The position numbers and the translations under genes were made by a program. Below, one piece after another: positions 1 through 64,000 of a stretch of 64,000 nucleotides of DNA. This DNA is from Hydrogenovibrio halophilus DSM 15072 (GTDB taxonomy: Bacteria > Pseudomonadota > Gammaproteobacteria > Thiomicrospirales > Thiomicrospiraceae), in contig NZ_KB913033.1 of assembly GCF_000384235.1 (NCBI RefSeq), forward strand, positions 248,001 through 312,000, read 5' to 3'. Under the pieces are notes generated by a model, which saw only the letters and a program-made list of their open reading frames with translations, searched no databases and was not told where the DNA came from. Numbering within the stretch: the first letter of the stretch is position 1; each line of letters begins with the position of its first letter.

Positions 1-406
1 CATTTTTATCGTATTCAGTGGAAGATTCGTTGGTTAAATATTCATCAATATTTTTCGCAATTTTTAAAAATGTTTCGGACGGAATCTGTCGAATCACTTC
101 GTCTGTTTCAATATTTTTAACCAGGACTTTTGTCTGACCGCTGTCAGGGTCCACTTCAAACCGAAGCCCGATGCCCATGGCCTCAAGCTGATGACTCGCT
201 TTACTGGCTTCGTCTTCCGAAGCCATACCCTCAGAAGCGATATGATTTGACTCAGGCCGAGCCTGTTCCATGACCGGCTTTTCCTGAGATGATGGTGCAG
301 CCGCCGCTGCCTCTCTGGCGGAAACTTCTTGCACGTTGAACCGGCTTTCAGGGGTAAGCGTTCGCTGTTCCTGAGCAACCCACTCCGCCTGATTAATCGC
401 ATCCAT
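1..406 (-). CDS. flaG: FlaG family flagellar protein (C-terminus cut by window edge)
   Basis: FlaG proteins limit flagellar filament length or stability and are usually encoded next to flagellin. The ATG at 406 follows a strong GGAGGTGA ribosome site. The 135 visible residues hold a low-complexity Ala/Glu-rich N-terminus and then the family core: FEVDPDSGQTKVLVKNIET, followed by DEVIRQIPSE and a C-terminal helix. The reading frame is open to base 1, so the stop lies outside the window. It sits directly downstream of the two flagellin genes but is separated from them by a terminator, so it may have its own promoter. A longer open frame overlapping it (94-522) is out of frame with the FlaG motif and is not real. 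Family assignment is firm; effect on the filament is inferred. Confidence 0.87.
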   Translation of the reverse strand, partial: MDAINQAEWVAQEQRTLTPESRFNVQEVSAREAAAAAPSSQEKPVMEQARPESNHIASEGMASEDEASKASHQLEAMGIGLRFEVDPDSGQTKVLVKNIETDEVIRQIPSETFLKIAKNIDEYLTNESSTEYDKN

Positions 407-630
407 GTATCACCTCCAAGAGAGCGTTCGGCCTTTGGCCATGCTAACTCTAAAAATTCAAAGCCTATCACAAAACACATCTCAAGGCGATAAGCAACTG
501 ATAAAGCAACAACTGCCATCACGACTGCATGACAAATATCTTTTGGAGCAATCGCTTATTTCAAATGCGACCATTATCAAAACAATTAAAATATTTCAAA
601 ACTTATCCCAAAACATTTTAATGCTTTTGA

Positions 631-661
631 TAAAAAATAGAGCCAGGCTCACGCCCGACTC
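631..661 (-). terminator. Rho-independent terminator after the first flagellin
   Basis: On the minus strand a 9-bp stem (GAGTCGGGC / GCCTGGCTC with two wobble pairs, GTGA loop) is followed by TATTTTTT. It lies 16 bases past the flagellin stop codon and isolates flaG from the flagellin message. The rest of the 271-base gap (407-677) is AT-rich with no promoter I can call. Confidence 0.75.
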
Positions 662-677
662 CAAATGATTCAACCTT

Positions 678-1634
678 TTACCTCAGCAAGGACAGAACTT
701 GTTGAGATTGCTGATTGGCCTGACTCAGCATTGACTGGCCAGCTTGCTGCAGAACCTGAGTCCGTGCAAGTTCAGCACTTTCTTTTGCAAAGTCGGCATC
801 CTCAATCCGTGATCTGGCACCTTCAATGTTTTCGTTCACGTTTTGCAGGTTCGCTACGGTGCTTTCAAGACGGTTTTGCACCGCACCCCAGTGAGAACGC
901 ATGGTTTTGATGGCTGACAAACCATTATCAATCGCAGCTACTGCGGCACGAGCCGTACTCACGTTCGCAGCGAAAGTCGCACTGACACCATCAAGCAACT
1001 TCACTGCATCTGAACGGGCAGACAAAGTCTTGAAGTCCATCAATGCAACACCCACTGTGTTGACACTGGCTTTACCCCAGTCTGTGTCGGTTTCCCAACC
1101 CACTTGCATCTGCATTGAACTGGCCTTGCCTTGCTGGGCAACGAAACCACTGTTTGCTGCAGCACCGACCTTGCCAGCGCTCAGCATAGCAAAGCTTTGA
1201 CCTGCCTGGGTTGCCGATGTCATGACATTCATGCCGTTAAACTTAGTGGTATCAGCGACCCGGTCAATTTCCAGCTGCAACTGACGGAACTCCACCTGCA
1301 TCTGCTGACGGTTGTCATTGTTGTAGGTACCGTTCATGGACTGCACCCCTAACTCTCGCATTCTCTGCATCATGTTAGTGACTTCATCCGTGGCACCGTC
1401 AACGGTTTGAATAAAACCAATCCCGTCATTGGCGTTTCGAACAGCCATGTCCGTACCAATGGTTTGTGTTTTCATCCCTGTAACCGCAGCTAGACCAGCT
1501 GCATCATCTGCAGAGCGGTTGATGCGTAAACCCGAAGTCAAACGCTCCATGGTATTTTCTTGTGCACGGCTGGTTTGATCCAGAATACGGTTAGCATTGA
1601 TTGCCCCCATATTGGTATTGATTCCCATTGCCAT
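678..1634 (-). CDS. fliC: Flagellin (copy 1)
   Basis: Flagellin is the polymerising subunit of the flagellar filament, exported by the flagellar type III apparatus. The 318-residue product has the canonical N-terminal D0/D1 helix (NxxxxxxNRILDQTSRAQ, then MERLTSGLRINRSADDAAGLA) and C-terminal D1/D0 (NLQNVNENIEGARSRIEDAD, ending SQQVLSLLR). The central domain is short, as in polar flagellins of many gammaproteobacteria. The ATG at 1634 is chosen because AAGGAGAG precedes it and the encoded MAMGINTNMG matches the neighbour's start. It is a close tandem paralogue of the next gene, differing mainly around residues 150-190 and 215-235. Glycosylation of surface Ser/Thr is likely given the adjacent Maf and sugar genes, but is inferred. 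The exact symbol (fliC or fla) is not decided by sequence. Confidence 0.95.
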   Translation of the reverse strand: MAMGINTNMGAINANRILDQTSRAQENTMERLTSGLRINRSADDAAGLAAVTGMKTQTIGTDMAVRNANDGIGFIQTVDGATDEVTNMMQRMRELGVQSMNGTYNNDNRQQMQVEFRQLQLEIDRVADTTKFNGMNVMTSATQAGQSFAMLSAGKVGAAANSGFVAQQGKASSMQMQVGWETDTDWGKASVNTVGVALMDFKTLSARSDAVKLLDGVSATFAANVSTARAAVAAIDNGLSAIKTMRSHWGAVQNRLESTVANLQNVNENIEGARSRIEDADFAKESAELARTQVLQQAGQSMLSQANQQSQQVLSLLR

Positions 1635-1702
1635 AATTGCTCTCCTTTTTGCTTTAACGCCATTTTTAGCCTGATAAATTTGACCCAATGCCTTAATTAT
1701 CT

Positions 1703-1714
1703 ACCAGGCCTGGT
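1703..1714. repeat. ACCAGGCCTGGT palindrome, intergenic copy
   Basis: Perfect 12-base palindrome between the two flagellin genes. A second half-site (GACCTGG) follows at 1718-1724, abutting the stop codon of the upstream flagellin. Confidence 0.85.
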
Positions 1715-1724
1715 TATGACCTGG

Positions 1725-2675
1725 TTATTGGAGTAAGGACAACACCTGCTGTGATTGCTGGTTGGCCTGACTCAACATGGTTTGACCGGCTTGCTGCAAC
1801 ACCTGAGTACGGGCAAGTTCGGCACTTTCTTTGGCAAAGTCCGCATCTTCGATACGCGCTCTTGCTCCTTCAATGTTCTCGTTCACATTTTGCAGGTTGG
1901 AAACGGTGTAATCCAAACGATTCTGTACCGCCCCCCAGTGGGAACGCATGGTTTTCATGGCCGACAAGCCAGCATCAATGATGGCAACTGCACCTCGTGC
2001 CACACTGACGTTGGCAGCAAAACTGGCTGAAACCCCTGCTAGTAACTTCACGGTTTCTGAACGGGCTGACAAAGTCTTGAAGTCCATCAAAGCCACGCCA
2101 ATGGTATTCACACTGGCCTTGCCCCAGTCCGTATCGGTTTCCCAACCAACCTGCAACTGTAACCCACTGGCCAGACCCTGCTGTACCACAAAGCCACTTG
2201 CTGCAGCCTGATTAACAGCACCGGCACTCAGCATGGCAAAGCCATTTGCTGACACTGTGGTCATAACCGACATACCATTAAATTTGGTGGTATCGGCAAC
2301 ACGATCAATCTCCAGTTGCAACTGGCGAAACTCTACCTGCATCTGCTGACGGTTGTCATTATTATATGTACCGTTCATGGACTGGATACCCAACTCACGC
2401 ATGCGCTGCATCATGTTGGTCACTTCTTCCGAGGCCCCATCAACGGTTTGCACCAAACCAATCCCATCGTTTGCATTTCGGATCGCCATCTCAGTACCGA
2501 TGGTTTGAGTTTTCATCCCGGTCGTAACGGCCAAACCGGCTGCATCATCTGCTGAGCGATTAATACGCAAACCGGAAGTCAAGCGTTCCATCGTAGTTTC
2601 TTGAGCACGTGATGTTTGATCCAGAATGCGGTTTGCATTGATCGCGCCCATGTTTGTGTTGATTCCCATTGCCAT
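1725..2675 (-). CDS. fliC: Flagellin (copy 2)
   Basis: Second filament subunit, 316 residues, with the same D0/D1 ends as copy 1 (MAMGINTNMG start; SQQVLSLLQ end). AAGGAGG stands 6 bases before the ATG. Transcription runs from this copy towards copy 1; the 90-base spacer has a palindrome but no obvious terminator, so the two may share a message. I found no convincing sigma-28 (TAAAGTTT/GCCGATAA) or sigma-54 element in the 250 bases upstream, which is AT-rich and adjoins a decayed insertion sequence, so the flagellin promoter remains unidentified. Differences from copy 1 cluster in the surface-exposed centre, the usual site of O-glycosylation. Confidence 0.95.
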   Translation of the reverse strand: MAMGINTNMGAINANRILDQTSRAQETTMERLTSGLRINRSADDAAGLAVTTGMKTQTIGTEMAIRNANDGIGLVQTVDGASEEVTNMMQRMRELGIQSMNGTYNNDNRQQMQVEFRQLQLEIDRVADTTKFNGMSVMTTVSANGFAMLSAGAVNQAAASGFVVQQGLASGLQLQVGWETDTDWGKASVNTIGVALMDFKTLSARSETVKLLAGVSASFAANVSVARGAVAIIDAGLSAMKTMRSHWGAVQNRLDYTVSNLQNVNENIEGARARIEDADFAKESAELARTQVLQQAGQTMLSQANQQSQQVLSLLQ

Positions 2676-2929
2676 GATTGGCCTCCTTGTGTGTGTTAAA
2701 TTTCTATTGTTTATCTACTTTTATGATTGAAGCAGATCGTTTGATGCCTGCTTTATTTCCCTTTCAATAGCGTTAACGACAACCGAACCAATCTCTTGAG
2801 ACTTTTTTTATATTTTTTTCAGACAACTGGTTCAATGAACGTTCGAGTGGAGATGGGGTGGGGTATCAGGTAAATCAGGAATAAGATGAGACAAGTCTAT
2901 CAGGAACTTTCAGAGAGCGGGATGGAGTG

Positions 2930-3262
2930 TCAACGGTATTTCGTGCCTAGATTCCTTTCCAGTTTTTCCAAATGCACCCGGCGCAATGCTTCGAAGCGGT
3001 ACGGGGCCAGATAACCATTGTGACTATGCGGCCTGACTGTAAATAACCCATGTAATCACTGATCAACCACCGCATTTGGTGCGCCTGGATTTGCTTTTCT
3101 AACTGGTAAACCGTCTCAGTCTTCAGCGTTTTGAAAAAGCTCTCAACCACGGCATTATCCCAGCAATTCCCACGACGGCTCATGCTTTGTTTGAGTCCCC
3201 AGTGCGACAGTAATTTTCGATAACGCTTACTGATGAACTTGTTCCGGTCAAACAAAATCGGA
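2930..3262 (-). pseudogene. IS3-family transposase remnant (OrfB C-terminal part)
   Basis: The readable part contains SRRGNCWDNAVVESFFKTLK, the conserved region of the DDE integrase domain of IS3-group OrfB. The reading frame then shifts twice: WVIYSQA and PHSHNGYLAPYRFEALRRVH are each in a different frame and together rebuild the normal C-terminus, ending at the TGA at 2930-2932. The upstream roughly two thirds of OrfB and all of OrfA are missing, and the start region (DRNKFISKRYRKLL) looks eroded. It lies between the flagellin genes and the Maf gene. I see no clear terminal inverted repeats or target duplication. Not functional. Confidence 0.85.
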
Positions 3263-3282
3263 CACTTTTTGCGCTGAGATGG

Positions 3283-5754
3283 CTACGTCATCTGTGCCAA
3301 CAGCACCTGCGCCCCCTCATTGTCCGGCTCCTTTTCCTGAACCAACTGCAACGTTTCTTTAGCCAGGTCCTGGAGCCCTAGCTCCGCTTGACGCTGAGCA
3401 ATCTTTAAAAGCACACCGATATGATCCGGATGTTGCTGAGCATACATGACGAGAACACGCACAGAATTTTCTTTCTGCCCCATAACATCCAAAAGATCCG
3501 CATAAGAGATCATATAATCCAAAGAATACTGGCAGAGCTGCTCAAGCAAAGGTAAAGCCGCTTCCTGATCCATCCGATCCATGGCCAAGGCAAGACGGCG
3601 CTTCAATGCCAAATGGTGAAAGTGACCTGATTCAATGGTCTGATACCATTTTTCAGCTGCATCAGCATTGCCATTCAATTCCTCCAGCAAACCAGACGTT
3701 AACGCAAACACACCGTCAAGGTTCGTTTTGTCTTTGGCATAATCCTGAATGTTCTTGATTTCGTTGGGCTTGCTTTCCTGAAAGAGCCTTTTCAGCTGAA
3801 TATTCAACCTTTCCGGGTCATCCATGGTTTTTGTCAGCTTTTTGGTCATGCCTGTTTTGGATGCACGCAAAATTTTTGCAAACTGCGTTTCACTTTTCTC
3901 CAACAAGCGGCTTTCATCAGATGAAAGGGCACGATATTGATGCCACTCGCGCCATTGAAGTGCACGCCCATATTCGTCCCAGGCCTTCCACAAGGGGTAC
4001 AAATCAGACACTTTTGAGTCGGGTGAGGTTTCATCAACTCTCATTTGCGCTCGTTCAATCCCAAGCTCCAAAAGTTTTGTCATTTGTTTGGCTGTATTTT
4101 GGACACCTCTGAAAAAGCCTGACATTTGAGTCTGAACCGCGGACGGCTCCATTTCAGCTTCGTTGTCGACATGCACAAACGTTTCTGAAAAATTCTGCGT
4201 ATTGTAGGAAAAGAAATAATCCCCATCCGGGTCAATTTTTCGATTCACCTTTTTGCGAAACCTTTCGACGCGGCTAAGTGCTTTTGACTTAAGCTCGCCA
4301 GTCTCTTTGGAATACATTTTCGGCACCACTTCAAGGGCCTGATCTGCCAACGTTTTTATACCTTCAAGGCGCTCTATCTGATTTTCCAGTTCAGATTTTG
4401 TCTTCACAGCATAGTCGTGCCTATCCGACTGCGTCAGCTCAATTTCTGCACGAAACGCCTCCATTTGTTGCACTTTCTCATCAAAAAGTGCCAATTCTTC
4501 GGCTGGCCGATAGTCCACTCCCTCAATCCTTGCTGAATTTTCACCCAAAGAGTACATAGTCAATTGGGGATTGGTCGATTTATAAAAAGTCACTTGTTCT
4601 TGCAGGGTCTCTAGAGAGGTTGATAAATTTAAATCTGTTTTCGCTTTTTCCCCAGCATTGGTTAGCACCTCACGCACCGCATTTTGATAACGTAAATACT
4701 TATTCGTTTTAACTTCATCACTGCTGGACTCATGCGTTTTACCATCGTAAAAACACAAATCAACCCCGCTCAAAATAATCTGTTCACACCCCAAGCTAAA
4801 GGCCGCCGTTAAAGCCGAGTTGGTAACAGTGGGCCCCATGGTGGGAACATTTTGCATGTATTGTTCGTTGTACCACCCATATTTTAATCCCATGTAAAGA
4901 CTGTTGCCTCTCCATTGGCTCAACAGCTTGGGGTTTACATGATAAGAATGAATCAAAGCTGAGCGGTTTGTAAATTCAAACATGCTTTTCGCGTTATCAA
5001 AACTGATGTCCTGGGGATCAACTGACACAAAGAAATCCGGGGTAACTCCCTCCAGTTTCAATCTTTTGGCAATTCGACCGACAGCAAAAATAATCAAATG
5101 CTTTTCATTTTCTCTAACCCAATCGATTGTGTCATCCAATGAAGGCCCCCCAGCTAAAATAATCGCACTGGACTTTTTAAACCGATTTAAATGCAGATTA
5201 AGAGGCAATACATTGTCAGCCGCATTCAAAATCCTGGGTTGTTCAAACTGAAGCGCCTGCTGACTGACAAGTTGAAACTTATAAAAAGCGTTAAACTGAG
5301 AAGACATTTCTCTGCGTAATTGCCAGTAAGGCGAATCAAGATCGCTGTCAACCACGGTAAGAGAAGAAAAAAGCTTTACTTGATCTTTCAGGATAAAATC
5401 ATCAAATTCTTGTTCCAGTCTGGAAAAATCAAAATCCTCGTCCACCAACCTGACATTGCCTTCCCAGATTTCCTGGTCTGCTTCTACCAGGCCTGCTTTT
5501 TCAAGTACCGTCCTAAAGTCAATCAGGATAAACTGTCGCTTAGGATGATTTTCTCTAGACTTCAGATATTGATATAGCAAACCGGAATCAGAACCGATGA
5601 TAATAAAGAGCCCTTCTTCTTGAGAAAGGATGTCTTTGTAAAAATCGGCCAAAACAGTGGAAGCAGGACTTTTTAAAAAAGATTGGTGATTGATTTTTGG
5701 AAAATACCAGTCTCCAAAAGGATTTTGTTGTAACTTTCCTGGCTCAAAACTCAT
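3283..5754 (-). CDS. maf: Motility-associated factor glycosyltransferase (Maf, DUF115)
   Basis: Maf proteins transfer nonulosonic acids (pseudaminic, legionaminic) onto Ser/Thr of flagellin in the cytoplasm. The 823-residue product has the DUF115 core with the GGPSLDD nucleotide-sugar loop at residues 202-208, then FAVGRIAKRL, FFVSVDPQD and SGVDLCF, typical of the family. After a charged helical stretch (about 410-560) the last ~170 residues look TPR-like (repeated helical pairs with A..LL..L patterns), perhaps binding flagellin. Start ATG 5754 follows AAAGGTATACCT; an in-frame start 7 codons upstream is less well placed. The gene ends the long sugar cluster and precedes the flagellins, which supports flagellin as acceptor. 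Which sugar it transfers cannot be told. Confidence 0.9.
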   Translation of the reverse strand: MSFEPGKLQQNPFGDWYFPKINHQSFLKSPASTVLADFYKDILSQEEGLFIIIGSDSGLLYQYLKSRENHPKRQFILIDFRTVLEKAGLVEADQEIWEGNVRLVDEDFDFSRLEQEFDDFILKDQVKLFSSLTVVDSDLDSPYWQLRREMSSQFNAFYKFQLVSQQALQFEQPRILNAADNVLPLNLHLNRFKKSSAIILAGGPSLDDTIDWVRENEKHLIIFAVGRIAKRLKLEGVTPDFFVSVDPQDISFDNAKSMFEFTNRSALIHSYHVNPKLLSQWRGNSLYMGLKYGWYNEQYMQNVPTMGPTVTNSALTAAFSLGCEQIILSGVDLCFYDGKTHESSSDEVKTNKYLRYQNAVREVLTNAGEKAKTDLNLSTSLETLQEQVTFYKSTNPQLTMYSLGENSARIEGVDYRPAEELALFDEKVQQMEAFRAEIELTQSDRHDYAVKTKSELENQIERLEGIKTLADQALEVVPKMYSKETGELKSKALSRVERFRKKVNRKIDPDGDYFFSYNTQNFSETFVHVDNEAEMEPSAVQTQMSGFFRGVQNTAKQMTKLLELGIERAQMRVDETSPDSKVSDLYPLWKAWDEYGRALQWREWHQYRALSSDESRLLEKSETQFAKILRASKTGMTKKLTKTMDDPERLNIQLKRLFQESKPNEIKNIQDYAKDKTNLDGVFALTSGLLEELNGNADAAEKWYQTIESGHFHHLALKRRLALAMDRMDQEAALPLLEQLCQYSLDYMISYADLLDVMGQKENSVRVLVMYAQQHPDHIGVLLKIAQRQAELGLQDLAKETLQLVQEKEPDNEGAQVLLAQMT

Positions 5755-5920
5755 AGGTATACCTTTATTAGTCAATTCAGTTGATTCGTTTTTGATTCAA
5801 AACAGTCTATTCATTGAGCACTGGGCCCTTTCCACAAATCAGAAACGGGACAAGCATGAGAAGAATCTGATCATTTTCACCTGTGTCATATCTTGTGCAA
5901 AGGATGCTGCCATTGTTTGA

Positions 5921-6982
5921 TTATTTAAAAAAGATTTCGTAATCGGCCTGCGCCTGCTCATAATCGGGAATGTGGCCGATGTCCATCCAGTATTCCGCTA
6001 ACGGAAATCCACCCATTTTGGTTCCCTTGGCCATTTGCGCTTTAATCAATTCCGGCATGTCATAAAATTGACCGGCAGGCACCGAATCAACCGCCTGAGG
6101 CGACAAACAATAAATGCCGGCATTCACAAAGTAACGATAGGTCGGTTTCTCGACCAATTGCGAAATGGTGGATTCCTGCAATTCCACCACGCCATAAGGC
6201 ACCTGGTGTGAGTATTCACGCACACAAGTGGTAATGCAATTGCCATGACTCTGGTGAAAGTCCAGCAATGACCGAAAATCGATTTTGGTTAACAAATCCC
6301 CATTCATCACAACCATAGGCTTGTCCGCGTCCCTGACGGACGCCGGCAACAGACTTAATGCCCCAGCGGTGCCAAGCGGCTTTGGTTCTTCAACATAGTT
6401 GATACGAACCCCCCAATCCGAACCATCACCAAAGTAGGAACGGATTTTGTCGCCCAGGTAGTTGATGCAAAAATAAAACTCGGTAAACCCCTGTTCGGCA
6501 ATGTGCTTCACAATGGTTTCAAGAATTGGTTGATTACCTAGGGGCAGCATTGGCTTTGGAACGGTTTCTGTTAAAGGTCGAAGACGCATGCCCAGCCCGC
6601 CCAGCATCAAGACCACCGGGTTTTTTCGTCTTGGTGTTTGCTGCGTCTTGTGATAATACAAGCCAACGAGTTGTTTGCGTCGGTTCAGAATCGGCAGATG
6701 GCGCAGGGATTTACGTTTGATGTGCTGTTGCCATACGATCTCGGTTTCGTCATCGTAACCGACCGTCGGAGTCTGGTTGGCCACGGTGTCAACCGGGCTG
6801 TCCAGAGTTTCACCGCGCAGCAGACCGCGACGAATGTCCCCGTCCGTCACCGTCCCCAAAAGCCGGTTGTCTTCAGACACCATCAAAACGATTTGCATGG
6901 CTTGTTGATCTAGCACAGTCAGGGCTTCATGTATCGTAGCACTTTCATTTATGGAAGTAGTCTTCCAATCAAATAAATCCAT
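5921..6982 (-). CDS. ptmE: CBS-domain nucleotidyltransferase, glucosamine-1-phosphate guanylyltransferase type
   Basis: In the Campylobacter legionaminic pathway PtmE makes GDP-glucosamine from GlcN-1-P and GTP, feeding LegB. The 353 residues begin with a CBS pair (about 1-110, GTVTDGDIRRGLLRG) and continue with a sugar-nucleotide transferase fold: LMLGGLGMRLRPLT...PKPMLPLGNQPI, then VVMNGDLLT and YWMDIGHIPDY. The first loop reads GGLGMRLRPLT, which matches the LGGxGxRLRPLT class. ATG 6982 follows GGGGGAG; a longer frame begins 16 codons earlier without a ribosome site. It is the last gene of the sugar cluster, 125 bases after the kinase-like gene. The GDP specificity is inferred from architecture and from the neighbouring leg genes. 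Confidence 0.82.
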   Translation of the reverse strand: MDLFDWKTTSINESATIHEALTVLDQQAMQIVLMVSEDNRLLGTVTDGDIRRGLLRGETLDSPVDTVANQTPTVGYDDETEIVWQQHIKRKSLRHLPILNRRKQLVGLYYHKTQQTPRRKNPVVLMLGGLGMRLRPLTETVPKPMLPLGNQPILETIVKHIAEQGFTEFYFCINYLGDKIRSYFGDGSDWGVRINYVEEPKPLGTAGALSLLPASVRDADKPMVVMNGDLLTKIDFRSLLDFHQSHGNCITTCVREYSHQVPYGVVELQESTISQLVEKPTYRYFVNAGIYCLSPQAVDSVPAGQFYDMPELIKAQMAKGTKMGGFPLAEYWMDIGHIPDYEQAQADYEIFFK

Positions 6983-7107
6983 TACTCCCCCAAATGTGCC
7001 TTTATGAGATATTCCATAAATGTTTGACACACTGTCATAAAGGCTTCATTAGTAATTGAGAGAACTTCATTCTAACCCATAGGAAACATCTTGACAGGTC
7101 ACAGTTT

Positions 7108-8097
7108 TTATCCACGGTTTTTGGCTTGGTAAATCAAGGCAACAAACTTATCCCACTCAACTTGAGACACGCGCCCCTTCATAAAAAGCGCATTTTCAAG
7201 CAAAATGGCCATGGATCTGATTGATAAAGCTATCTTGCTTTGTGTCAAATCACCTTCAAAGCCGTAAGCTTTGCACAAAAATTTTTCTAAAACATTGGCT
7301 TCTAGCTGATCAAGCTCACATAATAATCGCTGTGAAGCCATAGCCAAATCAAACTTTACAGGAAAAAAGCTGTAACGAGCATTTTCATAATCGATTACGC
7401 AAGGATGGCCTTCCAACGAAAGTACATTTCCAGCATTCAAATCCCCATGTACCATTTGAGCCGTATCCAAATCAAAATCCAATAACGGATAATGCTCGAC
7501 GAATAAACGCAATTCACTTGGCGAAATCGTAAAGTCATCAAGCATCCAATACGAATCGGGAAACTCTTTAAGTCGCTCTGTGACTTGCTGCAAAACCCGG
7601 TCAAAATTCATTTTGCGTTCGATCCAGTTATCACGGCACTGGGCATTCAACGGATGCTCCCTCAAAACCCGGTGTAATTGACCAAGATAGTGGCCCAATG
7701 CAATCATTTCGGACTCACACTGGAGCAAGGGAGAAAAATTCAGAAAGTCGCCACGAATCAGGCAGAGCGTGTCATCCCGAAATTTGGCAACCTCAATCTC
7801 CAGAGACCGTGCCAGCACGCCCGAACGGTTTAAATCGGCTTCCAACCGAACCGAAAAAGCTTCTAAATCATAAAAAACTTTGGGGAGCAACTTAAAAAAC
7901 TGGTTAGTCACCGCCGGCTCACCAGCATCAAAACGGTAAAAGCCAAACGGATAGTCATAGGCCGTTCCTTCCATGCGAGATAGACAACCGTCTTTCAAGC
8001 CCAAAAAGCGGCGTAAAGCCCTTTCTTTGGAAGACGACAGGGGCGCATAGCTCACTCGTCTCGGTGCATGGTATGGAAACGCCGGTGGTTTATTCAT
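7108..8097 (-). CDS. APH/choline-kinase-fold phosphotransferase, substrate unknown
   Basis: The 329-residue product has the kinase signature of the aminoglycoside phosphotransferase superfamily: HGDLNAGN at 217-224 (catalytic Asp219, Asn224) and IDYE at 235-238 in place of the usual IDxE/D, so metal-binding Asp236 is kept. The N-terminal lobe is divergent and I see no clear ATP-Lys. The gene overlaps the end of the NeuB-like gene; a TTG start at 8106 with GGAG 5 bases before it is as likely as the ATG at 8097. Position between a NeuB-like gene and ptmE suggests phosphorylation of a sugar or amino sugar, perhaps in salvage or in precursor supply, or phosphorylation of the finished glycan as LicA-type kinases do for choline. 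Function is not established by sequence. Confidence 0.6.
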   Translation of the reverse strand: MNKPPAFPYHAPRRVSYAPLSSSKERALRRFLGLKDGCLSRMEGTAYDYPFGFYRFDAGEPAVTNQFFKLLPKVFYDLEAFSVRLEADLNRSGVLARSLEIEVAKFRDDTLCLIRGDFLNFSPLLQCESEMIALGHYLGQLHRVLREHPLNAQCRDNWIERKMNFDRVLQQVTERLKEFPDSYWMLDDFTISPSELRLFVEHYPLLDFDLDTAQMVHGDLNAGNVLSLEGHPCVIDYENARYSFFPVKFDLAMASQRLLCELDQLEANVLEKFLCKAYGFEGDLTQSKIALSIRSMAILLENALFMKGRVSQVEWDKFVALIYQAKNRG

Positions 8098-9154
8098 TCC
8101 TTTCAAGGTGGCTCCAATGAATCACCTGCCCGCGAGTGAGCGGTTTCGCCAACACAGCCTGATCAACTTCCGACCAATCCTGGGTACCGATTCCCAAAGC
8201 CGGGAAGGCAAAATCAACAACATCCAAATTTAACACAGACCCTACAGGCAAATCTTGTTTGGCAATCAACCCCATTCGGGCACGATGCGGTTTGGTTTCC
8301 AACGGTGCTCGCCCATCACCCAAGGCTGCATGAATTTGTCGGATCTGGCTCAACGTATCCGCTACTTGTGACACTGGCATAGAATGATACACACCTTGGT
8401 CCATCTCCACGCCGTCCATATAAACGCCTTTTTCCAACACCGCCACATCCATCATCGTTGCCGCCAATAGCATTTCCGTACCGGCATGATGGTCAGACAA
8501 CCCGGTCAGACAACCGAAGGTCTGTTGCAAGGTCTGCATAAACCGCAAATTATGTTCGCCCACCAGTGCCGGAGGCGCTTTCGGGCTTTGTTGCACAATC
8601 AAATTCCGAGCACCGGCTTTTTTGGCCCAACCGACAGCCCGCGAAATTTCGCTTAAATTTGCTCGACCTGTATCCATTATCATCGGTAAACCAAGACGAG
8701 AGATATGCTCTATCAACGGTTGATGGGTAATATTGGACGAAGCGACTTTTAACGCCACACAACCCTCTTCCACAGCAAATTGGGCTCCGTCAAAATCATA
8801 AACCGAAACCACAACCTGCATACCCAGCTGGTGACACAGGGCGAATAACCGTTGATAATCCACGAGACTGACTACTTTGCGTTCAATCAATCGACGATAA
8901 TTTTCTTTTTGAACCCGGTTACCATCGACTAAATACTCGTCGTCGTAATCTATATCCAGCGCAATATCCGGTCGATGCAGGATTTCCCCTTTCACCACCT
9001 TGACGCCAGCTTCCGCCAACTGGCGAATCATCTGCTCGGCTTGCTCAATATCTTGATTGAAAAAAGTACCGATATCCGGCAAAAAAAGCGACTCTTCGCC
9101 CAGTCCAACGGGATGCCCACCAATATCAAACTCCAATGCAAAATGTTCGGCCAT
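8090..9154 (-). CDS. Divergent NeuB-family protein with SAF domain, altered active site
   Basis: NeuB enzymes condense phosphoenolpyruvate with a six-carbon sugar to make nonulosonic acids. This 354-residue protein has the NeuB TIM-barrel order (VKVVKGEILHRP at 51-62, KVASSNI at 136-142, GLSDHHAG at 218-225) and a C-terminal SAF/antifreeze-like domain (about 290-350, AKQDLPVGSVLNLDVVDF). Two conserved positions differ from LegI and PseI in this same window: the Glu of K-I-x-S-G-E is Asn141, and the His of E-K-H is Gly243, so part of the metal/PEP site is missing. The first NeuB Glu (IAExGxNH) is also changed (LPDIGTFF). It is therefore either a synthase with other chemistry, a non-catalytic partner, or a decaying paralogue. 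ATG 9154 is chosen for the GGTGAG before it; 9169 is possible. Confidence 0.7.
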   Translation of the reverse strand: MAEHFALEFDIGGHPVGLGEESLFLPDIGTFFNQDIEQAEQMIRQLAEAGVKVVKGEILHRPDIALDIDYDDEYLVDGNRVQKENYRRLIERKVVSLVDYQRLFALCHQLGMQVVVSVYDFDGAQFAVEEGCVALKVASSNITHQPLIEHISRLGLPMIMDTGRANLSEISRAVGWAKKAGARNLIVQQSPKAPPALVGEHNLRFMQTLQQTFGCLTGLSDHHAGTEMLLAATMMDVAVLEKGVYMDGVEMDQGVYHSMPVSQVADTLSQIRQIHAALGDGRAPLETKPHRARMGLIAKQDLPVGSVLNLDVVDFAFPALGIGTQDWSEVDQAVLAKPLTRGQVIHWSHLERNE

Positions 9155-9226
9155 CGTCTCACCACCCATTTCTTATCATTTTAGTGGCTCCATTTTGTGA
9201 CCCTTAAACATTTGATGACGTGCATT

Positions 9227-10183
9227 TCAAGCCATTTGTTGAAGGACATACTGCATACGATAATGCCGCTGATCTTTACCGAACAACTCAGGATAATCCA
9301 GCACCGGCAACAGCAGCTCGGTAAAGACTTCCACCCACTCCTGTTTGATCTCCATACGGTTATCGCCCGACAAATTGGCGGCCAGCTTATTCAACACTGG
9401 AAAAATCGGACGCATCCCCAAATTCCAGATATGCGCTAAGCTGGCGGGCAAAATATCGCGAGATTCCACAATTTCCAATCCACAACCCGAAAATAACGCT
9501 TCCCAGCTGATTTCATCACGCAATCCCGGGTTCGTCGCCTGACGCCCACGGTTCAACAATTGCTGCCACAAATCAGGCGTATCCGGCATCAACTTTCCCC
9601 AGTCCAATTCTTTTTTTTCCGTGGTAAAAACATCAACGACCATCACGCCGGAAGGCTTTAATTTACGCTTCATGGCTTGCAGCGCCACATCGGTTTCCGC
9701 CACCCAATAAAGGCTATTACAATACACCTTATCTATACTACCATCCTCAATTCCTTTTACTTCATCACGCAAATCAGCCAAGTGCAAACTTTGATAAAAA
9801 CCCAATGTCTCAGCCTTTTTCAACAGATTTTCTTTATGATCGGTACCATAAGTAACCCCTTTTGCTGGTCTCTGTTCAATGACCGGGCGATAGGCCTGAT
9901 CGTAATAATCGAAAACATCAATATCTTTCGCAGCGACATCTGAGGTCTTTTGCTGACCAGCTCCGGCAATAAACAAATCAAAGTCTTCGGTGAAGCGCCC
10001 ACCACATTTAAAGAAGGTATTCACACCATCCCCACAGGCATAATCGGCAGTTATTTCACCATTTTTCGGGGTTAAATCAACGCCATTGATCACATAGGAA
10101 GCCAGCGCGAGGGCATTTTCCGGCCGCAGCCACCACAAATTCAAAGCGTGTTTTAAAACTTCACGAGATTGAAACTGGTTCAT
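9227..10183 (-). CDS. SAM-dependent methyltransferase in the legionaminic acid cassette
   Basis: The 318-residue product has a class I methyltransferase core: motif I as ADYACGDG at 46-53, an acidic second strand, and a post-I region SIDKVYCNSLYWV followed by LKPSGVMVVDVF (motif III-like). It is cytoplasmic with no membrane segments. Its ATG overlaps the legF stop codon (ATGA), so the two are translated together. Location between legF and the NeuB-like gene, next to a deacetylase and a formyltransferase-like gene, suggests N- or O-methylation of the nonulosonic acid or of its N-acyl group; N-methylated legionaminic derivatives are known on Campylobacter and Clostridium flagellins. It does not resemble a specific characterised enzyme that I can name. 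Confidence 0.7.
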   Translation of the reverse strand: MNQFQSREVLKHALNLWWLRPENALALASYVINGVDLTPKNGEITADYACGDGVNTFFKCGGRFTEDFDLFIAGAGQQKTSDVAAKDIDVFDYYDQAYRPVIEQRPAKGVTYGTDHKENLLKKAETLGFYQSLHLADLRDEVKGIEDGSIDKVYCNSLYWVAETDVALQAMKRKLKPSGVMVVDVFTTEKKELDWGKLMPDTPDLWQQLLNRGRQATNPGLRDEISWEALFSGCGLEIVESRDILPASLAHIWNLGMRPIFPVLNKLAANLSGDNRMEIKQEWVEVFTELLLPVLDYPELFGKDQRHYRMQYVLQQMA

Positions 10184-10902
10184 ACAAAACCCTCTTGATG
10201 TATGTTATTTGCTAATACAGCTTGGGCAAAAACCAAATCCACCCGATTATCGATATCGATCGAACTGGCTTCCGGCATTCTGTAAATTTTCATGTTATCT
10301 GTGTAGAAACGTTGTTCGGAAAGAAACACATCTGTGTGCGCAAAATAAATGGCACCGTTCGGGTAAAAATATTTAGGGTTGGCTTGCAAGCGTGTCGCAA
10401 CAAAGTCGGCTGAGCAAAACTGCTCTGATACTAAAGCCAGGCCGTCCTCCGACTGACGGAACATGAATTGCGGCAATTGAGCGGATTGCTTCATCGATAC
10501 CACCGATTTGACTTCGTCCGTCAATAACGCAAAGGCACGTTGAATATCTTGAGCGTCTCGGAAAGGACAGGTCGGCAACAGCAAACTGCAGGCTTGGTAG
10601 TTTTTGCCTTCAGCGGCGCGCCGGGCAATCACATCCGAAAGCACTTGAACCGCCGTGGCATCGTCCGTGGCTAAATGTAGCGAACGTAACTCATATGTCA
10701 ACCCTGCATCCTGATAACCAGAGACGGTTTGCAGAATTTCATCACTGTCCGAAGACAGAACCACTTCATCAAAAACACCACTTTCCAATGCGGCTTCAAT
10801 CGTCCAAGCGAGTAATGGCTTATCGCCCAACATCGCTAAGTTTTTACGTGGAAAGCGCTTAGAGTTGGCTCTGGCAGGGATCAATGCAATAACAGAAGGC
10901 AT
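10180..10902 (-). CDS. legF: CMP-legionaminic acid synthetase
   Basis: Activates the free nonulosonic acid with CTP to give the CMP-sugar donor. The 240 residues open with ALIPARANSKRFPRKNL, the P-loop-like CTP-binding motif of the NeuA/PseF/LegF family, followed by LLAWTIEAAL, VVLSSDSDEI, and LLLPTCPFRD; the late SIDIDNRVDLVFAQ segment is typical of the LegF branch. The ATG at 10902 lies within the end of the deacetylase gene and has GAGGTGG upstream; a TTG one codon earlier is less likely. Assignment to legionaminic rather than sialic or pseudaminic acid rests on its place next to legG and legI; a separate pseF is present at 28612. Confidence 0.86.
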   Translation of the reverse strand: MPSVIALIPARANSKRFPRKNLAMLGDKPLLAWTIEAALESGVFDEVVLSSDSDEILQTVSGYQDAGLTYELRSLHLATDDATAVQVLSDVIARRAAEGKNYQACSLLLPTCPFRDAQDIQRAFALLTDEVKSVVSMKQSAQLPQFMFRQSEDGLALVSEQFCSADFVATRLQANPKYFYPNGAIYFAHTDVFLSEQRFYTDNMKIYRMPEASSIDIDNRVDLVFAQAVLANNIHQEGFV

Positions 10903-11573
10903 CAAACCACCACCTCTTTCACACTCATAAAAGCTTCGGCGGCGATTTGGTTTATATCAGCACCTCGAAGTGTTGCCAGTGCACGAATCGACTTCTCCGA
11001 GCGGGGAAAAGGGTGTTCAGCCAGTTCGGATGCATAACATCGCATGATCTCGACTTTTTGTTCCATGTGGTCACTGACATCCACCCAAAGGTTGGGTTTA
11101 AATCCCGTGTCTTGCGTACTCAAGCCAAAACCGGTTTCCGACAAGGTTTCATAGACCCGAACCGACTGAACCGCCGGATACCGAAAGTTTTTGGTACAAG
11201 CCGCCACCGCATCATATACATACGCATGATCCGAATGCGCATCTCCTCGATAAGGCAAATACAATACATTCGCTTGGGTTTGCTGAACCACTTCAGAGCA
11301 AGCACCTACCAAATTCTTCATTCCGACCTGATCCAATTCCGCGACCGGAAACCCCAATTCAAATACCTGATGGAATCCGTAGGCTGCAGCCACCTGTTTG
11401 ATTTCGTCTTGCCGTTTGGCCTGACGATCGGCATCAAAGCCCATTTGCTCCGTCATGCGGGTCACAATCACCCAGCTTACCTGATCACCCTCTGTTAGGT
11501 GCTTTAATAAAGTCGCGCCGCATCCCAGGGTTTCGTCATCCGGGTGAGGTGCAAAAACAACAACATTTGCCAT
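10902..11573 (-). CDS. PIG-L/LmbE-family N-deacetylase
   Basis: Zinc-dependent deacetylases of this family remove N-acetyl groups from amino sugars. The 223-residue product carries the diagnostic APHPDDE at 8-14 (His10, Asp13) and GDAHSDH at 110-116 (His116), giving the complete zinc triad, so it should be active. It has no signal peptide. It is coupled to the preceding formyltransferase-like gene (stop codon of that gene within the start region; ATG 11573) and to legF after it. The pairing with a formyltransferase-like protein and a methyltransferase suggests replacement of one N-acetyl group of the legionaminic acid (C5 or C7) by another substituent. The exact substrate, a UDP/GDP-sugar, the free acid or the CMP-sugar, is not determinable. 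Confidence 0.8.
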   Translation of the reverse strand: MANVVVFAPHPDDETLGCGATLLKHLTEGDQVSWVIVTRMTEQMGFDADRQAKRQDEIKQVAAAYGFHQVFELGFPVAELDQVGMKNLVGACSEVVQQTQANVLYLPYRGDAHSDHAYVYDAVAACTKNFRYPAVQSVRVYETLSETGFGLSTQDTGFKPNLWVDVSDHMEQKVEIMRCYASELAEHPFPRSEKSIRALATLRGADINQIAAEAFMSVKEVVV

Positions 11574-11575
11574 GA

Positions 11576-12475
11576 TCAATCCATATATGTCTCGGGCGTA
11601 AAGTCCAACGCCGGTTCTGCCTGTTTCAACTTCAGCATGCCATCATAGGCCTTGACAATCGGTTGTCCATTCTGCAAAGCGACAATTTTGCCGGGTTCAT
11701 GATACGCAACTTCGCTTTCTATATAAGGCCAATCAACACTTTCCACCTGCCAAACGATCAACTCGGTGCCACCATAGCTTGTTGTTGCACCAGGATATGG
11801 ATGGTGCAAGGCGCGTACCAAATGATCAATGGCTTGCGTCGACATACGCCAATCGATCTGCCCATCTTTTTTTGAACGTTTACGCCAGTGATTGCCCTCT
11901 TGAACCGCTTGTGGCTTTGCTTGAACCTGATCAGATTCAAGTTGATGATACAGGTCAGTCAACAGCGGACTCGCAAAAGACGTTACTTTATCATACAAAC
12001 TTTGTGCATCATCCTTTGCATCAATGAGGATTTCAACCTGGGCCAGAATGTCACCGCTGTCAGCGCCTTCATCCATTTGAAAAAAAGTGAGCCCAGTTTT
12101 TTTCAACCCAAGTGCCAAGGCCCAAATCAAAGGGTGACGTCCCCGGTTGTATGGCAATAATGACGGGTGCGCACCAATCACCCCTTTGGGCGCGAGATCC
12201 AATAAAGGACGTTTGATCAGTTGAGACCAGCCCACACAAAAAACCACGTCCGGTCGACGTTGTTGAATCCAGTGCAACGTTTCTTTCGAGTTAATATCTG
12301 TAACTCGCTTGAAGCACCAGCCATGATAATCGGACAGCGACTCAAGATCAGCATAGTCGGAATAACGGCTCGGGTCAGACGTGGTCACCACGCCAACAAT
12401 GTCAGCGCCCGCTTTACCCAAGGTTTCCAGACAATGCAAACTGAAGTCCACTGCACCAATGACCAGAACTTTCAT
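11576..12475 (-). CDS. Formyltransferase-fold protein (sugar N-formyltransferase-like)
   Basis: The 299-residue product resembles methionyl-tRNA formyltransferase and ArnA-type sugar formyltransferases: an N-terminal Rossmann half (VIGAVDFSLHCLETL, VVFCVGWSQLI), the HPSLLPYNRGRHP signature at 103-115 and MDEGADSGDI at 134-142, then a C-terminal FMT-C-like region. His103 and Asp139 of the Asn-His-Asp triad are present, but the Asn two residues before the His is Gly101. The loss either marks a subfamily with a different acyl donor or weakens activity. It overlaps legG (ATGA) upstream and the PIG-L gene downstream, so deacetylation followed by N-formylation (or another one-carbon acylation) of the sugar is the simplest reading; this is inference. 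Confidence 0.72.
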   Translation of the reverse strand: MKVLVIGAVDFSLHCLETLGKAGADIVGVVTTSDPSRYSDYADLESLSDYHGWCFKRVTDINSKETLHWIQQRRPDVVFCVGWSQLIKRPLLDLAPKGVIGAHPSLLPYNRGRHPLIWALALGLKKTGLTFFQMDEGADSGDILAQVEILIDAKDDAQSLYDKVTSFASPLLTDLYHQLESDQVQAKPQAVQEGNHWRKRSKKDGQIDWRMSTQAIDHLVRALHHPYPGATTSYGGTELIVWQVESVDWPYIESEVAYHEPGKIVALQNGQPIVKAYDGMLKLKQAEPALDFTPETYMD

Positions 12476-13665
12476 CTCTCCCCCCGCTCTTTCGGCCAGT
12501 CATAAAATCCTTTCTTCAATAACCAGGCCTGGTCATTCAAGGGCAGACTTTTCAGTTGTTGAATCATTTTTTCTGCTGTTTTTCCCTCACCGTATGGATT
12601 GCGTAAACCCGACAGAGTTCGATTAAATGCATCAGATCGGGCCGTTTCTATGGCTTGTTCAATCGCCAGACAATCACATGCGACGCGCAATACGTTCTTG
12701 CCCGTGACTCGTCCTTGTTGACGCGTTCCTATATCAACCACCGGTTTTTTAAATGAAGCAGATTCAATGATACCGCTTGAGGAATTTCCCAGCACCACGG
12801 CGCAATGGTACATGGCGCTTAAATAACGTTGCTGTCCCAGCGATTTAATCAAACGGAACTGCTCGGGGGTTTCTTGTTGCATGTCCAAAATAGCTTGATA
12901 GACTTTTCCACCACCCGCATCCATATTAGGCATTGTGATCAACGTTTGCATCCCGCTGTGTTGCACCGCTTGCAAGATAGTTTTCATTTCACCATAGGCC
13001 GAGGCCTGATCATTTAAAGTCACTGGATGGTAAGTCAGCAGAATCGTTGGTTTTGACCAGTCAAGGTCGGTTTGCTCAGACAGGGTTTGCCTGGAAAGCA
13101 ACGCCATATCGGCAATATTATCGAGACCGATGGCACCGACATTGAAAACCCGGTCCGGCTGCTCACCCATCTGAATGACGCGATTGGCATAATCCGCATG
13201 GGAAACGAAATGCAACGCAGCCATTTTGGTCAAACTGTGACGTACCGCATCGTCAATCAGGCCGAATGTGGCTTCGCCGCCATGAATATGCGCAATCGGC
13301 AAACGATTCAACATCGCCGCCATGGCCACCGACAGCATTTCAAAACGGTCACCTAAAATCACTAACAAATCAAAATAGTGTGCCTCAAACAACGAAGAAA
13401 ACCCATCCAAAGCACGCCCGCAGGCCGAACCCAGTTGCGCTGGTCGGTCGCCTTCAATCCGCATGTCTACTGTCAACAATGGGTCAGTGCCTTCGTTTTT
13501 CAAAACTTCCAACGTATGACCCTGTTCTTTCATCAAATGCGCGCCGGTCGCAATCATGGTTGGTTCAAATGCCACATCGGCTTTGAGTTTTAACCACAAG
13601 GGTCTTAACAGACCGTAATCCGCTCGACCACCTGTGACCACTGCAATACGATAAGGTTCAGGCAT
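12472..13665 (-). CDS. legG: Hydrolysing UDP/GDP-sugar 2-epimerase of legionaminic acid synthesis
   Basis: LegG/NeuC enzymes hydrolyse the nucleotide and epimerise C2, yielding 2,4-diacetamido-2,4,6-trideoxymannose, the substrate of LegI. The 397 residues show the NeuC pattern: AVVTGGRADYGLLRPL at the N-terminus, LVILGDRFEM, PIAHIHGGEATFGLIDDAVRHSLTKM (shortened here to its key HGGE and D..RH), LTYHPVT and a C-terminal GNSSSGIIES, VDIGTRQQGR. All hallmark residues are kept. The start at 13665 is favoured over two further in-frame ATGs within 8 codons; each overlaps the end of legI. Downstream it overlaps the formyltransferase-like gene by 4 bases. Confidence 0.87.
   Translation of the reverse strand: MPEPYRIAVVTGGRADYGLLRPLWLKLKADVAFEPTMIATGAHLMKEQGHTLEVLKNEGTDPLLTVDMRIEGDRPAQLGSACGRALDGFSSLFEAHYFDLLVILGDRFEMLSVAMAAMLNRLPIAHIHGGEATFGLIDDAVRHSLTKMAALHFVSHADYANRVIQMGEQPDRVFNVGAIGLDNIADMALLSRQTLSEQTDLDWSKPTILLTYHPVTLNDQASAYGEMKTILQAVQHSGMQTLITMPNMDAGGGKVYQAILDMQQETPEQFRLIKSLGQQRYLSAMYHCAVVLGNSSSGIIESASFKKPVVDIGTRQQGRVTGKNVLRVACDCLAIEQAIETARSDAFNRTLSGLRNPYGEGKTAEKMIQQLKSLPLNDQAWLLKKGFYDWPKERGER
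12522..12533. repeat. ACCAGGCCTGGT palindrome inside legG
   Basis: Read on the coding strand as CAG GCC TGG (Gln-Ala-Trp) near the C-terminus of LegG. Confidence 0.85.
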
Positions 13666-14695
13666 AATCATCTCTCTGTATCGGATCATTGGTGGCCAAA
13701 TTTCGACTGGCTGACCGCCCGATCAATTCATCCCAGTATGTGGCTTCCAGCCCATGGTCAGAGCGCTTTAAGGTGATGTTTGTTTCTGTCAAACTTTCAC
13801 CGGCTTGGATGCCACAGGCAGCAACAATGCGTTTTCGCACTACCGCACGATTGCCCGATTCGGAAAATGAGGGCTCTTTTATCCCATCGCCCAGCGCCTG
13901 TTCAATATGGCGAATGCTTTGAACCATGTCTTTGAGCGCAGCCGGTTCCAAGCTGGCCTTATGGTCGGGGCCGGGCAGGTTTTTGTCCAGGGTAAAATGC
14001 TTTTCAATGACTTGAGCCCCCATTGCCACCGCCGCAATCGGCACCTCGATCCCTTGCGAGTGGTCGGACAGGCCGACGGCCACCTCAAACCGCTTGGCCA
14101 AAGTGGGCATGGCCCGCAGGTTCACCTCTGAAAACGGGGTCGGATACGCCGAGGTCGCATGCAGAATGGTCAGGTGGTTTTTGACCAGGCCTGCCTGCAA
14201 AAGCGTCTGTACCGCGTATTCGACTTCCGCCAGACGACTCATGCCAGTCGACAGAATCGTCGGTTGATTCAAACGGGCGATTTGCCGCAGATACGGCACT
14301 GACAGCAGTTCACCGGAAGGGATTTTCCAGCGTTTCATCCCCAGTTGATGCAGGAATTCGATGCTGGACGAATCAAACGCGGTGGACATGAATTCGATGT
14401 TTTGTTGCTGGCAATGTGCCCACAGCTGGTCATGGTCGGACTCGGACAGTTCCAGTCGTTTGAGCATGGCATACTGGCTTTCTCTGACCCCGGTGTTCCG
14501 GGTCTGGTAGTCGGCTTGATCGGCCGCTTCGGTGACCAGTTCTTCGGTTTTGAAGGTCTGGAATTTGACCGCATCGGCACCGGCTTCGACCGCCACATCA
14601 ATCAACCGTTTCGCCAGGTCGAGGGAACCATTGTGGTTCACCCCCGCTTCGGCAATGACGAAAGTGGACGGGTTGGCGGCTCGGTCCTGATTCAT
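13658..14695 (-). CDS. legI: N,N'-diacetyllegionaminic acid synthase
   Basis: Condenses PEP with the LegG product to form the nine-carbon acid. The 345-residue protein has every NeuB landmark: FVIAEAGVNHNGSL, DAVKFQTFKTEEL, KIPSGELLS (active-site Glu), GLSDHSQGIEV and EKHFTLDKNLPGPDHKASL, then a C-terminal SAF domain (from about residue 285). It stands in contrast with the divergent NeuB-like gene at 8090. It overlaps legH upstream by 4 bases and legG downstream. Legionaminate rather than sialate specificity is inferred from the legB/legC genes of the same run. Confidence 0.88.
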   Translation of the reverse strand: MNQDRAANPSTFVIAEAGVNHNGSLDLAKRLIDVAVEAGADAVKFQTFKTEELVTEAADQADYQTRNTGVRESQYAMLKRLELSESDHDQLWAHCQQQNIEFMSTAFDSSSIEFLHQLGMKRWKIPSGELLSVPYLRQIARLNQPTILSTGMSRLAEVEYAVQTLLQAGLVKNHLTILHATSAYPTPFSEVNLRAMPTLAKRFEVAVGLSDHSQGIEVPIAAVAMGAQVIEKHFTLDKNLPGPDHKASLEPAALKDMVQSIRHIEQALGDGIKEPSFSESGNRAVVRKRIVAACGIQAGESLTETNITLKRSDHGLEATYWDELIGRSASRNLATNDPIQRDDYA

Positions 14696-15336
14696 AATCC
14701 TTCCACTTGATTCAGTTCACGTCCCATATCAACGTAACAACCGGGGCTGGCAATGTCTCGGATAATGCGTGCGCCGGCACCGATGATCACATTGTTGGCG
14801 ATTTGAACGCCTTGTTTGATCATGGCTCCGCTGCCAATCAGGCAACCATGCCCGATCTGGACATCGCCATTGACGATGGCACCAGTGGCAACATGGGTGT
14901 GATCGCCAATCACGGCGTCGTGCTCGACCAGGGCTTTTGAATTGACGATGGCATTGCGTCCGATTGAGGCGCCACTGTTCACCAGCGCGTGATGCATGAC
15001 CACCGAACCCGCTCCGATCCGGGCATGGGGCGACACATAGGCCAGTGGTGACACCAGGCCTGGTTGTATAAATCCTAACTGATTAAGCAGATCGAAAAGT
15101 CTGACTCTATGCTCAGCTGATGCAGTCTGCCCGACCGTCACCAAAGCAACTTCATAGGTCTTTCTTAAATCAGGCAAATCCTCATCCGAACCAATCACCG
15201 GATAACCTGATACTTCGGTCACGCTTGCATCGATACGGTCAATAACGCCTGCAATCTGCCAATCATTGGTTTGCTCGAGGACATCGATACAGGATCGGCA
15301 ATGGCCACCCGCGCCAAGAAGCAGTAGTTGTTTCAT
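14692..15336 (-). CDS. legH: NeuD/PglD-family sugar N-acetyltransferase
   Basis: LegH acetylates the 4-amino group made by LegC. The 214 residues have the PglD/NeuD build: an N-terminal Rossmann-like sugar-binding half (LLLGAGGHCRSCIDVLEQ, with the GAGGH motif at 8-12) and a left-handed beta-helix of hexapeptide repeats from about residue 95 (ARIGAGSVV, ASIGRNAIV, AVIGDHTHV, VQIGHGCLI). The catalytic-base His of the helix (VEHDAVIG) is present. It is translationally coupled at both ends: its ATG overlaps the ParE-like toxin stop and its stop overlaps the legI start. The alternative is a NeuD-like O-acetyltransferase. Confidence 0.82.
   Translation of the reverse strand: MKQLLLLGAGGHCRSCIDVLEQTNDWQIAGVIDRIDASVTEVSGYPVIGSDEDLPDLRKTYEVALVTVGQTASAEHRVRLFDLLNQLGFIQPGLVSPLAYVSPHARIGAGSVVMHHALVNSGASIGRNAIVNSKALVEHDAVIGDHTHVATGAIVNGDVQIGHGCLIGSGAMIKQGVQIANNVIIGAGARIIRDIASPGCYVDMGRELNQVEGL
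15053..15064. repeat. ACCAGGCCTGGT palindrome inside legH
   Basis: Read on the coding strand as CCA GGC CTG (Pro-Gly-Leu), a different frame from the copy in legG. Confidence 0.85.
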
Positions 15337-15626
15337 AAACTCAAATGCCTTGCAGGGTCTTGACTGCCATGTAAAATTCTGGCGATCAATATCTTTTTTG
15401 CATCCAAGCGATAATAAATGACGTGACTCTGATGCACTAATCGACGATAACGCTGTTTAATGTCAGAAATGTCCTGTCCCAGCTCTGGGTATATCTGCAA
15501 CTGCTCACATTGTTCAATCACGTCTTGAAAATATTTTTCAGCTTGATTGACGCCAAATTGTTGAGCACTGTACACATAGATATCTTCCAAATCCAAAACC
15601 GCGAACTCTGAAAGCTCATACTTCAT
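15333..15626 (-). CDS. parE: ParE/RelE-superfamily toxin
   Basis: ParE toxins poison DNA gyrase; RelE relatives cut mRNA at the ribosome. The 97-residue product starts MKYELSEFAVLDLEDIYVYS and ends with YRRLVHQSHVIYYRL and ILIARILHGSQDPARHL, the ParE fold pattern with the C-terminal basic strand. Its ATG overlaps the antitoxin stop codon and its own stop overlaps the legH start, so a toxin-antitoxin pair is embedded in the translation chain of a sugar operon. The ParE-type assignment is by pattern; the target is not predictable. Confidence 0.83.
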   Translation of the reverse strand: MKYELSEFAVLDLEDIYVYSAQQFGVNQAEKYFQDVIEQCEQLQIYPELGQDISDIKQRYRRLVHQSHVIYYRLDAKKILIARILHGSQDPARHLSL

Positions 15627-15871
15627 TAATTTTGCAGTCTGTTCATTGCTTTTTGTTTGATCTGAGCCACTGTCATTTGGCTTGGGGTATTGGCCTTTGG
15701 ATCAGACAGAACCGATTTCAAAGCCAGAACCGCTTTTTCTTTCCGGCGTGCCTCTTCAATGAGTTCGATTAAATAATCGTTCAGGCGTTCGGGATGACCG
15801 TTTAAATGCTGTTGTAAATAGTCACCAATTTCGTCAGGGAGTTCTATTGTCTGCTTGTACATTTGTTTCAC
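15626..15871 (-). CDS. parD: ParD-like antitoxin
   Basis: The 81-residue product begins with a short beta strand and helix pattern (YKQTIELPDEIGDYLQQHL) followed by LNDYLIELIEEARRKEKAV, consistent with a ribbon-helix-helix DNA-binding N-terminus, and ends in a loosely ordered tail (KANTPSQMTVAQIKQKA) that would wrap the toxin. ParD proteins neutralise ParE and repress their own promoter. A start at Met4 is possible. It lies 26 bases after legC, the only break before the coupled chain parD-parE-legH-legI-legG. Confidence 0.8.
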   Translation of the reverse strand: MKQMYKQTIELPDEIGDYLQQHLNGHPERLNDYLIELIEEARRKEKAVLALKSVLSDPKANTPSQMTVAQIKQKAMNRLQN

Positions 15872-15897
15872 CCATTCATGTCGTCTGCATCTGCTGC

Positions 15898-17046
15898 TTA
15901 TCTTACACTGCTTGGCAGGTTGACCAAATGCTCAGATAAATATTGAGCGTTATTTTGAGGCATGGCCAAACAGTCTTTAAACATGGGCAAGGTGTTGAGC
16001 AATGTCCAGGCAGGCCTGGTCATCACACCTTGGTTGTTGGCATATTCTAAAAAATTTTGTTGTTCTGCCTGATCTTTTAACAATATCGCATTCAGCCAAA
16101 AGTTTGAAGCCGCATTGGGAGGCTCTGAAACAAACGCAACCTGATTGCTTTGGCACCAGGCCTGGTACTTTTGAGCCGTCTCTCGCTTATTTTGAATGTA
16201 AACCTCAAGCTTTTCCAGTTGCGCGCACAGCAAGGCGGCATTGAGATTGGGCATGCGATAGTTGTACCCAATCTGGTCGTGATTGAATGCCCACTTGTGA
16301 GGGACTTTGGCTGTGGTAGTCAAATGCCTTGCTTTTTTGGCCAGTTGTTCGTCTTGAGTGATGATGGCCCCGCCACCGCCCGCCGTGATGATTTTGTTGC
16401 CATTAAAGCTGATCGCGCCCAATAAACCAAAGGTCCCGGTGTGCTGATTTTGGTAAACACTGCCCAGTGATTCGGCCGCGTCTTCTACCAGGGGAATGCA
16501 CCATTTTTCACAAATCGCTTTAATTCTGTCTATTTCACAAGGGTGGCCAAACGTGTGCATGGGCACACAGGCGGAAATACGGTTTTGGGTGTGTTTGTTA
16601 AAGCATTGTTCATCTTTGACAAAGGCGTATTGCGACAAAAAATCCGACAGGGATTCGGCGGACAGCCCGAGGGTTTGTTTGTCTACATCCACAAACACCG
16701 GGCTGGCACCGCAATAAGAGATGGCATTACAGGTGGCAATAAAACTCAATGCCTGAGTAATGACTTCACTACCGCGTTCAACCCCCGCTAATAAAAGCGA
16801 AACATGCAGTGCCGCCGTCCCATTGACGGTCGCGATGGCGTACTTTGCGCCAGTATAGTCAGCGATTTGCTTCTCAAACTGGTCCACATAAGGCCCCACA
16901 CTGGAGACAAACGTGGAATCAATGCAATCCATCACCAGCTCTTTTTCACGCTCATTAAACCGTGGCTCGTGCAATGGCAGAAACGCTTCGCACTGGTACA
17001 TTTCCTGAATATAGGCAACAAGATTTTTGAGTTGCGGTCTAAGCAT
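15898..17046 (-). CDS. legC: Nucleotide-sugar aminotransferase of legionaminic acid synthesis
   Basis: LegC is a PLP enzyme that aminates C4 of the LegB keto product using glutamate. The 382 residues have the DegT/DnrJ/EryC1 fold: NGTAALHVSLLLAGV, EVITQALSFIATCNAI, VEDAAESLGS (PLP-ring Asp189) and SFNGNKIITAGGGG with the Schiff-base Lys at 218. The early PLHEPRF segment is typical of LegC. ATG 17046 is chosen because the family starts near this point; a GTG at 17064 is possible. It follows legB after a 122-base gap and precedes parD. Confidence 0.86.
   Translation of the reverse strand: MLRPQLKNLVAYIQEMYQCEAFLPLHEPRFNEREKELVMDCIDSTFVSSVGPYVDQFEKQIADYTGAKYAIATVNGTAALHVSLLLAGVERGSEVITQALSFIATCNAISYCGASPVFVDVDKQTLGLSAESLSDFLSQYAFVKDEQCFNKHTQNRISACVPMHTFGHPCEIDRIKAICEKWCIPLVEDAAESLGSVYQNQHTGTFGLLGAISFNGNKIITAGGGGAIITQDEQLAKKARHLTTTAKVPHKWAFNHDQIGYNYRMPNLNAALLCAQLEKLEVYIQNKRETAQKYQAWCQSNQVAFVSEPPNAASNFWLNAILLKDQAEQQNFLEYANNQGVMTRPAWTLLNTLPMFKDCLAMPQNNAQYLSEHLVNLPSSVR
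16155..16166. repeat. ACCAGGCCTGGT palindrome inside legC
   Basis: Coding strand CAG GCC TGG (Gln-Ala-Trp). A 10-of-12 relative, ending CAGGCCTGGT, lies 144 bases away at 16011-16020 in the same gene. Confidence 0.85.
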
Positions 17047-17168
17047 GACACGTGACCCACTCACAGCTGATCCATTTCATTTTGACCGAAACCGGCAAGA
17101 GAACACAGTCGTCCGGCTGCTGGTAATGGGTTCGAATCAATGTCTGCAGGGAGGACCAGACCGATGGA

Positions 17169-18161
17169 TCAGACATTGTATTGACCTGCCTTGTAACGCG
17201 CGAGGTTGTCGGATTGGGTAAACCAGTCGATGGTCTGTTGCAGTCCCTGTTCCAGAGACGTACCCGGCTCAAAGCCGGTCAAGTCAATCAGTTTTCGGTT
17301 GTCGCCCCACAGCCGGAACACTTCGGAGTCCTTGGGGCGCAGTCGCTGTGGGTCCTGCACAAACTCGACGTCCGAGTGCATCAGGCGCTTGATCGTGTCC
17401 AGCGTTTCCTGAATGGACACCTCAAAGTTGCTGCTGATGTTGACCGTTTCGCCAATGGTCTGGTCGGTGATCATCAGCGCCATCATCCCCTGACAGGTAT
17501 CGCTCACATAATTGAAATCGCGGGTTGGTGAGGTGTCACCCAGCTGAATTTGCGTCATGCCGCTGGCAATCTGACTGATGATGGTGGGAATCACCGCACG
17601 CGCGGATTGGCGCGGGCCGTACGTATTGAATGGCCGGGCAATGGTGACCGCAAAACCGAAGGCATGGTAGTAAGACATCGCCATCGCATCCGCACCGATT
17701 TTGCTGGCGCTGTAAGGCGACTGCGGCTGCATCGGGTGGTCTTCGTCAATCGGCACCCGTTGCGCCGTACCATAGGTTTCAGAAGTGGAGGTATGCATAA
17801 AGCGGCGCACGCCCTGATCTTTGGCCGCCTGCACCATGTTCAGGGTGCCGTTGACATTGGTTTCCACATACGAGTTCGGGGCGACATAGGAATAAGGAAT
17901 CGCGATCAACGCGGCCAGATGAAAAACGGTGTCGATGTTTTGACAGAGGCTTTGACACAAAAACGGATCACGGACATCGCCGCTGACCACTTCAATCTGT
18001 TCGGCGACCGGACTGGCATCCAGCCAGCCCCAGGAATTGAACGAGTTGTACAGAACCAAAGCGCGCACATTCGCGCCAGCACTGACCAGCGTCTCGACCA
18101 AATGCGAGCCGATGAACCCGTCTGCACCTGTGACCAATACATTTTTTCCGAGCCAACTCAT
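17169..18161 (-). CDS. legB: Nucleotide-sugar 4,6-dehydratase of legionaminic acid synthesis
   Basis: LegB converts UDP- or GDP-GlcNAc to the 4-keto-6-deoxy sugar. The 330-residue extended SDR has TGADGFIGSH (NAD site, 11-20), DTVFHLAALIAIPYSY, TSTSETYGTA, and the YSASK catalytic pair Tyr150/Lys154; the retained configuration at C5 distinguishes it from PseB. ATG 18161 follows GGAACTGGC and gives the usual length; a start 7 codons earlier overlaps the preceding gene's stop. It is the first of the leg genes to be transcribed. Confidence 0.87.
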   Translation of the reverse strand: MSWLGKNVLVTGADGFIGSHLVETLVSAGANVRALVLYNSFNSWGWLDASPVAEQIEVVSGDVRDPFLCQSLCQNIDTVFHLAALIAIPYSYVAPNSYVETNVNGTLNMVQAAKDQGVRRFMHTSTSETYGTAQRVPIDEDHPMQPQSPYSASKIGADAMAMSYYHAFGFAVTIARPFNTYGPRQSARAVIPTIISQIASGMTQIQLGDTSPTRDFNYVSDTCQGMMALMITDQTIGETVNISSNFEVSIQETLDTIKRLMHSDVEFVQDPQRLRPKDSEVFRLWGDNRKLIDLTGFEPGTSLEQGLQQTIDWFTQSDNLARYKAGQYNV

Positions 18162-18178
18162 GCCAGTTCCATTTAATT

Positions 18179-19225
18179 TCATTTTAAAAATTGAGAAAGT
18201 GATTCAAAATCCACAGAATCAATTCCCATCCCCCACAAAGGGCCTGCATCATAACACTCAACACCGCCTGCTTTCGCTGCCTCGAGCGCTAATGAAATAC
18301 CATGGTTTTGCCTTTGTATGCGTTCCTGTAAAAACGACTGGGTTAAATGTGACTTTTTATCAGGATAGTATCCCTTCATAAAGTGCATCTCTGATTGTTT
18401 TTTTCCATAATCCTGATCAACACCAATAAAATAAATACGCTTCACTCCCATATAGACTGCCATGTAAACCATGGGGCTGATAACGGATAACCCTTTAGGT
18501 AGCCCATATTGATATGGATCGATAGAGTGCTGACACAACCGATAACTTCTGGGATAAAAAACCGTATTTGAGTGATCAAACTGACAGGACTTGAGATGAT
18601 TAGGCACGATCTTCATCCCTTTTAGACGATCAATTTCTCTTTGCCAATACAAAGGGGCGTTTCGATCCACCATAAAATAATAATCAGGATCAAATCCCTC
18701 CAGCTGACAAATACCATTGCACCCCATTACAACTGCATTTTTAATGCGTCTTGGATCTGTTTGATTCAAACTGGGACCATTACCCACGATAAAAGCGGAT
18801 TCATTGATATGTTTATTTTCGAGAGAATCAAAAGAAACCTTCTCGGAAGGCGTCACATCATACTCCAAGGCCAAGCATTCAGAGTTTGGAATCGAGAAAA
18901 CCGGTGCTTCGATTGAATGCTTCAAAAGCAGGTCGGCCTGAAACTGAGCATTGGCCAAGCTGCCTAAAATGACAAAGTTTACACTAGATTCTTTTAACTC
19001 AGCCAAGGACTTGACTGGAACAGTTCCAATAAAAGTTATACTGGGGTTAGAGGCAACGTAAACACCATTTTTAAAACCCAAAGCATGAAGCTGACCCATT
19101 ACTTCTTGACAATAAGAAGTAGTACCAAAAACAGCATAAAAAACCTGATATTTTTTAGCCTGTGTTATTTCTTTGAGCCATAAGTGAATGGCCTTCTGCG
19201 AACGCTCTTTCAGACTTAAAGCCAT
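18179..19225 (-). CDS. DUF115 / GT42-like putative glycosyltransferase
   Basis: The 348-residue product has a loose N-terminal Rossmann region (VFGTTSYCQEVMGQL; VNFVILGSLANAQ) and a C-terminal catalytic-like domain with AFIVGNGPSLNQTD (GNGPSL at 148-153), NAVVMGCNGI, PDYYFMVDRNA and SPMVYMAVYMGVKRIYFIGVDQDYG. This order matches both the DUF115 core of Maf proteins and GT42 sialyltransferases such as Campylobacter Cst-II, which use CMP-nonulosonic acids. It could add a second nonulosonic acid residue or extend the flagellin glycan; it lacks the C-terminal extension of the Maf at 3283. It stands between the CDP-glycerol genes and the leg genes, 85 bases after the preceding gene. Activity is inferred. 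Confidence 0.68.
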   Translation of the reverse strand: MALSLKERSQKAIHLWLKEITQAKKYQVFYAVFGTTSYCQEVMGQLHALGFKNGVYVASNPSITFIGTVPVKSLAELKESSVNFVILGSLANAQFQADLLLKHSIEAPVFSIPNSECLALEYDVTPSEKVSFDSLENKHINESAFIVGNGPSLNQTDPRRIKNAVVMGCNGICQLEGFDPDYYFMVDRNAPLYWQREIDRLKGMKIVPNHLKSCQFDHSNTVFYPRSYRLCQHSIDPYQYGLPKGLSVISPMVYMAVYMGVKRIYFIGVDQDYGKKQSEMHFMKGYYPDKKSHLTQSFLQERIQRQNHGISLALEAAKAGGVECYDAGPLWGMGIDSVDFESLSQFLK

Positions 19226-19310
19226 ATAAACGACACCTTGTAAATATGTTCGAGCTTAACTTGGATATTTATCTTCGGTTTCTTCGGTGCAAATTTGTGG
19301 AATATTCGGC

Positions 19311-20678
19311 TTAAGAAATCATTCTTTCTATGAGTTCCCTGACTCTTAAACTCGATTGATTGTCTTGATAAAAATGGGTGCTTTCCGCCAATTTTGAACG
19401 GCTTTTTGAGTGAAACCCGGGCCTTTCAAAGGAATGCAAGCATGTATGTTGTAACTGCTCCTGAGAAGAAACACTGACTCCCGGTGACCAATCGTCATTG
19501 GGTTCAACTAAAAAACCTCGATTGTGTTCGTAACGCTTTTGGTCAGTCCGGACAAAAATCATCGGTTTGTCGAGCAATAAATAATCGAAATAAACCGAGG
19601 AATAATCGGTAATGAGCAGATCTGTCGCAGGCAGCAACTCGTACAAATCGATTTTATGCTCCGATAGTTTTTCTTCATCCAGCATCACCAGTCGATCAGA
19701 CCACCCAATCATCTCCTGCAAAAGCCCCGCATTGACATCCCAGGGGTGAAACTTCATAAAAAAATAAAAGTCATTTTGCTCTAGAAACGCAATAAACGCT
19801 TCAATATCAAACGCAGCAAACCCAAATAGCTGGCTGGGCACTTCTCCATTGTGATACCCATATTTGGATTGCCTGAATGTTGGGAGATAAACAATGCATT
19901 TTGCAGATTGGATGTCGACACCTGTGATGGTTTGTAGTTTTTCTTTTGCATTGGGTTCAAACAACAAATCATTGCGTGGCATGCCTGTCACTGTGTAATA
20001 GCTGGAGTCGAGTCCATAGCAGGCATTGATAAAGGTATTGTACAGCTGGCCGTAGGATGTCACTGCATCATAGGCTTTCCATGGCTGCACATGACGTTTT
20101 TTTGCCTCTGATGTCATCGAAACATTCATCAATCCCAGGGTTTTCAGTGGAAATCCGTGCCACAGTTGCACTGTTTTGCGTTGCGCCAAGCCATCTCTGG
20201 CGTGCGTATGCACCGTCACTCGACTGCGCAGCATGTGATTAAAAAAATTATTCGATTTTGCGTCTGTCACCTGATAGTCGAAATCCTGCATACACCCCAT
20301 TCGATGCAGGGCAAAGGTATTTGAACCAGAATAGTTCTCAACCACCAAATTGACGTCCGTGTCCACTTCGTCACACGCCGGGTCAACCGGTATCAACTGA
20401 TAACCCGATGAAAACAGCTCAAAAACATAAAACACCTGGCTCATATAGGGCAGAATTTGCTGCACTATCTGCAGTGAAAAATTGGATGCAATCACTAGAG
20501 TGGTGTTTCTGGCGTAGTGGCGTTGATAGTGGTCAAACCCGATGATTTTTCTTTGTTGCAGCTGGGTGCCCTGTTTGCTGGCATCATTGTCCACAAACGC
20601 CACCACATCATGGTGTTGTGACAAATGTTGCCATGCCATTAAACCTTTATTAGACGCGCCAAAGATAACGATTTCCAT
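19311..20678 (-). CDS. CDP-glycerol glycerophosphotransferase-family protein (second of two)
   Basis: TagB/TagF-type enzymes transfer glycerol phosphate from CDP-glycerol. The 455 residues begin with a Rossmann-like half (IVIFGASNKGLMAWQHL, VVAFVDNDASKQG), and the C-terminal half has the family signatures: LWHGFPLKTLG, GMPRNDLLF, FMKFHPWD and LITDYSSVYFDYLLLDKPMIF. It follows a paralogue of the same family by 14 bases. The N-terminal half resembles sugar-phosphate-binding domains fused to TagF relatives in glycan clusters. Acceptor could be the nonulosonic acid or a second sugar on the flagellin glycan. Confidence 0.78.
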   Translation of the reverse strand: MEIVIFGASNKGLMAWQHLSQHHDVVAFVDNDASKQGTQLQQRKIIGFDHYQRHYARNTTLVIASNFSLQIVQQILPYMSQVFYVFELFSSGYQLIPVDPACDEVDTDVNLVVENYSGSNTFALHRMGCMQDFDYQVTDAKSNNFFNHMLRSRVTVHTHARDGLAQRKTVQLWHGFPLKTLGLMNVSMTSEAKKRHVQPWKAYDAVTSYGQLYNTFINACYGLDSSYYTVTGMPRNDLLFEPNAKEKLQTITGVDIQSAKCIVYLPTFRQSKYGYHNGEVPSQLFGFAAFDIEAFIAFLEQNDFYFFMKFHPWDVNAGLLQEMIGWSDRLVMLDEEKLSEHKIDLYELLPATDLLITDYSSVYFDYLLLDKPMIFVRTDQKRYEHNRGFLVEPNDDWSPGVSVSSQEQLQHTCLHSFERPGFHSKSRSKLAESTHFYQDNQSSLRVRELIERMIS

Positions 20679-20692
20679 AATGCCTGCCCGAT

Positions 20693-22165
20693 TTAACTGT
20701 GTGCATCCACTGCCTGAAGCAATCGCTCACTCGCTGATGTTTTGGATGAAGCCGACCCGAACAATTGTTTTCTCAGGGTCTGTCTATCTGTCGCCCACGC
20801 ATCAGATGAAAGTGACTCATCAAGCGTGCGAATCAATTGATCGGTCTCTGGTGCATAAACTTTGGGCCCCGGTGTGAAGTTTTCAAAATCATACGTCCAC
20901 CCCGATTTGTTTTCAGTGTAAGCCTCAAAATCATAGCAATAAAAAACGATCGGCTTGTCCAACAATAAATAATCAAAATACACCGAAGAGTAATCCGTCA
21001 CCAAGGCATCCGTGTACGGCAACAATGAATAAATATCTTCTTGTGCAGGGTACAGCCGAATGTGCTTGAGCCGAAGGCGCGCCAAAACAGATTGGTAATG
21101 TGCTTCCACAAAGGGATGCAGTTTGATCAACATCACCCACCCTTCTTGGGCACAATGACGATCTAAGGCAACCCAGTCCAATGGTATTTCCTGAAAACCA
21201 AATCCATCCACGCCCACATCATACTCACGATGGGTGGGCATATAGACCAGCACTGTCTGCCCTTGCGCACACTTGTCTTTCACCCATTGAATCAGCGCCG
21301 GTTCTGATAACAATGCATCCCGTTCAATCAAACCTGGCGTGAGCAGGTCATTTCTGGGATAGCCGCTGTGAATTACATTTTTGTGTTCAAACAACCCACC
21401 CAGGCTGGTTTGGGTGACATACTCGGTTGTGGAAACCAGCAGGTCGTAGCAAATGTTCTTTTGCGCACTCAATCGTTTCAATGGAATGCCGTGCCATATT
21501 TGCACCGTTTTTTGCTGATGCCCGAAACAGGGAAAATATTCGGTGTGGTTGGCTTGATCCTGTATCAACCAATAGGCTTTCGCCATTGCCCAGAGACCAC
21601 GCCAGCCACCCAACCAAACCACAGGCAAGTCGGCCGCTTTAAGCGTTTGATAAGCTTGTTTATTCTCAGTCAGTAAAACCACGGGGCGACGGTGTTGCAG
21701 ACAATACAAATAAAAAGCCTTGAGATTGCTGCCAACAAACCCTTTGGCAATCAATGCCATTGTTTGACGATCTCTGCCCAACCAATCAAACCATCGGTTA
21801 AGCCATTGCAGGCATGTCAACTTCAAGGTCTGATACATCTCACCTCGACGCTGACGCCGTATCTGGTTGTGATCATAAAAACGGTATTGATAAGCCTCGA
21901 TCTGCACTTTCACCAGCTGAGACAATGACACCTTGTGTTTCAGGTCACGGTAAAGGCTGTCAAAATGATTGGGCGAGAGAATCAATACCCAGTCAAAGGC
22001 GTGCGCTTTGATTTGATCCAAAGAAAACACATCCGATCCGGTTTTGTAATTGTCCAAATACCCCAGTATTTTCAGGGTCGGTTCATGCGCTTGCAAGGCG
22101 TCCGCCAAGGCTTTTGAGGTGGGCGACAAAGGAGCGATCAGTATGCGCTTGCCCGCGAAATTCAT
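20693..22165 (-). CDS. CDP-glycerol glycerophosphotransferase-family protein (first of two)
   Basis: The 490 residues carry the same family marks as the next gene: QIWHGIPLKRLS, SGYPRNDLLT, VYMPTHRE, MLIKLHPFVEAH and LVTDYSSVYFDYLLLDKPIVFY. The N-terminal 130 residues form a separate Rossmann-like domain, followed by KAFYLYCLQHRRPVVLLTENKQ. The gene starts inside the stop of the TagD-like gene (4-base overlap), directly linking donor synthesis and transfer. The two TagF-like copies differ enough that they may use different acceptors (primer and extension, as TagB and TagF do in Bacillus). Confidence 0.8.
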   Translation of the reverse strand: MNFAGKRILIAPLSPTSKALADALQAHEPTLKILGYLDNYKTGSDVFSLDQIKAHAFDWVLILSPNHFDSLYRDLKHKVSLSQLVKVQIEAYQYRFYDHNQIRRQRRGEMYQTLKLTCLQWLNRWFDWLGRDRQTMALIAKGFVGSNLKAFYLYCLQHRRPVVLLTENKQAYQTLKAADLPVVWLGGWRGLWAMAKAYWLIQDQANHTEYFPCFGHQQKTVQIWHGIPLKRLSAQKNICYDLLVSTTEYVTQTSLGGLFEHKNVIHSGYPRNDLLTPGLIERDALLSEPALIQWVKDKCAQGQTVLVYMPTHREYDVGVDGFGFQEIPLDWVALDRHCAQEGWVMLIKLHPFVEAHYQSVLARLRLKHIRLYPAQEDIYSLLPYTDALVTDYSSVYFDYLLLDKPIVFYCYDFEAYTENKSGWTYDFENFTPGPKVYAPETDQLIRTLDESLSSDAWATDRQTLRKQLFGSASSKTSASERLLQAVDAHS

Positions 22166-22590
22166 GGCAACAGCCCTTGCACACCATGCTCAGTCAGAAA
22201 CTGATTGAGCGATTGTTTCAGCTCGGTCGTGGAAACATCCTGCGTGCGCGGGAGATACACGACCTCACAATAAGGCTTTAAAAAATCAAATGCCCCCTGC
22301 CAGTCATTGCCCATGGCAAACACATCCACCTGATAGCGCTCAATATCATGTTGTTTTTGCTCCCAACTTTGCTCTGGCACCACCTGATCCACGCAGGCAA
22401 TATTGGCAACGATTTCTGCTCGCTGATCATAAGGGATGAGCGTTTTTTTGTTTTTGAGCGCATTAAACTCATCGGTGGAAACCGCCACAATCAATCGATC
22501 TCCCAGTCTGGCCAAACGCTGCAACAGACGCAGGTGCCCGATATGAAACATATCAAATGTGCCATAGGTGATCACGATCCTGTTTTTCAT
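22162..22590 (-). CDS. tagD: TagD-like cytidylyltransferase (CDP-glycerol synthesis)
   Basis: Glycerol-3-phosphate cytidylyltransferase makes CDP-glycerol from CTP. The 142-residue protein is of typical TagD length and has VITYGTFDMFHIGHLRLLQRL (GTFDxFHxGH, residues 10-19), VSTDEFNALKNKK (ending the substrate loop) and VVYLPRTQDVSTTELK, matching the RTxxISTT motif. An upstream in-frame extension of 87 codons overlaps pseI and is not credible; the ATG at 22590 overlaps the pseI stop. Other small-substrate cytidylyltransferases of the same family (ethanolamine, FAD synthesis) are the alternatives, but two adjacent TagF-like genes favour CDP-glycerol. Confidence 0.82.
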   Translation of the reverse strand: MKNRIVITYGTFDMFHIGHLRLLQRLARLGDRLIVAVSTDEFNALKNKKTLIPYDQRAEIVANIACVDQVVPEQSWEQKQHDIERYQVDVFAMGNDWQGAFDFLKPYCEVVYLPRTQDVSTTELKQSLNQFLTEHGVQGLLP

Positions 22591-23624
22591 TGGAAATACT
22601 CCCAAGCCGTTGCCTGGCCTCGTAAAACCGCTTGGTTCAATCTTTTGCCGACAAGGCCGGGCTGATGTTTGGGTGCCAGTCCTTTGCCCGGCCGAATGCT
22701 TTGAATATCCTGTTCCGTGACAATATGCCCGTTGGGCAGGTCCCGCACAAAATAAAGTGAACGACGGTGTTGTACAGAAACGGCTTCGCTGGCCGTATTC
22801 CCATAATGCACATGCCCGAGTGCTTCCCAGGCTGTACGGCTGGCATGGCATAATGTCCCGAGTTCGCCGGGTTCAAGAGAAAAACTGTCATCCGGTCCCC
22901 CTGCGGTTCGATCCAGAGTAACATGCTTTTCAACCAGACTGGCACCCAGCGCAACACTGGCAATGGCGGTGGTATTGTCCAGGGTATGATCTGACAAACC
23001 GACCGGCACCTCAAAACGCTGTTGCATGTCCGCCAAGGTACGTAAGTGATATTCATTTGCCGGCGCCGGATAACCACTGACACAATGCAACAAGGCCAGT
23101 TCTTTGCAACCGGCATCACGTGCTGCGACAACTGCTTCCTCAATTTCTTCGAGGCATGCCATACCAGTCGAAATGATCATGGGCTTGCCCGTTCGCGCCA
23201 CATAAGCGATCAGGGGCAAATCCACCGCTTCAAAACTGGCAATCTTGTAGGCTGGTGCATTCAAATCTTCCAGCAGGTCAACGGCTGTCCGGTCAAAAGG
23301 CGAACTGAAGATGGTCAAGCCCAGTCTGCGTGCATAATCAAATAAAGGCGCATGCCATTCCCACGGCATATGCGCCCACTCATACAGTTCATACAGGCTT
23401 TTGCCTTCCCACAGACCATCTTGAATCATAAACTCGGGGGTACGCATATCCATGGTAATGGTATCAGGGCGGTAGCTTTGCAGTTTGACTGCATCGGCAC
23501 CGGCTTTTTTGGCCGACAGGATGATCTGATACGCGCGTTCAATGTCACCATTGTGGTTGGCAGAAAGCTCGGCAATCACATAGGGCGGGTGTTCTGGTCC
23601 AATAGAGCGTTGGTCTATTTGCAT
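22587..23624 (-). CDS. pseI: Pseudaminic acid synthase
   Basis: Condenses PEP with 2,4-diacetamido-2,4,6-trideoxy-L-altrose. The 345 residues have the NeuB barrel with the PseI version of each motif: VIAELSANHNGDI, AVKLQSYRPDTIT, SFEAVDLPL (Glu kept), GLSDHTLDN and EKHVTLDRTAGGPDDSFSLEP, then a SAF domain (from about residue 285, VRDLPNGHIVTEQDI). The ANHNG and GPDDSFS elements separate PseI from LegI. It begins 3 bases after the ligase gene and overlaps the TagD-like gene. Confidence 0.92.
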   Translation of the reverse strand: MQIDQRSIGPEHPPYVIAELSANHNGDIERAYQIILSAKKAGADAVKLQSYRPDTITMDMRTPEFMIQDGLWEGKSLYELYEWAHMPWEWHAPLFDYARRLGLTIFSSPFDRTAVDLLEDLNAPAYKIASFEAVDLPLIAYVARTGKPMIISTGMACLEEIEEAVVAARDAGCKELALLHCVSGYPAPANEYHLRTLADMQQRFEVPVGLSDHTLDNTTAIASVALGASLVEKHVTLDRTAGGPDDSFSLEPGELGTLCHASRTAWEALGHVHYGNTASEAVSVQHRRSLYFVRDLPNGHIVTEQDIQSIRPGKGLAPKHQPGLVGKRLNQAVLRGQATAWEYFQ

Positions 23625-23627
23625 AGG

Positions 23628-24977
23628 TCAGCTGAGCCTTTTCTTTTTAAAGCGGTCGCCGAAATGCGTCTGGTCAACAAACTCGATTCTGGCCGGAATC
23701 TTAAACCGCGAAAGACGTGCGCGACAATGCTGGCGCAGCAGGCGTCTGACCGATTTTGGATCTGCCTGCGGTGCCAGCACAATCTGGGCACAGACCATTT
23801 CTCCGGTAATGGCGTTTTCAGCGCCGTAGACCATACAGTCTGCAATCAAATCCAGTTCAAACAAAACTGACTCAACTTCGGCAGGCAAGACCTTTTCGCC
23901 ACCGACGTTGATCATTTCCTTGATGCGCCCTCTGATGCGCAAATAACCATCCTCCGACACCTCAACCAGATCGCCTGTCCGAAACCACCCATCCTCTGTA
24001 AAATCATCCATGGGCGCATTCAAGTACCCCATTATCTGAGTGTCACTTTTGAGCCATAATTCACCATCAACCACTCTGGTTTGCACGCGGGGGTCATCCA
24101 GCTTCATCTCCAGACTGGCCGATGAACGACTGGTTGTCTGGGCAATGCCGGTCTCTGAAGTCCCGAATGTTTGCAGAAGACGGGTTTTGGGAAAGGCCTT
24201 TTTCAGTTTTTGCAACAAACTCTCTGGCATGGATTCGGTGCCGTAGGTAATCATTTTCAAAGAGCGCATATCAAAGCGCTCATGGACCTTTGCCATCAAC
24301 ATCAGATTCAAAAAAGTGGGGGAAGCAGGAAGCACATGAATGCGGTGTGCTTCAATCAACTTCGCCACAGCTTCCGCATCACGCGCTTGCACCAGTACGA
24401 TTCTGGCACCCATGGCCAAACTGTTGAGCAGAGTATTGAGTCCCCCGATGTGGTCAAACATCAGAAACACCAGCATATTTAATTGCTTGGGTTTTTTACC
24501 CTGAACACTGTCAACCAGCCTGGCCAGATTATGCACCATACCTTTGGGTTCGCCAGTGCTTCCACTGCTGAAAAGCACCAGGCCTGGTTCTTTTTGGGTG
24601 CGCAATGCGTTAATCATTGGTTGAGATGAATGACTTTCTGCGGACGCGAAAGGCGTCATGTTGAGCGTTTCTCCATTCAGTTCAAGCACCCAGTCGGCGT
24701 CCACCACGGCCAGACGTTTGTCTATTTCAGCCTGCCGGGTCGAGACAATAGGCACTATCACAGCCTGTTTTTCGTACAAAGCAAAAAACAATGCCACCGC
24801 ATAAAAATTGTAATCAGACAGGATGGCCACCACCTGACCTGCGTCTATGGTTTTGCTCAGATGTCGGCGAAAGCTTTGAATCTGGTTCACCAACTCATGA
24901 TAGTCAAACGTTCCCCGTTCATCGACTATGGCAGGTTTGTCTGCGAAGCTCTGTAAGTGCGTAAGCCAATCAGTCAT
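23628..24977 (-). CDS. Acyl-AMP ligase (AMP-dependent synthetase family)
   Basis: These enzymes adenylate a carboxylic acid and load it onto CoA or a carrier protein. The 449 residues are short for the family but have the core motifs: LVLFSSGSTGEPKGMVHNL (A3), TFGTSETG (A5), DGWFRTGDLVE (A7), IRGRIKEMINVGGEKVLPAEVE (A8; only its key RGRxKE and GGE are given here) and a C-terminal FKKKRL with the A10 Lys. The loading partner is probably the adjacent ACP. ATG 24977 sits in the end of the reductase gene. The acid is unknown. Confidence 0.83.
   Translation of the reverse strand: MTDWLTHLQSFADKPAIVDERGTFDYHELVNQIQSFRRHLSKTIDAGQVVAILSDYNFYAVALFFALYEKQAVIVPIVSTRQAEIDKRLAVVDADWVLELNGETLNMTPFASAESHSSQPMINALRTQKEPGLVLFSSGSTGEPKGMVHNLARLVDSVQGKKPKQLNMLVFLMFDHIGGLNTLLNSLAMGARIVLVQARDAEAVAKLIEAHRIHVLPASPTFLNLMLMAKVHERFDMRSLKMITYGTESMPESLLQKLKKAFPKTRLLQTFGTSETGIAQTTSRSSASLEMKLDDPRVQTRVVDGELWLKSDTQIMGYLNAPMDDFTEDGWFRTGDLVEVSEDGYLRIRGRIKEMINVGGEKVLPAEVESVLFELDLIADCMVYGAENAITGEMVCAQIVLAPQADPKSVRRLLRQHCRARLSRFKIPARIEFVDQTHFGDRFKKKRLS
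24577..24588. repeat. ACCAGGCCTGGT palindrome inside the acyl-AMP ligase gene
   Basis: Coding strand CCA GGC CTG (Pro-Gly-Leu), just before the A3 phosphate-binding loop. Confidence 0.85.
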
Positions 24978-24979
24978 GA

Positions 24980-25693
24980 TCAAACCACTCCGCCTAAATA
25001 AAGGGTTTGCCCGGTAATAAAATCACTGTGCTCGCTGTTAAAGAAATCGACCACATTGATCACATCAGCCACTTTGCCATACCTCACAATGGCCTGCCGA
25101 TCCAATAACGCCTGTAATTTCTGTTCAGGAACATGCTTTATCAGATCGGTTTCAATTGGCGTAGGACCGATGGCATTAACTCGCACGCCAAACTGAGCCA
25201 GCTCTTTCGCCGAGACTCGGGTCAAACTTTCAATCGCGGCTTTGCTCGCCGCGTAGACAGCTTCACCCGCCAGGTCGAGCGCCACTGCGACCGTCGTATA
25301 ATTCACGATGGACCCGCAGCGTTGACGCATCATCAGCTTGGCCACTTCTCGACTGAGTAAAAAGGTGCCAAAAAAATTGGTATTCATCACCGACTGTGCC
25401 TGAGCGTAAGGGGTCGTCAGAAAATGGTTCATGGCAGCTATTCCGGCATTATTGAGCAGATAATCAATCCGTCCATGCCTTTTTCTGACGCTTCGCACCA
25501 TCTGAATGACCGCTTTTTCATCGGTGACATCCAGTTCATAATGCTCATAACGGTCGTGACTGATCGTGCCATGCCCTCGACTGCACCCCACAACAACACT
25601 CTCACCCTGGCTAAGATAATGCTCGGCAAGGTGTTTGCCCAATCCTTTGCGAGTACCGGTGATCAGATAAATCCTGGGAGTTATGGCGTTCAT
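24980..25693 (-). CDS. Short-chain dehydrogenase/reductase (3-oxoacyl-ACP reductase-like)
   Basis: The 237-residue SDR has TGTRKGLG (cofactor loop near residue 13), LLNNAG and YAASKAA (catalytic Tyr/Lys). The usual active-site Ser before the Tyr lies in a GSIVNYTTVAV segment, where Thr would serve. FabG-like enzymes reduce 3-ketoacyl-ACP to 3-hydroxyacyl-ACP; the ACP gene overlaps its start and the ligase gene overlaps its stop, so a 3-hydroxyacyl group made on the ACP is a reasonable idea. It could also act on the sugar itself. Confidence 0.78.
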   Translation of the reverse strand: MNAITPRIYLITGTRKGLGKHLAEHYLSQGESVVVGCSRGHGTISHDRYEHYELDVTDEKAVIQMVRSVRKRHGRIDYLLNNAGIAAMNHFLTTPYAQAQSVMNTNFFGTFLLSREVAKLMMRQRCGSIVNYTTVAVALDLAGEAVYAASKAAIESLTRVSAKELAQFGVRVNAIGPTPIETDLIKHVPEQKLQALLDRQAIVRYGKVADVINVVDFFNSEHSDFITGQTLYLGGVV

Positions 25694-25986
25694 GCTGATG
25701 TTTTGGCCTCATCCAACAGGGTCTGTGTGTACTGAGTCAGTGTCTTGACGCTGCGAAATGGCGATGTGTTTTGGCTCATGGCCCGTTCGTCTGCCAGCGT
25801 TATGGCGAGGTCCCACTCCTCACTGATTCGCGCTTCCAAATCCGTTACCAAAAACACAATGCCCATACTGTCCAGATTCCGACCAAACAACGGCGTTTCC
25901 AAATCGGCATTCACAAGCGCCTTGTTTTCTTGATCGGATCCCAGCTCTCTGACCACCTCCAACACCAAGTCTGAAACCTTATTCAT
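25690..25986 (-). CDS. Acyl carrier protein
   Basis: The 98-residue acidic protein has the phosphopantetheine motif as GRNLDSMGIVFL (Ser in LDSMG) and a four-helix ACP outline, somewhat longer than FabA/AcpP types (about 78 residues). Specialised ACPs of this kind occur in flagellin glycosylation islands of Pseudomonas, where they carry acyl groups for amino sugars. It overlaps pseH upstream and the SDR downstream by 4 bases each. Confidence 0.85.
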   Translation of the reverse strand: MNKVSDLVLEVVRELGSDQENKALVNADLETPLFGRNLDSMGIVFLVTDLEARISEEWDLAITLADERAMSQNTSPFRSVKTLTQYTQTLLDEAKTSA

Positions 25987-26516
25987 CCATGACTTCCTTT
26001 GTTCTTTTCTATCACATTGCTTAGTACAAGCCTCACAACACCGTTTGTATCAGTTGGAGCAGGTCTGAAACCAAAACGTTGGTGCAATGCAATCACATTT
26101 TTATTCTCTTCCAGCACTTCAGCAATCAAAGCGGTGAACTGCCGTTGGTCAAACCCATAATAAATCAACGCATTTTCCAGTATGAACGCCGCCATCGGGT
26201 GCGTGCTTTCCAGGTTGGAAAACATCCCCACATAAGCGCTTTGTGCTTGCTCATCGGCATCAGTAACGTTGATTGCACCCAGTATCTTATCCTGGTACAA
26301 CACCAGAAAATGCTCGGTGTCCGTCCGCTTTGACAGACGGTTGATAAAATGAAAATGCTCGGATTCGGTGATCGGATCGTGATCAAACATTTTTTTTCTG
26401 ACGTCAGGGTGGTTGCGCATTTTCAAAACCGCCAACAACGCCTCATGACTCAGGTGTGTGTAGTTTTTCAGCACAACCTGCCCAAACTTTGGCATGTCAA
26501 TCGTGACGGTTTTCAT
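25983..26516 (-). CDS. pseH: Pseudaminic pathway N-acetyltransferase (GNAT)
   Basis: PseH acetylates the 4-amino group of the PseC product with acetyl-CoA. The 177-residue GNAT-fold protein has MRNHPDVRKKMF (the PseH/RimJ-like N-terminal motif), FLVLYQDKILGAINVTDAD and ALIAEVLEENKNVIALHQRFGF. It starts 3 bases after pseG. The overlap of its stop with the ACP start raises the possibility that its donor is an acyl-ACP rather than acetyl-CoA. Confidence 0.87.
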   Translation of the reverse strand: MKTVTIDMPKFGQVVLKNYTHLSHEALLAVLKMRNHPDVRKKMFDHDPITESEHFHFINRLSKRTDTEHFLVLYQDKILGAINVTDADEQAQSAYVGMFSNLESTHPMAAFILENALIYYGFDQRQFTALIAEVLEENKNVIALHQRFGFRPAPTDTNGVVRLVLSNVIEKNKGSHG

Positions 26517-26519
26517 GGT

Positions 26520-27635
26520 TCACATTTCCTGTAATACTCTTTGCACTCCCCGCCCATCACAAATGCCTGAAGCATGCTGACTTACCGATGGCATCCAACC
26601 GGACGCCCGGATTACCAGGCCTGACAGTTGCGACAGCGAATCAATGGACTTGGCTGCTTTCGCTTGAGCCAGATGTTTTGCAACCTCTTTCTGGTTATCG
26701 GCAATCACCAGCTGAACTGTAGGCAAGCCCAGACAACAGCGCTCCCATGACGTTGCCCCCGCTGCGCCAATGGCCATATCCACCTGACTCATCAGCCGGG
26801 CCATATCCTGCACATTGGTCCTGACTTGCACCGACAGTGGCAAGGTTTCTGCCAGAGTACGCACCTCATCAAGATGGGGTGCCTTGCTGCCCATTACTAC
26901 GATAACCTTCAACGTCAAAGGAACATCGGACAAACACCTCAAAACCTGAACGGTGACGTTATTTCGATCCACCCCGCCAAGGGTGACCAGAATCGTTCTG
27001 ACCTGGCGAACCTGTTGTCGTCTGGCCAGGCTCAAAGGCCGCCACTGTGCAAACTCCGGCCTTAACAGTGCATAGTCTGTGCCAAGAAGCATGCGACAGG
27101 TTTCAGGCACCAACCGTGAATACTTTGCGGGCCTTGCACCATAATTCTGATCCAGCAACAGATCACACTGGTGTTTCCGATCGCCCAGATCGTCAATCAC
27201 CATCAGCTTCCTGCTGGTCGATTGCAATGCTCTTTCCCATCGCAGATCCAACGCATAATGATCCACCACCAGCCAGTCCGGGCGCAACCTTTGCAGGATT
27301 GACCGACACTGCGTCACTTCACGAGACAGAGTCGTCTCCAACCATGACGCATGATAAAGCATGGACAGGCCTGTGTCAGTATCTGTACCTGCTTCTGAAG
27401 ACAACGGAATCCAGTCGGGGTCTGCGGGCAGCTCTGTCACCTCAAAACCTTTGGCCTGAATCAAATCAATCAGATGTCCCACGTGCGCACGGCAAATAAA
27501 ATGAACACTTGCCCCGGTCGCTTCAAGCGCCTCGGCCAGAGTCAAACAACGCATCACATGCCCGGTCCCGATCTCGATGGACGCATCCACACGAAACACT
27601 ACCAGTGGCCTTGAATGACAGAACGTATGCAGCAT
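26520..27635 (-). CDS. pseG: UDP-2,4-diacetamido-2,4,6-trideoxy-altrose hydrolase
   Basis: PseG removes UDP to free the sugar for PseI. The 371 residues have the characteristic N-terminus FRVDASIEIGTGHVMRCLTLA (general-base His in GTGHV), VVDHYALD, VIDDLGDRKH, ILVTLGGVDRNN and GAAGATSWERCCLGLP, a GT-B fold. It lies between the sialidase-like gene and pseH with 3-6 base gaps. The C-terminus is slightly longer than usual but intact. Confidence 0.9.
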   Translation of the reverse strand: MLHTFCHSRPLVVFRVDASIEIGTGHVMRCLTLAEALEATGASVHFICRAHVGHLIDLIQAKGFEVTELPADPDWIPLSSEAGTDTDTGLSMLYHASWLETTLSREVTQCRSILQRLRPDWLVVDHYALDLRWERALQSTSRKLMVIDDLGDRKHQCDLLLDQNYGARPAKYSRLVPETCRMLLGTDYALLRPEFAQWRPLSLARRQQVRQVRTILVTLGGVDRNNVTVQVLRCLSDVPLTLKVIVVMGSKAPHLDEVRTLAETLPLSVQVRTNVQDMARLMSQVDMAIGAAGATSWERCCLGLPTVQLVIADNQKEVAKHLAQAKAAKSIDSLSQLSGLVIRASGWMPSVSQHASGICDGRGVQRVLQEM

Positions 27636-27641
27636 TAGAAG

Positions 27642-28619
27642 TCAGGAAGAATATTCAAGTGGCACTCGTGCAAGATAAATCTGACTGTTGGCCAAACCCG
27701 CATCGTCTTGAGGCGTCGAATAATAACTGATCCACAATACCCGATCGTATTCAACCATACCGGCGTAGCTGCAGTCACCCTCGGCAGGCAGGCTACCCAA
27801 AGGGATCAACGCAGCACGATCCGGATCCACCTCCGCCACTTCCAGCCGCACCAACTCATGTTCGTAATCGATCACCCGATAGACCGCAATCAGAGTTCCA
27901 TCACTCAAGGTAATCAGTTTGGGTCCACCAATCGCCTGGTGTAGTGTTTGCCAATACCAATCATCAAACGGTGGCTTTGCTGTGCCCAGCATGGCTGAAC
28001 AGCCGCCTTTCTGATCACAACGCAACAGACAGACCAACAGATTGTGCCGGGAAGCCAGCGTGGCTTCATTAAAATAAAGGCGTTGCGCAGGAAAAAAAGG
28101 CGTGACCCAGTCCTGCCAGTGCAAACCATCCGCTGAACGGGCCAGTACACCCTGGTTCGCCTGTCCGGTATAAGCCACCGTGTAAACAAAATCGCCATGA
28201 CGATGCGGCATCCAGCGCCAGCGACATGCGGCGGACCTGTCGACCACAGGCGCCAGCCAGATCTGCTGACTGGAGTCAAAGCGCCACCCAGCCGAAAAAA
28301 AGCTGCAACGGGGCTGCACGCGGACTGCCAGGCGAATGCCGGCATTGAGTACCAATTGCCCCTGTGCATTCACCACAAAATGCGGGTCACGCAAATCTCC
28401 ACCAACCCAGGACAAAGTCCAGCGCACAGACCAATTACTGCCATCGACCGAAGACATGATTCGAATCCGGCCATCATAGCTCATGTGGGTCCGCCCTTCG
28501 CGAAAAGCGCAAAACCAGATTCCGTCAAACCGGATCAAATCGGTAAACGCACAATGCCCATCACTGGCGTAAAGCCGAAAATAATCCAATGAGGCCAATA
28601 CAGGTATTAACTTAGCCAC
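27642..28619 (-). CDS. Sialidase-superfamily beta-propeller protein in the pse operon
   Basis: The 325-residue protein has two Asp-box motifs (SVDGSNW at 57-63 and SADGLHW at 162-168) and FTDLIRFDGIWFCAFREG (25-42), typical of the six-bladed sialidase fold. No signal peptide is present, so it acts in the cytoplasm. It starts with GTG and is inserted between pseF and pseG without gaps. Family members hydrolyse or bind nonulosonic acids; the location suggests a pseudaminic acid-specific enzyme, for instance trimming, quality control, or a non-hydrolytic transfer step. Catalytic Asp/Tyr/Arg-triad residues cannot be assigned with certainty. A pure structural role is the alternative. Confidence 0.66.
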   Translation of the reverse strand: MAKLIPVLASLDYFRLYASDGHCAFTDLIRFDGIWFCAFREGRTHMSYDGRIRIMSSVDGSNWSVRWTLSWVGGDLRDPHFVVNAQGQLVLNAGIRLAVRVQPRCSFFSAGWRFDSSQQIWLAPVVDRSAACRWRWMPHRHGDFVYTVAYTGQANQGVLARSADGLHWQDWVTPFFPAQRLYFNEATLASRHNLLVCLLRCDQKGGCSAMLGTAKPPFDDWYWQTLHQAIGGPKLITLSDGTLIAVYRVIDYEHELVRLEVAEVDPDRAALIPLGSLPAEGDCSYAGMVEYDRVLWISYYSTPQDDAGLANSQIYLARVPLEYSS

Positions 28620-29316
28620 CTTGGTTCAGCTCCACGCCGTGAACGCGGTAAAACGCTTCGGCCAGCGCCCAATCTTCCGGGGTGTCGACATCGTGTGCCA
28701 GATGATGTGGCAGGACAAATGGCCAGGTAGCATCAGAATGAATCGGGATTTTTTCTGCCAACGCAACAGGGTCGCAAAAATAAAACATTCCGGCATCATA
28801 AAAAGTGTTGGGTAAATCCTGGGTGCGCAAACCGCGAAATTCCGGCCAGACACTACCGACACGCCCATCCGGCAAAGCCTTCAAAGCCCGATAAGGAGAG
28901 GAAGGAAACTCAGCCACACTCATGCAATAAGACGCCTGCGAAAATAACCAGGCCTGGTAAGCCTCTTTCAATAAAGGTGCCGTAACAAAAGGCGTAACCG
29001 GATACAAACAACACAGCTGATCAATGGCCACACCCTCCTGTTCAAACCGGTTGATGACATGCAAAAGCACGGCTCGGGTACCGGTGTGATCATCAGCCAA
29101 CTCTGCTGGACGCTTGAAAGGCACGCTGGCCCCCATGGCCACGGCCACCCTGGCAATTTCATCGTCCTCGGTTGACACCACCACCCTATCAAACACCCCC
29201 GAAGCCAACGCAGCCTGAACGGGATACCCAAGCACAGGCTGACCTGCAAACGATTTGATATTTTTGCGGTGAATGCGTTTACTCCCGCCTCTTGCTGGAA
29301 TCACACAAATCTTCAC
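28612..29316 (-). CDS. pseF: Pseudaminic acid cytidylyltransferase
   Basis: Makes CMP-pseudaminic acid. The 234 residues start VKICVIPARGGSKRIHRKNI, the CTP-binding motif in its PseF form, then LGYPVQAAL, VVVSTEDDEIA, LYPVTPFV and HDVDTPEDWALAE. GTG at 29316, with GGAGGAGG upstream inside the end of pseC, gives the expected start; a TTG 7 codons earlier is unlikely. It overlaps the sialidase-like gene by 8 bases. Confidence 0.9.
   Translation of the reverse strand: MKICVIPARGGSKRIHRKNIKSFAGQPVLGYPVQAALASGVFDRVVVSTEDDEIARVAVAMGASVPFKRPAELADDHTGTRAVLLHVINRFEQEGVAIDQLCCLYPVTPFVTAPLLKEAYQAWLFSQASYCMSVAEFPSSPYRALKALPDGRVGSVWPEFRGLRTQDLPNTFYDAGMFYFCDPVALAEKIPIHSDATWPFVLPHHLAHDVDTPEDWALAEAFYRVHGVELNQGG
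28947..28958. repeat. ACCAGGCCTGGT palindrome inside pseF
   Basis: Coding strand CAG GCC TGG (Gln-Ala-Trp). Confidence 0.85.
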
Positions 29317-30464
29317 GCCAATGCCTCCTCCAGACAATCAACCACCCACTGTTGCTGGGAAAACGTCAGTTTGGGGTGCAAAGGCAAAGTCAAAGTGCGC
29401 CGATACCAGTCCTCTGCCTGAGGGAAATCTCCCCAGTCAAATCCGAACTGACGGTAAAAAGGTTGGGTATGCACTGGAATGTAATGCACATTGACGCCAA
29501 CGCCTTTGCCTCTCAGACGGGAAAATACCGACGTCCGCAGCCCCGGGTCATCGAACAGTAACGTAAACAAATGCCAGGCTGAGCGCCCTTGCCCATGTTC
29601 GACGATGGACTGCACTGGCAAACATGACAGTTTTTTTTGATAGTGTGTAACGCGCTGACGGCGGAATTGTACAAAATCTTCGAGCTTGCTGAGCTGACTC
29701 AGACCCAGCGCCGCCTGCAATTCCGTCATGCGATAATTCAGTCCCAGCATCACCTGCTGGTATCCCCAAGGGGTTTCGTCAACAGGTTCCGTCATTTGTG
29801 AACGATCACGGGTCACGCCATGACTGCGCAGCAACCGCATGGTTTCAACCAGGCCTGGTTGATTACTGGTGGCGACGCCTCCTTCACCGGTGGTCAGTAT
29901 CTTGACCGGATGAAAACTGAACACCGTCACATCCGAAAACTGACAGGCACCCACTGGTCTGCCAAGATAACTGGCACCAATCGCATGTGAAGCGTCTTCG
30001 ATGATGTAAAAACCGTATTGCTGGCCCAACTGATGCAGTCGCTGCATATCACAGGATTGACCGGCAAAATGCACTGGCATCACAATTTTAGGCATGCGGC
30101 TGTCTTTATTGGCTTGCACCAGCTTCTGCTCCAAAGCATCCATAGACATCAAACCGGTATCAAGGTCAATGTCAACAAAATCCACCTTGGCACCGCAAAG
30201 CTTCCCTACATTCGCAGAGGCGACGAACGTATTGGGTGACGTCCAGAGCCAGTCGCCCTCACCCAACCCAAGCGCCAGACAGCTCAGATGTAATGCCGAA
30301 GTGGCACTGTTGACCGCCACTGCAAATCTGGCCTCAACCCGTTCAGCCAGGGCCGATTCAAAACGGGGCAAAACAGGACCCTGAGTCAGAAAATCAGATT
30401 GCAAAGCCGCCACCACGGCATCAATGTCATTTTGATCAATGGACTGAGTTCCATATGGAATCAT
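29313..30464 (-). CDS. pseC: UDP-4-amino-4,6-dideoxy-N-acetyl-altrosamine transaminase
   Basis: PLP-dependent amination of the PseB product at C4. The 383 residues have MIPYGTQSIDQNDIDAVV (PseC start), VNSATSALHLSCLALGLG, IIEDASHAIGASY (PLP Asp157) and FSFHPVKILTTGEGG with the Schiff-base Lys188; HPVK rather than NGNK separates PseC from LegC. It lies 13 bases after pseB. Confidence 0.92.
   Translation of the reverse strand: MIPYGTQSIDQNDIDAVVAALQSDFLTQGPVLPRFESALAERVEARFAVAVNSATSALHLSCLALGLGEGDWLWTSPNTFVASANVGKLCGAKVDFVDIDLDTGLMSMDALEQKLVQANKDSRMPKIVMPVHFAGQSCDMQRLHQLGQQYGFYIIEDASHAIGASYLGRPVGACQFSDVTVFSFHPVKILTTGEGGVATSNQPGLVETMRLLRSHGVTRDRSQMTEPVDETPWGYQQVMLGLNYRMTELQAALGLSQLSKLEDFVQFRRQRVTHYQKKLSCLPVQSIVEHGQGRSAWHLFTLLFDDPGLRTSVFSRLRGKGVGVNVHYIPVHTQPFYRQFGFDWGDFPQAEDWYRRTLTLPLHPKLTFSQQQWVVDCLEEALA
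29848..29859. repeat. ACCAGGCCTGGT palindrome inside pseC
   Basis: Coding strand CCA GGC CTG (Pro-Gly-Leu). Confidence 0.85.
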
Positions 30465-30477
30465 AGATACCCCAATG

Positions 30478-31602
<1,125 letters not shown>

Positions 31603-31663
31603 TTATTGTAAGGGGAAACCTGCCTGGTTACCACTCAAAGAACCTGTTCAAAAGGCATTCACT

Positions 31664-32524
31664 TCAGTGACTGGCGACGACCAGCCCGGTCGAGCCAAAC
31701 TTTCGAACCATCGACTCTGCCGCTCGCAAAGCCGTATCAGGCAGGGCCAAATGCTCAAGAGCCACACTTCGGTATGCTTTAAGCTGAGAATGCACAAACT
31801 CTTCGTCCTGGGTATCCAGCACAATATAGGTGGCTACCATGATCAAAGCAGCCAAATGACAAACCTTGGGATGATGACTGGCAACACAGGCAAAGTTCTG
31901 ATCATGATGCAGCAAAATGGCCTTTGCCACATTGTCATTCACGTGCCATTTTTTGGCCAGAACCAGTCCCATGTGTGTATGAGAAGTTCCAAGCAGCTCA
32001 AGCTCCCGGTCATGAGCATCAAAAGGTTGGGTGGTTTGAGGTTCGTAAAGGGCTCGGTACCCTTCTTTGTCACGGCGATACAGATACACCACGCCGACAT
32101 GATGAAACAACCCTGCCATGTAGGCTTCAGTCCGGCTGACGTCCTGAACCCAGTAGCTGAGTTCGGCTGCTGCCAACCCGACTTTGACGGAAAAAGACAG
32201 TAGCTCCCGCTCGTAATAATCATCGGCCAAATGTTTTTTGATGGCCGTACAGGCATACAGATTGCGAATCTCCTCCATACCCATCAAGTGAGTGGCGGTA
32301 CGCGCATCCCTGATCGGTTCCTTGCAGACAACCACCTTATTGGCAACGTTAATAAAATCAGCCAGCATTTCCGGATTCTTTTCAATAATATGAGCGACCG
32401 TGACAATATTGGAAAATTTTTTTTCAATCTCCTCGTTCAGCATCACAAGCTCAACCGGCATATCAGGTACAGACATGGATTTAATAATCGCCTGAGCGGT
32501 GCGAATATGTTCGTGCAATGCCAT
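31664..32524 (-). CDS. HDOD-domain signalling protein
   Basis: HDOD domains are catalytically inactive relatives of HD hydrolases used in signalling and motility control. The product (286 residues from ATG 32524) has the HDOD outline: VPDMPVELVMLNEEI, IVTVAHIIEKNPEM, AYMAGLFHHVGVVYLY (LFHHVG in the HDxG position, lacking HD metal residues) and HTHMGLVLAKKW. Starts at 32575 (ATG after AAAGG) or 32581 (GTG) are possible. No other domain is attached. It lies between the lytic transglycosylase and pseB, so could tie flagellar and glycan gene expression, but this is guesswork. Confidence 0.75.
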   Translation of the reverse strand: MALHEHIRTAQAIIKSMSVPDMPVELVMLNEEIEKKFSNIVTVAHIIEKNPEMLADFINVANKVVVCKEPIRDARTATHLMGMEEIRNLYACTAIKKHLADDYYERELLSFSVKVGLAAAELSYWVQDVSRTEAYMAGLFHHVGVVYLYRRDKEGYRALYEPQTTQPFDAHDRELELLGTSHTHMGLVLAKKWHVNDNVAKAILLHHDQNFACVASHHPKVCHLAALIMVATYIVLDTQDEEFVHSQLKAYRSVALEHLALPDTALRAAESMVRKFGSTGLVVASH

Positions 32525-32677
32525 ATAATTAATCACTCTTATTTCTTGGCGGCTGGGGAAAGCCGCCCTTTTCATGTACACCTTTGGTGGTTATTCTAAT
32601 AATTCTAGCGTTGAAACCCAGTTCAGACCAGACAATCCAGTTTTCCGGCAAAAAAATACTCGGGGTTTTGACCCATA

Positions 32678-33988
32678 TCAACTTTTCAGTTTGCCGTCTG
32701 TGTGCAGCAGGGACTGATAACGGTTGCGGGCTTTTAACACCTTGTCAAGATACTGACGGGTTTCACTGGAACCATGCTGATACCGCAAGGTGCGGTAAAT
32801 CTGTTCGGGAGAACGCCGGTTCATCTGTTTCAGCGCCCGGGCACGGTCGGGACCAAACAGATCCATAACAGTTTTAATGCCACCGTTGTAAGCGGCAATT
32901 ACCAGCATTTCCCGGCTTTTCGGGTTGTTGACTGGCTGTAAATACACTTCGCGCAACATCCATAAATAAGCCGTCCCCATACGAATATTGTTTTCGGAAT
33001 CAAACAATTCATTCAATGTAGGCTGACCATGCCTGGCGTCCACATACTCAAACACATCTCGCCCTGCCGCTTCTGGTTTGAGCTGCATCAGACCAATGGC
33101 ATTGGACTGACTGACTGCCAGAGGATTAAAGTGGCTCTCAGTTTCCATCACGGCATAAATCAGAGCGACATCAACGTCAAAGGTTTGCGCGTACCGTCGT
33201 ACCGTGGGTTCAAATTGCCTTGCCCGTTCAGAAAACCGGATGGATTCCAGCGGAATTTCAATGCTGATCACCCCGGTCTGCTCGTCCCGATATTGTCGGT
33301 TCTGCAATAAAAAATCGGCGTAATCATGTGCCTGAGCCGGGTAACGGACAGGCTCTCCATGATGATCCAGGATGCGCTGATAATAATAAGGCGTCTGCGC
33401 CACGTTGATTGACGAGGACGCCAGCAACGTTTCTTCTTTTGGACGGGTTGGAGACAGAAACAAACGGGCCAAAGCCTTTTTCATTACTTTTGAAGAGGTC
33501 TGGGGCGGCACAAATGACAACTCCAGCCCATGCTCGTATTCTGTCAACAGAGGCGTCAGAACGGGTGAAGGAACCGGATCCGGCCCGGGGTCTGACCGAT
33601 TGTCTGAAAATGATGAGCGGGGGGGGTCCGGACGCCTGTGCGCTTCGATCACCCCTTGATCATTCTGTTCATTGAGCACCTCATCATCTGGATGATACAC
33701 CGCATTTTTTGGCTTTGCCGCCGGCATCGACGGATGGTTTGACGTTACCGGTATCACGGTTTGTTGCGACTGAAGGGCCGAAGGGGCCGAATGCACCTTT
33801 GACGGAAGCTGTGATGAAGCCGCCGCCAATTGCCTGGCCACCTCCTCTCGTGTCGGGAAAGGTCGGGATGGCGTTTTATCAGAAAAATGCAAAGCCAACC
33901 AGCCCAGCAACGGCTGAGAAGTTTGTGTCAGCATGACGCCACTCAGCAGGAAACTGCCAGCCAAGCCAATTGCCCACAATTTCAGCAT
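32678..33988 (-). CDS. SLT-type lytic transglycosylase, membrane-anchored with proline-rich linker
   Basis: Cuts peptidoglycan glycan strands. The 436-residue protein begins with a hydrophobic signal segment (LWAIGLAGSFLLSGVML, residues 3-19), then about 200 residues of Pro/Ser-rich linker, and ends with an SLT domain (from about 270) with VMETESHFNPLAV (catalytic Glu), NAIGLMQL and AAYNGG. ATG 33988 has AAGAGG upstream. It lies 67 bases after flgL. FlgJ here lacks a muramidase domain, so this enzyme may open the wall for the rod, but that is inference. Confidence 0.84.
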   Translation of the reverse strand: MLKLWAIGLAGSFLLSGVMLTQTSQPLLGWLALHFSDKTPSRPFPTREEVARQLAAASSQLPSKVHSAPSALQSQQTVIPVTSNHPSMPAAKPKNAVYHPDDEVLNEQNDQGVIEAHRRPDPPRSSFSDNRSDPGPDPVPSPVLTPLLTEYEHGLELSFVPPQTSSKVMKKALARLFLSPTRPKEETLLASSSINVAQTPYYYQRILDHHGEPVRYPAQAHDYADFLLQNRQYRDEQTGVISIEIPLESIRFSERARQFEPTVRRYAQTFDVDVALIYAVMETESHFNPLAVSQSNAIGLMQLKPEAAGRDVFEYVDARHGQPTLNELFDSENNIRMGTAYLWMLREVYLQPVNNPKSREMLVIAAYNGGIKTVMDLFGPDRARALKQMNRRSPEQIYRTLRYQHGSSETRQYLDKVLKARNRYQSLLHTDGKLKS

Positions 33989-34055
33989 TACATTGCCTCT
34001 TACACGAATTGGTCCAACCATGTAGAGTCTTAGCAAACAACAGGCCAACCACAGA

Positions 34056-35087
34056 TTACTGGATGTAATTGAACAACGTCATGCCCTGTACTTTGGAAAA
34101 CACCTGCTGCGAGACTTGCAAAGCCGTCTGATATTGGGTCAAATCCGAAATGCCCTGCACCAGATCTTTGTCTTCAAGTTTTCCACGACGTTCCTGCAGA
34201 CTCACAGAGTAACGCTCCCCGGCCTCTCTCTGGGCATCAATCCGATTGACACGGCTCCCAACGTCCGAGACCTGTGATTTCAGCGTATCAAGACCGGCAT
34301 CCATATCATCCGCAATCGCCCCGAAATGCTTGGTTTCCCCTGAAGCCAGATCCTTTTGAAACTGCACCATGGTGTTAAGCAGGTTCGCATCGACCTCAAT
34401 CGGATTGCCATTGACGTCTTCAACGTCTTGCAAGGCGTTAGCACCAGATTTCAACACCTGAGCGCCATTGTCCGACACACGCACGCGACTGTAATCCCCC
34501 TGGTCATTGGCATTGAGCTTATGGTCACTGTCATAAGCAATTTGCACAAAGCGCCCACCAAAATTTGCCAAAGGCTTTTCTTCCGCCCCGGCATTATGAC
34601 TGCCGATATAGGCATAATAATCCGGGTTATCGGGGTCCTTTACGAACGCCTGGTCCGCTTTCACCCCACCGGCAAACATCAACTCGCCTTCACCATTGGT
34701 TGTGTTCATCAGGTTGGCCAGCTGCTCGGTTAACTGCGCCACTTCGACCGACGCATTTTTACGGTCGGCTTCGTTATAGGTTCCGTTGGAGAACTGTATC
34801 GCCAGTTCACGTGCGCGCTGGGTCAGATCAACCGCGGAACTTAGCTGCGTTTCCTGACGCTCCAGCTGGGAACGTGCATAATCACCATTTTTTTCATATT
34901 GTTCAATCGTTTTTATCGATTGATTCAGCCCGTGGATTTGCGACAGTGCGACTGGGTCGTCACTCGGTTTATTCACCCGTTTACCGGTTGTAATCTGCTC
35001 CTGCAAGTCCACAATGGCTTTTTGATTTTTGCCAATCGCAGAAAAGCTCTGGGTATTGAATTGCTCTGTCGAGACACGCATAACCAT
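34056..35087 (-). CDS. flgL: Flagellar hook-filament junction protein FlgL
   Basis: HAP3 joins hook-associated protein FlgK to the filament. The 343 residues begin MVMRVSTEQFNTQSF and have the coiled-coil N-terminal helix (LQEQITTGKRVNKPSDDPVALSQI) shared with flagellin, here shown by its KRVNKPSDDPVA core, and a C-terminal helix ending LFNYIQ. AGGAGT lies upstream of ATG 35087, 23 bases after flgK. Length is in the normal range. Confidence 0.93.
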   Translation of the reverse strand: MVMRVSTEQFNTQSFSAIGKNQKAIVDLQEQITTGKRVNKPSDDPVALSQIHGLNQSIKTIEQYEKNGDYARSQLERQETQLSSAVDLTQRARELAIQFSNGTYNEADRKNASVEVAQLTEQLANLMNTTNGEGELMFAGGVKADQAFVKDPDNPDYYAYIGSHNAGAEEKPLANFGGRFVQIAYDSDHKLNANDQGDYSRVRVSDNGAQVLKSGANALQDVEDVNGNPIEVDANLLNTMVQFQKDLASGETKHFGAIADDMDAGLDTLKSQVSDVGSRVNRIDAQREAGERYSVSLQERRGKLEDKDLVQGISDLTQYQTALQVSQQVFSKVQGMTLFNYIQ

Positions 35088-35110
35088 AATTTTTACTCCT
35101 GTCTCAGCGC

Positions 35111-37138
35111 TTAAATGCGCACCGCACCAAGCAAAGATTGAAACAACGACTGCGACGTCTGAACAATCTGTGCCGAAGATTGATAAGCCTGCTGAAAACG
35201 CATTAAATTGGCTGCCTCTTCATCCAGATTCACCCCCGAATACTCTTCCCGTCTCTGGCTGATCTGCTCGTACACATTGGTTTGTGAAGTAAGCTGAATA
35301 TCGGTGTTACGGACATAACTTCCGGCACTGGAGGCCATTGTTGAATAGCCCCCAAGCAAAGTTTCTGATGGCTCACCGCTTTCATTGTTATAAAGCACAG
35401 GCTTATCCTGTAAACTGGCCATATTGGCAATATTGGTGTTATCGCCTTCGGCGGCTGGCCCCATGATCGCGTTTTGCTCAATCCCCGTGGCAGGGTCTTG
35501 ATATTCAGCCAGCGTGATTTCATTGTTTCCACCAGCCACCGCCGCAAATGACCCCGTGCCGAAAAAGGCATCAAAACGATCTTCCAAACTCTCACCATCA
35601 AAATCATTTTCAGGCGCATCACTGTCTAGCGTATCAGTGGTCACACCCAATATTTCTTTGAGATCATCATAATCTGGAAGCGGAGCTTCACCTCTCGTCG
35701 CCATTTTCTGGGGATCCGTCATCGCCATATCAAACTGAGAGACCATATCCTTGTGGGGGGTCACCAAAAAACGATCACCGTCATTGTTGGTGATCCCCCT
35801 TAAATCGAACTCCAGCCCATCCACTTTGTACACTTGATCATTGGTGCCATCATCATCGATATCGACTTGAGTCGGCGTCAAAGTTTCGCCGGTTTTGCGA
35901 TCGTGAAACGTAAAATTGGTGCCATCCGCCCGTATCTCGTACTCTCGCGCCTTCAGTTGCCCCACATCGTCATAGGCATTTTGCAACTGCGCCTCTTTAG
36001 ACGCATAGTCGGTCGGTTGCGTGGTGTCATAGGGCGGCTCACCATTGTACCCCGCAGGATACCCACCCGCTGGCTGAGAAGGGTTGAAACGCACGTTAAT
36101 GTCCGAGCCGTCAGCGACATTATCCCGGCTGTTAAAAGCGTTGGTCTCAAAGGCTTTGAAAAATTCCTGCCCCGGGTTACCGTCTTCGTCATAGCCTTGA
36201 AAATGCTGCCAATTGGTCGAAGCAGTCAACCCATTAAGCGCCACACCCAGATCGTTCATGGCAGGGTCCAGCATGTTTTTACGGAAATCAAGCACGCCAC
36301 CCAGTTGACCGCCTTGGATCTGATCACTGACCTCCAGCTTGCGCCCGCCAATCTGCATAGTCACTTCGGTCCGATTTTCCTGGGTAAACTCGGTCTTGTC
36401 AGCTCCCAAGTAGGTCAAAGTATTGTCACTGATCAATGGCAAGCGCCCATTTCCTGTATGAATGTCAATGCGCCCATTTTCCTGGCGAAAGGTTTTGATA
36501 TCCATGTACTCGCTAAGCTGTTTTATGGATTCATCTCGTTGATCCAGCAAGTCATTCGGTGCCTGTGCTCCATTAGAAAACGCACGTGTGACTTCTTTGT
36601 TGATATTATGAATGGAATCCAGATGACGATTGACTTCCTTTGTCATATCTTTGATTTGAGTATTGACCTGTTTTTCGGTGGTTTCCAGCACTTCAGAGGC
36701 ATTACGCACCATTGTTCTCAACCCTTGGGCTTCATTGAGGGTGTGCTGTTTTTGGGTATCTGAGGTTGGGTTATTGGCGAGTTCCTGAAAGCCGTTGAAC
36801 AAATTCTGCATTGAATCCTGAATGCCGCCATCGTTGCTGGCAATCACCCCTTCTACCTGTTTGGACAAGCTCAATTGTTCTTCATAGCGGCTTTTCAGAC
36901 TCTGGGCATCTACCAACTGGTCCTGAATGTAACTGGCATAGATTCGCTCGATGGAGCTGACGCGCGATCCCGCTCCACCAAACATCGTCGCATCGCCACC
37001 ATAAGACTGACTGGAAATTTCAGCACGTTGGCGACTGTAGCCTTCGGTATTGATATTGGCAACATTGTGGCCGGTCACCTCAAGCCCACGCTTAAAGGTA
37101 TTCAGCGCATTGGTACCGATATTAAGCATATCTGCCAT
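35111..37138 (-). CDS. flgK: Flagellar hook-associated protein FlgK
   Basis: HAP1 caps the hook and binds FlgL. The 675 residues have the conserved N-terminus MLNIGTNALNTFKRGLEVTG (residues 4-23) and NVANINTEGYSRQRAEI, and the C-terminal SGVNLDEEAANLMRFQQAYQ followed by SLFQSLLGAVRI. It is about 130 residues longer than the E. coli protein, due to insertions in the middle (about 300-540). ATG 37138 has AAGGAATG upstream. Confidence 0.94.
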   Translation of the reverse strand: MADMLNIGTNALNTFKRGLEVTGHNVANINTEGYSRQRAEISSQSYGGDATMFGGAGSRVSSIERIYASYIQDQLVDAQSLKSRYEEQLSLSKQVEGVIASNDGGIQDSMQNLFNGFQELANNPTSDTQKQHTLNEAQGLRTMVRNASEVLETTEKQVNTQIKDMTKEVNRHLDSIHNINKEVTRAFSNGAQAPNDLLDQRDESIKQLSEYMDIKTFRQENGRIDIHTGNGRLPLISDNTLTYLGADKTEFTQENRTEVTMQIGGRKLEVSDQIQGGQLGGVLDFRKNMLDPAMNDLGVALNGLTASTNWQHFQGYDEDGNPGQEFFKAFETNAFNSRDNVADGSDINVRFNPSQPAGGYPAGYNGEPPYDTTQPTDYASKEAQLQNAYDDVGQLKAREYEIRADGTNFTFHDRKTGETLTPTQVDIDDDGTNDQVYKVDGLEFDLRGITNNDGDRFLVTPHKDMVSQFDMAMTDPQKMATRGEAPLPDYDDLKEILGVTTDTLDSDAPENDFDGESLEDRFDAFFGTGSFAAVAGGNNEITLAEYQDPATGIEQNAIMGPAAEGDNTNIANMASLQDKPVLYNNESGEPSETLLGGYSTMASSAGSYVRNTDIQLTSQTNVYEQISQRREEYSGVNLDEEAANLMRFQQAYQSSAQIVQTSQSLFQSLLGAVRI

Positions 37139-37174
37139 AATAGCATTCCTTCTGGTCGGTAGTGCATATTTTTA

Positions 37175-37186
37175 ACCAGGCCTGGT
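37175..37186. repeat. ACCAGGCCTGGT palindrome between flgJ and flgK
   Basis: Centre of the 81-base flgJ-flgK gap, flanked by TTTTTA and GGTTTT. Confidence 0.85.
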
Positions 37187-37219
37187 GGTTTTGTCTGTAG
37201 CCCTGATGTTTTTTATTGT

Positions 37220-37705
37220 TTATGGCAACAACGCACGCTGATCAAGCTGCTCTTGCGTTGTCTGTGGTGACTGACCCGTCTTTGTATTCGAGTTGACGGT
37301 CGATTGCGTCTGTTCATTAATGTAAGCCTGTTTAGAGGCCTTGTGTTCTGCCAGCGCTTCGGGTGAAAGCGCTTGCAGCTTGGGAGAAAGCTCCTCGACT
37401 ATTTTATCGGCCAGACCCAGAGAACCTTTAGAGCCCAGATCCTGCGCCAACTGCTGGTCATACCAGTCTTTGTAAAAATCGGCGTTTTCCCCATCCATGA
37501 ATTTGTCATCAAAACTGACCTCGCGCGACTGTTTGAGAATCTGCGACAGAAACATGGATTCAAACTGTTCCGCCACTGGCCGCAAGGCCGCTTGCTGATC
37601 GTCTCGCGCCTGGTTTCTCAGGTCCTGAAAACCGCCGCTGTTGCCATAAATCTGCTTGTGCGCAGCGGGCGCCATGTCCATTTTCTGGGATTCGAGTACA
37701 CTCAT
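37220..37705 (-). CDS. flgJ: FlgJ rod-binding protein, single domain
   Basis: Rod-capping scaffold. The 161 residues contain the FlgJ N-terminal domain (LRPVAEQFESMFLSQILKQS, DADFYKDWYDQQLAQDLG-like segment GENADFYKDWYDQQLAQ) and then a short disordered Gln/Thr-rich tail. The C-terminal muramidase domain found in enteric FlgJ is absent. ATG 37705 is preferred over 37717 because GGAGACAGGC precedes it. It follows flgI closely and ends 81 bases before flgK. Confidence 0.88.
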   Translation of the reverse strand: MSVLESQKMDMAPAAHKQIYGNSGGFQDLRNQARDDQQAALRPVAEQFESMFLSQILKQSREVSFDDKFMDGENADFYKDWYDQQLAQDLGSKGSLGLADKIVEELSPKLQALSPEALAEHKASKQAYINEQTQSTVNSNTKTGQSPQTTQEQLDQRALLP

Positions 37706-37717
37706 GCCTGTCTCCAT

Positions 37718-38815
37718 TTAAATGACCATCAATTCGGCTTTGAGCGCGCCGGACTGTTTCAGGGCTTCCAAAATGGCCACCAGATCGCCCGGTGCGGCCC
37801 CCACTTTATTGACCGCCTGCACAATGTCGTCCAGGGTCACGCCCTGCGGGAACTTGAACATGCGCCCTTCGCCCTCTTGCACTTCCACATTGCTGTCGGG
37901 ATTCTGTGCGGTCTGACCGCCGCCCAAGGCATTGGGCTGATCCACGTCGGTCTCTTCATCGACCTTCACAATCAGGTTGCCGTGGCTGACCGCTGCGGCC
38001 GACACTTGCACGTTGGCTCCGATCACCACCGTGCCCGTACGGGCGTTGATAATGACTTTGGCCGCTTCCTGTCCGGGTTGGACGTCAATGTTTTCCAGCA
38101 CCGACAGGAAAGACACCCGCTGATCCGGCACTCTGGGAGCCCGCACTTCAATCGATTCACCATCCAGCGCAAAGGCCGTGTCTTCGCCCAGGGTCTCGTT
38201 GATGGCTTTCACCACATTGTTGGCGGTGGTAAAGTCGGCGCGATTCAAATTCAAGGTAATGGTATTGCCCAGGTCAAAGCCACTGTTGACCGCTCGCTCG
38301 ACCGTCGCCCCACCCGGCACGCGCCCGACGCTGGGCACGTTAATGGTGATTTTGGAGCCATCCGCCCCCGAGGCATCCAGCCCCCCGACAATCATGTTGC
38401 CCTGGGCCACCGCATAGGCTTTGCCATCCAGCCCTTTCAACGGCGTCATCAGCAAAGTCCCGCCGCGCAGGCTTTTGGCGTTGCCCAGTGAGGACACGGT
38501 CACGTCAATTTTTTGACCCGGTTTGGCAAACGCCGGCAAATTGGCATTGACCGCGACCGCGGCAATGTTTTTGGATTCGGGATTGGTGCCTGGCGGCAGA
38601 TTGATCCCAAACTTGCTCAGCATGCTTTTCAGACTCTGGGTGGTATAGCTGGTTTTGTCGCCCGTGCCATTGAGGCCCACAACCAGACCATAGCCAACCA
38701 GCTGGTTGTCGCGCACTCCGGCGACGCTGGCCACGTCTTTGATGCGCTCGGCGTAGCTGCTCAAAGGCAGCCACAGCGTCAGCACAAGCAATATCATCTT
38801 TTTTCTGGTAAGCAT
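37718..38815 (-). CDS. flgI: Flagellar P-ring protein FlgI
   Basis: Forms the periplasmic P ring around the rod. The 365 residues start with a Sec signal ([19 protein letters not shown] style; actual [16 protein letters not shown]) and show [52 protein letters not shown] and the C-terminal [23 protein letters not shown] 38815 follows AAGGGG; a longer frame is not conserved. It is the first gene after the flgH terminator and has its own sigma-54-type promoter. Confidence 0.94.
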
Positions 38816-38874
38816 AACGTTCCCCTTTGTCGAACGAAATCGCACATATGTTTTTATTGTTCTGAGTTCATTGA

Positions 38875-38890
38875 AGCACGGCTTGTGCCA
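38875..38890 (-). promoter_or_regulatory. Sigma-54-type promoter before flgI
   Basis: Minus strand TGGCAC-AAGCC-GTGCT, 59 bases before the flgI ATG, with correct GG-to-GC spacing; only the first base of TTGC differs. Confidence 0.68.
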
Positions 38891-38980
38891 AGGCGACATT
38901 TTTTTAACAAAAAGAGCTAAAGTTTTCGAGAACTGGACGAGTCGGTTCGCTGAAAGAAAATTGAGGAGAAATGACAGACA

Positions 38981-39006
38981 AAAAAATGGGGCAAAAAATT
39001 GCCCCC
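38981..39006 (-). terminator. Terminator after flgFGH
   Basis: Minus strand GGGGCAA stem, TTTT loop, TTGCCCC, then ATTTTTTT. Located 380 bases beyond the flgH stop and before the flgI promoter. Confidence 0.78.
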
Positions 39007-39031
39007 AAAGACCAGAAAAAAAGCGGTAATC

Positions 39032-39043
39032 ACCAGGCCTGGT
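39032..39043. repeat. ACCAGGCCTGGT palindrome between flgH and flgI
   Basis: Adjacent to the flgH terminator, flanked by TAATC and GAAAAA. The remainder of the 570-base gap holds the repeat cluster at 39174-39379. Confidence 0.85.
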
Positions 39044-39173
39044 GAAAAATAGGGTTCTGAGCCTGAAACGCTGAACCCTAATGAAAGAAAAAACCGACCT
39101 GCAAAAAGGAGAGAGTGAAAACAGGCCGGTAAAACCTAAAAATTCAAATTGTCACTAGAACTGTTCAAAGTAC

Positions 39174-39379
39174 TGTCATCCCGACCACCCCTTGTCATCC
39201 CGACCGGAGCGGAGGGATCTTCTCAATCCTGCTCCGCCTCAAAAGACCCTTCGGCTTCGCTCAGGGTGACAGCATTGTCATCCCGACCGGAGCGGAGGGA
39301 TCTTTTCAATCCCGCTCCGTCTCAAAAGACCCTTAGGCTTCGCTCAGGGTGACACGGTATGATTCGTTCAGAGTGACTG
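39174..39379 (+). repeat. Two 79-bp dispersed repeat units (forward) with flanking fragments
   Basis: Units at 39193-39271 and 39276-39354 each begin TGTCATCCCGACCGGAGCGG, pass through GCTCCG and AAGACCCT, and end GCTTCGCTCAGGGTGACA. A truncated first half (39174-39192) and a decayed last part (39361-39379) flank them. The ends are imperfect inverted repeats (TGTCATCCC / GGGTGACA), as in non-autonomous mobile repeats. The same unit recurs in reverse orientation at 45607-45690 and 45805-45883. Short open frames here are repeat-derived and not genes. Confidence 0.88.
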
Positions 39380-39385
39380 GCGTTT

Positions 39386-40111
39386 TTAAAATGGCCAGTA
39401 TTTGTTCAACCCTTTGGTGACCGCGCCGGGACGATTGGTGTCGCCCGACATGCCCACATCTTTATAAATCACTCGGGCATCGGCCACTTTGTTCGAGGCC
39501 ACGGTGTTTTCCGTGCTGATGTCCTGGGGGCGGATGACCCCAGCAAAACGAATCACTTCGTTACCGTCATGCACGGTGATCCATTTTTCGCCACGCACCA
39601 CCAGATTGCCATTGGGGGACACTTCCACCACCGTGACCGCAATGGAACCGGTCAGGTCTGAGTTCTGTTTCACATCGGAGGAACCGGCAAAACTGCCGTT
39701 GGAACCATAACCGATGCCAATGCCTGTGGGATTGCCTGCGGCAAACGGCGCGGTGACCGGCGAGGTCAATGCCTGACCGAAAATGTTCAATGGGGTGTTC
39801 ACGCCAAAATCCTGCTGATTGCTCTTGTCATAACTGGCTTGGTCTTTTTTCTGCGCATCAAAGCTTTCGGCCAGCTGAATGGTGATGATGTCGCCAATCC
39901 GATGGGCGCGTGCATCATTGAACAGCGACATGCTGTTGGCGCTCTGATAAAGAGACCCGTTCTGCGGGCCGTCGTTCTGAGGCGCGCTCACGGGAAAGCT
40001 GGGTTCGTAGCTGAACTCCTCCAAGCGCTCTGGCGTGGTGGAACACCCCGACAGCAACCAGCCGGTTGCGGCCACCAGGGCCATTTTCTGAATCATCTGT
40101 TTTCTGGTCAT
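39386..40111 (-). CDS. flgH: Flagellar L-ring lipoprotein FlgH
   Basis: Forms the outer-membrane L ring. The 241 residues have a lipoprotein signal with LLSGC (Cys23), SLYQSANSMSLFNDARAHRI, GDIITIQLAESFDAQK, and C-terminal GVIRPQDISTENTVASNKVA and DARVIYKDVG. Last gene of the flgFGH unit; its stop lies next to the dispersed repeats, which may have displaced the original 3' region. Confidence 0.94.
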   Translation of the reverse strand: MTRKQMIQKMALVAATGWLLSGCSTTPERLEEFSYEPSFPVSAPQNDGPQNGSLYQSANSMSLFNDARAHRIGDIITIQLAESFDAQKKDQASYDKSNQQDFGVNTPLNIFGQALTSPVTAPFAAGNPTGIGIGYGSNGSFAGSSDVKQNSDLTGSIAVTVVEVSPNGNLVVRGEKWITVHDGNEVIRFAGVIRPQDISTENTVASNKVADARVIYKDVGMSGDTNRPGAVTKGLNKYWPF

Positions 40112-40149
40112 GGTCTTCTCCTTGTGTGTGGCAAGAGAGTATTTATTTT

Positions 40150-40941
40150 TTATACGTTATTATTGAGGTACTGCATCATGCCGTCCGCCGCGCTGATGGC
40201 TTTGGAATTCATTTCGTAAGTACGTTGCGCCTCGATCATGCCGATCAATTCATCCACGGTATTGACGTTGGACGATTCCAGCGCGCCCTGTAACAAACTG
40301 CCCGCCTCTTCGGTCTCAGGTGCTTTGATATTTGGCGGCCCACTGGCCAGGGTTTCGGCATAAAAGTTCTTCCCCATGGCTTCCAGACCGGACTGGTTGA
40401 CAAAAGTGGCCAGCTCCAACTGCCCGGCATCCACCGGTTCGGGATTGCCCGGTTCTTTGTAGGACACTGTGCCGTCCGAACCGATAAAGACTTCGGTGGA
40501 GTTCAGCGGAATATTGATATTGGGTTCCACCAGATAACCGGAGGAAGTGACCAGATCGCCATTCTGGTTCATCTCAAACGAACCGTCGCGGGTGTAGCGA
40601 ATATTGCCGTCCTGATCCAATGCCTGAAAAAAACCACGCCCTTCGATCATCACATCCAGCTGATTGTCGGTGACCATGGCATTGCCCTGAGTGTGCAGCT
40701 TCTGCACCCCCACGGCTTTCACCCCGGTACCAAGCTGCAAGCCAGACGGCAGCGTATTGTCATCATTCTGCGTGGCGGACGCCCCCGGCTGACGCACATT
40801 CTGATACATCAAATCATCAAATTCGGCGCGCCCGGCTTTGTAACCAAAGGTATTGGCGTTCGACAGGTTGTTGGAAATGGTCGCCAGGCGAAAATCCTGG
40901 GCCTCCAAACCGGTCTTGGCAACGTAAAGGGCTCTGTTCAT
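40150..40941 (-). CDS. flgG: Flagellar distal rod protein FlgG
   Basis: Builds the distal rod. The 263 residues match FlgG in length and in NRALYVAKTGLEAQDFRL, ISNNLSNANTFGYKAGRAEF, VQKLHTQGNAMVTDNQLDV, and C-terminal NTVDELIGMIEAQRTYEMNS and MMQYLNNNV. 38 bases before flgH, 26 after flgF. Confidence 0.94.
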   Translation of the reverse strand: MNRALYVAKTGLEAQDFRLATISNNLSNANTFGYKAGRAEFDDLMYQNVRQPGASATQNDDNTLPSGLQLGTGVKAVGVQKLHTQGNAMVTDNQLDVMIEGRGFFQALDQDGNIRYTRDGSFEMNQNGDLVTSSGYLVEPNINIPLNSTEVFIGSDGTVSYKEPGNPEPVDAGQLELATFVNQSGLEAMGKNFYAETLASGPPNIKAPETEEAGSLLQGALESSNVNTVDELIGMIEAQRTYEMNSKAISAADGMMQYLNNNV

Positions 40942-40967
40942 GTCAGTCTCCTGGTCTCAATACGCGA

Positions 40968-41708
40968 TTAGGACAGCTTCACAATGCTGTCGGAGCGTTC
41001 ACTGTGCGTTTTGGCGGTGCTCATCATTTTGACCTGCATCTCATATTTGCGAGAAAGTTCGATCATATTGGTCAAGGCTTCCACTGTGTTGACATTGCTG
41101 CCTTCCAACGCACCACTGACCATCCGAACCGGCGCCTGATCCAGCCCGTCTTCACCCATAAAGCGAACATAACCGTCTTCGCCTTTCTGAAGCTGCTGAG
41201 TATCGGGCTGCACCAGACGCACCTGATCCAGCAACACCGGCAGATTGTTGGGCGCATCCGCTGGAATAAACGAAATGGTCCCATCATCACCAATGTTCAA
41301 TGATTTGTGCGGTGGAATGTTGATCGGTGCGCCGCCCTCGTTCAGGATCGGGTTGCCGTTCACATCCACCAAATCGCCGGCGGGAGTGATCTGCATGGAA
41401 GCCGAACGGGTCAGGGCCTCGGTGCCGTCCGGCGCCTGAATGGCCATAAACCCGTCTGACTTGGTCATCACATCCAAATCCCGCCCAGTGACTTTGACCG
41501 GCCCGGGCGTAAAATCCGTGGCCGGACGCTCATCCAGAGAGTAAGTACGGGTATGCCAGCCCGGTCCATCCATATGCTGCGCACGGAACTGGTTAAAATC
41601 TTTCTTAAACCCGTCCGTGTTGGCATTGGCCAGGTTGTTGGAGTTATTGGCCTGAGAAAGCATGGCTTCTTTGGCCCCACTCATCGACACGTATAACATC
41701 CGATCCAT
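40968..41708 (-). CDS. flgF: Flagellar proximal rod protein FlgF
   Basis: Proximal rod component. The 246 residues start MDRMLYVSMSGAKEAMLSQA and have NNLANANTDGFKKDFNQFRA, GRDLDVMTKSDGFMAIQA and NVNTVEALTNMIELSRKYEM, diagnostic of FlgF rather than FlgG. First gene of a three-gene unit; 379 bases separate it from flgE. Confidence 0.93.
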   Translation of the reverse strand: MDRMLYVSMSGAKEAMLSQANNSNNLANANTDGFKKDFNQFRAQHMDGPGWHTRTYSLDERPATDFTPGPVKVTGRDLDVMTKSDGFMAIQAPDGTEALTRSASMQITPAGDLVDVNGNPILNEGGAPINIPPHKSLNIGDDGTISFIPADAPNNLPVLLDQVRLVQPDTQQLQKGEDGYVRFMGEDGLDQAPVRMVSGALEGSNVNTVEALTNMIELSRKYEMQVKMMSTAKTHSERSDSIVKLS

Positions 41709-41934
41709 ACCAACTCTCCTTAGTGCACTGTCTTCTCTGAAGGCTTAACCAAAAACGATGCAGTACACCAGCAAATTCGAAAAAAAGAGACTGACAAACA
41801 TTTAATTTTGCCAGTCACATATATGACACTTTGTATTGATATCGTGTGTCAGATTCCCTTGTGTGTTAGCGGTTATTGCTTTTTGGGCAGGTGTCAAAAC
41901 TTTGTTGTTTCTTTCCCCCGCTCAACAGTTACTT

Positions 41935-41950
41935 AGCACCTCCCGTGCCA
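41935..41950 (-). promoter_or_regulatory. Sigma-54-type promoter before flgF
   Basis: Minus strand TGGCAC-GGGAG-GTGCT, about 225 bases before flgF, just past the flgE terminator. It has the same GTGCT variant of the -12 element as the site before flgI. Confidence 0.66.
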
Positions 41951-42023
41951 AAAACGGCAAAAATTAACATTAAAGCCTGAAAAAATTGGCCGATAACCTT
42001 ATTAGCGGGGATGCAAACAAAAA

Positions 42024-42050
42024 AAGCCGGTTTGAAAACAAACCGGCTTG
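42024..42050 (-). terminator. Terminator after flgBCDE
   Basis: Minus strand AAGCCGGTTTG, TTTT loop, CAAACCGGCTT, then TTTTTG; an 11-bp perfect stem. It ends the flgBCDE message 38 bases beyond the flgE stop. The remainder of the 379-base flgE-flgF gap carries the sigma-54-like site and AT-rich sequence. Confidence 0.88.
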
Positions 42051-42087
42051 ATTGAATCGCATGACATGGCTTATCTGATCATCAGGC

Positions 42088-43734
42088 TTAGAGCTGCAAG
42101 ATGGTTTGCATCAGAGTCTGTGAAGTCTGTACCACCTGTGCACTGGCCTGATAGGTGCGCTGGGTCTGGATCATATTGACCAGTTCCCCGGCGGTGTCCA
42201 CATTGGAGTACTCCAAAGCGCCGGCATTGACAGTGCCCATGCCATTGTCCTGAGGTCGACCGATTTCCACCTCACCGGAGGCAAAGGTCTCGGCATAAGT
42301 CTGTCCACCCAGTTTCTCCAAAGCGTTTTTGTCATTGAAATCCGCCAGGCCTAACTGTGCCACCGGCACCGAACGGCCATTGGAGTAACGGGCTTCAATC
42401 ACCCCATCCAATCCCGTGGTCACCCCAACCAAATCGCCAATGGCATACCCGTTTTGTGAGACACCGCGCAGGTTGTAATTGCCCGCAAACTGCGTCATTT
42501 CCTGAAAATCCAAATCAATATCAAAAGTGCCTGGAGTGGCGGCAATTTCTCCCCCCAAAGGGTCTGTCGCTCCAGTCAAGGGATCGTCGATCACAAAATG
42601 GAGTTTGGGTGCTTGGGTGGTTTTGGTAAAATCAAGTTCTGTGGCAGCTGTCCCTGTCTCATCTGAGTTTGCAGCACCGGTAATAGTACCCCCACCCACT
42701 TGGTTGGCATCATAGTTACCTGCACCATCATCTGGCTGATAGGTACCAAGCAGACTACCATTGGTATCAAAGCGCATCTCATAAACCTGCCCGGCAGCAG
42801 AAGCACCAGCACCATCGTAGTCTACCAAGTCACCGTTTTCATCAGCCATATGGCCACTGGTTTGCCACTCTCCAGTCTCTTCGTTATAGTCTTCAACGGT
42901 ATATTGCACTAACCAAGAAGAATACTTAACCGCATCCGCAGCCGCGGCACCGGTATTACCGTCGGCGTCTGTGGTTGAAATTTGATTACCTGCATCATCT
43001 TCTTTAGGCACCACGTCTCTTTTGAAATAATTGGCTGTCAAACGGTGTTCGCCACCCAAGCTATCATGAATAATTTTATTGGTTGAAAAGTCGGGAAACC
43101 CTGCAAAATCACCATTATCTTCTGGGTTAAATAGACGGTTTAAATTTTCCGTCGACCCGACTGAATCGTCATCTGCAGCGTTACCGCTGTTGGTTCCCTG
43201 AGGGTCTAAATTGTTGCCTTCCTCACCATCCAGGTTAATATTAAAGCCCATTTCGTCTGTAGCTTTAGGGGTCTTATTGAGAGCATCCAAATTAATGGAA
43301 CTCAAAGTGGTGTCAAATTGAGGATTGGCCTCGGTAGACATTTCTTCGTTCAACAAATAACCTTGAAGGCGGTTACCCTCTTGTGCAGTAATAAACCCCT
43401 CTTTGTCCAACTTAAAAGAGCCATTTCGGCTATAGACATTGTCGTACTTCCCGGTTTTATCTTCCAGAATAAAGAAACCATCGCCATCGATGGCCATGTC
43501 CAGCTCGCGACCGGTGTCATTGATGGTGCCATTGGTGAAGTTCTGAGTGATGTCGGAAACGCGCACCCCGTTGCCTGGCGAGCTTTGCGCGCCATAAAAC
43601 ATGTCGGCAAACTCGGCACGCGACCCCTTGAAGCCAACGGTTTGCGAGTTAGCAAGGTTGTTTGAAATCACACCAAGACTGGTGGAAGCGGCATTAATGC
43701 CACTGACGGCGTTCAGGTCGTAAGGAAAGCCCAT
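42088..43734 (-). CDS. flgE: Flagellar hook protein FlgE
   Basis: Hook subunit. The 548 residues have the FlgE ends: YDLNAVSGINAASTSLGVIS with SNNLANSQTVGFKGSRAEFA, and C-terminal EYSNVDTAGELVNMIQTQRT with SAQVVQTSQTLMQTIL. About 150 residues longer than the E. coli protein, with an acidic, Gly/Asn-rich middle (about 155-360; many Asp/Asn as in secreted proteins). Last gene of flgBCDE. Confidence 0.94.
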   Translation of the reverse strand: MGFPYDLNAVSGINAASTSLGVISNNLANSQTVGFKGSRAEFADMFYGAQSSPGNGVRVSDITQNFTNGTINDTGRELDMAIDGDGFFILEDKTGKYDNVYSRNGSFKLDKEGFITAQEGNRLQGYLLNEEMSTEANPQFDTTLSSINLDALNKTPKATDEMGFNINLDGEEGNNLDPQGTNSGNAADDDSVGSTENLNRLFNPEDNGDFAGFPDFSTNKIIHDSLGGEHRLTANYFKRDVVPKEDDAGNQISTTDADGNTGAAAADAVKYSSWLVQYTVEDYNEETGEWQTSGHMADENGDLVDYDGAGASAAGQVYEMRFDTNGSLLGTYQPDDGAGNYDANQVGGGTITGAANSDETGTAATELDFTKTTQAPKLHFVIDDPLTGATDPLGGEIAATPGTFDIDLDFQEMTQFAGNYNLRGVSQNGYAIGDLVGVTTGLDGVIEARYSNGRSVPVAQLGLADFNDKNALEKLGGQTYAETFASGEVEIGRPQDNGMGTVNAGALEYSNVDTAGELVNMIQTQRTYQASAQVVQTSQTLMQTILQL

Positions 43735-43820
43735 GACTTATCTCCTTGTGTTATGAATCTGTTTTGTTGTTGAGTCCCATCCAAATGGGTTTGTGTGTGC
43801 TGGTCTGGAAACAAGCGTGA

Positions 43821-44507
43821 TCAGGCACTGATTTCTCTGATTTTTTCCATCTTGACGCGCTCGCCGGTGGCCAGGGTCGCGGTCACCGCCCCATCATCGC
43901 CAATGGCAATCGAATTAACCTGTGATGGCACCACGGTGTCGATGCTTTGCAACTCGTCTTTGTCATCCATGCCGTAGACAGTCAGCTTGTATTCACCACT
44001 GGCCACCGGATTACCGGCTTCATCATTGCCATCCCAGATCGGGTTGGCCTCGCCCGCATTGAGGTCGTCCATAAAAATCTCACGCACCGGCCCGGACTCA
44101 TCGGAAATCACCACCGTGACGTCCTTGAGCGGCTGATCCAGCTCCATACGGATCTGCGAAGGCTCGCCCTGAGTGTGCGTCATCTGATCGGCATTGACCT
44201 GCACGTTTTTACCGATCAGCGAGGCCGACTGCATCACCTGCATGCTTTGCAAGCCTGCGGTCATCGCCTGCATGGAACTGTTCATTTTGTTGGTGCTCTC
44301 AAGCTGACTCATCTGAGTCAGATCGGTTACGAAATTGGTCGGATCCATGGGTTTGTTGGGGTCCTGGTTTTGCAGCTGCGTGGTCAGCAAGCGCAGAAAA
44401 TCCGCCTGGCCCAATTCATCCTTGGGTGCGGCCTTGTTGGTATTGCCCGCCTGCTGCATGGCCTGCATATAATCGGTATTGTCAGAGCTGATCGGGAGAG
44501 TTGCCAT
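43821..44507 (-). CDS. flgD: Flagellar hook cap protein FlgD
   Basis: Scaffold for hook assembly. The 228 residues contain LGQADFLRLLTTQLQNQDPN, PMDPTNFVTDLTQMSQLE, ASLIGKNV, and the beta-rich C-terminal domain (VTVVISDESGPVREIF, PIWDGNDEAGN). Spacing: 11 bases after flgC, 86 before flgE. Confidence 0.93.
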   Translation of the reverse strand: MATLPISSDNTDYMQAMQQAGNTNKAAPKDELGQADFLRLLTTQLQNQDPNKPMDPTNFVTDLTQMSQLESTNKMNSSMQAMTAGLQSMQVMQSASLIGKNVQVNADQMTHTQGEPSQIRMELDQPLKDVTVVISDESGPVREIFMDDLNAGEANPIWDGNDEAGNPVASGEYKLTVYGMDDKDELQSIDTVVPSQVNSIAIGDDGAVTATLATGERVKMEKIREISA

Positions 44508-44518
44508 AGTGTGCTACC

Positions 44519-44935
44519 TTATTGTCCTTTGCCCATCTGAATCGTTCTTAAAATCAATTGCTTGGAGGTGTTGAGCACCTCCACATTGGTTTCATAACTG
44601 CGCTGAGCGCTCATCATATTGGCCATTTCTTCGACCACATTGACATTGGGGCGATAAATGTAGCCCTCGTCATTGGCCATCGGATGGTTGGGGTTGTATT
44701 CCATTTTCAGAGGCGCTTCGTTTTCAATAATGTCTTTGACGCGCACACCGCCCTTGGGCTCGCCTGTTTCGTCGTTCAAAATGGTTTCAAACACCGGCTG
44801 CTTGCCCCGGTAGGTTTCTTCGGCATTGGAACTGACGCTGTCAACGTTGGCCATATTGGAAGCCACGGTGTTCAAGCGCACTGTCTGGGCGTGCATGCCG
44901 GTGGCGGAAATATCAAGCGTTGGAAACATGGACAT
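44519..44935 (-). CDS. flgC: Flagellar proximal rod protein FlgC
   Basis: Rod component. The 138 residues begin MSMFPTLDISATGMHAQTVR and have LNTVASNMANVDSVS and ANMMSAQRSYETNVEVLNTS. Start ATG 44935 with GGAGATAG upstream. Confidence 0.94.
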   Translation of the reverse strand: MSMFPTLDISATGMHAQTVRLNTVASNMANVDSVSSNAEETYRGKQPVFETILNDETGEPKGGVRVKDIIENEAPLKMEYNPNHPMANDEGYIYRPNVNVVEEMANMMSAQRSYETNVEVLNTSKQLILRTIQMGKGQ

Positions 44936-44946
44936 GGTCTATCTCC

Positions 44947-45351
44947 TTACTGGCTGCTTAGAGCACCTTTGATGCCCTTAATCTTGCTGTTGATAAACTC
45001 CAGTGAGGCTTGGTACTGCATGGAATTTTCCATGAACTGCGCTTTTTCAATGTGCGCTTCCACCGTATTGCCATCCAGCGCCGGTTGCGTGGGCTGGCGG
45101 TATTTGACAAAACTGTCGGTCGTCATCTCGGCAAAGCCTGTAATGTGACCGCTGTGGGTGCGCTGCATGTCGGGTTTGCCACTGGGCTTCATGCTCAGTT
45201 CATCCGAGGCCTGTTTCATTTGCGCGCGCCAGTCAATGTCACGCGCCTTGAAGTTCGGCGTATCCTGGTTGGCCAGATTGTTGGCCAACAGCTTCTGCCG
45301 TGCGGTTCGGACATTTAACGCTTCTTCGTGAACACCAAAGATTGAGTCCAT
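44947..45351 (-). CDS. flgB: Flagellar proximal rod protein FlgB
   Basis: First rod protein and first gene of flgBCDE. The 134 residues start MDSIFGVHEEALNVRTARQK, with LLANNLANQDTPNFKARDI, and a C-terminal helix ending GIKGALSSQ. It lies 81 bases downstream of a near-perfect sigma-54 site. In Vibrio and Pseudomonas cheR usually intervenes between cheV and flgB; no cheR is present here. Confidence 0.94.
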   Translation of the reverse strand: MDSIFGVHEEALNVRTARQKLLANNLANQDTPNFKARDIDWRAQMKQASDELSMKPSGKPDMQRTHSGHITGFAEMTTDSFVKYRQPTQPALDGNTVEAHIEKAQFMENSMQYQASLEFINSKIKGIKGALSSQ

Positions 45352-45431
45352 GATCGGGTCCTTTCTTTTTCTGATCTCAAAAGCCCATATACCGGGTTCT
45401 GTGAGGTTTATTATTATTGTGAGAATGAATA

Positions 45432-45447
45432 AGCAACGAGTGTGCCA
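45432..45447 (-). promoter_or_regulatory. Sigma-54 promoter of flgBCDE
   Basis: Minus strand TGGCAC-ACTCG-TTGCT, an exact match to the -24/-12 consensus, placed 81 bases before flgB. Class II flagellar operons of polar flagella are typically controlled this way by FlrC/FleR-type activators. Confidence 0.88.
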
Positions 45448-45526
45448 AAACAGGAAAAAAAAAGCTCAAGCTTTGCAAAAGCGACCGCTATCGGCAGGAG
45501 AGGGTTTTTCTTTAGCGCTTTTTAAT

Positions 45527-45554
45527 AAAAAAGCGGCAAAAAATGCATTGCCGC
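45527..45554 (-). terminator. Terminator upstream of flgB, ending the cheV-flgT message
   Basis: Minus strand GCGGCAA stem, 8-base loop, TTGCCGC, then TTTTTT. It separates the flgT transcript, whose stop is 440 bases away, from flgB. Confidence 0.72.
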
Positions 45555-45606
45555 ACAAAACACAGGCAAATTTTGCCCTTACTGCTCTACTGGGAAGGCA
45601 ATACCG

Positions 45607-45925
45607 TGTCACCCTGAGCGAAGCCGAAGGGTCTTTGGAGACGGAGCAGAGCAGGACGAAAAAGATCCCTCCGCTCCGGTCGGGATGACAAGGGGGGGAT
45701 GGCCGGGATGACATGAGGGGAATGGTCTGGATGACAAGAAGGGAATGGGCGGGGTGCTTAGTAAAACGGTCAGGATGACCAGACCGTGGTCAACGTGACC
45801 AAATTGTCACCCTGAGCGAAGCCGAAGGGTCTTTGGAGACGGAGCAGGGTCGAAAAGATCCCTCCGCTCCGGTCGGGATGACAAGGGGATGGTCTGGATG
45901 ACAAGAGGGGAATGGTCGAGATGAC
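45607..45925 (-). repeat. Two dispersed repeat units (reverse) with decayed short repeats between
   Basis: Units at 45607-45690 (84 bp, with a 5-base insertion) and 45805-45883 (79 bp) are inverted copies of those at 39193 and 39276. Between and after them run decayed pieces of the last ~25 bases (GGATGACAAG / GGGAATGGTC), spaced about 28 bases apart. The region 45352-45995 (644 bases) holds these, the sigma-54 promoter, a terminator and one palindrome, and no gene. Confidence 0.86.
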
Positions 45926-45944
45926 CGCCTTTGTATGAATATTC

Positions 45945-45956
45945 ACCAGGCCTGGT
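45945..45956. repeat. ACCAGGCCTGGT palindrome between flgB and flgT
   Basis: Flanked by TATTC and CAAAAA; 40 bases past the flgT stop. Confidence 0.85.
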
Positions 45957-45995
45957 CAAAAACACCACGCACTGGCTGTCAAAATTCTGTCAGAA

Positions 45996-47255
45996 CTACC
46001 AGCTTTTGACCAGATCGCCGATTTCGATGCGCTCGTCTTCACTCACCACCTTGGCAATGGCAAAGCGTGACTGAATGCGCTCGATTTCCAGAAATCCGGC
46101 AGGCCGGGTGTCTGTGCCCAGTGCCATTCCCTGGTGACGGACGGGGCGACCGAAAAGACGGTACACCGCCAGTTGATCCCCTGGCTTGGCACCGGACTCT
46201 GACGACAGCAACAACACATAATCGTCATCACGAATGTCGATGATGCGTGTGGTCAAGGGTTTGCATTTGACTTCGTGGTACAGGTCGCTCACCTGCTCAT
46301 GCAGCAGCCGGTGAAACACCATGCCGGTGTCGGTGTTAAAAAATGCACTGGTCCCGAAAGGTTTGTCGCGGCCGACAGTCACATCGCCTTCAATGTTGAA
46401 ACCATGCCGCTTTTGCCAGACCTGCTTGCGCGCGACCAGATCCACCAAAAACGTTTCCACTTCGATAAAGCGGGCATTGGGGCGGACTTCCAGATTGTAA
46501 AACCGTTTGATGTCGTTCCAGACATCGGGATCGTTATTGCTGCGCGAGAGCGAACGTACCACCGTCAGCATCAGATACTGGGCACCCGTGCGTTCACGAA
46601 TCGGCTCCAGAAGTTCCCGGTCCAGATTGGGACGAACCGTACTGCGCGCGTCAATCACGGAGCCCGTATCCATTTGCAACAGATTCTGATGCCCGGCTTC
46701 GCGCAGGCGCCGCATGATTTCCTGCTGGTAACCGGGCAACAGTCGGCGAATATCACGTGCCGCGTATTCATCGGTGGTCACAACGGGGGCCACCGCCAGC
46801 TTGGCCTGAAGGTGGTTGCCGGGGGTTTTGTTGCAGGCCTGGGGGTCTTCGGTCAGACAGACCTCCATTTTGACCTGATACAGTTTGAGCTTCTCCACTT
46901 CCTTGGGATCGCGAATTTCTTTGCCGTTTTCATCAAACAGATCGTCAAATTTGGGCGGTTCCACCCCTTCTTCCACAATCACATAATCCTGCACTTTGGA
47001 CTGCGAACTGAAGCGGGTACGGTCATACTGCAATTGATAATTCTCAACACGCTGATCGGACGACACCTTCACATTCGACATCATCGTCGCCTGTCGAAGG
47101 GCATCGCGAATCGCCATCTGGCGGGCAAACGCTTCGGGCTTGTCGTCGAGCGTCGCCACGCCTGTGACCACCACGCATTTGGCCTGAACCGTCAGCGAAA
47201 GCCCCAGAAGCAAGGCCAAAACAGCCGTCTGACCGACGCGCGCCCACAGACTCAT
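45996..47255 (-). CDS. flgT: Flagellar H-ring protein FlgT
   Basis: FlgT is the basal-body component that stabilises stator and outer rings in polar sodium-type motors. The 419 residues have a signal peptide (LALLLGLSLTVQAK, cleavage near residue 26) and an N-terminal domain VTGVATLDDKPEAFARQMAI (then RDALRQATMMSNV), the FlgT/LPP20-like fold, and end in a C-terminal domain DDDYVLLLSSESGAKPGDQL. Its ATG overlaps the cheV stop by one base. This order (cheV then flgT, no cheR) is unusual, but the identity is well supported. Confidence 0.86.
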   Translation of the reverse strand: MSLWARVGQTAVLALLLGLSLTVQAKCVVVTGVATLDDKPEAFARQMAIRDALRQATMMSNVKVSSDQRVENYQLQYDRTRFSSQSKVQDYVIVEEGVEPPKFDDLFDENGKEIRDPKEVEKLKLYQVKMEVCLTEDPQACNKTPGNHLQAKLAVAPVVTTDEYAARDIRRLLPGYQQEIMRRLREAGHQNLLQMDTGSVIDARSTVRPNLDRELLEPIRERTGAQYLMLTVVRSLSRSNNDPDVWNDIKRFYNLEVRPNARFIEVETFLVDLVARKQVWQKRHGFNIEGDVTVGRDKPFGTSAFFNTDTGMVFHRLLHEQVSDLYHEVKCKPLTTRIIDIRDDDYVLLLSSESGAKPGDQLAVYRLFGRPVRHQGMALGTDTRPAGFLEIERIQSRFAIAKVVSEDERIEIGDLVKSW

Positions 47256-48232
47256 CAGGAAGCCGCCTCTTCCTGGCGTTGCGATTTCACGGTTTCGATC
47301 CGGTCAATGATGGTTTGAGCCAACTCTTCCGGGTGCCATTTGGACATGAACTTATTGGCCCCCACTTTTTCGGTGAGCGTTTCATTGAAACCGCCACTGA
47401 GCGAGGAACTCAGAATCACATACAGATCGGCCAACCTGGGGTCCTTGCGAATGTTGGTGGTCAGGGTATAGCCATCCATTTCCGGCATTTCAATGTCGGA
47501 AATCACCATCAGCACCCGCTCGGATACCGGTGGCGAAATGTCTTTGTCGGCGTCATCGGCCCATTTTTTCAGAAAGTCCAGCGCCATACGGCCATTGGTG
47601 ACGATTTTGCTGCTGATGCCCAGTTTTTCCAGAGTGGTTTTGACCTGATTTCGCGCCACCACCGAATCGTCTGCGGCCAGCACGAAGAAATTCTGTCCTT
47701 CGGTCTTCGTTTGGTTTTCATGCAGAAATTCCTCTGACATTTCCTCCTGATGCCCGGACACTTCGGCCAGCACTTTTTCCACGTCCACAATTTCCACAAT
47801 CTGTTCCTGGGCGCGGGTAATGCCGGTGAGATAGTTCACGTTCTGAAGGGAATCCGGCGGCGGCAGAATGTCTTCCCAACGCAAATGCACAATGCGGTCC
47901 ACGTCTTCGACCAGAAATCCCTGCACCGATGAGTTAAACTCGGTCACAATGGTCAGGGAGTCGGCGTGCTTGTCTTCCGGCACCGGGGGCAGATCCAAAG
48001 ACTTGGCCAAATCGATCATAGGCATGGTCTGGCCCCGGATGTCCGCGACTCCGACCACGCGATGATCGGACTTGGGCACGGGAGAAATGTGAGGCGTACG
48101 AATCACCTCTCTCACTTTAAACACATTGATGCCGAACAGCTGATTGCCGTGAATCTTGAACAACAACAGTTCCATGCGGTTCATGCCCGCCAGTGAGGTT
48201 CGTTGATCAACGCCTTTCAAAAAACTTGACAT
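47255..48232 (-). CDS. cheV: Chemotaxis coupling/receiver protein CheV
   Basis: CheV couples receptors to CheA and buffers phosphate. The 325 residues have a CheW domain (about 15-160: LLLFKIHGNQLFGINVFKVR, VVGVADIRGQTMPMIDL, DILPPP) and a receiver domain (about 182-310) with Asp188/Asp189 and phosphoacceptor Asp246 in VISDIEMPEMDG. ATG 48232 has AAAAAGGTGG upstream; 39 further upstream codons are non-conserved. Divergent from flgA, with a 129-base shared regulatory region. Confidence 0.93.
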   Translation of the reverse strand: MSSFLKGVDQRTSLAGMNRMELLLFKIHGNQLFGINVFKVREVIRTPHISPVPKSDHRVVGVADIRGQTMPMIDLAKSLDLPPVPEDKHADSLTIVTEFNSSVQGFLVEDVDRIVHLRWEDILPPPDSLQNVNYLTGITRAQEQIVEIVDVEKVLAEVSGHQEEMSEEFLHENQTKTEGQNFFVLAADDSVVARNQVKTTLEKLGISSKIVTNGRMALDFLKKWADDADKDISPPVSERVLMVISDIEMPEMDGYTLTTNIRKDPRLADLYVILSSSLSGGFNETLTEKVGANKFMSKWHPEELAQTIIDRIETVKSQRQEEAAS

Positions 48233-48295
48233 GGAAGCCACCTTTTTCAGTCCAGGGTCCGTCGCCGACGGAGTTGGAATCGTTCCGATAGTTCG

Positions 48296-48323
48296 ATAAT
48301 ATAACGCAATTGAGTCGAGACAA
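48296..48323 (-). promoter_or_regulatory. Candidate sigma-70 promoter of cheV-flgT
   Basis: Minus strand TTGTCT (48318-48323), 16-base spacer, TATTAT (48296-48301), 64 bases before the cheV ATG. Confidence 0.45.
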
Positions 48324-48361
48324 AAACGCTTGTCTCCATTTGCTTGCACAAAAGGACACGC

Positions 48362-49132
48362 ATGCTGCGTCTAGGTTCTCGGTCTTTCCCCGTCAATGCT
48401 GTCATACCGTTTATGCTGACAGTCGTTATCAGCCTCGTAATCAGCTTTGGGATGTCGATTGCCATCACCCCAAGCAAGGCCTTTGCCAATTCGGACAATC
48501 ACGAGTCGATTCAGGACTTTTCGCGTATCTACCAAACCATCCGTCAGGACATCGAAAACAAGCTGGACGGGCATTTGCATCAGGCCAAAATCGAAATCAA
48601 CGAAGTTTCCAGCCGCCTGCAGCTGAAACGCTGTCAGAGTGAGATCACCATCCGCGACCGCCGACCGGAAAAAAAATCCGGGCGGAAAACCTACGAAGTA
48701 CGATGCGAAGAGCCTCAGTGGCAATTTTACGTCACCGCTCAAATCACAGGCAAATTGCCGGTGGTCAAAACCACCCGCTCCATTCTCGAGCAGGCGGTCA
48801 TTGGCAAAGAGGACGTCAAGATCGACTACATTCCCTACAACCGGGTACGCCGCAATACCATTGTGGATCTCGAGACCGTGATCGGCATGCGCACCAAACG
48901 CGCCATCGGCCCCGACTCAACCTTGACCGCCCGCCAGTTGCAACCGCCCTACCTGGTATTTGAAGACCAACCCGTCAACATCGTGACCGAAATCGGCAAC
49001 ATCCATGTCGAGTCTGCCGGCATGGCTTTGAAAGACGGCACCTTGCACCAACAAGTGCCTGTGCGCAACCTGTCATCCGATACTGTGATAAAAGGCATAG
49101 TTATTGCTCCAAACACAGTCAAGGTGCCGTAA
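48362..49132 (+). CDS. flgA: P-ring assembly chaperone FlgA
   Basis: Periplasmic chaperone for FlgI. The 256 residues start MLRLGSRSFPVNAVIPFML, a long N-terminal hydrophobic segment (signal peptide, cleaved near AFANS), and contain VVKTTRSILEQAVIGKEDV, IGMRTKRAIGPDSTLTARQL and C-terminal IVTEIGNIHVESAGMALKD, matching the SAF-like FlgA fold. ATG 48362 has AAAGGA upstream; a start 6 codons earlier is less likely. Confidence 0.9.
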   Translation: MLRLGSRSFPVNAVIPFMLTVVISLVISFGMSIAITPSKAFANSDNHESIQDFSRIYQTIRQDIENKLDGHLHQAKIEINEVSSRLQLKRCQSEITIRDRRPEKKSGRKTYEVRCEEPQWQFYVTAQITGKLPVVKTTRSILEQAVIGKEDVKIDYIPYNRVRRNTIVDLETVIGMRTKRAIGPDSTLTARQLQPPYLVFEDQPVNIVTEIGNIHVESAGMALKDGTLHQQVPVRNLSSDTVIKGIVIAPNTVKVP

Positions 49133-49157
49133 CCGGCAAAAAAACGAGGAAAAAACT

Positions 49158-49183
49158 TAAAGTTTGGCGGGAACGGCCGATAA
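49158..49183 (+). promoter_or_regulatory. Sigma-28 (FliA) promoter of flgM
   Basis: TAAAGTTT at 49158-49165 and GCCGATAA at 49176-49183, both identical to the consensus, with a spacing of 10 (one shorter than the enteric 11). It lies 55 bases before the flgM start. Driving the anti-sigma gene from its own sigma factor is the normal feedback arrangement. Confidence 0.85.
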
Positions 49184-49238
49184 GAATTGTAGAGTTAGCC
49201 CCAAAGGCTTAAAATATTGAGAAATTCAGGAGTCGGTC

Positions 49239-49547
49239 ATGGATATTAAAAGTCTCAACCAGAATGTGTTAAGCAACAATCGTCTGGACAACCAGTCGAA
49301 TGCCGCACGTCAAAGCACAAACAGTGCACAAAATGAATCTTCCACCACAGCCTCCGATAAAGTCACACTGACCGGTGTGTCCACGCAGGTCAAAGAGTTG
49401 GAAGGCAAAGTGCAGTCCACCGAAGTCGACAACAGTGAGCGCATCGCCCAACTGAAAGCCGCGATCCAGGAAGGCCGCTATCAGGTTGACGCAGACCAGG
49501 TTGCCAGCAAACTGATGGACACCGAATACATGCTCAGCCCACGCTGA
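49239..49547 (+). CDS. flgM: Anti-sigma-28 factor FlgM
   Basis: Inhibits FliA until it is exported through the completed hook. The 102 residues have a disordered polar N-terminus and the C-terminal FlgM motif: ERIAQLKAAIQEGRYQVDAD, then VASKLMDTEYML. Length is typical. Confidence 0.92.
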   Translation: MDIKSLNQNVLSNNRLDNQSNAARQSTNSAQNESSTTASDKVTLTGVSTQVKELEGKVQSTEVDNSERIAQLKAAIQEGRYQVDADQVASKLMDTEYMLSPR

Positions 49548-49602
49548 GCAGGCCATGACTGTCAATCGATGACCTCTTAACGGTTATAAACGGTAAATTA
49601 CT

Positions 49603-50103
49603 ATGCAACAGCAGGCCCACCAATTCAGCGCCCAGGACAAGCAGACTCTGACCGACTCTTTGACTGCTCTGACCGCGCAACTTGGGGGCTTTTATGCGTT
49701 GTTGCAACAGGAAGCCGATCAACTGAAATCGGATGACCCGGAAGCGCTGGAAAAACTGTCCGCAAAAAAGGCGGACACCTTAACCGCGCTGGAACAGGCC
49801 CACCAGACCCTCACCAACCTGCTGACGCCCGATCAGGACAGCAGCCTTCAGACCCTGATCGAGTCGCCAGTTTTCAAGCAACTGCCCACAGCTTTACAGA
49901 ACCAGTTGAGCAAAGCCGACCGACTGGCACAGAAATGCTACCGGCTCAACCTGAGCAATGGCATGACGATTCAGGCCCTCAACAATCTCAACAGCGGATT
50001 GATCTCGGCTCTGGTCGGTCAACCCGGCACGTCCCAAACCTATGACCCGAAAGGCCAGAAGTCTGCCCATTCTCAGGGCAACCACTCTCTGGGCAAAGCC
50101 TGA
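49603..50103 (+). CDS. flgN: FlgN-type export chaperone
   Basis: Chaperone for FlgK and FlgL. The 166 residues are helical with Leu/Gln heptads (LTDSLTALTAQLGGFYALLQ) and the C-terminal segment KCYRLNLSNGMTIQALNNLN; in FlgN the corresponding YxxxN-SNGxxI pattern is conserved. Directly downstream of flgM, matching the flgAMN order in gammaproteobacteria. Confidence 0.83.
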   Translation: MQQQAHQFSAQDKQTLTDSLTALTAQLGGFYALLQQEADQLKSDDPEALEKLSAKKADTLTALEQAHQTLTNLLTPDQDSSLQTLIESPVFKQLPTALQNQLSKADRLAQKCYRLNLSNGMTIQALNNLNSGLISALVGQPGTSQTYDPKGQKSAHSQGNHSLGKA

Positions 50104-50107
50104 TTTG

Positions 50108-50119
50108 ACCAGGCCTGGT
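50108..50119. repeat. ACCAGGCCTGGT palindrome between flgN and the PilZ gene
   Basis: The longest perfect extension: TTGACCAGGCCTGGTCAA at 50105-50122, 18 bases fully palindromic. Confidence 0.87.
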
Positions 50120-50156
50120 CAAAAAACCGTCAAAAGTCCGATCACAACCCGCCATT

Positions 50157-50172
50157 TGGCTTGGTGATTGCT
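50157..50172 (+). promoter_or_regulatory. Candidate promoter of the PilZ gene
   Basis: TGGCTT-GGTGA-TTGCT has sigma-54 spacing with two mismatches. An overlapping sigma-70 reading (TTGGTG, 17 bases, CATAAT) is equally good, so the class is undecided. Confidence 0.4.
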
Positions 50173-50219
50173 GTGAATTCCGTCATAATGTCCCCATCGG
50201 AAAAATCAGAGAGACTCGC

Positions 50220-50804
50220 ATGAACTCACAAAACAGCCGATCCTTTTATCGAATTGATGTCATGCTGCCCTGCAGCTACCGCATCATTTCGGCCGAATCC
50301 GCCGAACAAAACCCCATCCCCGCTCACCCCGATGCCAATTACATAGAGCGGTATTTCCTGGAAGACTTCGGAGAGCTGGAACAGCAAATTCAGGATGTCA
50401 TCGGTGAAATCGGCCAGAAAAGTGCGCTGGTGGCGACGGCATTGAGCGCGCTCAACAACAAAATCAATTTCATGCTGCAAACCATCGACCAGAAACAGCT
50501 GGTGGCGGCCATTCCTCAACGCATGGTCAATCTGAGTGCCGGAGGCATGGCCTTCCAGGTTCAGGATGAGGTGCAGAAAACCGATATGGTGGATCTGCTT
50601 TTGCAACCCCTGGCCGATGAAGCGCCGATTCTGGTTCGGGCCAAGATTGTCAAAATCATTCCTGAGAGCAAAAACCCCAGCAGCAAAACCATTGCTCTGG
50701 AATACATACACATGACGGAAGAAGACCGGCGCAAACTGGTCTATTTCATCCAGAGCAAGGAAATCGAGTACGCACACAATGATGGCAATACCGGCACCCG
50801 CTGA
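50220..50804 (+). CDS. PilZ domain protein (c-di-GMP receptor)
   Basis: PilZ domains bind cyclic di-GMP. The 194 residues start MNSQNSRSFYRIDVMLP with RxxxR at Arg7-Arg11 and have VNLSAGGMAFQV at about 103-114, the second half of the binding motif (D/NxSxxG), so ligand binding is expected. The middle (about 40-95) is a helical insert between the two halves. After flgN and before a bidirectional terminator; a flagellar brake role is plausible, not shown. Confidence 0.85.
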   Translation: MNSQNSRSFYRIDVMLPCSYRIISAESAEQNPIPAHPDANYIERYFLEDFGELEQQIQDVIGEIGQKSALVATALSALNNKINFMLQTIDQKQLVAAIPQRMVNLSAGGMAFQVQDEVQKTDMVDLLLQPLADEAPILVRAKIVKIIPESKNPSSKTIALEYIHMTEEDRRKLVYFIQSKEIEYAHNDGNTGTR

Positions 50805-50845
50805 CATTGTCGTACCCGAAATACCGGCAGGATTGTCTGAAACAG

Positions 50846-50873
50846 AAAAAGTGCTTTCACAGCGCTTTTTTTT
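50846..50873 (+). terminator. Terminator after the PilZ gene (bidirectional)
   Basis: AAAAAGTGC stem, TTTCACA loop, GCGCTTTTTTTT. The reverse strand also ends in TTTTT, so it may serve the convergent gene at 50945. Confidence 0.78.
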
Positions 50874-50944
50874 GTTTCAGGAGCGTTCCATCCGCTCATA
50901 AAAGCGGGTTACTTATTTTGAATGGTTTGCAGGTGGCTTGTGAA

Positions 50945-51241
50945 TCAAGGATAGGTATAGCGCAAAGGCGCATTACCGGTGTGCAGACGTTTCGATGCGT
51001 CTGGCTCTTCCTCCAGCTTGGCCTGCATTTCTTTTTTCAGTGCCCGCATTTCGTTCAAGCCCTGCTGCATCTGCTGCTGGTACTGCTGGTTTTGTTTCTG
51101 CTGACGTTCCAACAACTGGGCATGCTTTTGAACCTTGCTTTCGAGAATCCGAACACGTGTACTGATGCTGGCCGCCTCAGCAATGCTCTGAAAGCCAAAC
51201 ATCGCCGACACGATGGCCACCACCAACGTTTTCTTTTTCAT
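50945..51241 (-). CDS. Small exported coiled-coil protein
   Basis: I do not recognise a named family. The 98 residues begin with a clear Sec signal (MKKKTLVVAIVSAMFGFQSI, cleavage likely after AEA at residue 23) and continue as a single coiled coil rich in Gln (LLERQQKQNQQYQQQMQQGL) to about residue 75, ending in a short tail. Probably periplasmic. It follows flgP by 39 bases and may be co-transcribed with it. Confidence 0.68.
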   Translation of the reverse strand: MKKKTLVVAIVSAMFGFQSIAEAASISTRVRILESKVQKHAQLLERQQKQNQQYQQQMQQGLNEMRALKKEMQAKLEEEPDASKRLHTGNAPLRYTYP

Positions 51242-51280
51242 GATCTCTCCTCAAGCTTCATCGTCTGATTCGGAGCGATT

Positions 51281-51916
51281 TCAGCGCTTGCGACTCAATG
51301 CATTGCAGTTGATCTGGTCACACAGTTCTTCTGTGGTCATGCTCAGCTTTTCTTCGTTGCTGCTGTAAACAAACGCTTTTTCAAAGAAGCTGCGATCAAT
51401 GTAGACTTCCAACACGGTTTCGTAGTTCTGATCGGCCATCGGGGTCACACTGACCACTCGCGCGCCGCGCACCATGGAATTGACTCGGGCGCGAAAATTG
51501 TCATTGCGGGCGGTCAAGGTCGCGATGGTGGTGTTGGAATCGATCTTGATCCCATTGAGCTGCTCGGCCAGTGAACGGTAGGCATCCAGCTTGGCGGAAC
51601 GAATCGCCATCAGACGGCGCTGACCATCGGTAAACCCTTCGTAGGTGCTCTCAGCACCATAGCCCACACCGCTCACCTTGATCAACTCCGGCTCCACCGC
51701 GCTTCTTGGCACCTGATACATTTTTTGTTCCGACTCGTCAGACTTGGTCTGCTCGGCCTCAATGGCCTGCATACGCTGGTCTACGGCAGCGTTGATCTGC
51801 TGTTGAATTTCACGATCCGAAGGCTGCGCAGAAGCTGGCTGTACCGGCTGCTGGCTGCAACCGATCAACGACAGACTGGCCGCCAGTGTGGTTGCGATCA
51901 AAATAGGCTGTTTCAT
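51281..51916 (-). CDS. flgP: FlgP / LPP20-family flagellar lipoprotein
   Basis: FlgP forms the basal disk or medial ring beneath the outer membrane in polar flagella. The 211 residues have a lipoprotein signal with LSLIGC (Cys20), a Gln/Ala-rich linker, and the LPP20 core: VSGVGYGAESTYEGFTDGQR, MAIRSAKLDAYRSLAEQLNG, ending with YETVLEVYIDRSFFEKAF. With flgT it argues for a Vibrio-like basal body. Confidence 0.84.
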   Translation of the reverse strand: MKQPILIATTLAASLSLIGCSQQPVQPASAQPSDREIQQQINAAVDQRMQAIEAEQTKSDESEQKMYQVPRSAVEPELIKVSGVGYGAESTYEGFTDGQRRLMAIRSAKLDAYRSLAEQLNGIKIDSNTTIATLTARNDNFRARVNSMVRGARVVSVTPMADQNYETVLEVYIDRSFFEKAFVYSSNEEKLSMTTEELCDQINCNALSRKR

Positions 51917-51942
51917 GACGTCTCTCCTGTAAATACTCTGTT

Positions 51943-52299
51943 TTAAAAACTCACCGGTTCAAACATGTCGTTCACATCTTTTTCAGAACTCAGGCGCTTG
52001 CCGGAATTCTGAAAGGATTGCCCGGCCGACGTTGTGTCGCAAGCGCTGGGGGTTTTCTGGCAGCGCATCTGTTCAACGCGATACGTCTCACCTGCGTCGG
52101 AAGACTGGCCCAGTTGACTCGTCTGATAATAATCCGGTCGATAATAGGTGGTTTTCTGGTTGTGCTCATGCAATTTATAGGCCCCGACAATGACGGCCGC
52201 AGGTAACAGCACATTCGGCTCAGGCGGTGTCAGTGAACACCCCTGCAAACCCAATGCGACCATCAATCCCGTCACAATGCTCAAAAATGAATGCCTCAT
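51943..52299 (-). CDS. Small lipoprotein of unknown function
   Basis: The 118 residues start with a lipoprotein signal (LMVALGLQGC, Cys21). Beyond it is a Tyr/Gln-rich, probably disordered part (YYRPDYYQTSQLGQ) with two Cys (MRCQKTPSACDTT). It is too short and unlike FlgO. It lies 26 bases before flgP, so is probably part of the same unit. Function unknown. Confidence 0.6.
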   Translation of the reverse strand: MRHSFLSIVTGLMVALGLQGCSLTPPEPNVLLPAAVIVGAYKLHEHNQKTTYYRPDYYQTSQLGQSSDAGETYRVEQMRCQKTPSACDTTSAGQSFQNSGKRLSSEKDVNDMFEPVSF

Positions 52300-52322
52300 C
52301 AGCGTTTCTCCTGGCTGTCGCC

Positions 52323-53483
52323 TTAGTTCATGCCGTCAAAATACGGGCTGGTTGGCGCATGATATTCATAGCTTTCCGGCGGCAGATTGGGGTCATTCAG
52401 CCCTTTTGGCTTCTGTTTGCTCTTTTTATCGGCCGCTTGTTCCGATTCTTTGGCTTTCACCGCTTTGATTTTTTCCTGAATCTGGTTTTTCTCAATGGTT
52501 TTCACCGATTGCATCAATTGTTTGTACTCGCTTTGCAACGATTTGACCCGTCGATTGACTTCGGCAATCCGACGCTGACTGACCACAACCTGAGAGTTGA
52601 TGCGGTCCACCGACTGGGTCAATTTGGGGGTCAGCTGATCGGTCAATTGATCCAACTGATCCTGATTGAAAGCCACGGATTGTGAACGACCGCCCGCCTT
52701 GTCAGAAGAAGCTTGTTTGTCTGATTCCGCTTTGTCTGCTTCCGCACCCAGATCCATGTCCGTATCGCTGCCTTGCGCTGTGATCGGCTGGCCATCAAGG
52801 ACGTCACGCGTCAATTGTTCTATCTGAAAACTGACCGCGTCGATTTTTTTCTCAAGCCCTTCGATCGTTTCTTTATTGGTATTGCCGGCAATCAGGGTCT
52901 CGCCTGCCGCCGTGTGAATGTCTTCGATCTTGCTCTGTGCCTCTTCGCTCAATCCCTGTCCGGAAGACAAAGCGCCCCAGGTGGCAATGCCAATGCCCAC
53001 CAGCACCAGTACCAGAATGATCGATCCGAAAATTATGATCAGTTTTTTGAGTTCTTCCATCTGGGTCACCGTCAATGTTGAATTGGTCTGCTGTTGCTGC
53101 TGTTGTTGTCGGGCCGCCCGGCGATCAAGGAGTTGTTGGGCGGCATCGTCCGAGGCATCGGGATCGGGAATGTCATTGATCACGTCCTCTTCCGGCTCGG
53201 GCGGCGGACTTTCCGGTTCTTCTTCGGGCGCGGGTTCTGGTTCTGGTTCTGGCTCAGCGGGGGGTTCCGGTGCCTCTTCCGGGGTTTCCGGCTCAGGCTC
53301 GGGTTCCGGTTCGGGCTCAGGCGGCAGATCATCCAACTCCTGTGGTGCAGACTCGGCGTCTTCTTCCGATGCATCCGGACCACTGTTCTCTTCGGCGGTT
53401 ACCGCATCGAGCTCGGCTTCGTCGAGCAGGGCGTCAATGCTGTCGAGATCATTGGGATCAATGCTGTTGTCTTCTTGCGCCAC
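52323..53483 (-). CDS. Acidic membrane protein with Pro-Glu repeats and coiled coil
   Basis: I do not recognise a characterised family. The 386 residues contain an acidic N-terminus, a Pro/Glu repeat region (about 55-115, PEPEPEPEPE type), a Gln run (QQQQQQQ near 130), one transmembrane helix (LIIIFGSIILVLVLVGIGIA, about 148-167) and a periplasmic or cytoplasmic coiled coil (about 280-345). The extreme N-terminus reads DLDSIDALLDEAEL, similar to the FliM CheY-binding peptide (EIDALL). Topology N-in seems likely. It is the first gene of the run ending with flgP. Confidence 0.62.
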   Translation of the reverse strand: MAQEDNSIDPNDLDSIDALLDEAELDAVTAEENSGPDASEEDAESAPQELDDLPPEPEPEPEPEPETPEEAPEPPAEPEPEPEPAPEEEPESPPPEPEEDVINDIPDPDASDDAAQQLLDRRAARQQQQQQQTNSTLTVTQMEELKKLIIIFGSIILVLVLVGIGIATWGALSSGQGLSEEAQSKIEDIHTAAGETLIAGNTNKETIEGLEKKIDAVSFQIEQLTRDVLDGQPITAQGSDTDMDLGAEADKAESDKQASSDKAGGRSQSVAFNQDQLDQLTDQLTPKLTQSVDRINSQVVVSQRRIAEVNRRVKSLQSEYKQLMQSVKTIEKNQIQEKIKAVKAKESEQAADKKSKQKPKGLNDPNLPPESYEYHAPTSPYFDGMN

Positions 53484-53697
53484 TCGCCTATCCTTGGGTT
53501 CATCAACGTTAGTATGTTCTCAACCCGAACGTCTCATGAATTTGCACCGACCTTGCTTGCCCCTTGATTCCACAAGCAATATTTTCTCAGTCGGTCGTAA
53601 TCGTTTGATACGACACTTCTTCGAAAATTTCCTTGTGAAAACAAGTTCCAGCGCAATCTCAACACAAATTCATAAGACATTCGGGTTAAGGCGGCAA

Positions 53698-55077
53698 TCA
53701 GGGACGAAAGGCTTCGAAAACACCTTTGTCCAGCCAGTACGCTTGGGATTCAAAAGCGTACTGGCCATTCAGATCCCGCTTCAAAGCACCCAATGGCGTC
53801 GCAATCAACGCCTGGTTGTGGTGGATGCCCTGCTTAAGTACCGTTACCACGGTTTCACCCAAAGCATAAAAAGTGCCAACTTCGTGTTGATCCACTGCAT
53901 CAGGCGGCTTTGGCTGCACAGAACGGGCAAAGAAAGGCGGAAGAATGGCCGAAGTGGCCTGCCAGTCGGGAAGGGTTTGTCGAAATTCTGACACGGTCGG
54001 CAAGGGCGATGGCAACCAGAAATGGGTCAGGTCGGGACGCCCGAAATAATTCAGAAGCGGAGACACCTGAATCGCATGGTCCGAGTCGCTCACTGTGATC
54101 ACGGTATCGATGTCTGCACGCGAGCGCGGCTCAAACGCCAGAGAACGGTCAAGGGTACGGGAAAGCCAGCCGGCCCGGCTCTGGGAAAGACGCACATTCA
54201 GCGCTTTGACCAGGCTGCGTTGGCTTGAGCGTTCAAACACCTGCTGGGTCAATCGGACACCAAGGACCCTTTCCGGGGTTTCGAGTTGATGTTTTAACCA
54301 GGCCTGGTCAAAATGCGTTTTTAACGCCGCGTTAACCGGTTTTTTCTGCCACAGAATCAAGGGATGTTGCGCACCGGTCTCCAGAGTTAATTGCTGCAGT
54401 GACCGATGCTTATCTAGGCTCAGAGACAACACTCGGACATGTTCCGGCGGCGAGGACGGCAAACGGTGATCAGTGGAAGGCGTGTTGAGCACCAGCATCG
54501 GAATGCGCTGGTTCCACTGCAGGGCCTGATCCACCAGAGAGGCGCGCAAAGGGCCGATGATCAGGGTAGGGTCGCGCATGGATACCCAATCGGTCAGCTG
54601 TGCAGGCTGGTCGAACACAGCGGTATCGACCACTTCCAGCTCTCCATTCACGCCCTGCTTTGACCGCGCTGCTACAATGCCGTCATAGACCGCCTGCCCG
54701 GCCTGGGCAAAATCGCCACTCATCGGCAACAGCAGCAAAGTCCGGGTGGGGTCATAGACAAAAGTCTGGTCGGAACGAGACGAAACAGGCTCATTCGATT
54801 GACGCAATTGTTCCAACCGATGGCGCAACTGCCGGTAACGCTGGGTCATGGACACCGGCAACTGGGTGGCTTTGGCATGATCGCGAAAAGTGGTCAGAGC
54901 CTGCGCCATCCGTTCAACCGACTTTTCCTCCCAGGCCAGCTGGGCCTTGAGCAGTGCTATTTCCGCGTCAATGGTCTGCAAGTCATCCGCAGGGGGCTCG
55001 ACACTTTCTGACACAGCCGTCCCCCACGACAACGCCCAGAGACACAGCATGACCAACCCCTTCAAACAGGCTGGCAT
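53698..55077 (-). CDS. lpoA: LpoA-like penicillin-binding protein activator
   Basis: LpoA stimulates PBP1A from the outer membrane. The 459 residues have an N-terminal hydrophobic segment (LVMLCLWALSWGTAVS, no clear lipobox Cys), a short TPR-like helical part (residues 40-100) and a periplasmic-binding-protein-like LpoA C-domain: TLLLLPMSGDFAQAGQAVYD, LIIGPLRASLVDQAL, MLVLNTPS, and LITDTVI-like TVITVSDSDHA. It is shorter than the E. coli protein (about 680), lacking most of the TPR domain. ATG 55077 with GGAG upstream avoids a large overlap with pepN. Absence of a lipidation Cys is odd for LpoA. Confidence 0.74.
   Translation of the reverse strand: MPACLKGLVMLCLWALSWGTAVSESVEPPADDLQTIDAEIALLKAQLAWEEKSVERMAQALTTFRDHAKATQLPVSMTQRYRQLRHRLEQLRQSNEPVSSRSDQTFVYDPTRTLLLLPMSGDFAQAGQAVYDGIVAARSKQGVNGELEVVDTAVFDQPAQLTDWVSMRDPTLIIGPLRASLVDQALQWNQRIPMLVLNTPSTDHRLPSSPPEHVRVLSLSLDKHRSLQQLTLETGAQHPLILWQKKPVNAALKTHFDQAWLKHQLETPERVLGVRLTQQVFERSSQRSLVKALNVRLSQSRAGWLSRTLDRSLAFEPRSRADIDTVITVSDSDHAIQVSPLLNYFGRPDLTHFWLPSPLPTVSEFRQTLPDWQATSAILPPFFARSVQPKPPDAVDQHEVGTFYALGETVVTVLKQGIHHNQALIATPLGALKRDLNGQYAFESQAYWLDKGVFEAFRP
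54297..54308. repeat. ACCAGGCCTGGT palindrome inside the lpoA-like gene
   Basis: Coding strand CAG GCC TGG (Gln-Ala-Trp). Confidence 0.85.
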
Positions 55078-55090
55078 AAGCCGGGCTCCC

Positions 55091-57718
55091 CTAGACGGGC
55101 GCAAGCGATTTGGAGACAATTTCATAGACGTCACTGGAAAGCCTTTCCTGTGCCAGAAGGTCTGTCAGAACGCCCTGCATGGCAGTGTTTCTCGGCGGAG
55201 CCAAACGCCGCCATTGCGTCAGTGGTGCGGTCAGTCTGGCCGCTATTTGCGGGTTGATACGGTCAAGCTTTTGAATCTGTTCCCCAAGCAGTCGATAGCC
55301 ACGACCGTCGCTGGCATGAAAGCCAAAAAAGTTCTGCCGGGCGAACACCCCCAGCACACTGCGCACACGGTTGGGCGTCTGATAATGAAAGTCGGGGTGG
55401 GCCAGCAAAGCACGCACATTGTCAATGGCATCGCCATGACGGCTGCGTGCCTGCAAGGCAAACCATTTATCCAACACCAGCGGTTCGTGTCGCCAGCGCT
55501 CATAAAACGCCTGCATGGGCTGAGCGCGTTGCGGATAGTGGTTCAGTGCCTGCAAAGCCGCCAGCGTGTCGGTCATATTGCCTGCCTGATCGAACAGTTG
55601 ACTGGCCACATCCGGTCCATCAGGCAGACACGACAGATAATGCAGGCAGACCTGCTTGAGTTTGCGCCGGGCAATGGCCTGGGCGTCATAGGCATAAGGC
55701 ACGGATTCATCCAACTGGTCAAACAAGGCCCGCCAATCGGATTCAAATCGCTCGGCCAGCCGTTGCTCGACTTTTTGGTAAGCTTGCCAGATCGCATCCA
55801 CCGGCACCGGGTCATACTGTTCGCACACGTAATCCAGATCCGGCAAGGTCAAAGCCAGCGCCTTGAGCCCCTTGTCCAGCGAAACTTGCGCCAACACCTC
55901 CGCTACCCCCTGTTCGTAAGCCGGTTGCAGGATCACAGGCGTGTCATCGGCCTGCACGGCGTCTACCGCTGCCATCAGCGTCTTAAGCGCCAGGGTCTGA
56001 ATCGACTCCCAGCGCACAAACGGATCGTCGTCAAAACGGGCCAACCGGCTCAACGCCTCATCGGATTGCTCGGTACTCAGGATCACCGGCGCCGAAAAAT
56101 CGCGCAGCATCGACACCACTGGCTTCTGAGTCAGACCTTCAAACACCAGCGTCTGCTGATGCCGGTCCAGCAAAAACACCGGGCCTTTTTCGGTTTCCAA
56201 CAGTGCCTCTCGGCATTCGGCCAGCGGTTGCATCGGAGCAGGCTGCCCGTCCGGGTACCAGAGTTTCAACCCGACCGGAATCGGCAAGGGCGGTTGCGAA
56301 TCGCTTTTGGGATTGGACTGGGTCCAAAACAGGGTCAACTGCTGAGTCTCGGGGTGATAGCGCGTTTCTACCTGTACACGTGGCGTGCCAGCCTGAACGT
56401 ACCACTGATGCATCGCTGAAAGATCCACATCATTGGCGTCCGCCATGGCCTGACGGAAATCCTGTACCGTCACCGCCTGACCATCAAAACGCTCGAAATA
56501 CAGGCGCATGCCCTTTTGAAAGCCTTCCTCCCCCAGAAGCGTGTGGTAAAGGCGTACCACCTCGGCCCCTTTTTCATACACGGTCAGGGTGTAAAAGTTG
56601 TTCATTTCGATATAGGACTGAGGCTGGATCGGGTGGGCCATGGGCCCGGCGTCTTCGACAAACTGGTGACTGCGCAGACGTTTGACGTCTTCAATGCGTT
56701 TGGTCGCCGGAGAGAGCATGTCGGCAGTAAACAACTGATCCCTGAAAACGGTCAGCCCTTCTTTCAGCGTCAGCTGAAACCAGTCGCGGCAAGTCACCCG
56801 GTTGCCGGTCCAGTTGTGAAAGTATTCGTGCGCAATCACCGATTCAATGCCTTCAAAATCGGTATCGGTGGCGGTGTCGGGGCGGGCCAGCACAAACTTG
56901 GAATTGAAAATGTTCAACCCCTTGTTTTCCATTGCCCCCATATTGAAATCGTCCACCGCCACGATCATATAAGTATCGAGATCATACTCCAGCCCAAAAC
57001 GGCGCTCGTCCCAGGCCATGGCTTTTTTCAATGAGGCCATGGCATGATCGCACTGGTCTTTGTTTTGTGGCTCCACAAACAAATCCAACGTAATGGTGCG
57101 TCCGCTTCGGGTAACAAAAGTGTCGCGAATTCTTTCCAGATACCCCGCCACCAGCGCAAACAGATAACTGGGTTTGGGAAAGGGATCATGCCAAACGGCA
57201 AAATGGTGGGTTGCATTGACCTCGCCCTGCTCGACCAGATCGCCATTGGCCAGCAAAAAACGGTTCCCTTCCTTGGGCGCAACAATCCGAGTGGTGTATA
57301 CCGCCAGCAAGTCCGGTCGATCCGGGAAATAGGTGATACGGCGAAAGCCCTCTGCTTCACACTGGGTGCAATAATTGCCGCCACTGCGATAAAGCCCTTC
57401 CAGTTCGGTATTGGCCTGCGGAGCGATTTCGGTGACCACCGTTAACTCAAATACCGGTTTGGGTGCAGTGAACCTCAACCCGGTCTCAGACAGTGCGTAA
57501 TCGGCCGCTGACAGCGCCACCCCATCCAGAGACAGACTCACCAACGTCAGGTCTTGACCATCCAATGAAATGCTCTGCCCCGCCTGTGCGGATTCAAAGC
57601 GCATCACACTGGTCACAATGGTGGCCTCCGGGTCCAGTTCGAAGGTCAGATCAACGGTGGTGATGGCAAAGGGCAAAGGCTGGTAATCGCTCAGAAAGTG
57701 CTCAATCGGTTTGGTCAT
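55091..57718 (-). CDS. pepN: Aminopeptidase N
   Basis: Zinc M1 peptidase of the cytoplasm. The 875-residue product is normal length for PepN and has GAMENKGLNIFNSK (exopeptidase motif), VIAHEYFHNWTGNRV with HExxH near 297 and the downstream Glu in LKEGLTVF, FFRDQLF-type segment, and the C-terminal helical domain ending YEIVSKSLAPV. ATG 57718 follows AGGATG; the open frame runs 26 codons further upstream. It is followed by lpoA-like with a 13-base gap, and its own 5' region holds the pal terminator. Confidence 0.95.
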   Translation of the reverse strand: MTKPIEHFLSDYQPLPFAITTVDLTFELDPEATIVTSVMRFESAQAGQSISLDGQDLTLVSLSLDGVALSAADYALSETGLRFTAPKPVFELTVVTEIAPQANTELEGLYRSGGNYCTQCEAEGFRRITYFPDRPDLLAVYTTRIVAPKEGNRFLLANGDLVEQGEVNATHHFAVWHDPFPKPSYLFALVAGYLERIRDTFVTRSGRTITLDLFVEPQNKDQCDHAMASLKKAMAWDERRFGLEYDLDTYMIVAVDDFNMGAMENKGLNIFNSKFVLARPDTATDTDFEGIESVIAHEYFHNWTGNRVTCRDWFQLTLKEGLTVFRDQLFTADMLSPATKRIEDVKRLRSHQFVEDAGPMAHPIQPQSYIEMNNFYTLTVYEKGAEVVRLYHTLLGEEGFQKGMRLYFERFDGQAVTVQDFRQAMADANDVDLSAMHQWYVQAGTPRVQVETRYHPETQQLTLFWTQSNPKSDSQPPLPIPVGLKLWYPDGQPAPMQPLAECREALLETEKGPVFLLDRHQQTLVFEGLTQKPVVSMLRDFSAPVILSTEQSDEALSRLARFDDDPFVRWESIQTLALKTLMAAVDAVQADDTPVILQPAYEQGVAEVLAQVSLDKGLKALALTLPDLDYVCEQYDPVPVDAIWQAYQKVEQRLAERFESDWRALFDQLDESVPYAYDAQAIARRKLKQVCLHYLSCLPDGPDVASQLFDQAGNMTDTLAALQALNHYPQRAQPMQAFYERWRHEPLVLDKWFALQARSRHGDAIDNVRALLAHPDFHYQTPNRVRSVLGVFARQNFFGFHASDGRGYRLLGEQIQKLDRINPQIAARLTAPLTQWRRLAPPRNTAMQGVLTDLLAQERLSSDVYEIVSKSLAPV

Positions 57719-57754
57719 GAAATCATCCTGGTGAGATTTTGGTGGCGGTACAAT

Positions 57755-57789
57755 CAAAAAAGCCTTTTGCCCGGACAGGCAAAAGGCTT
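57755..57789 (-). terminator. Terminator after the pal-like gene
   Basis: Minus strand AAGCCTTTTGCC stem (12 bp), TGTCCG loop, GGCAAAAGGCTT, then TTTTT, 31 bases past the stop codon and before pepN. Confidence 0.9.
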
Positions 57790-57819
57790 GAAGCAAAAAC
57801 GGTTTAAAACGTTAATGGC

Positions 57820-58359
57820 TTAATAAGCAAACTCAGCCCGACGATTTTTGGCCCAGGCGTCTTCTGTGGAACGCGGGTCAACTGGGTTTTCTTCACCATA
57901 GCTGATGATATTGATGCGGGTTGAGCTGACGCCTTCCGCCATCAAGGCATTCTTGACCGCATTGGCACGACGCTCACCCAGTGCCAGGTTGTATTCACGT
58001 GAACCACGCTCATCACAATAACCTTTTACCGTCACGGTTGCGTCTTTGTAATTGGCCAGAAAATCGGCCTGCTGCTTGATCACAGCAAAGTATTCGTTTT
58101 TGATTTCTGACTTATCGAAATCAAAGTGCACACGCAAGCCTTCCAATTCGGCTTCTGCATCGGCTTGTGTTTCCTGGGTGGTCGGAGTCGGATCAGCCAC
58201 CCCAGCCGATTCGTCTTGAACCGAATCCGAAGACGCCGTACCTGTTTCGGTTGCACTGGTGTCAGAAGCTTCATCCGTTTTGGGTGTGCTGCTGCAAGCT
58301 GTCAGAAAAGCGCCCATAAAGGCGACCATGAATAATTTTTTGAGTGTCGAAACGGTCAT
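57820..58359 (-). CDS. pal: Pal-like OmpA-family lipoprotein
   Basis: Anchors the outer membrane to peptidoglycan. The 179 residues have lipobox FLTAC (Cys22), a Ser/Thr/Asp-rich linker (about 23-75) and an OmpA domain with VHFDFDKSEIKNEYFAVIKQ, VKGYCDERGSREYNLALGER, RANAVKNAL and INIISYGEENPVDP. This matches Pal closely, but tolB and the tolQRA genes are not nearby, so it may be a Pal paralogue. Confidence 0.85.
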   Translation of the reverse strand: MTVSTLKKLFMVAFMGAFLTACSSTPKTDEASDTSATETGTASSDSVQDESAGVADPTPTTQETQADAEAELEGLRVHFDFDKSEIKNEYFAVIKQQADFLANYKDATVTVKGYCDERGSREYNLALGERRANAVKNALMAEGVSSTRINIISYGEENPVDPRSTEDAWAKNRRAEFAY

Positions 58360-58597
58360 TGTATGTCCTCACTTGATCGATTAAGAAATTAGGGGTTTAC
58401 ACGCCATCAGTCACGAGACAGGACGTTGCCCAGCTTCTGATGAAATAGATAAGACAATTTTATAGTAAAAATCGGGGGAATAAAAGTTTTCGCCCAGCTA
58501 ATTCACTTGCAGACAATGAGGCAACCATAAAGCTGTCCCGGAAAACAACTGAAATCACATGAAACCGGCCTTGTTTCGCGATCAATTCGACCCGGCC

Positions 58598-59320
58598 TCA
58601 TGCGGTTTCGGCTTCAACAAAATCACAAAGCTGCTCCATCTCGTGAATGCGTACTTCGCGTTTTTTCCAGCTCATCCAGCCATAGCGATGAAATTTGCCC
58701 AGAATGCGGGAGACGGTCTCAGGGGTTAAGTTGAGATAATTGGCCAGATCGCGATGCAAAATGTTCAGCCGAAACTGCAAATGCTCATATCCCCGTGCCC
58801 GATACTTACTCGACATGCTCAGGAAAAATTGGGCAACACGTTGTTCGGCCGTTTTCTGGGTCAACATGCCAGCATGAACCCGACCGGAAAGAATTTCCTG
58901 GCTCATCAATCGGATCATCTGATCCATCAGGCCCGGCACCTTTTTCTGCAGATCGCCCAGTTGAGCGTAGGGCAAAGCACAGACGGTGGTGGTGTCCAGG
59001 GCCACCGCGTTAAACACGTGTTCGCCGCTGGCGATGGCTTCCAACCCGATAATGTCCCCAGGAAGATAAAAGCCCTGAATCATTTCCTGGCAACGTTCAT
59101 TGAAGGCATAGACCTTGACCATGCCCGCACGGACCGCATAAAGATGATGGAAGTTGTCGCCCTGTGAAAAAACACTGTCGCCTTTCATAAACGACGGCAA
59201 ATGGGCGACCACCGGATCAAGCTGGCTGAAGTCGGACTCATACAGACTCGAGGCAAAGCACACCCCCTGCAAAGCGCACTGAGCACAGCTTGCGGAATGA
59301 TTCGGCATTTGACGAGTCAC
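58598..59320 (-). CDS. fnr: FNR-type oxygen-sensing regulator
   Basis: Global regulator of anaerobic genes with an oxygen-labile [4Fe-4S] cluster. With a GTG start at 59320 (GGAG 7 bases upstream), the 240 residues place cysteines at 12, 15 and 21 (CAQCALQGVC) and a fourth in TTTVCALPY, matching E. coli FNR spacing (20, 23, 29, 122). The HTH recognition helix LTPETVSRILGKF keeps E..SR. The ATG at 59308 lacks a ribosome site. The gene faces the kinase-Rieske gene across a 543-base gap. Confidence 0.9.
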   Translation of the reverse strand: MTRQMPNHSASCAQCALQGVCFASSLYESDFSQLDPVVAHLPSFMKGDSVFSQGDNFHHLYAVRAGMVKVYAFNERCQEMIQGFYLPGDIIGLEAIASGEHVFNAVALDTTTVCALPYAQLGDLQKKVPGLMDQMIRLMSQEILSGRVHAGMLTQKTAEQRVAQFFLSMSSKYRARGYEHLQFRLNILHRDLANYLNLTPETVSRILGKFHRYGWMSWKKREVRIHEMEQLCDFVEAETA

Positions 59321-59565
59321 ATGAAGTCTCCATAGGTCATTCCTCCATGATACCAAAATCCAGCGAACGGCTGGCGAAGCCTGGTCGCTCATCCCCCTTG
59401 AAAAATTAATCTGCCAATAAGTTTTTTTGAGATACCGCCGTCAACCGGGTCGTTTCATTTTTGAAAATTGGGGTTCTTGCTCAGAATGATTAAAATTTAA
59501 GCAATGTATCAAAGCACAACGATATTAAAGGATTTAGCCACGTTTAAAACGGTTCATTCACAGAC

Positions 59566-59588
59566 TTATCCACAGGTTCTGTGGATGA
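59566..59588. promoter_or_regulatory. Inverted pair of DnaA boxes
   Basis: TTATCCACA at 59566-59574 (perfect DnaA box), 5 bases, then TGTGGATGA, whose complement TCATCCACA differs by one base. It lies in the AT-rich 543-base gap 59321-59863 between fnr and the kinase gene. The remainder of the gap holds AT-rich sequence (including TTAAAATTTAAG) and a promoter at 59766. No gene is seen in it. Confidence 0.55.
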
Positions 59589-59765
59589 CTATTTTATGAC
59601 ATCGAAGGCACAAGCCACCAAACAAAAATCATGTTTAACTAACATTATCAATTACTTAAATAGACTCCCTATAAAACAAGTGAGCAAAAAAATCTAATCG
59701 CCCATAATATCCTGTCAAGTGTTTTTTCAACTTATTCACCCCGGCTTTCTCCCTCTGCACTAGCC

Positions 59766-59792
59766 TTGACAAACGCCAGCTTATGCTAAGAT
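59766..59792 (+). promoter_or_regulatory. Sigma-70 promoter of the kinase-Rieske gene
   Basis: TTGACA (59766-59771), 15-base spacer, TAAGAT (59787-59792) with an extended TGC before it; 71 bases before the ATG. Confidence 0.62.
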
Positions 59793-59863
59793 AGGCGCAA
59801 TTTTTCTGTTTGCATACAAACCTTGAAACAGATATCAAGGTCTCGTACAAGAGGATTCCACCT

Positions 59864-61069
59864 ATGGCAAAAATACTCGGCATTGGTAACTGTGTGCTCG
59901 ACATTGTTCTGGACACTGAGCACTACCCACAGGAAGATGCGGAAATCCGTGCAAGCACACGGACCTTCAAAGTGGGCGGCAACGTCGCCAACAGTCTTTA
60001 TGTGCTCGACCAGCTTGGCCATAAAGCCAGCCTGGTGACGTCCGTCGGTGGTGACAACGAAGCCAGACAGCTGAAACAGGGACTGGAAGCGCGACGAATC
60101 GATGCGACCCACACCCAACGTTTTCTGCAGGGGGCCACGCCAACCTCATACATTCTGCGAAACCGGGAAACCGGCAGCCGCACGATCACCCATTACCGAG
60201 ACCTGCCCGAAGTCAGTTTTGATTTTTTTGCCAAAGTTGAAATTGAAAACTGGGACTGGTTGCATTTTGAGGGCCGCAACATGCCCCATCTGCCGGGGAT
60301 GCTGAACATTGCACGCACATTTTTGACGCATCAACCCATTTCCCTGGAAGTGGAAAAACCGCGTGACGGCATTGAGGCGGTGTTTGAACAGGCGAATCTG
60401 GTCATTTTTTCCCACCATTATGCGCAGGCAAAAGGCTACGAAGACGGGGCCGCCCTGTTAACGGCCCTGGCCCCTTCCCTGACACAACAGCATCTGGTTT
60501 GCACCTGGGGCAGCCAAGGGGCCTGGTATAAAGCGGCTGGCGAAACCCAAGTCGTTCACCAGCCTGCCAATCCGATTGATCAAATGGTGGACACGCTCGC
60601 GGCAGGCGACACGTTCAATGCCGGGCTCATCGATGCCATGATCGGTCAGGCATCTCTGGCCGAAGCCGTCAAAAAGGCTTCGGATCTGGCAGCCCACAAA
60701 TGCCAGAAAGCCGGTCTGGACGACCTGCTGGCCCCGATTGAATCCCCCAAGCCGCTGGCCAACCGCCACGCAATCAGCCAGGCCAAGGTGACCATTGTTC
60801 CGGCCTCCAAACTGGCCCATTCCGTGATTCTGATTGCCGATGGCGATGGGATCAAAGCGTATGAAAACAACTGCCCGCATCAGGATGTGCCCCTGAACGA
60901 AGCCTATAAAGTGGACGTCAATCCGTTTGAAAAAACGATGAAGTGTTCGGTGCACGACGCCTTTTTCAAAATTGAAAACGGCGAATGCGTGGACGGCCCC
61001 TGCTTGAACGAATCGCTCAAACCTGTGGCCATTCGAGTAGAAGAAAACGGAGACATTTACCTGGCTTGA
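59864..61069 (+). CDS. PfkB-family sugar kinase fused to a Rieske-type [2Fe-2S] domain
   Basis: Residues 1-300 form a ribokinase/PfkB fold: NCVLDIVLD, GGNVANSL (38-45, substrate site), and TLAAGDTFNAG with catalytic Asp249. Residues 305-401 are a Rieske ferredoxin domain with C-P-H (Cys337, His339) and CSVH (Cys361, His364), so both cluster motifs are intact, with 21 residues between them. GGNVANSLYVLDQLG and the SEVGGD-like TSVGGDNE segment resemble ketohexokinase. ATG 59864 follows GAGGATTCCACCT. The junction (about 296-310) has no stop or frameshift. A PfkB kinase and a Rieske domain in one chain is not an architecture I know. Substrate and redox partner are unknown. Confidence 0.85.
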   Translation: MAKILGIGNCVLDIVLDTEHYPQEDAEIRASTRTFKVGGNVANSLYVLDQLGHKASLVTSVGGDNEARQLKQGLEARRIDATHTQRFLQGATPTSYILRNRETGSRTITHYRDLPEVSFDFFAKVEIENWDWLHFEGRNMPHLPGMLNIARTFLTHQPISLEVEKPRDGIEAVFEQANLVIFSHHYAQAKGYEDGAALLTALAPSLTQQHLVCTWGSQGAWYKAAGETQVVHQPANPIDQMVDTLAAGDTFNAGLIDAMIGQASLAEAVKKASDLAAHKCQKAGLDDLLAPIESPKPLANRHAISQAKVTIVPASKLAHSVILIADGDGIKAYENNCPHQDVPLNEAYKVDVNPFEKTMKCSVHDAFFKIENGECVDGPCLNESLKPVAIRVEENGDIYLA

Positions 61070-61077
61070 TCGGGGGA

Positions 61078-61827
61078 TCAGGACCGACGCTGGCGAACCG
61101 CCTCATACAGGGTCACGCCCGCAGCAACCGAAACATTGAGACTGTCGACCAGGCCCGCCATCGGAATGGCGACCAGAAAGTCGCACTGCTGGCGCACGCC
61201 CTGTCGCAATCCTTTGCCTTCGGCCCCGAGCACCAGCCCGGTCGGACCGGTCAAGTCTTGATCGTACAAGGTCTGCTCGGTTTCTCCCGCCAGACCGGTC
61301 ACCCACAGTCCGATTTTACGGGCCTCACCAATCGCACGCGCCAGGTTGGGCACCACAACCAGATCCACGGTTTCGGCAGCACCACTGGCTACCTTTCGAA
61401 CGGTGGCATTCAACCCGACCGACTGGTGCTTGGGAATCACCACCGACATCACCCCTGTGGCATCCGCCGTCCTTAAAATGGCCCCCAGATTATGCGGGTC
61501 CTGAACCTCATCCAAAAACACCACCAGCGGTGCCTGACCCTGTTCGATGCACTCAGCCAGCTGCTTCATCCACTGTGCAGGCGTGGTGGGCGTTTTCGCG
61601 ACCACTTCGGCCACAATGCCCTGATGCACCGCATCGCCAGGCAAACGCGACACCTGCTGCTTGAAGCCATTGGCATCACAACGAACCCCTAACGCCTGCG
61701 CCTGATCCAACAGCTTTTTGAGGCGGGCATTGGGACGAGGTTGGGCTGACAGGGTAATAATCGACTGAGGCGACTGTTTCAACAGCGTCTCAACCGCATG
61801 CAGGCCGTAAAGCAACTGGGAAGCCAT
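61078..61827 (-). CDS. rlmB: 23S rRNA (guanosine-2'-O-)-methyltransferase RlmB
   Basis: Methylates G2251 of 23S rRNA. The 249 residues have an N-terminal L30e-like substrate domain (LLYGLHAVETLL) and a SPOUT domain with DPHNLGAILRTADATGV, TGLVLGAEGKGLR and VDSLNVSVAAGVTLYEA, the trefoil-knot SAM site. ATG 61827 is chosen because CGGA precedes it by 8 bases. Convergent with the kinase-Rieske gene, 8 bases apart, and downstream of rnr, the usual order. Confidence 0.92.
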   Translation of the reverse strand: MASQLLYGLHAVETLLKQSPQSIITLSAQPRPNARLKKLLDQAQALGVRCDANGFKQQVSRLPGDAVHQGIVAEVVAKTPTTPAQWMKQLAECIEQGQAPLVVFLDEVQDPHNLGAILRTADATGVMSVVIPKHQSVGLNATVRKVASGAAETVDLVVVPNLARAIGEARKIGLWVTGLAGETEQTLYDQDLTGPTGLVLGAEGKGLRQGVRQQCDFLVAIPMAGLVDSLNVSVAAGVTLYEAVRQRRS

Positions 61828-61842
61828 TAGGGTCATCCGTTC

Positions 61843-61875
61843 ATAAACAAAACCCTTTGTCAGAAACAAAGGGTT
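61843..61875 (-). terminator. Terminator between rnr and rlmB
   Basis: Minus strand AACCCTTTGT stem (61851-61875), TTCTG loop, ACAAAGGGTT, then TTGTTTATG. The T-run is interrupted, so termination may be partial and rlmB may still be co-transcribed. Confidence 0.6.
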
Positions 61876-61887
61876 GGATCAAAAATA

Positions 61888-61915
61888 ACCAGGCCTGGTA
61901 AAAACCAGGCCTGGA
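61888..61915. repeat. Paired ACCAGGCCTGGT palindromes between rnr and rlmB
   Basis: A perfect copy at 61888-61899 is followed 4 bases later by ACCAGGCCTGGA (61904-61915, 11 of 12). The pair is the only side-by-side arrangement in the window. Confidence 0.85.
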
Positions 61916-61946
61916 ATCGTGGGCTTACAAACAATCGATCAGGCAA

Positions 61947-64000
61947 TCATTCCTTGGGTGCCGGACGTTTTTTGCGACCGCCACGTCCTCCCCGACGTCC
62001 GCGTCCACCGCGTTTTTTACGGGGCTTGGCCGGTTTGTTGTCGGTCTCGTCTTCGGACGCAGGTGCCGACTCGGACGGCTCCGGCTCGCTGGCGGTTTCT
62101 TCAGCCGCCGGCTTGGCACTTTTGGAAGCGTCTTCCAGTGATGCCAGGAAACGCAAGTCCACTTTGCGATCGTCCAGATTGACCTGAGCGACCTGGACCT
62201 TGACCCGGTCACCGATGCGGTAAACCTTGCCGGTACGCTCGCCTTTGAGGCAGTGACGCGAGGCATCGTAATGGAAATAGTCTTCGCCCAGTTCGGTAAT
62301 GTGAACCAGCCCCTCGACATACAAAGGCAACAGCTCGACAAACAGACCAAAATTGGTGGCCGAGGCGACCACGCCTTCGTATTCTTCGCCCAGTCGGTGC
62401 GACAGGAACTCGCACTTAAGGAAGGTTTCGGCTTCACGCGTGGCTTCGTCCGCCCGTCTTTCGGTCATGGAACAGTGCTCGCCCATGCGAGCCATGTCTT
62501 CCATGCTGTAACGGAATTCGGACACCGGCTGTTTGGTTTGCACAAAACGGATGGCGCGATGAATCAACAGATCCGGGTAACGTCGGATCGGCGAGGTAAA
62601 GTGAGCATAATGCTCGTAATTCAGACCGAAGTGGCCTTTGTTATCAGGCTGATAAACCGCCTGATTCATGCTGCGAAGCATGACCATGCTCACCAGATGC
62701 TCGTGCGGCTTGCCTTCAACGGCTTCGGCCACTTTGGCATAATCTTCGGCTGTCGGTTCGTTGCCTCCTTCCAGCGTCAACCCGAAATCGGCCAGGAAAG
62801 TGCGCAGATTGTCCAGTCGCTCTTCGGAAGGCGGCTCATGCACCCGGAACAGGATGGGCATTTTGTGCCATTTCAGGTAGCGAGCCGTGGCCACGTTGGC
62901 CATCAGCATGCACTCTTCGATCAGTTTGTGTGCGTCGGTGCGCTGCACCGGCACAATCTCTTTGATCTTGCGCTGCTCGTCAAACACCATCTTGGTTTCG
63001 GTGGTGTCAAAATCCAGCGCGCCACGGGCTTCACGCGCCTGGCGCATGATCTCGAACAAGCTGTGCAAATCTTCTACCTGCGGCACCACTTCGGCAAACG
63101 TCTTGCGCGCTTCAGACTGGGGATCGGTCACAATCTGATGGACCCCATCGTAGGTCAGACGGGCTTTGGAGTTCATGACGGCATCATAAAACTGGGTGCG
63201 TTCCAGCTTGCCTTCATCGGAAATGGCCATGTCGCAGACCATACACAAACGGTCCACGGCCGGGTTCAGAGAACAAAGCCCGTTGGACAGTTTTTCCGGC
63301 AACATCGGCACCACTTTTTGCGGAAAGTAAACCGAGTTGCCGCGTTCATACGCTTCCTGATCCAAAGGCGTGCCCGGCTTGACGTAATGCGAAACGTCGG
63401 CGATGGCCACCACCAGTCGCCAACCGTTTTTGCGTCGCTTGGCAAAGACCGCATCGTCCAAATCCTTGGAATCGGCCCCATCAATGGTCACCAACGGCAG
63501 GTTGCGCAAATCTTTGCGGCCTTCAAAGTCCGCCGATTGCACTTCGTCCGGGATTTCCTTCAACTGGTCCAGCACTTCTTGCGACCATTCATCGGGAATA
63601 TTGTGCGCATGAATGGCGGCATCGATTTCCATGCCCGGTGCCAGGTAATCGCCCACTACCTCAACGATTTTGCCAATGGCGCTGGCCCGCTTGGTCGGCT
63701 GATGAATCAGTTCGACTTTGACAATCTGTCCTTCTTTGGCGCCCATCAAGCCATCGTTGGGCACAAACACGTCCTGGGCAATTTTATTGTTGTTGGGCTG
63801 AACCCAGGCCAAAGACTCTTCAAAATGCAAGCGACCGAGCAGCACCTGGTTGGTGTGTTCAATCACCTCAACCACCATGCCTTCGCGTCGCCCTCTGCGG
63901 TCGGTTCCCACCACGGACGCGATGACCTGATCGCCGTGAAGGACCTTGTGCATCTCACGCTCACCCAGAAACAAATCCGAGCCGCCATCATCCGGATGCA
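61947..64000 (-). CDS. rnr: Ribonuclease R (5' end outside window)
   Basis: 3'-5' exoribonuclease of the RNB family. The visible 684 residues enter in the N-terminal CSD region (EREMHKVLHGDQVIASVVG), cover the RNB catalytic domain with LVTIDGADSKDLDDAVFAKR (catalytic Asp cluster), and end in an S1 domain followed by a Lys/Arg/Gly-rich tail (KPRKKRGGRGRRGGRGGRKK). Such a basic tail is typical of RNase R. The N-terminal HTH and first residues lie beyond base 64000. Confidence 0.94.
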   Translation of the reverse strand, partial: HPDDGGSDLFLGEREMHKVLHGDQVIASVVGTDRRGRREGMVVEVIEHTNQVLLGRLHFEESLAWVQPNNNKIAQDVFVPNDGLMGAKEGQIVKVELIHQPTKRASAIGKIVEVVGDYLAPGMEIDAAIHAHNIPDEWSQEVLDQLKEIPDEVQSADFEGRKDLRNLPLVTIDGADSKDLDDAVFAKRRKNGWRLVVAIADVSHYVKPGTPLDQEAYERGNSVYFPQKVVPMLPEKLSNGLCSLNPAVDRLCMVCDMAISDEGKLERTQFYDAVMNSKARLTYDGVHQIVTDPQSEARKTFAEVVPQVEDLHSLFEIMRQAREARGALDFDTTETKMVFDEQRKIKEIVPVQRTDAHKLIEECMLMANVATARYLKWHKMPILFRVHEPPSEERLDNLRTFLADFGLTLEGGNEPTAEDYAKVAEAVEGKPHEHLVSMVMLRSMNQAVYQPDNKGHFGLNYEHYAHFTSPIRRYPDLLIHRAIRFVQTKQPVSEFRYSMEDMARMGEHCSMTERRADEATREAETFLKCEFLSHRLGEEYEGVVASATNFGLFVELLPLYVEGLVHITELGEDYFHYDASRHCLKGERTGKVYRIGDRVKVQVAQVNLDDRKVDLRFLASLEDASKSAKPAAEETASEPEPSESAPASEDETDNKPAKPRKKRGGRGRRGGRGGRKKRPAPKE

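Follow-up and report, generated by a model that had tools for sequence, protein, structure and literature searches.

A single gene of Hydrogenovibrio halophilus encodes a ketohexokinase-like sugar kinase and a Rieske [2Fe-2S] domain in one protein chain. The fusion is genuine, both of its sites are intact, and it is carried throughout the order to which this bacterium belongs. In other families the same kinase is frequently found beside a separate Rieske gene, and the fusion appears to have arisen there anew. Tuning of the kinase by the redox state of the Rieske cluster is tentatively favored below as the role of this arrangement.

The Fusion Gene and Its Two Domains

The gene lies on the forward strand at positions 59864..61069 of the window, the 64,000-nucleotide stretch of contig NZ_KB913033.1 that was analyzed. 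It starts with an ATG at 59864, ends with a stop codon at 61067–61069, and specifies 401 amino acids. An earlier, sequence-only reading of this DNA had proposed a single 401-residue frame with a PfkB and a Rieske domain at this location, and the open reading frame and Pfam results agree with it. A TTG-started extension of the frame to 59810 exists as well; 13 aligned homologues start at the same ATG as 59864, their starts having been placed from the match.

Pfam results, solved relatives, and residue mapping delimit a PfkB, ketohexokinase-like kinase domain at residues 1–290 (59864..60733, + strand). The Pfam PfkB match itself (PF00294) covers residues 1–286 with an E-value of 1.1e-35 and 123.9 bits, compared with a gathering score of 25.8. 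The Rieske domain occupies residues 318–383 (60815..61012, +; PF00355, E 1.7e-9) and likewise scores above its gathering threshold in the 401-residue frame. Both kinase motifs singled out in the earlier reading, GGNVANSL and AAGDTFNAG, are present in the translation, and the four Rieske ligands it listed (Cys337, His339, Cys361, and His364) were placed correctly. The first ligand motif, Cys337-Pro-His339, is encoded at 60872..60880 (+) and the second, Cys361-x-x-His364, at 60944..60955 (+). Located 3′ of the latter is a family-specific Cys375-x4-Cys380 pair, within a GxCxxGPC motif at 60986..61003 (+).

Conservation in the Order

The fusion was matched in all 62 genomes of the order. In 60 of these, the match runs from residue 1 to residue 399–401 in one open frame with no internal stop, and identity among these copies ranges from 45 to 100% (the window's own copy counted in). 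A separate scan of genome contigs yielded 14 loci, including 13 full-length relatives at 55–79% identity from Thiomicrospira, Thiomicrorhabdus, Piscirickettsiaceae, and other MAGs, plus one Rieske-only locus from Marinomonas. A phylum-wide search at E 1e-30 matched 2 of 398 genomes, one of them the window's own.

Only two copies in the order are broken. One matches over residues 1–369 and then continues in another frame, with the change near residue 362–369 (G020:C1:788351-789546). The other consists of two pieces, covering residues 1–75 and 74–400, with one in-frame TAA and a break near residue 75 (G034:C180:8569-9763). A sequencing error that merged two genes had been named as the circumstance under which the fusion would be spurious. 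These broken copies point in the opposite direction, and since the fusion is matched in every one of the 62 genomes, in 60 of them from end to end, with 13 full-length relatives coming from several named organisms and MAGs, the fusion is neither chance nor a merger error. That explanation is rejected and is almost certainly wrong. The homologue survey that had been suggested as a check thus finds the same fusion present throughout the order.

Identity of the Kinase

The best solved relatives of the kinase domain are ketohexokinases (E 7.8e-43, with residues 3–288 aligned). Sulfofructose kinase comes next (E 1.2e-18), and ribokinases are far weaker. Among the best 25 of 26 matches to NCBIfam kinase families, none reached its cut-off; the top match was ribokinase, with 79 bits compared with a required 299.65. 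A search for literature on bacterial ketohexokinases gave nothing relevant among the matches listed.

Residues were mapped onto human ketohexokinase (KHK) in an alignment of 110 rows, of which 12 represent the order and 98 other families. KHK residues D15, G41, N42, R108, R141, and K174 are kept in 110 of 110 rows, N45 in 109, and D258 also in 109, with a gap in one row. Six of these, D15, N42, N45, R141, K174, and D258, correspond to D13, N40, N43, R138, K165, and D249 of the window protein, which make up the kinase pocket and its catalytic aspartate (all within 59864..60733, +). The D15A, N42A, and N45A substitutions are reported to inactivate KHK-A and changes at R141 or K174 to lower its activity, while D258 is regarded as the base (PMC11332825).

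By sequence, the kinase is classed as a ketohexokinase relative. With KHK as its closest solved relative and the residues of the ketose pocket conserved, the kinase is likelier to act on a ketose, for example fructose, than on ribose or adenosine, and phosphorylation of a ketose at C1 is the best prediction.

The Rieske Domain and Its Family

The Rieske alignment comprised 73 rows, drawn from 36 loci of the order (some genomes being represented twice), the Marinomonas locus (L034), and 36 kinase-linked loci of other families. The first ligand motif is present in 73 of 73 rows and the second in 71 of 71 untruncated rows. C375 and C380 are as invariant as the ligands, occurring in 71 of the 71 untruncated rows. 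Two rows are without the second ligand motif: L117, which is cut by the end of its contig, and L159, in which the Rieske frame ends early. Both were dropped from the Rieske tree, yet they were counted as pairs. A second set of sequences, to which 21 stand-alone relatives belong, displayed the pattern CxH...CxxHxAxF....GxCxxGPC in 63 of 64 rows. The CX4C family as a whole was detected in 143 of 369 genomes of the class at E 1e-12. The tree of the Rieske sequences (64 rows, 95 columns) is poorly resolved, and the fused label requires four changes on it. The 21 Rieske genes examined that are unlinked or kinase-free (L034 plus 20 regions) are found in varied surroundings.

The nearest solved Rieske relatives are distant, the best profile E-value being 2.5e-6. 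Nine of the 12 listed are oxygenase ferredoxins, one is titled simply “Ferredoxin”, and two are of the cytochrome b6f type. In Rieske proteins of the bc1/b6f type, disulfide-forming cysteines sit in CTHLGC and CPCHGS motifs. The window protein reads CPHQDV and CSVHDA at these positions and has neither cysteine, and in this respect it differs from a cytochrome bc1/b6f-type Rieske protein. We take the missing cysteines to suggest a low-potential, ferredoxin-like cluster. In one alignment, the GPC of the window Rieske domain falls opposite the GP of a Rieske protein of the b6f type; judging from the structures of such proteins, C380 is presumably located in the loop over the cluster. Judged by its sequence, the Rieske part is a cytosolic Rieske ferredoxin type belonging to an uncharacterized family with an extra CX4C pair.

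These affinities bear on one account of the fusion, in which the Rieske part donates electrons to a third enzyme, one that is unlinked and works on the sugar phosphate made by the kinase or on its product, and the fusion only keeps the steps together without any gating of the kinase. The predominance of oxygenase ferredoxins among the nearest solved relatives speaks for it, as do weak, sub-threshold NCBIfam matches of the Rieske part to oxygenase ferredoxins, and it is common for genes of a shared pathway to be paired or fused. Against it, the window's genome has no match to Ring_hydroxyl_A (PF00848) at E 0.001 and, with two Rieske domains in total, only one other than that of the fusion, presumably the respiratory one. 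An acceptor of the ring-hydroxylating class was thus not found, and a role as ferredoxin for a ring-hydroxylating oxygenase was rejected. Furthermore, the recurrent gene neighbors in other families, of which one or two examples apiece were scanned, do not resemble a sugar-pathway oxygenase, with the exception of a DAO-type FAD oxidoreductase found next to certain Rieske-free kinases. Electron transfer to a third enzyme is a possible role, though less likely than not.

Kinase–Rieske Pairing in Other Families

A class-wide sample of 369 gammaproteobacterial genomes provided 98 such kinases outside the order (E up to 2.3e-41), including one weak, long-branch kinase (L161) that was retained. All 98 loci were taken with as much as 6 kb of flanking sequence per side, contig permitting. 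A Rieske domain is fused to the kinase in 5 loci, directly downstream on the same strand in 30, and directly upstream in one. The other 62 loci have none, four of them with less than 450 bases of contig downstream. Across the 1,086 open reading frames called in the 98 loci, the 36 Rieske loci (>25 bits) contain a single Rieske match each, and it is always adjacent or fused.

Simple open reading frame calls give a 4-base overlap at the junction in five loci (L075, L076, L088, L144, and L146) and a gap of 0–21 bases in another five (L069, L070, L135, L124, and L064). In three genomes (G063, G418, and G197) the alignment runs through one in-frame stop, and these look like near-fusions. On a kinase tree obtained by quick search, the presence of a Rieske neighbor requires 19 changes and the fused state three, at least two of which are forced by well-supported branches. 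By this quick tree, fusion seems to have arisen more than once, about three times. The pairs, near-fusions, and repeated changes on the tree indicate that the fusion unites partners frequently found in each other's company. Its retention in the order and its reappearance in other families make it probable that the two parts belong together, and they may well cooperate.

At the level of whole genomes, the Rieske family (E 1e-12) occurs in 60 of 102 genomes with the kinase versus 83 of 267 others (p 1.5e-6, ancestry ignored), and 42 of the 102 kinase genomes have no family member at this threshold. When the 40 linked cases are set aside, the family is found in 20 of 62 kinase genomes versus 83 of 267, with no excess.

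The 62 of 98 kinases lacking a neighboring Rieske gene keep the same pocket, which is the reason that the Rieske part looks auxiliary to the kinase and outside its catalysis. These partner-free relatives suggest that catalysis does not need the Rieske domain. A search for kinase positions that separate Rieske-linked from unlinked members (those of the order being left out of the linked set) found none that was convincing. The same relatives bear on an ATP-coupled redox machine, in which ATP use by the kinase domain would power the movement of electrons into or out of the cluster. One chain does combine an ATP-binding active site with a cluster, but a pure ATPase would have no need of the conserved ketose pocket, and Rieske-free relatives have the same site; such a machine is highly improbable.

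A further account has the Rieske domain serving a structural purpose, carrying a cluster, or acting under stress, in each case independently of the kinase; the two genes would have become neighbors and then fused without shared function. The kinases without a Rieske neighbor are consistent with this, as are the frequent occurrence of the Rieske family alone (it is present in 83 sampled genomes that lack the kinase) and the lack of a clear imprint of the partner on kinase sequences. It fits poorly with the strict adjacency or fusion of all 36 Rieske matches in the 98 loci, with the repeated appearance of pairs in many families and some three origins of the fused form, and with retention of the fusion in all 62 genomes of the order. 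An unrelated role is accordingly considered improbable.

Other neighbors vary. A pentapeptide-repeat cluster gene adjoins a Rieske-free kinase in 12 loci (L083, L080, L100, L101, and others), and a DAO-type FAD oxidoreductase cluster gene does so in eight (L133, L073, L084, and others), one example of each having been scanned. Simple open reading frame calls are noisy in GC-rich loci; for this reason, neighbors besides the kinase, the Rieske gene, and the large protein discussed next are described only and do not serve as evidence.

A Large Upstream Protein in Other Lineages

In 17 of the 98 loci, the kinase is preceded by a match to a large protein, which ends less than 500 bases upstream of it. 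Twelve of these match both the N- and C-terminal parts of the protein and five the C-terminal part only. Domain scans of two examples (L159:1392-6491, − strand, and L103:874-5949, + strand), each about 1,700 amino acids long, revealed two cNMP-binding domains, a rhodanese domain, and a C-terminal FGE-sulfatase-type domain, with weak SMC coiled-coil matches in one of the two as well. The protein is more common where a Rieske gene is linked (12 of 36 loci versus 5 of 62; p 0.002, ancestry ignored). Two stand-alone Rieske genes, in L177 and L180, also follow a match to the large protein, and the L180 protein has rhodanese- and SMC-type matches and no FGE-type match. Three short, weak matches were all that the window's genome produced, and the large protein is absent from it. 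The upstream protein hints at signaling in the lineages that carry it and says nothing direct about the window gene.

Genomic Neighborhood and Host Genome

The fusion gene lies between two neighbors that are outside the system. An fnr-like regulator gene (58598..59392, −), assigned by Pfam and containing a Cx2Cx5C motif, scores 202 bits for NCBIfam Fnr, compared with a cut-off of 228. It diverges from the fusion gene across a shared intergenic region (59393..59863). On the other side is rlmB, encoding a 23S rRNA methyltransferase (61078..61869, −; NCBIfam TIGR00186, 232 bits, cut-off 160). Nine loci of the order with flanking sequence have pepN, pal, and fnr ahead of the fusion gene in nine of nine cases and rlmB and rnr behind it in eight of nine; the neighbor labels were carried over from the window's genes, and that of rnr is presumptive. 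The fnr gene thus belongs to a conserved block, pepN-pal-fnr / kinase-Rieske / rlmB-rnr.

The earlier reading had pointed out the position across from fnr, the oxygen regulator; a link to Fnr found no support. The FNR box is TTGAT-N4-ATCAA, and no such box with up to two mismatches occurs in 59393–59863. Boxes were found upstream in 20 of 36 related loci compared with a mean of 18.3 in shuffled sequence, which is no excess; at least five genomes are represented twice among these loci (e.g., L002/L021), four loci have less than 500 bases upstream, and the shuffles preserved base composition only. Control of the fusion gene by Fnr was therefore rejected. A different palindrome, TTGATNNNNATCAA, occurs 77 times in the whole window with up to two mismatches, compared with 42.5 expected (none of 100 shuffles was as high), and is not found upstream of the fusion gene.

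Four PfkB matches are present in the genome: the fusion gene, HldE and a ThiD-type kinase (both above curated cut-offs), and one further kinase. None of the four reaches the 1-phosphofructokinase cut-off. The best sub-threshold names of the fourth are 5-dehydro-2-deoxygluconokinase and fructokinase. Its gene adjoins one with a sub-threshold match to sucrose-phosphate phosphatase (L187:472-2358, near 1476249 in the genome), suggesting sucrose metabolism. As fructokinase-like and sucrose-phosphate-phosphatase-like genes adjoin, free fructose from sucrose turnover is conceivable.

A Proposed Model of Redox Tuning

Redox tuning of the ketose kinase by its Rieske cluster is the most likely single account, if still a tentative one; electron transfer to a third enzyme ranks second and an unrelated role third. 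According to the model, a ketohexokinase-type kinase would convert ATP and a ketose to ketose-1-phosphate while tethered to a cytosolic Rieske ferredoxin, with which it often shares an operon. The two would have originated as a co-expressed gene pair that was fused by loss of a stop codon. Electrons would pass between the cluster and the pool in the cytosol, and the redox state of the cluster, perhaps together with the Cys375/Cys380 pair, would tune the kinase domain such that ketose phosphorylation follows redox state. We infer the substrate, the cluster potential, the contact between domains, and the gating itself. An AlphaFold2 model built with 14 sequences had a pLDDT of 65 and a pTM of 0.45, and Foldseek placed KHK first among its matches with a TM score of 0.37 and an rmsd near 12; the model is too poor to draw any inference on domain packing.

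A more sweeping version would be a hitherto unrecognized redox-sugar control module of Gammaproteobacteria, in which a Rieske cluster of the new CX4C family would switch ketose phosphorylation by a ketohexokinase-type kinase; the large cNMP-binding/rhodanese/FGE protein would serve this module in other lineages, and in the Thiomicrospira group it would be built into a single chain. This module is doubtful.

If redox tuning is correct, a Rieske cluster would act as regulator of a metabolic kinase instead of as a respiratory or oxygenase electron carrier, and a Rieske-based switch would be added to carbon metabolism. If the cluster does not tune the kinase, the fusion would point to a further electron-transfer partner of a ketose pathway. 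Either way, conservation across the order, Thiomicrospira and Thiomicrorhabdus included, combined with the recurrent pairing means that a single purified protein would suffice to test for a functional link.

Comparison with Known Systems

Each half of the protein is of a known kind, and the combination is new in that no description of a Rieske–kinase fusion or pair was found among the matches listed from open-licence papers. With ketohexokinase (PDB 9p6q, 2hqq, and 3nbv), its best solved match, the window protein shares the PfkB family and the six pocket and catalytic residues. It differs in being bacterial, in having a C-terminal Rieske domain, and in that its ketose substrate is a prediction. 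Sulfofructose kinase YihV (PDB 7ag6) is likewise of the PfkB ketose kinase type and is a weaker match than KHK (see above); unlike the window protein, its 306-residue chain has no Rieske domain.

On the Rieske side, the ferredoxins CarAc, BphF, and T4moC of toluene-4-monooxygenase have the CxH...CxxH ligands and the small, soluble type in common with the window domain, whereas the latter is distant from them in sequence, contains the invariant CX4C pair, and is fused to a kinase.

A precedent comes from plants, where the fructokinase-like proteins FLN1 and FLN2 are associated with thioredoxin z, FLN1 being a PfkB-type protein tied to this redox partner (PMC3409070). As described there, these are separate proteins of a plastid transcription complex whose contact is thiol-based and involves vicinal cysteines (PMC3409070). 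The window protein, in contrast, is one chain that combines a Rieske cluster with an intact ketose site.
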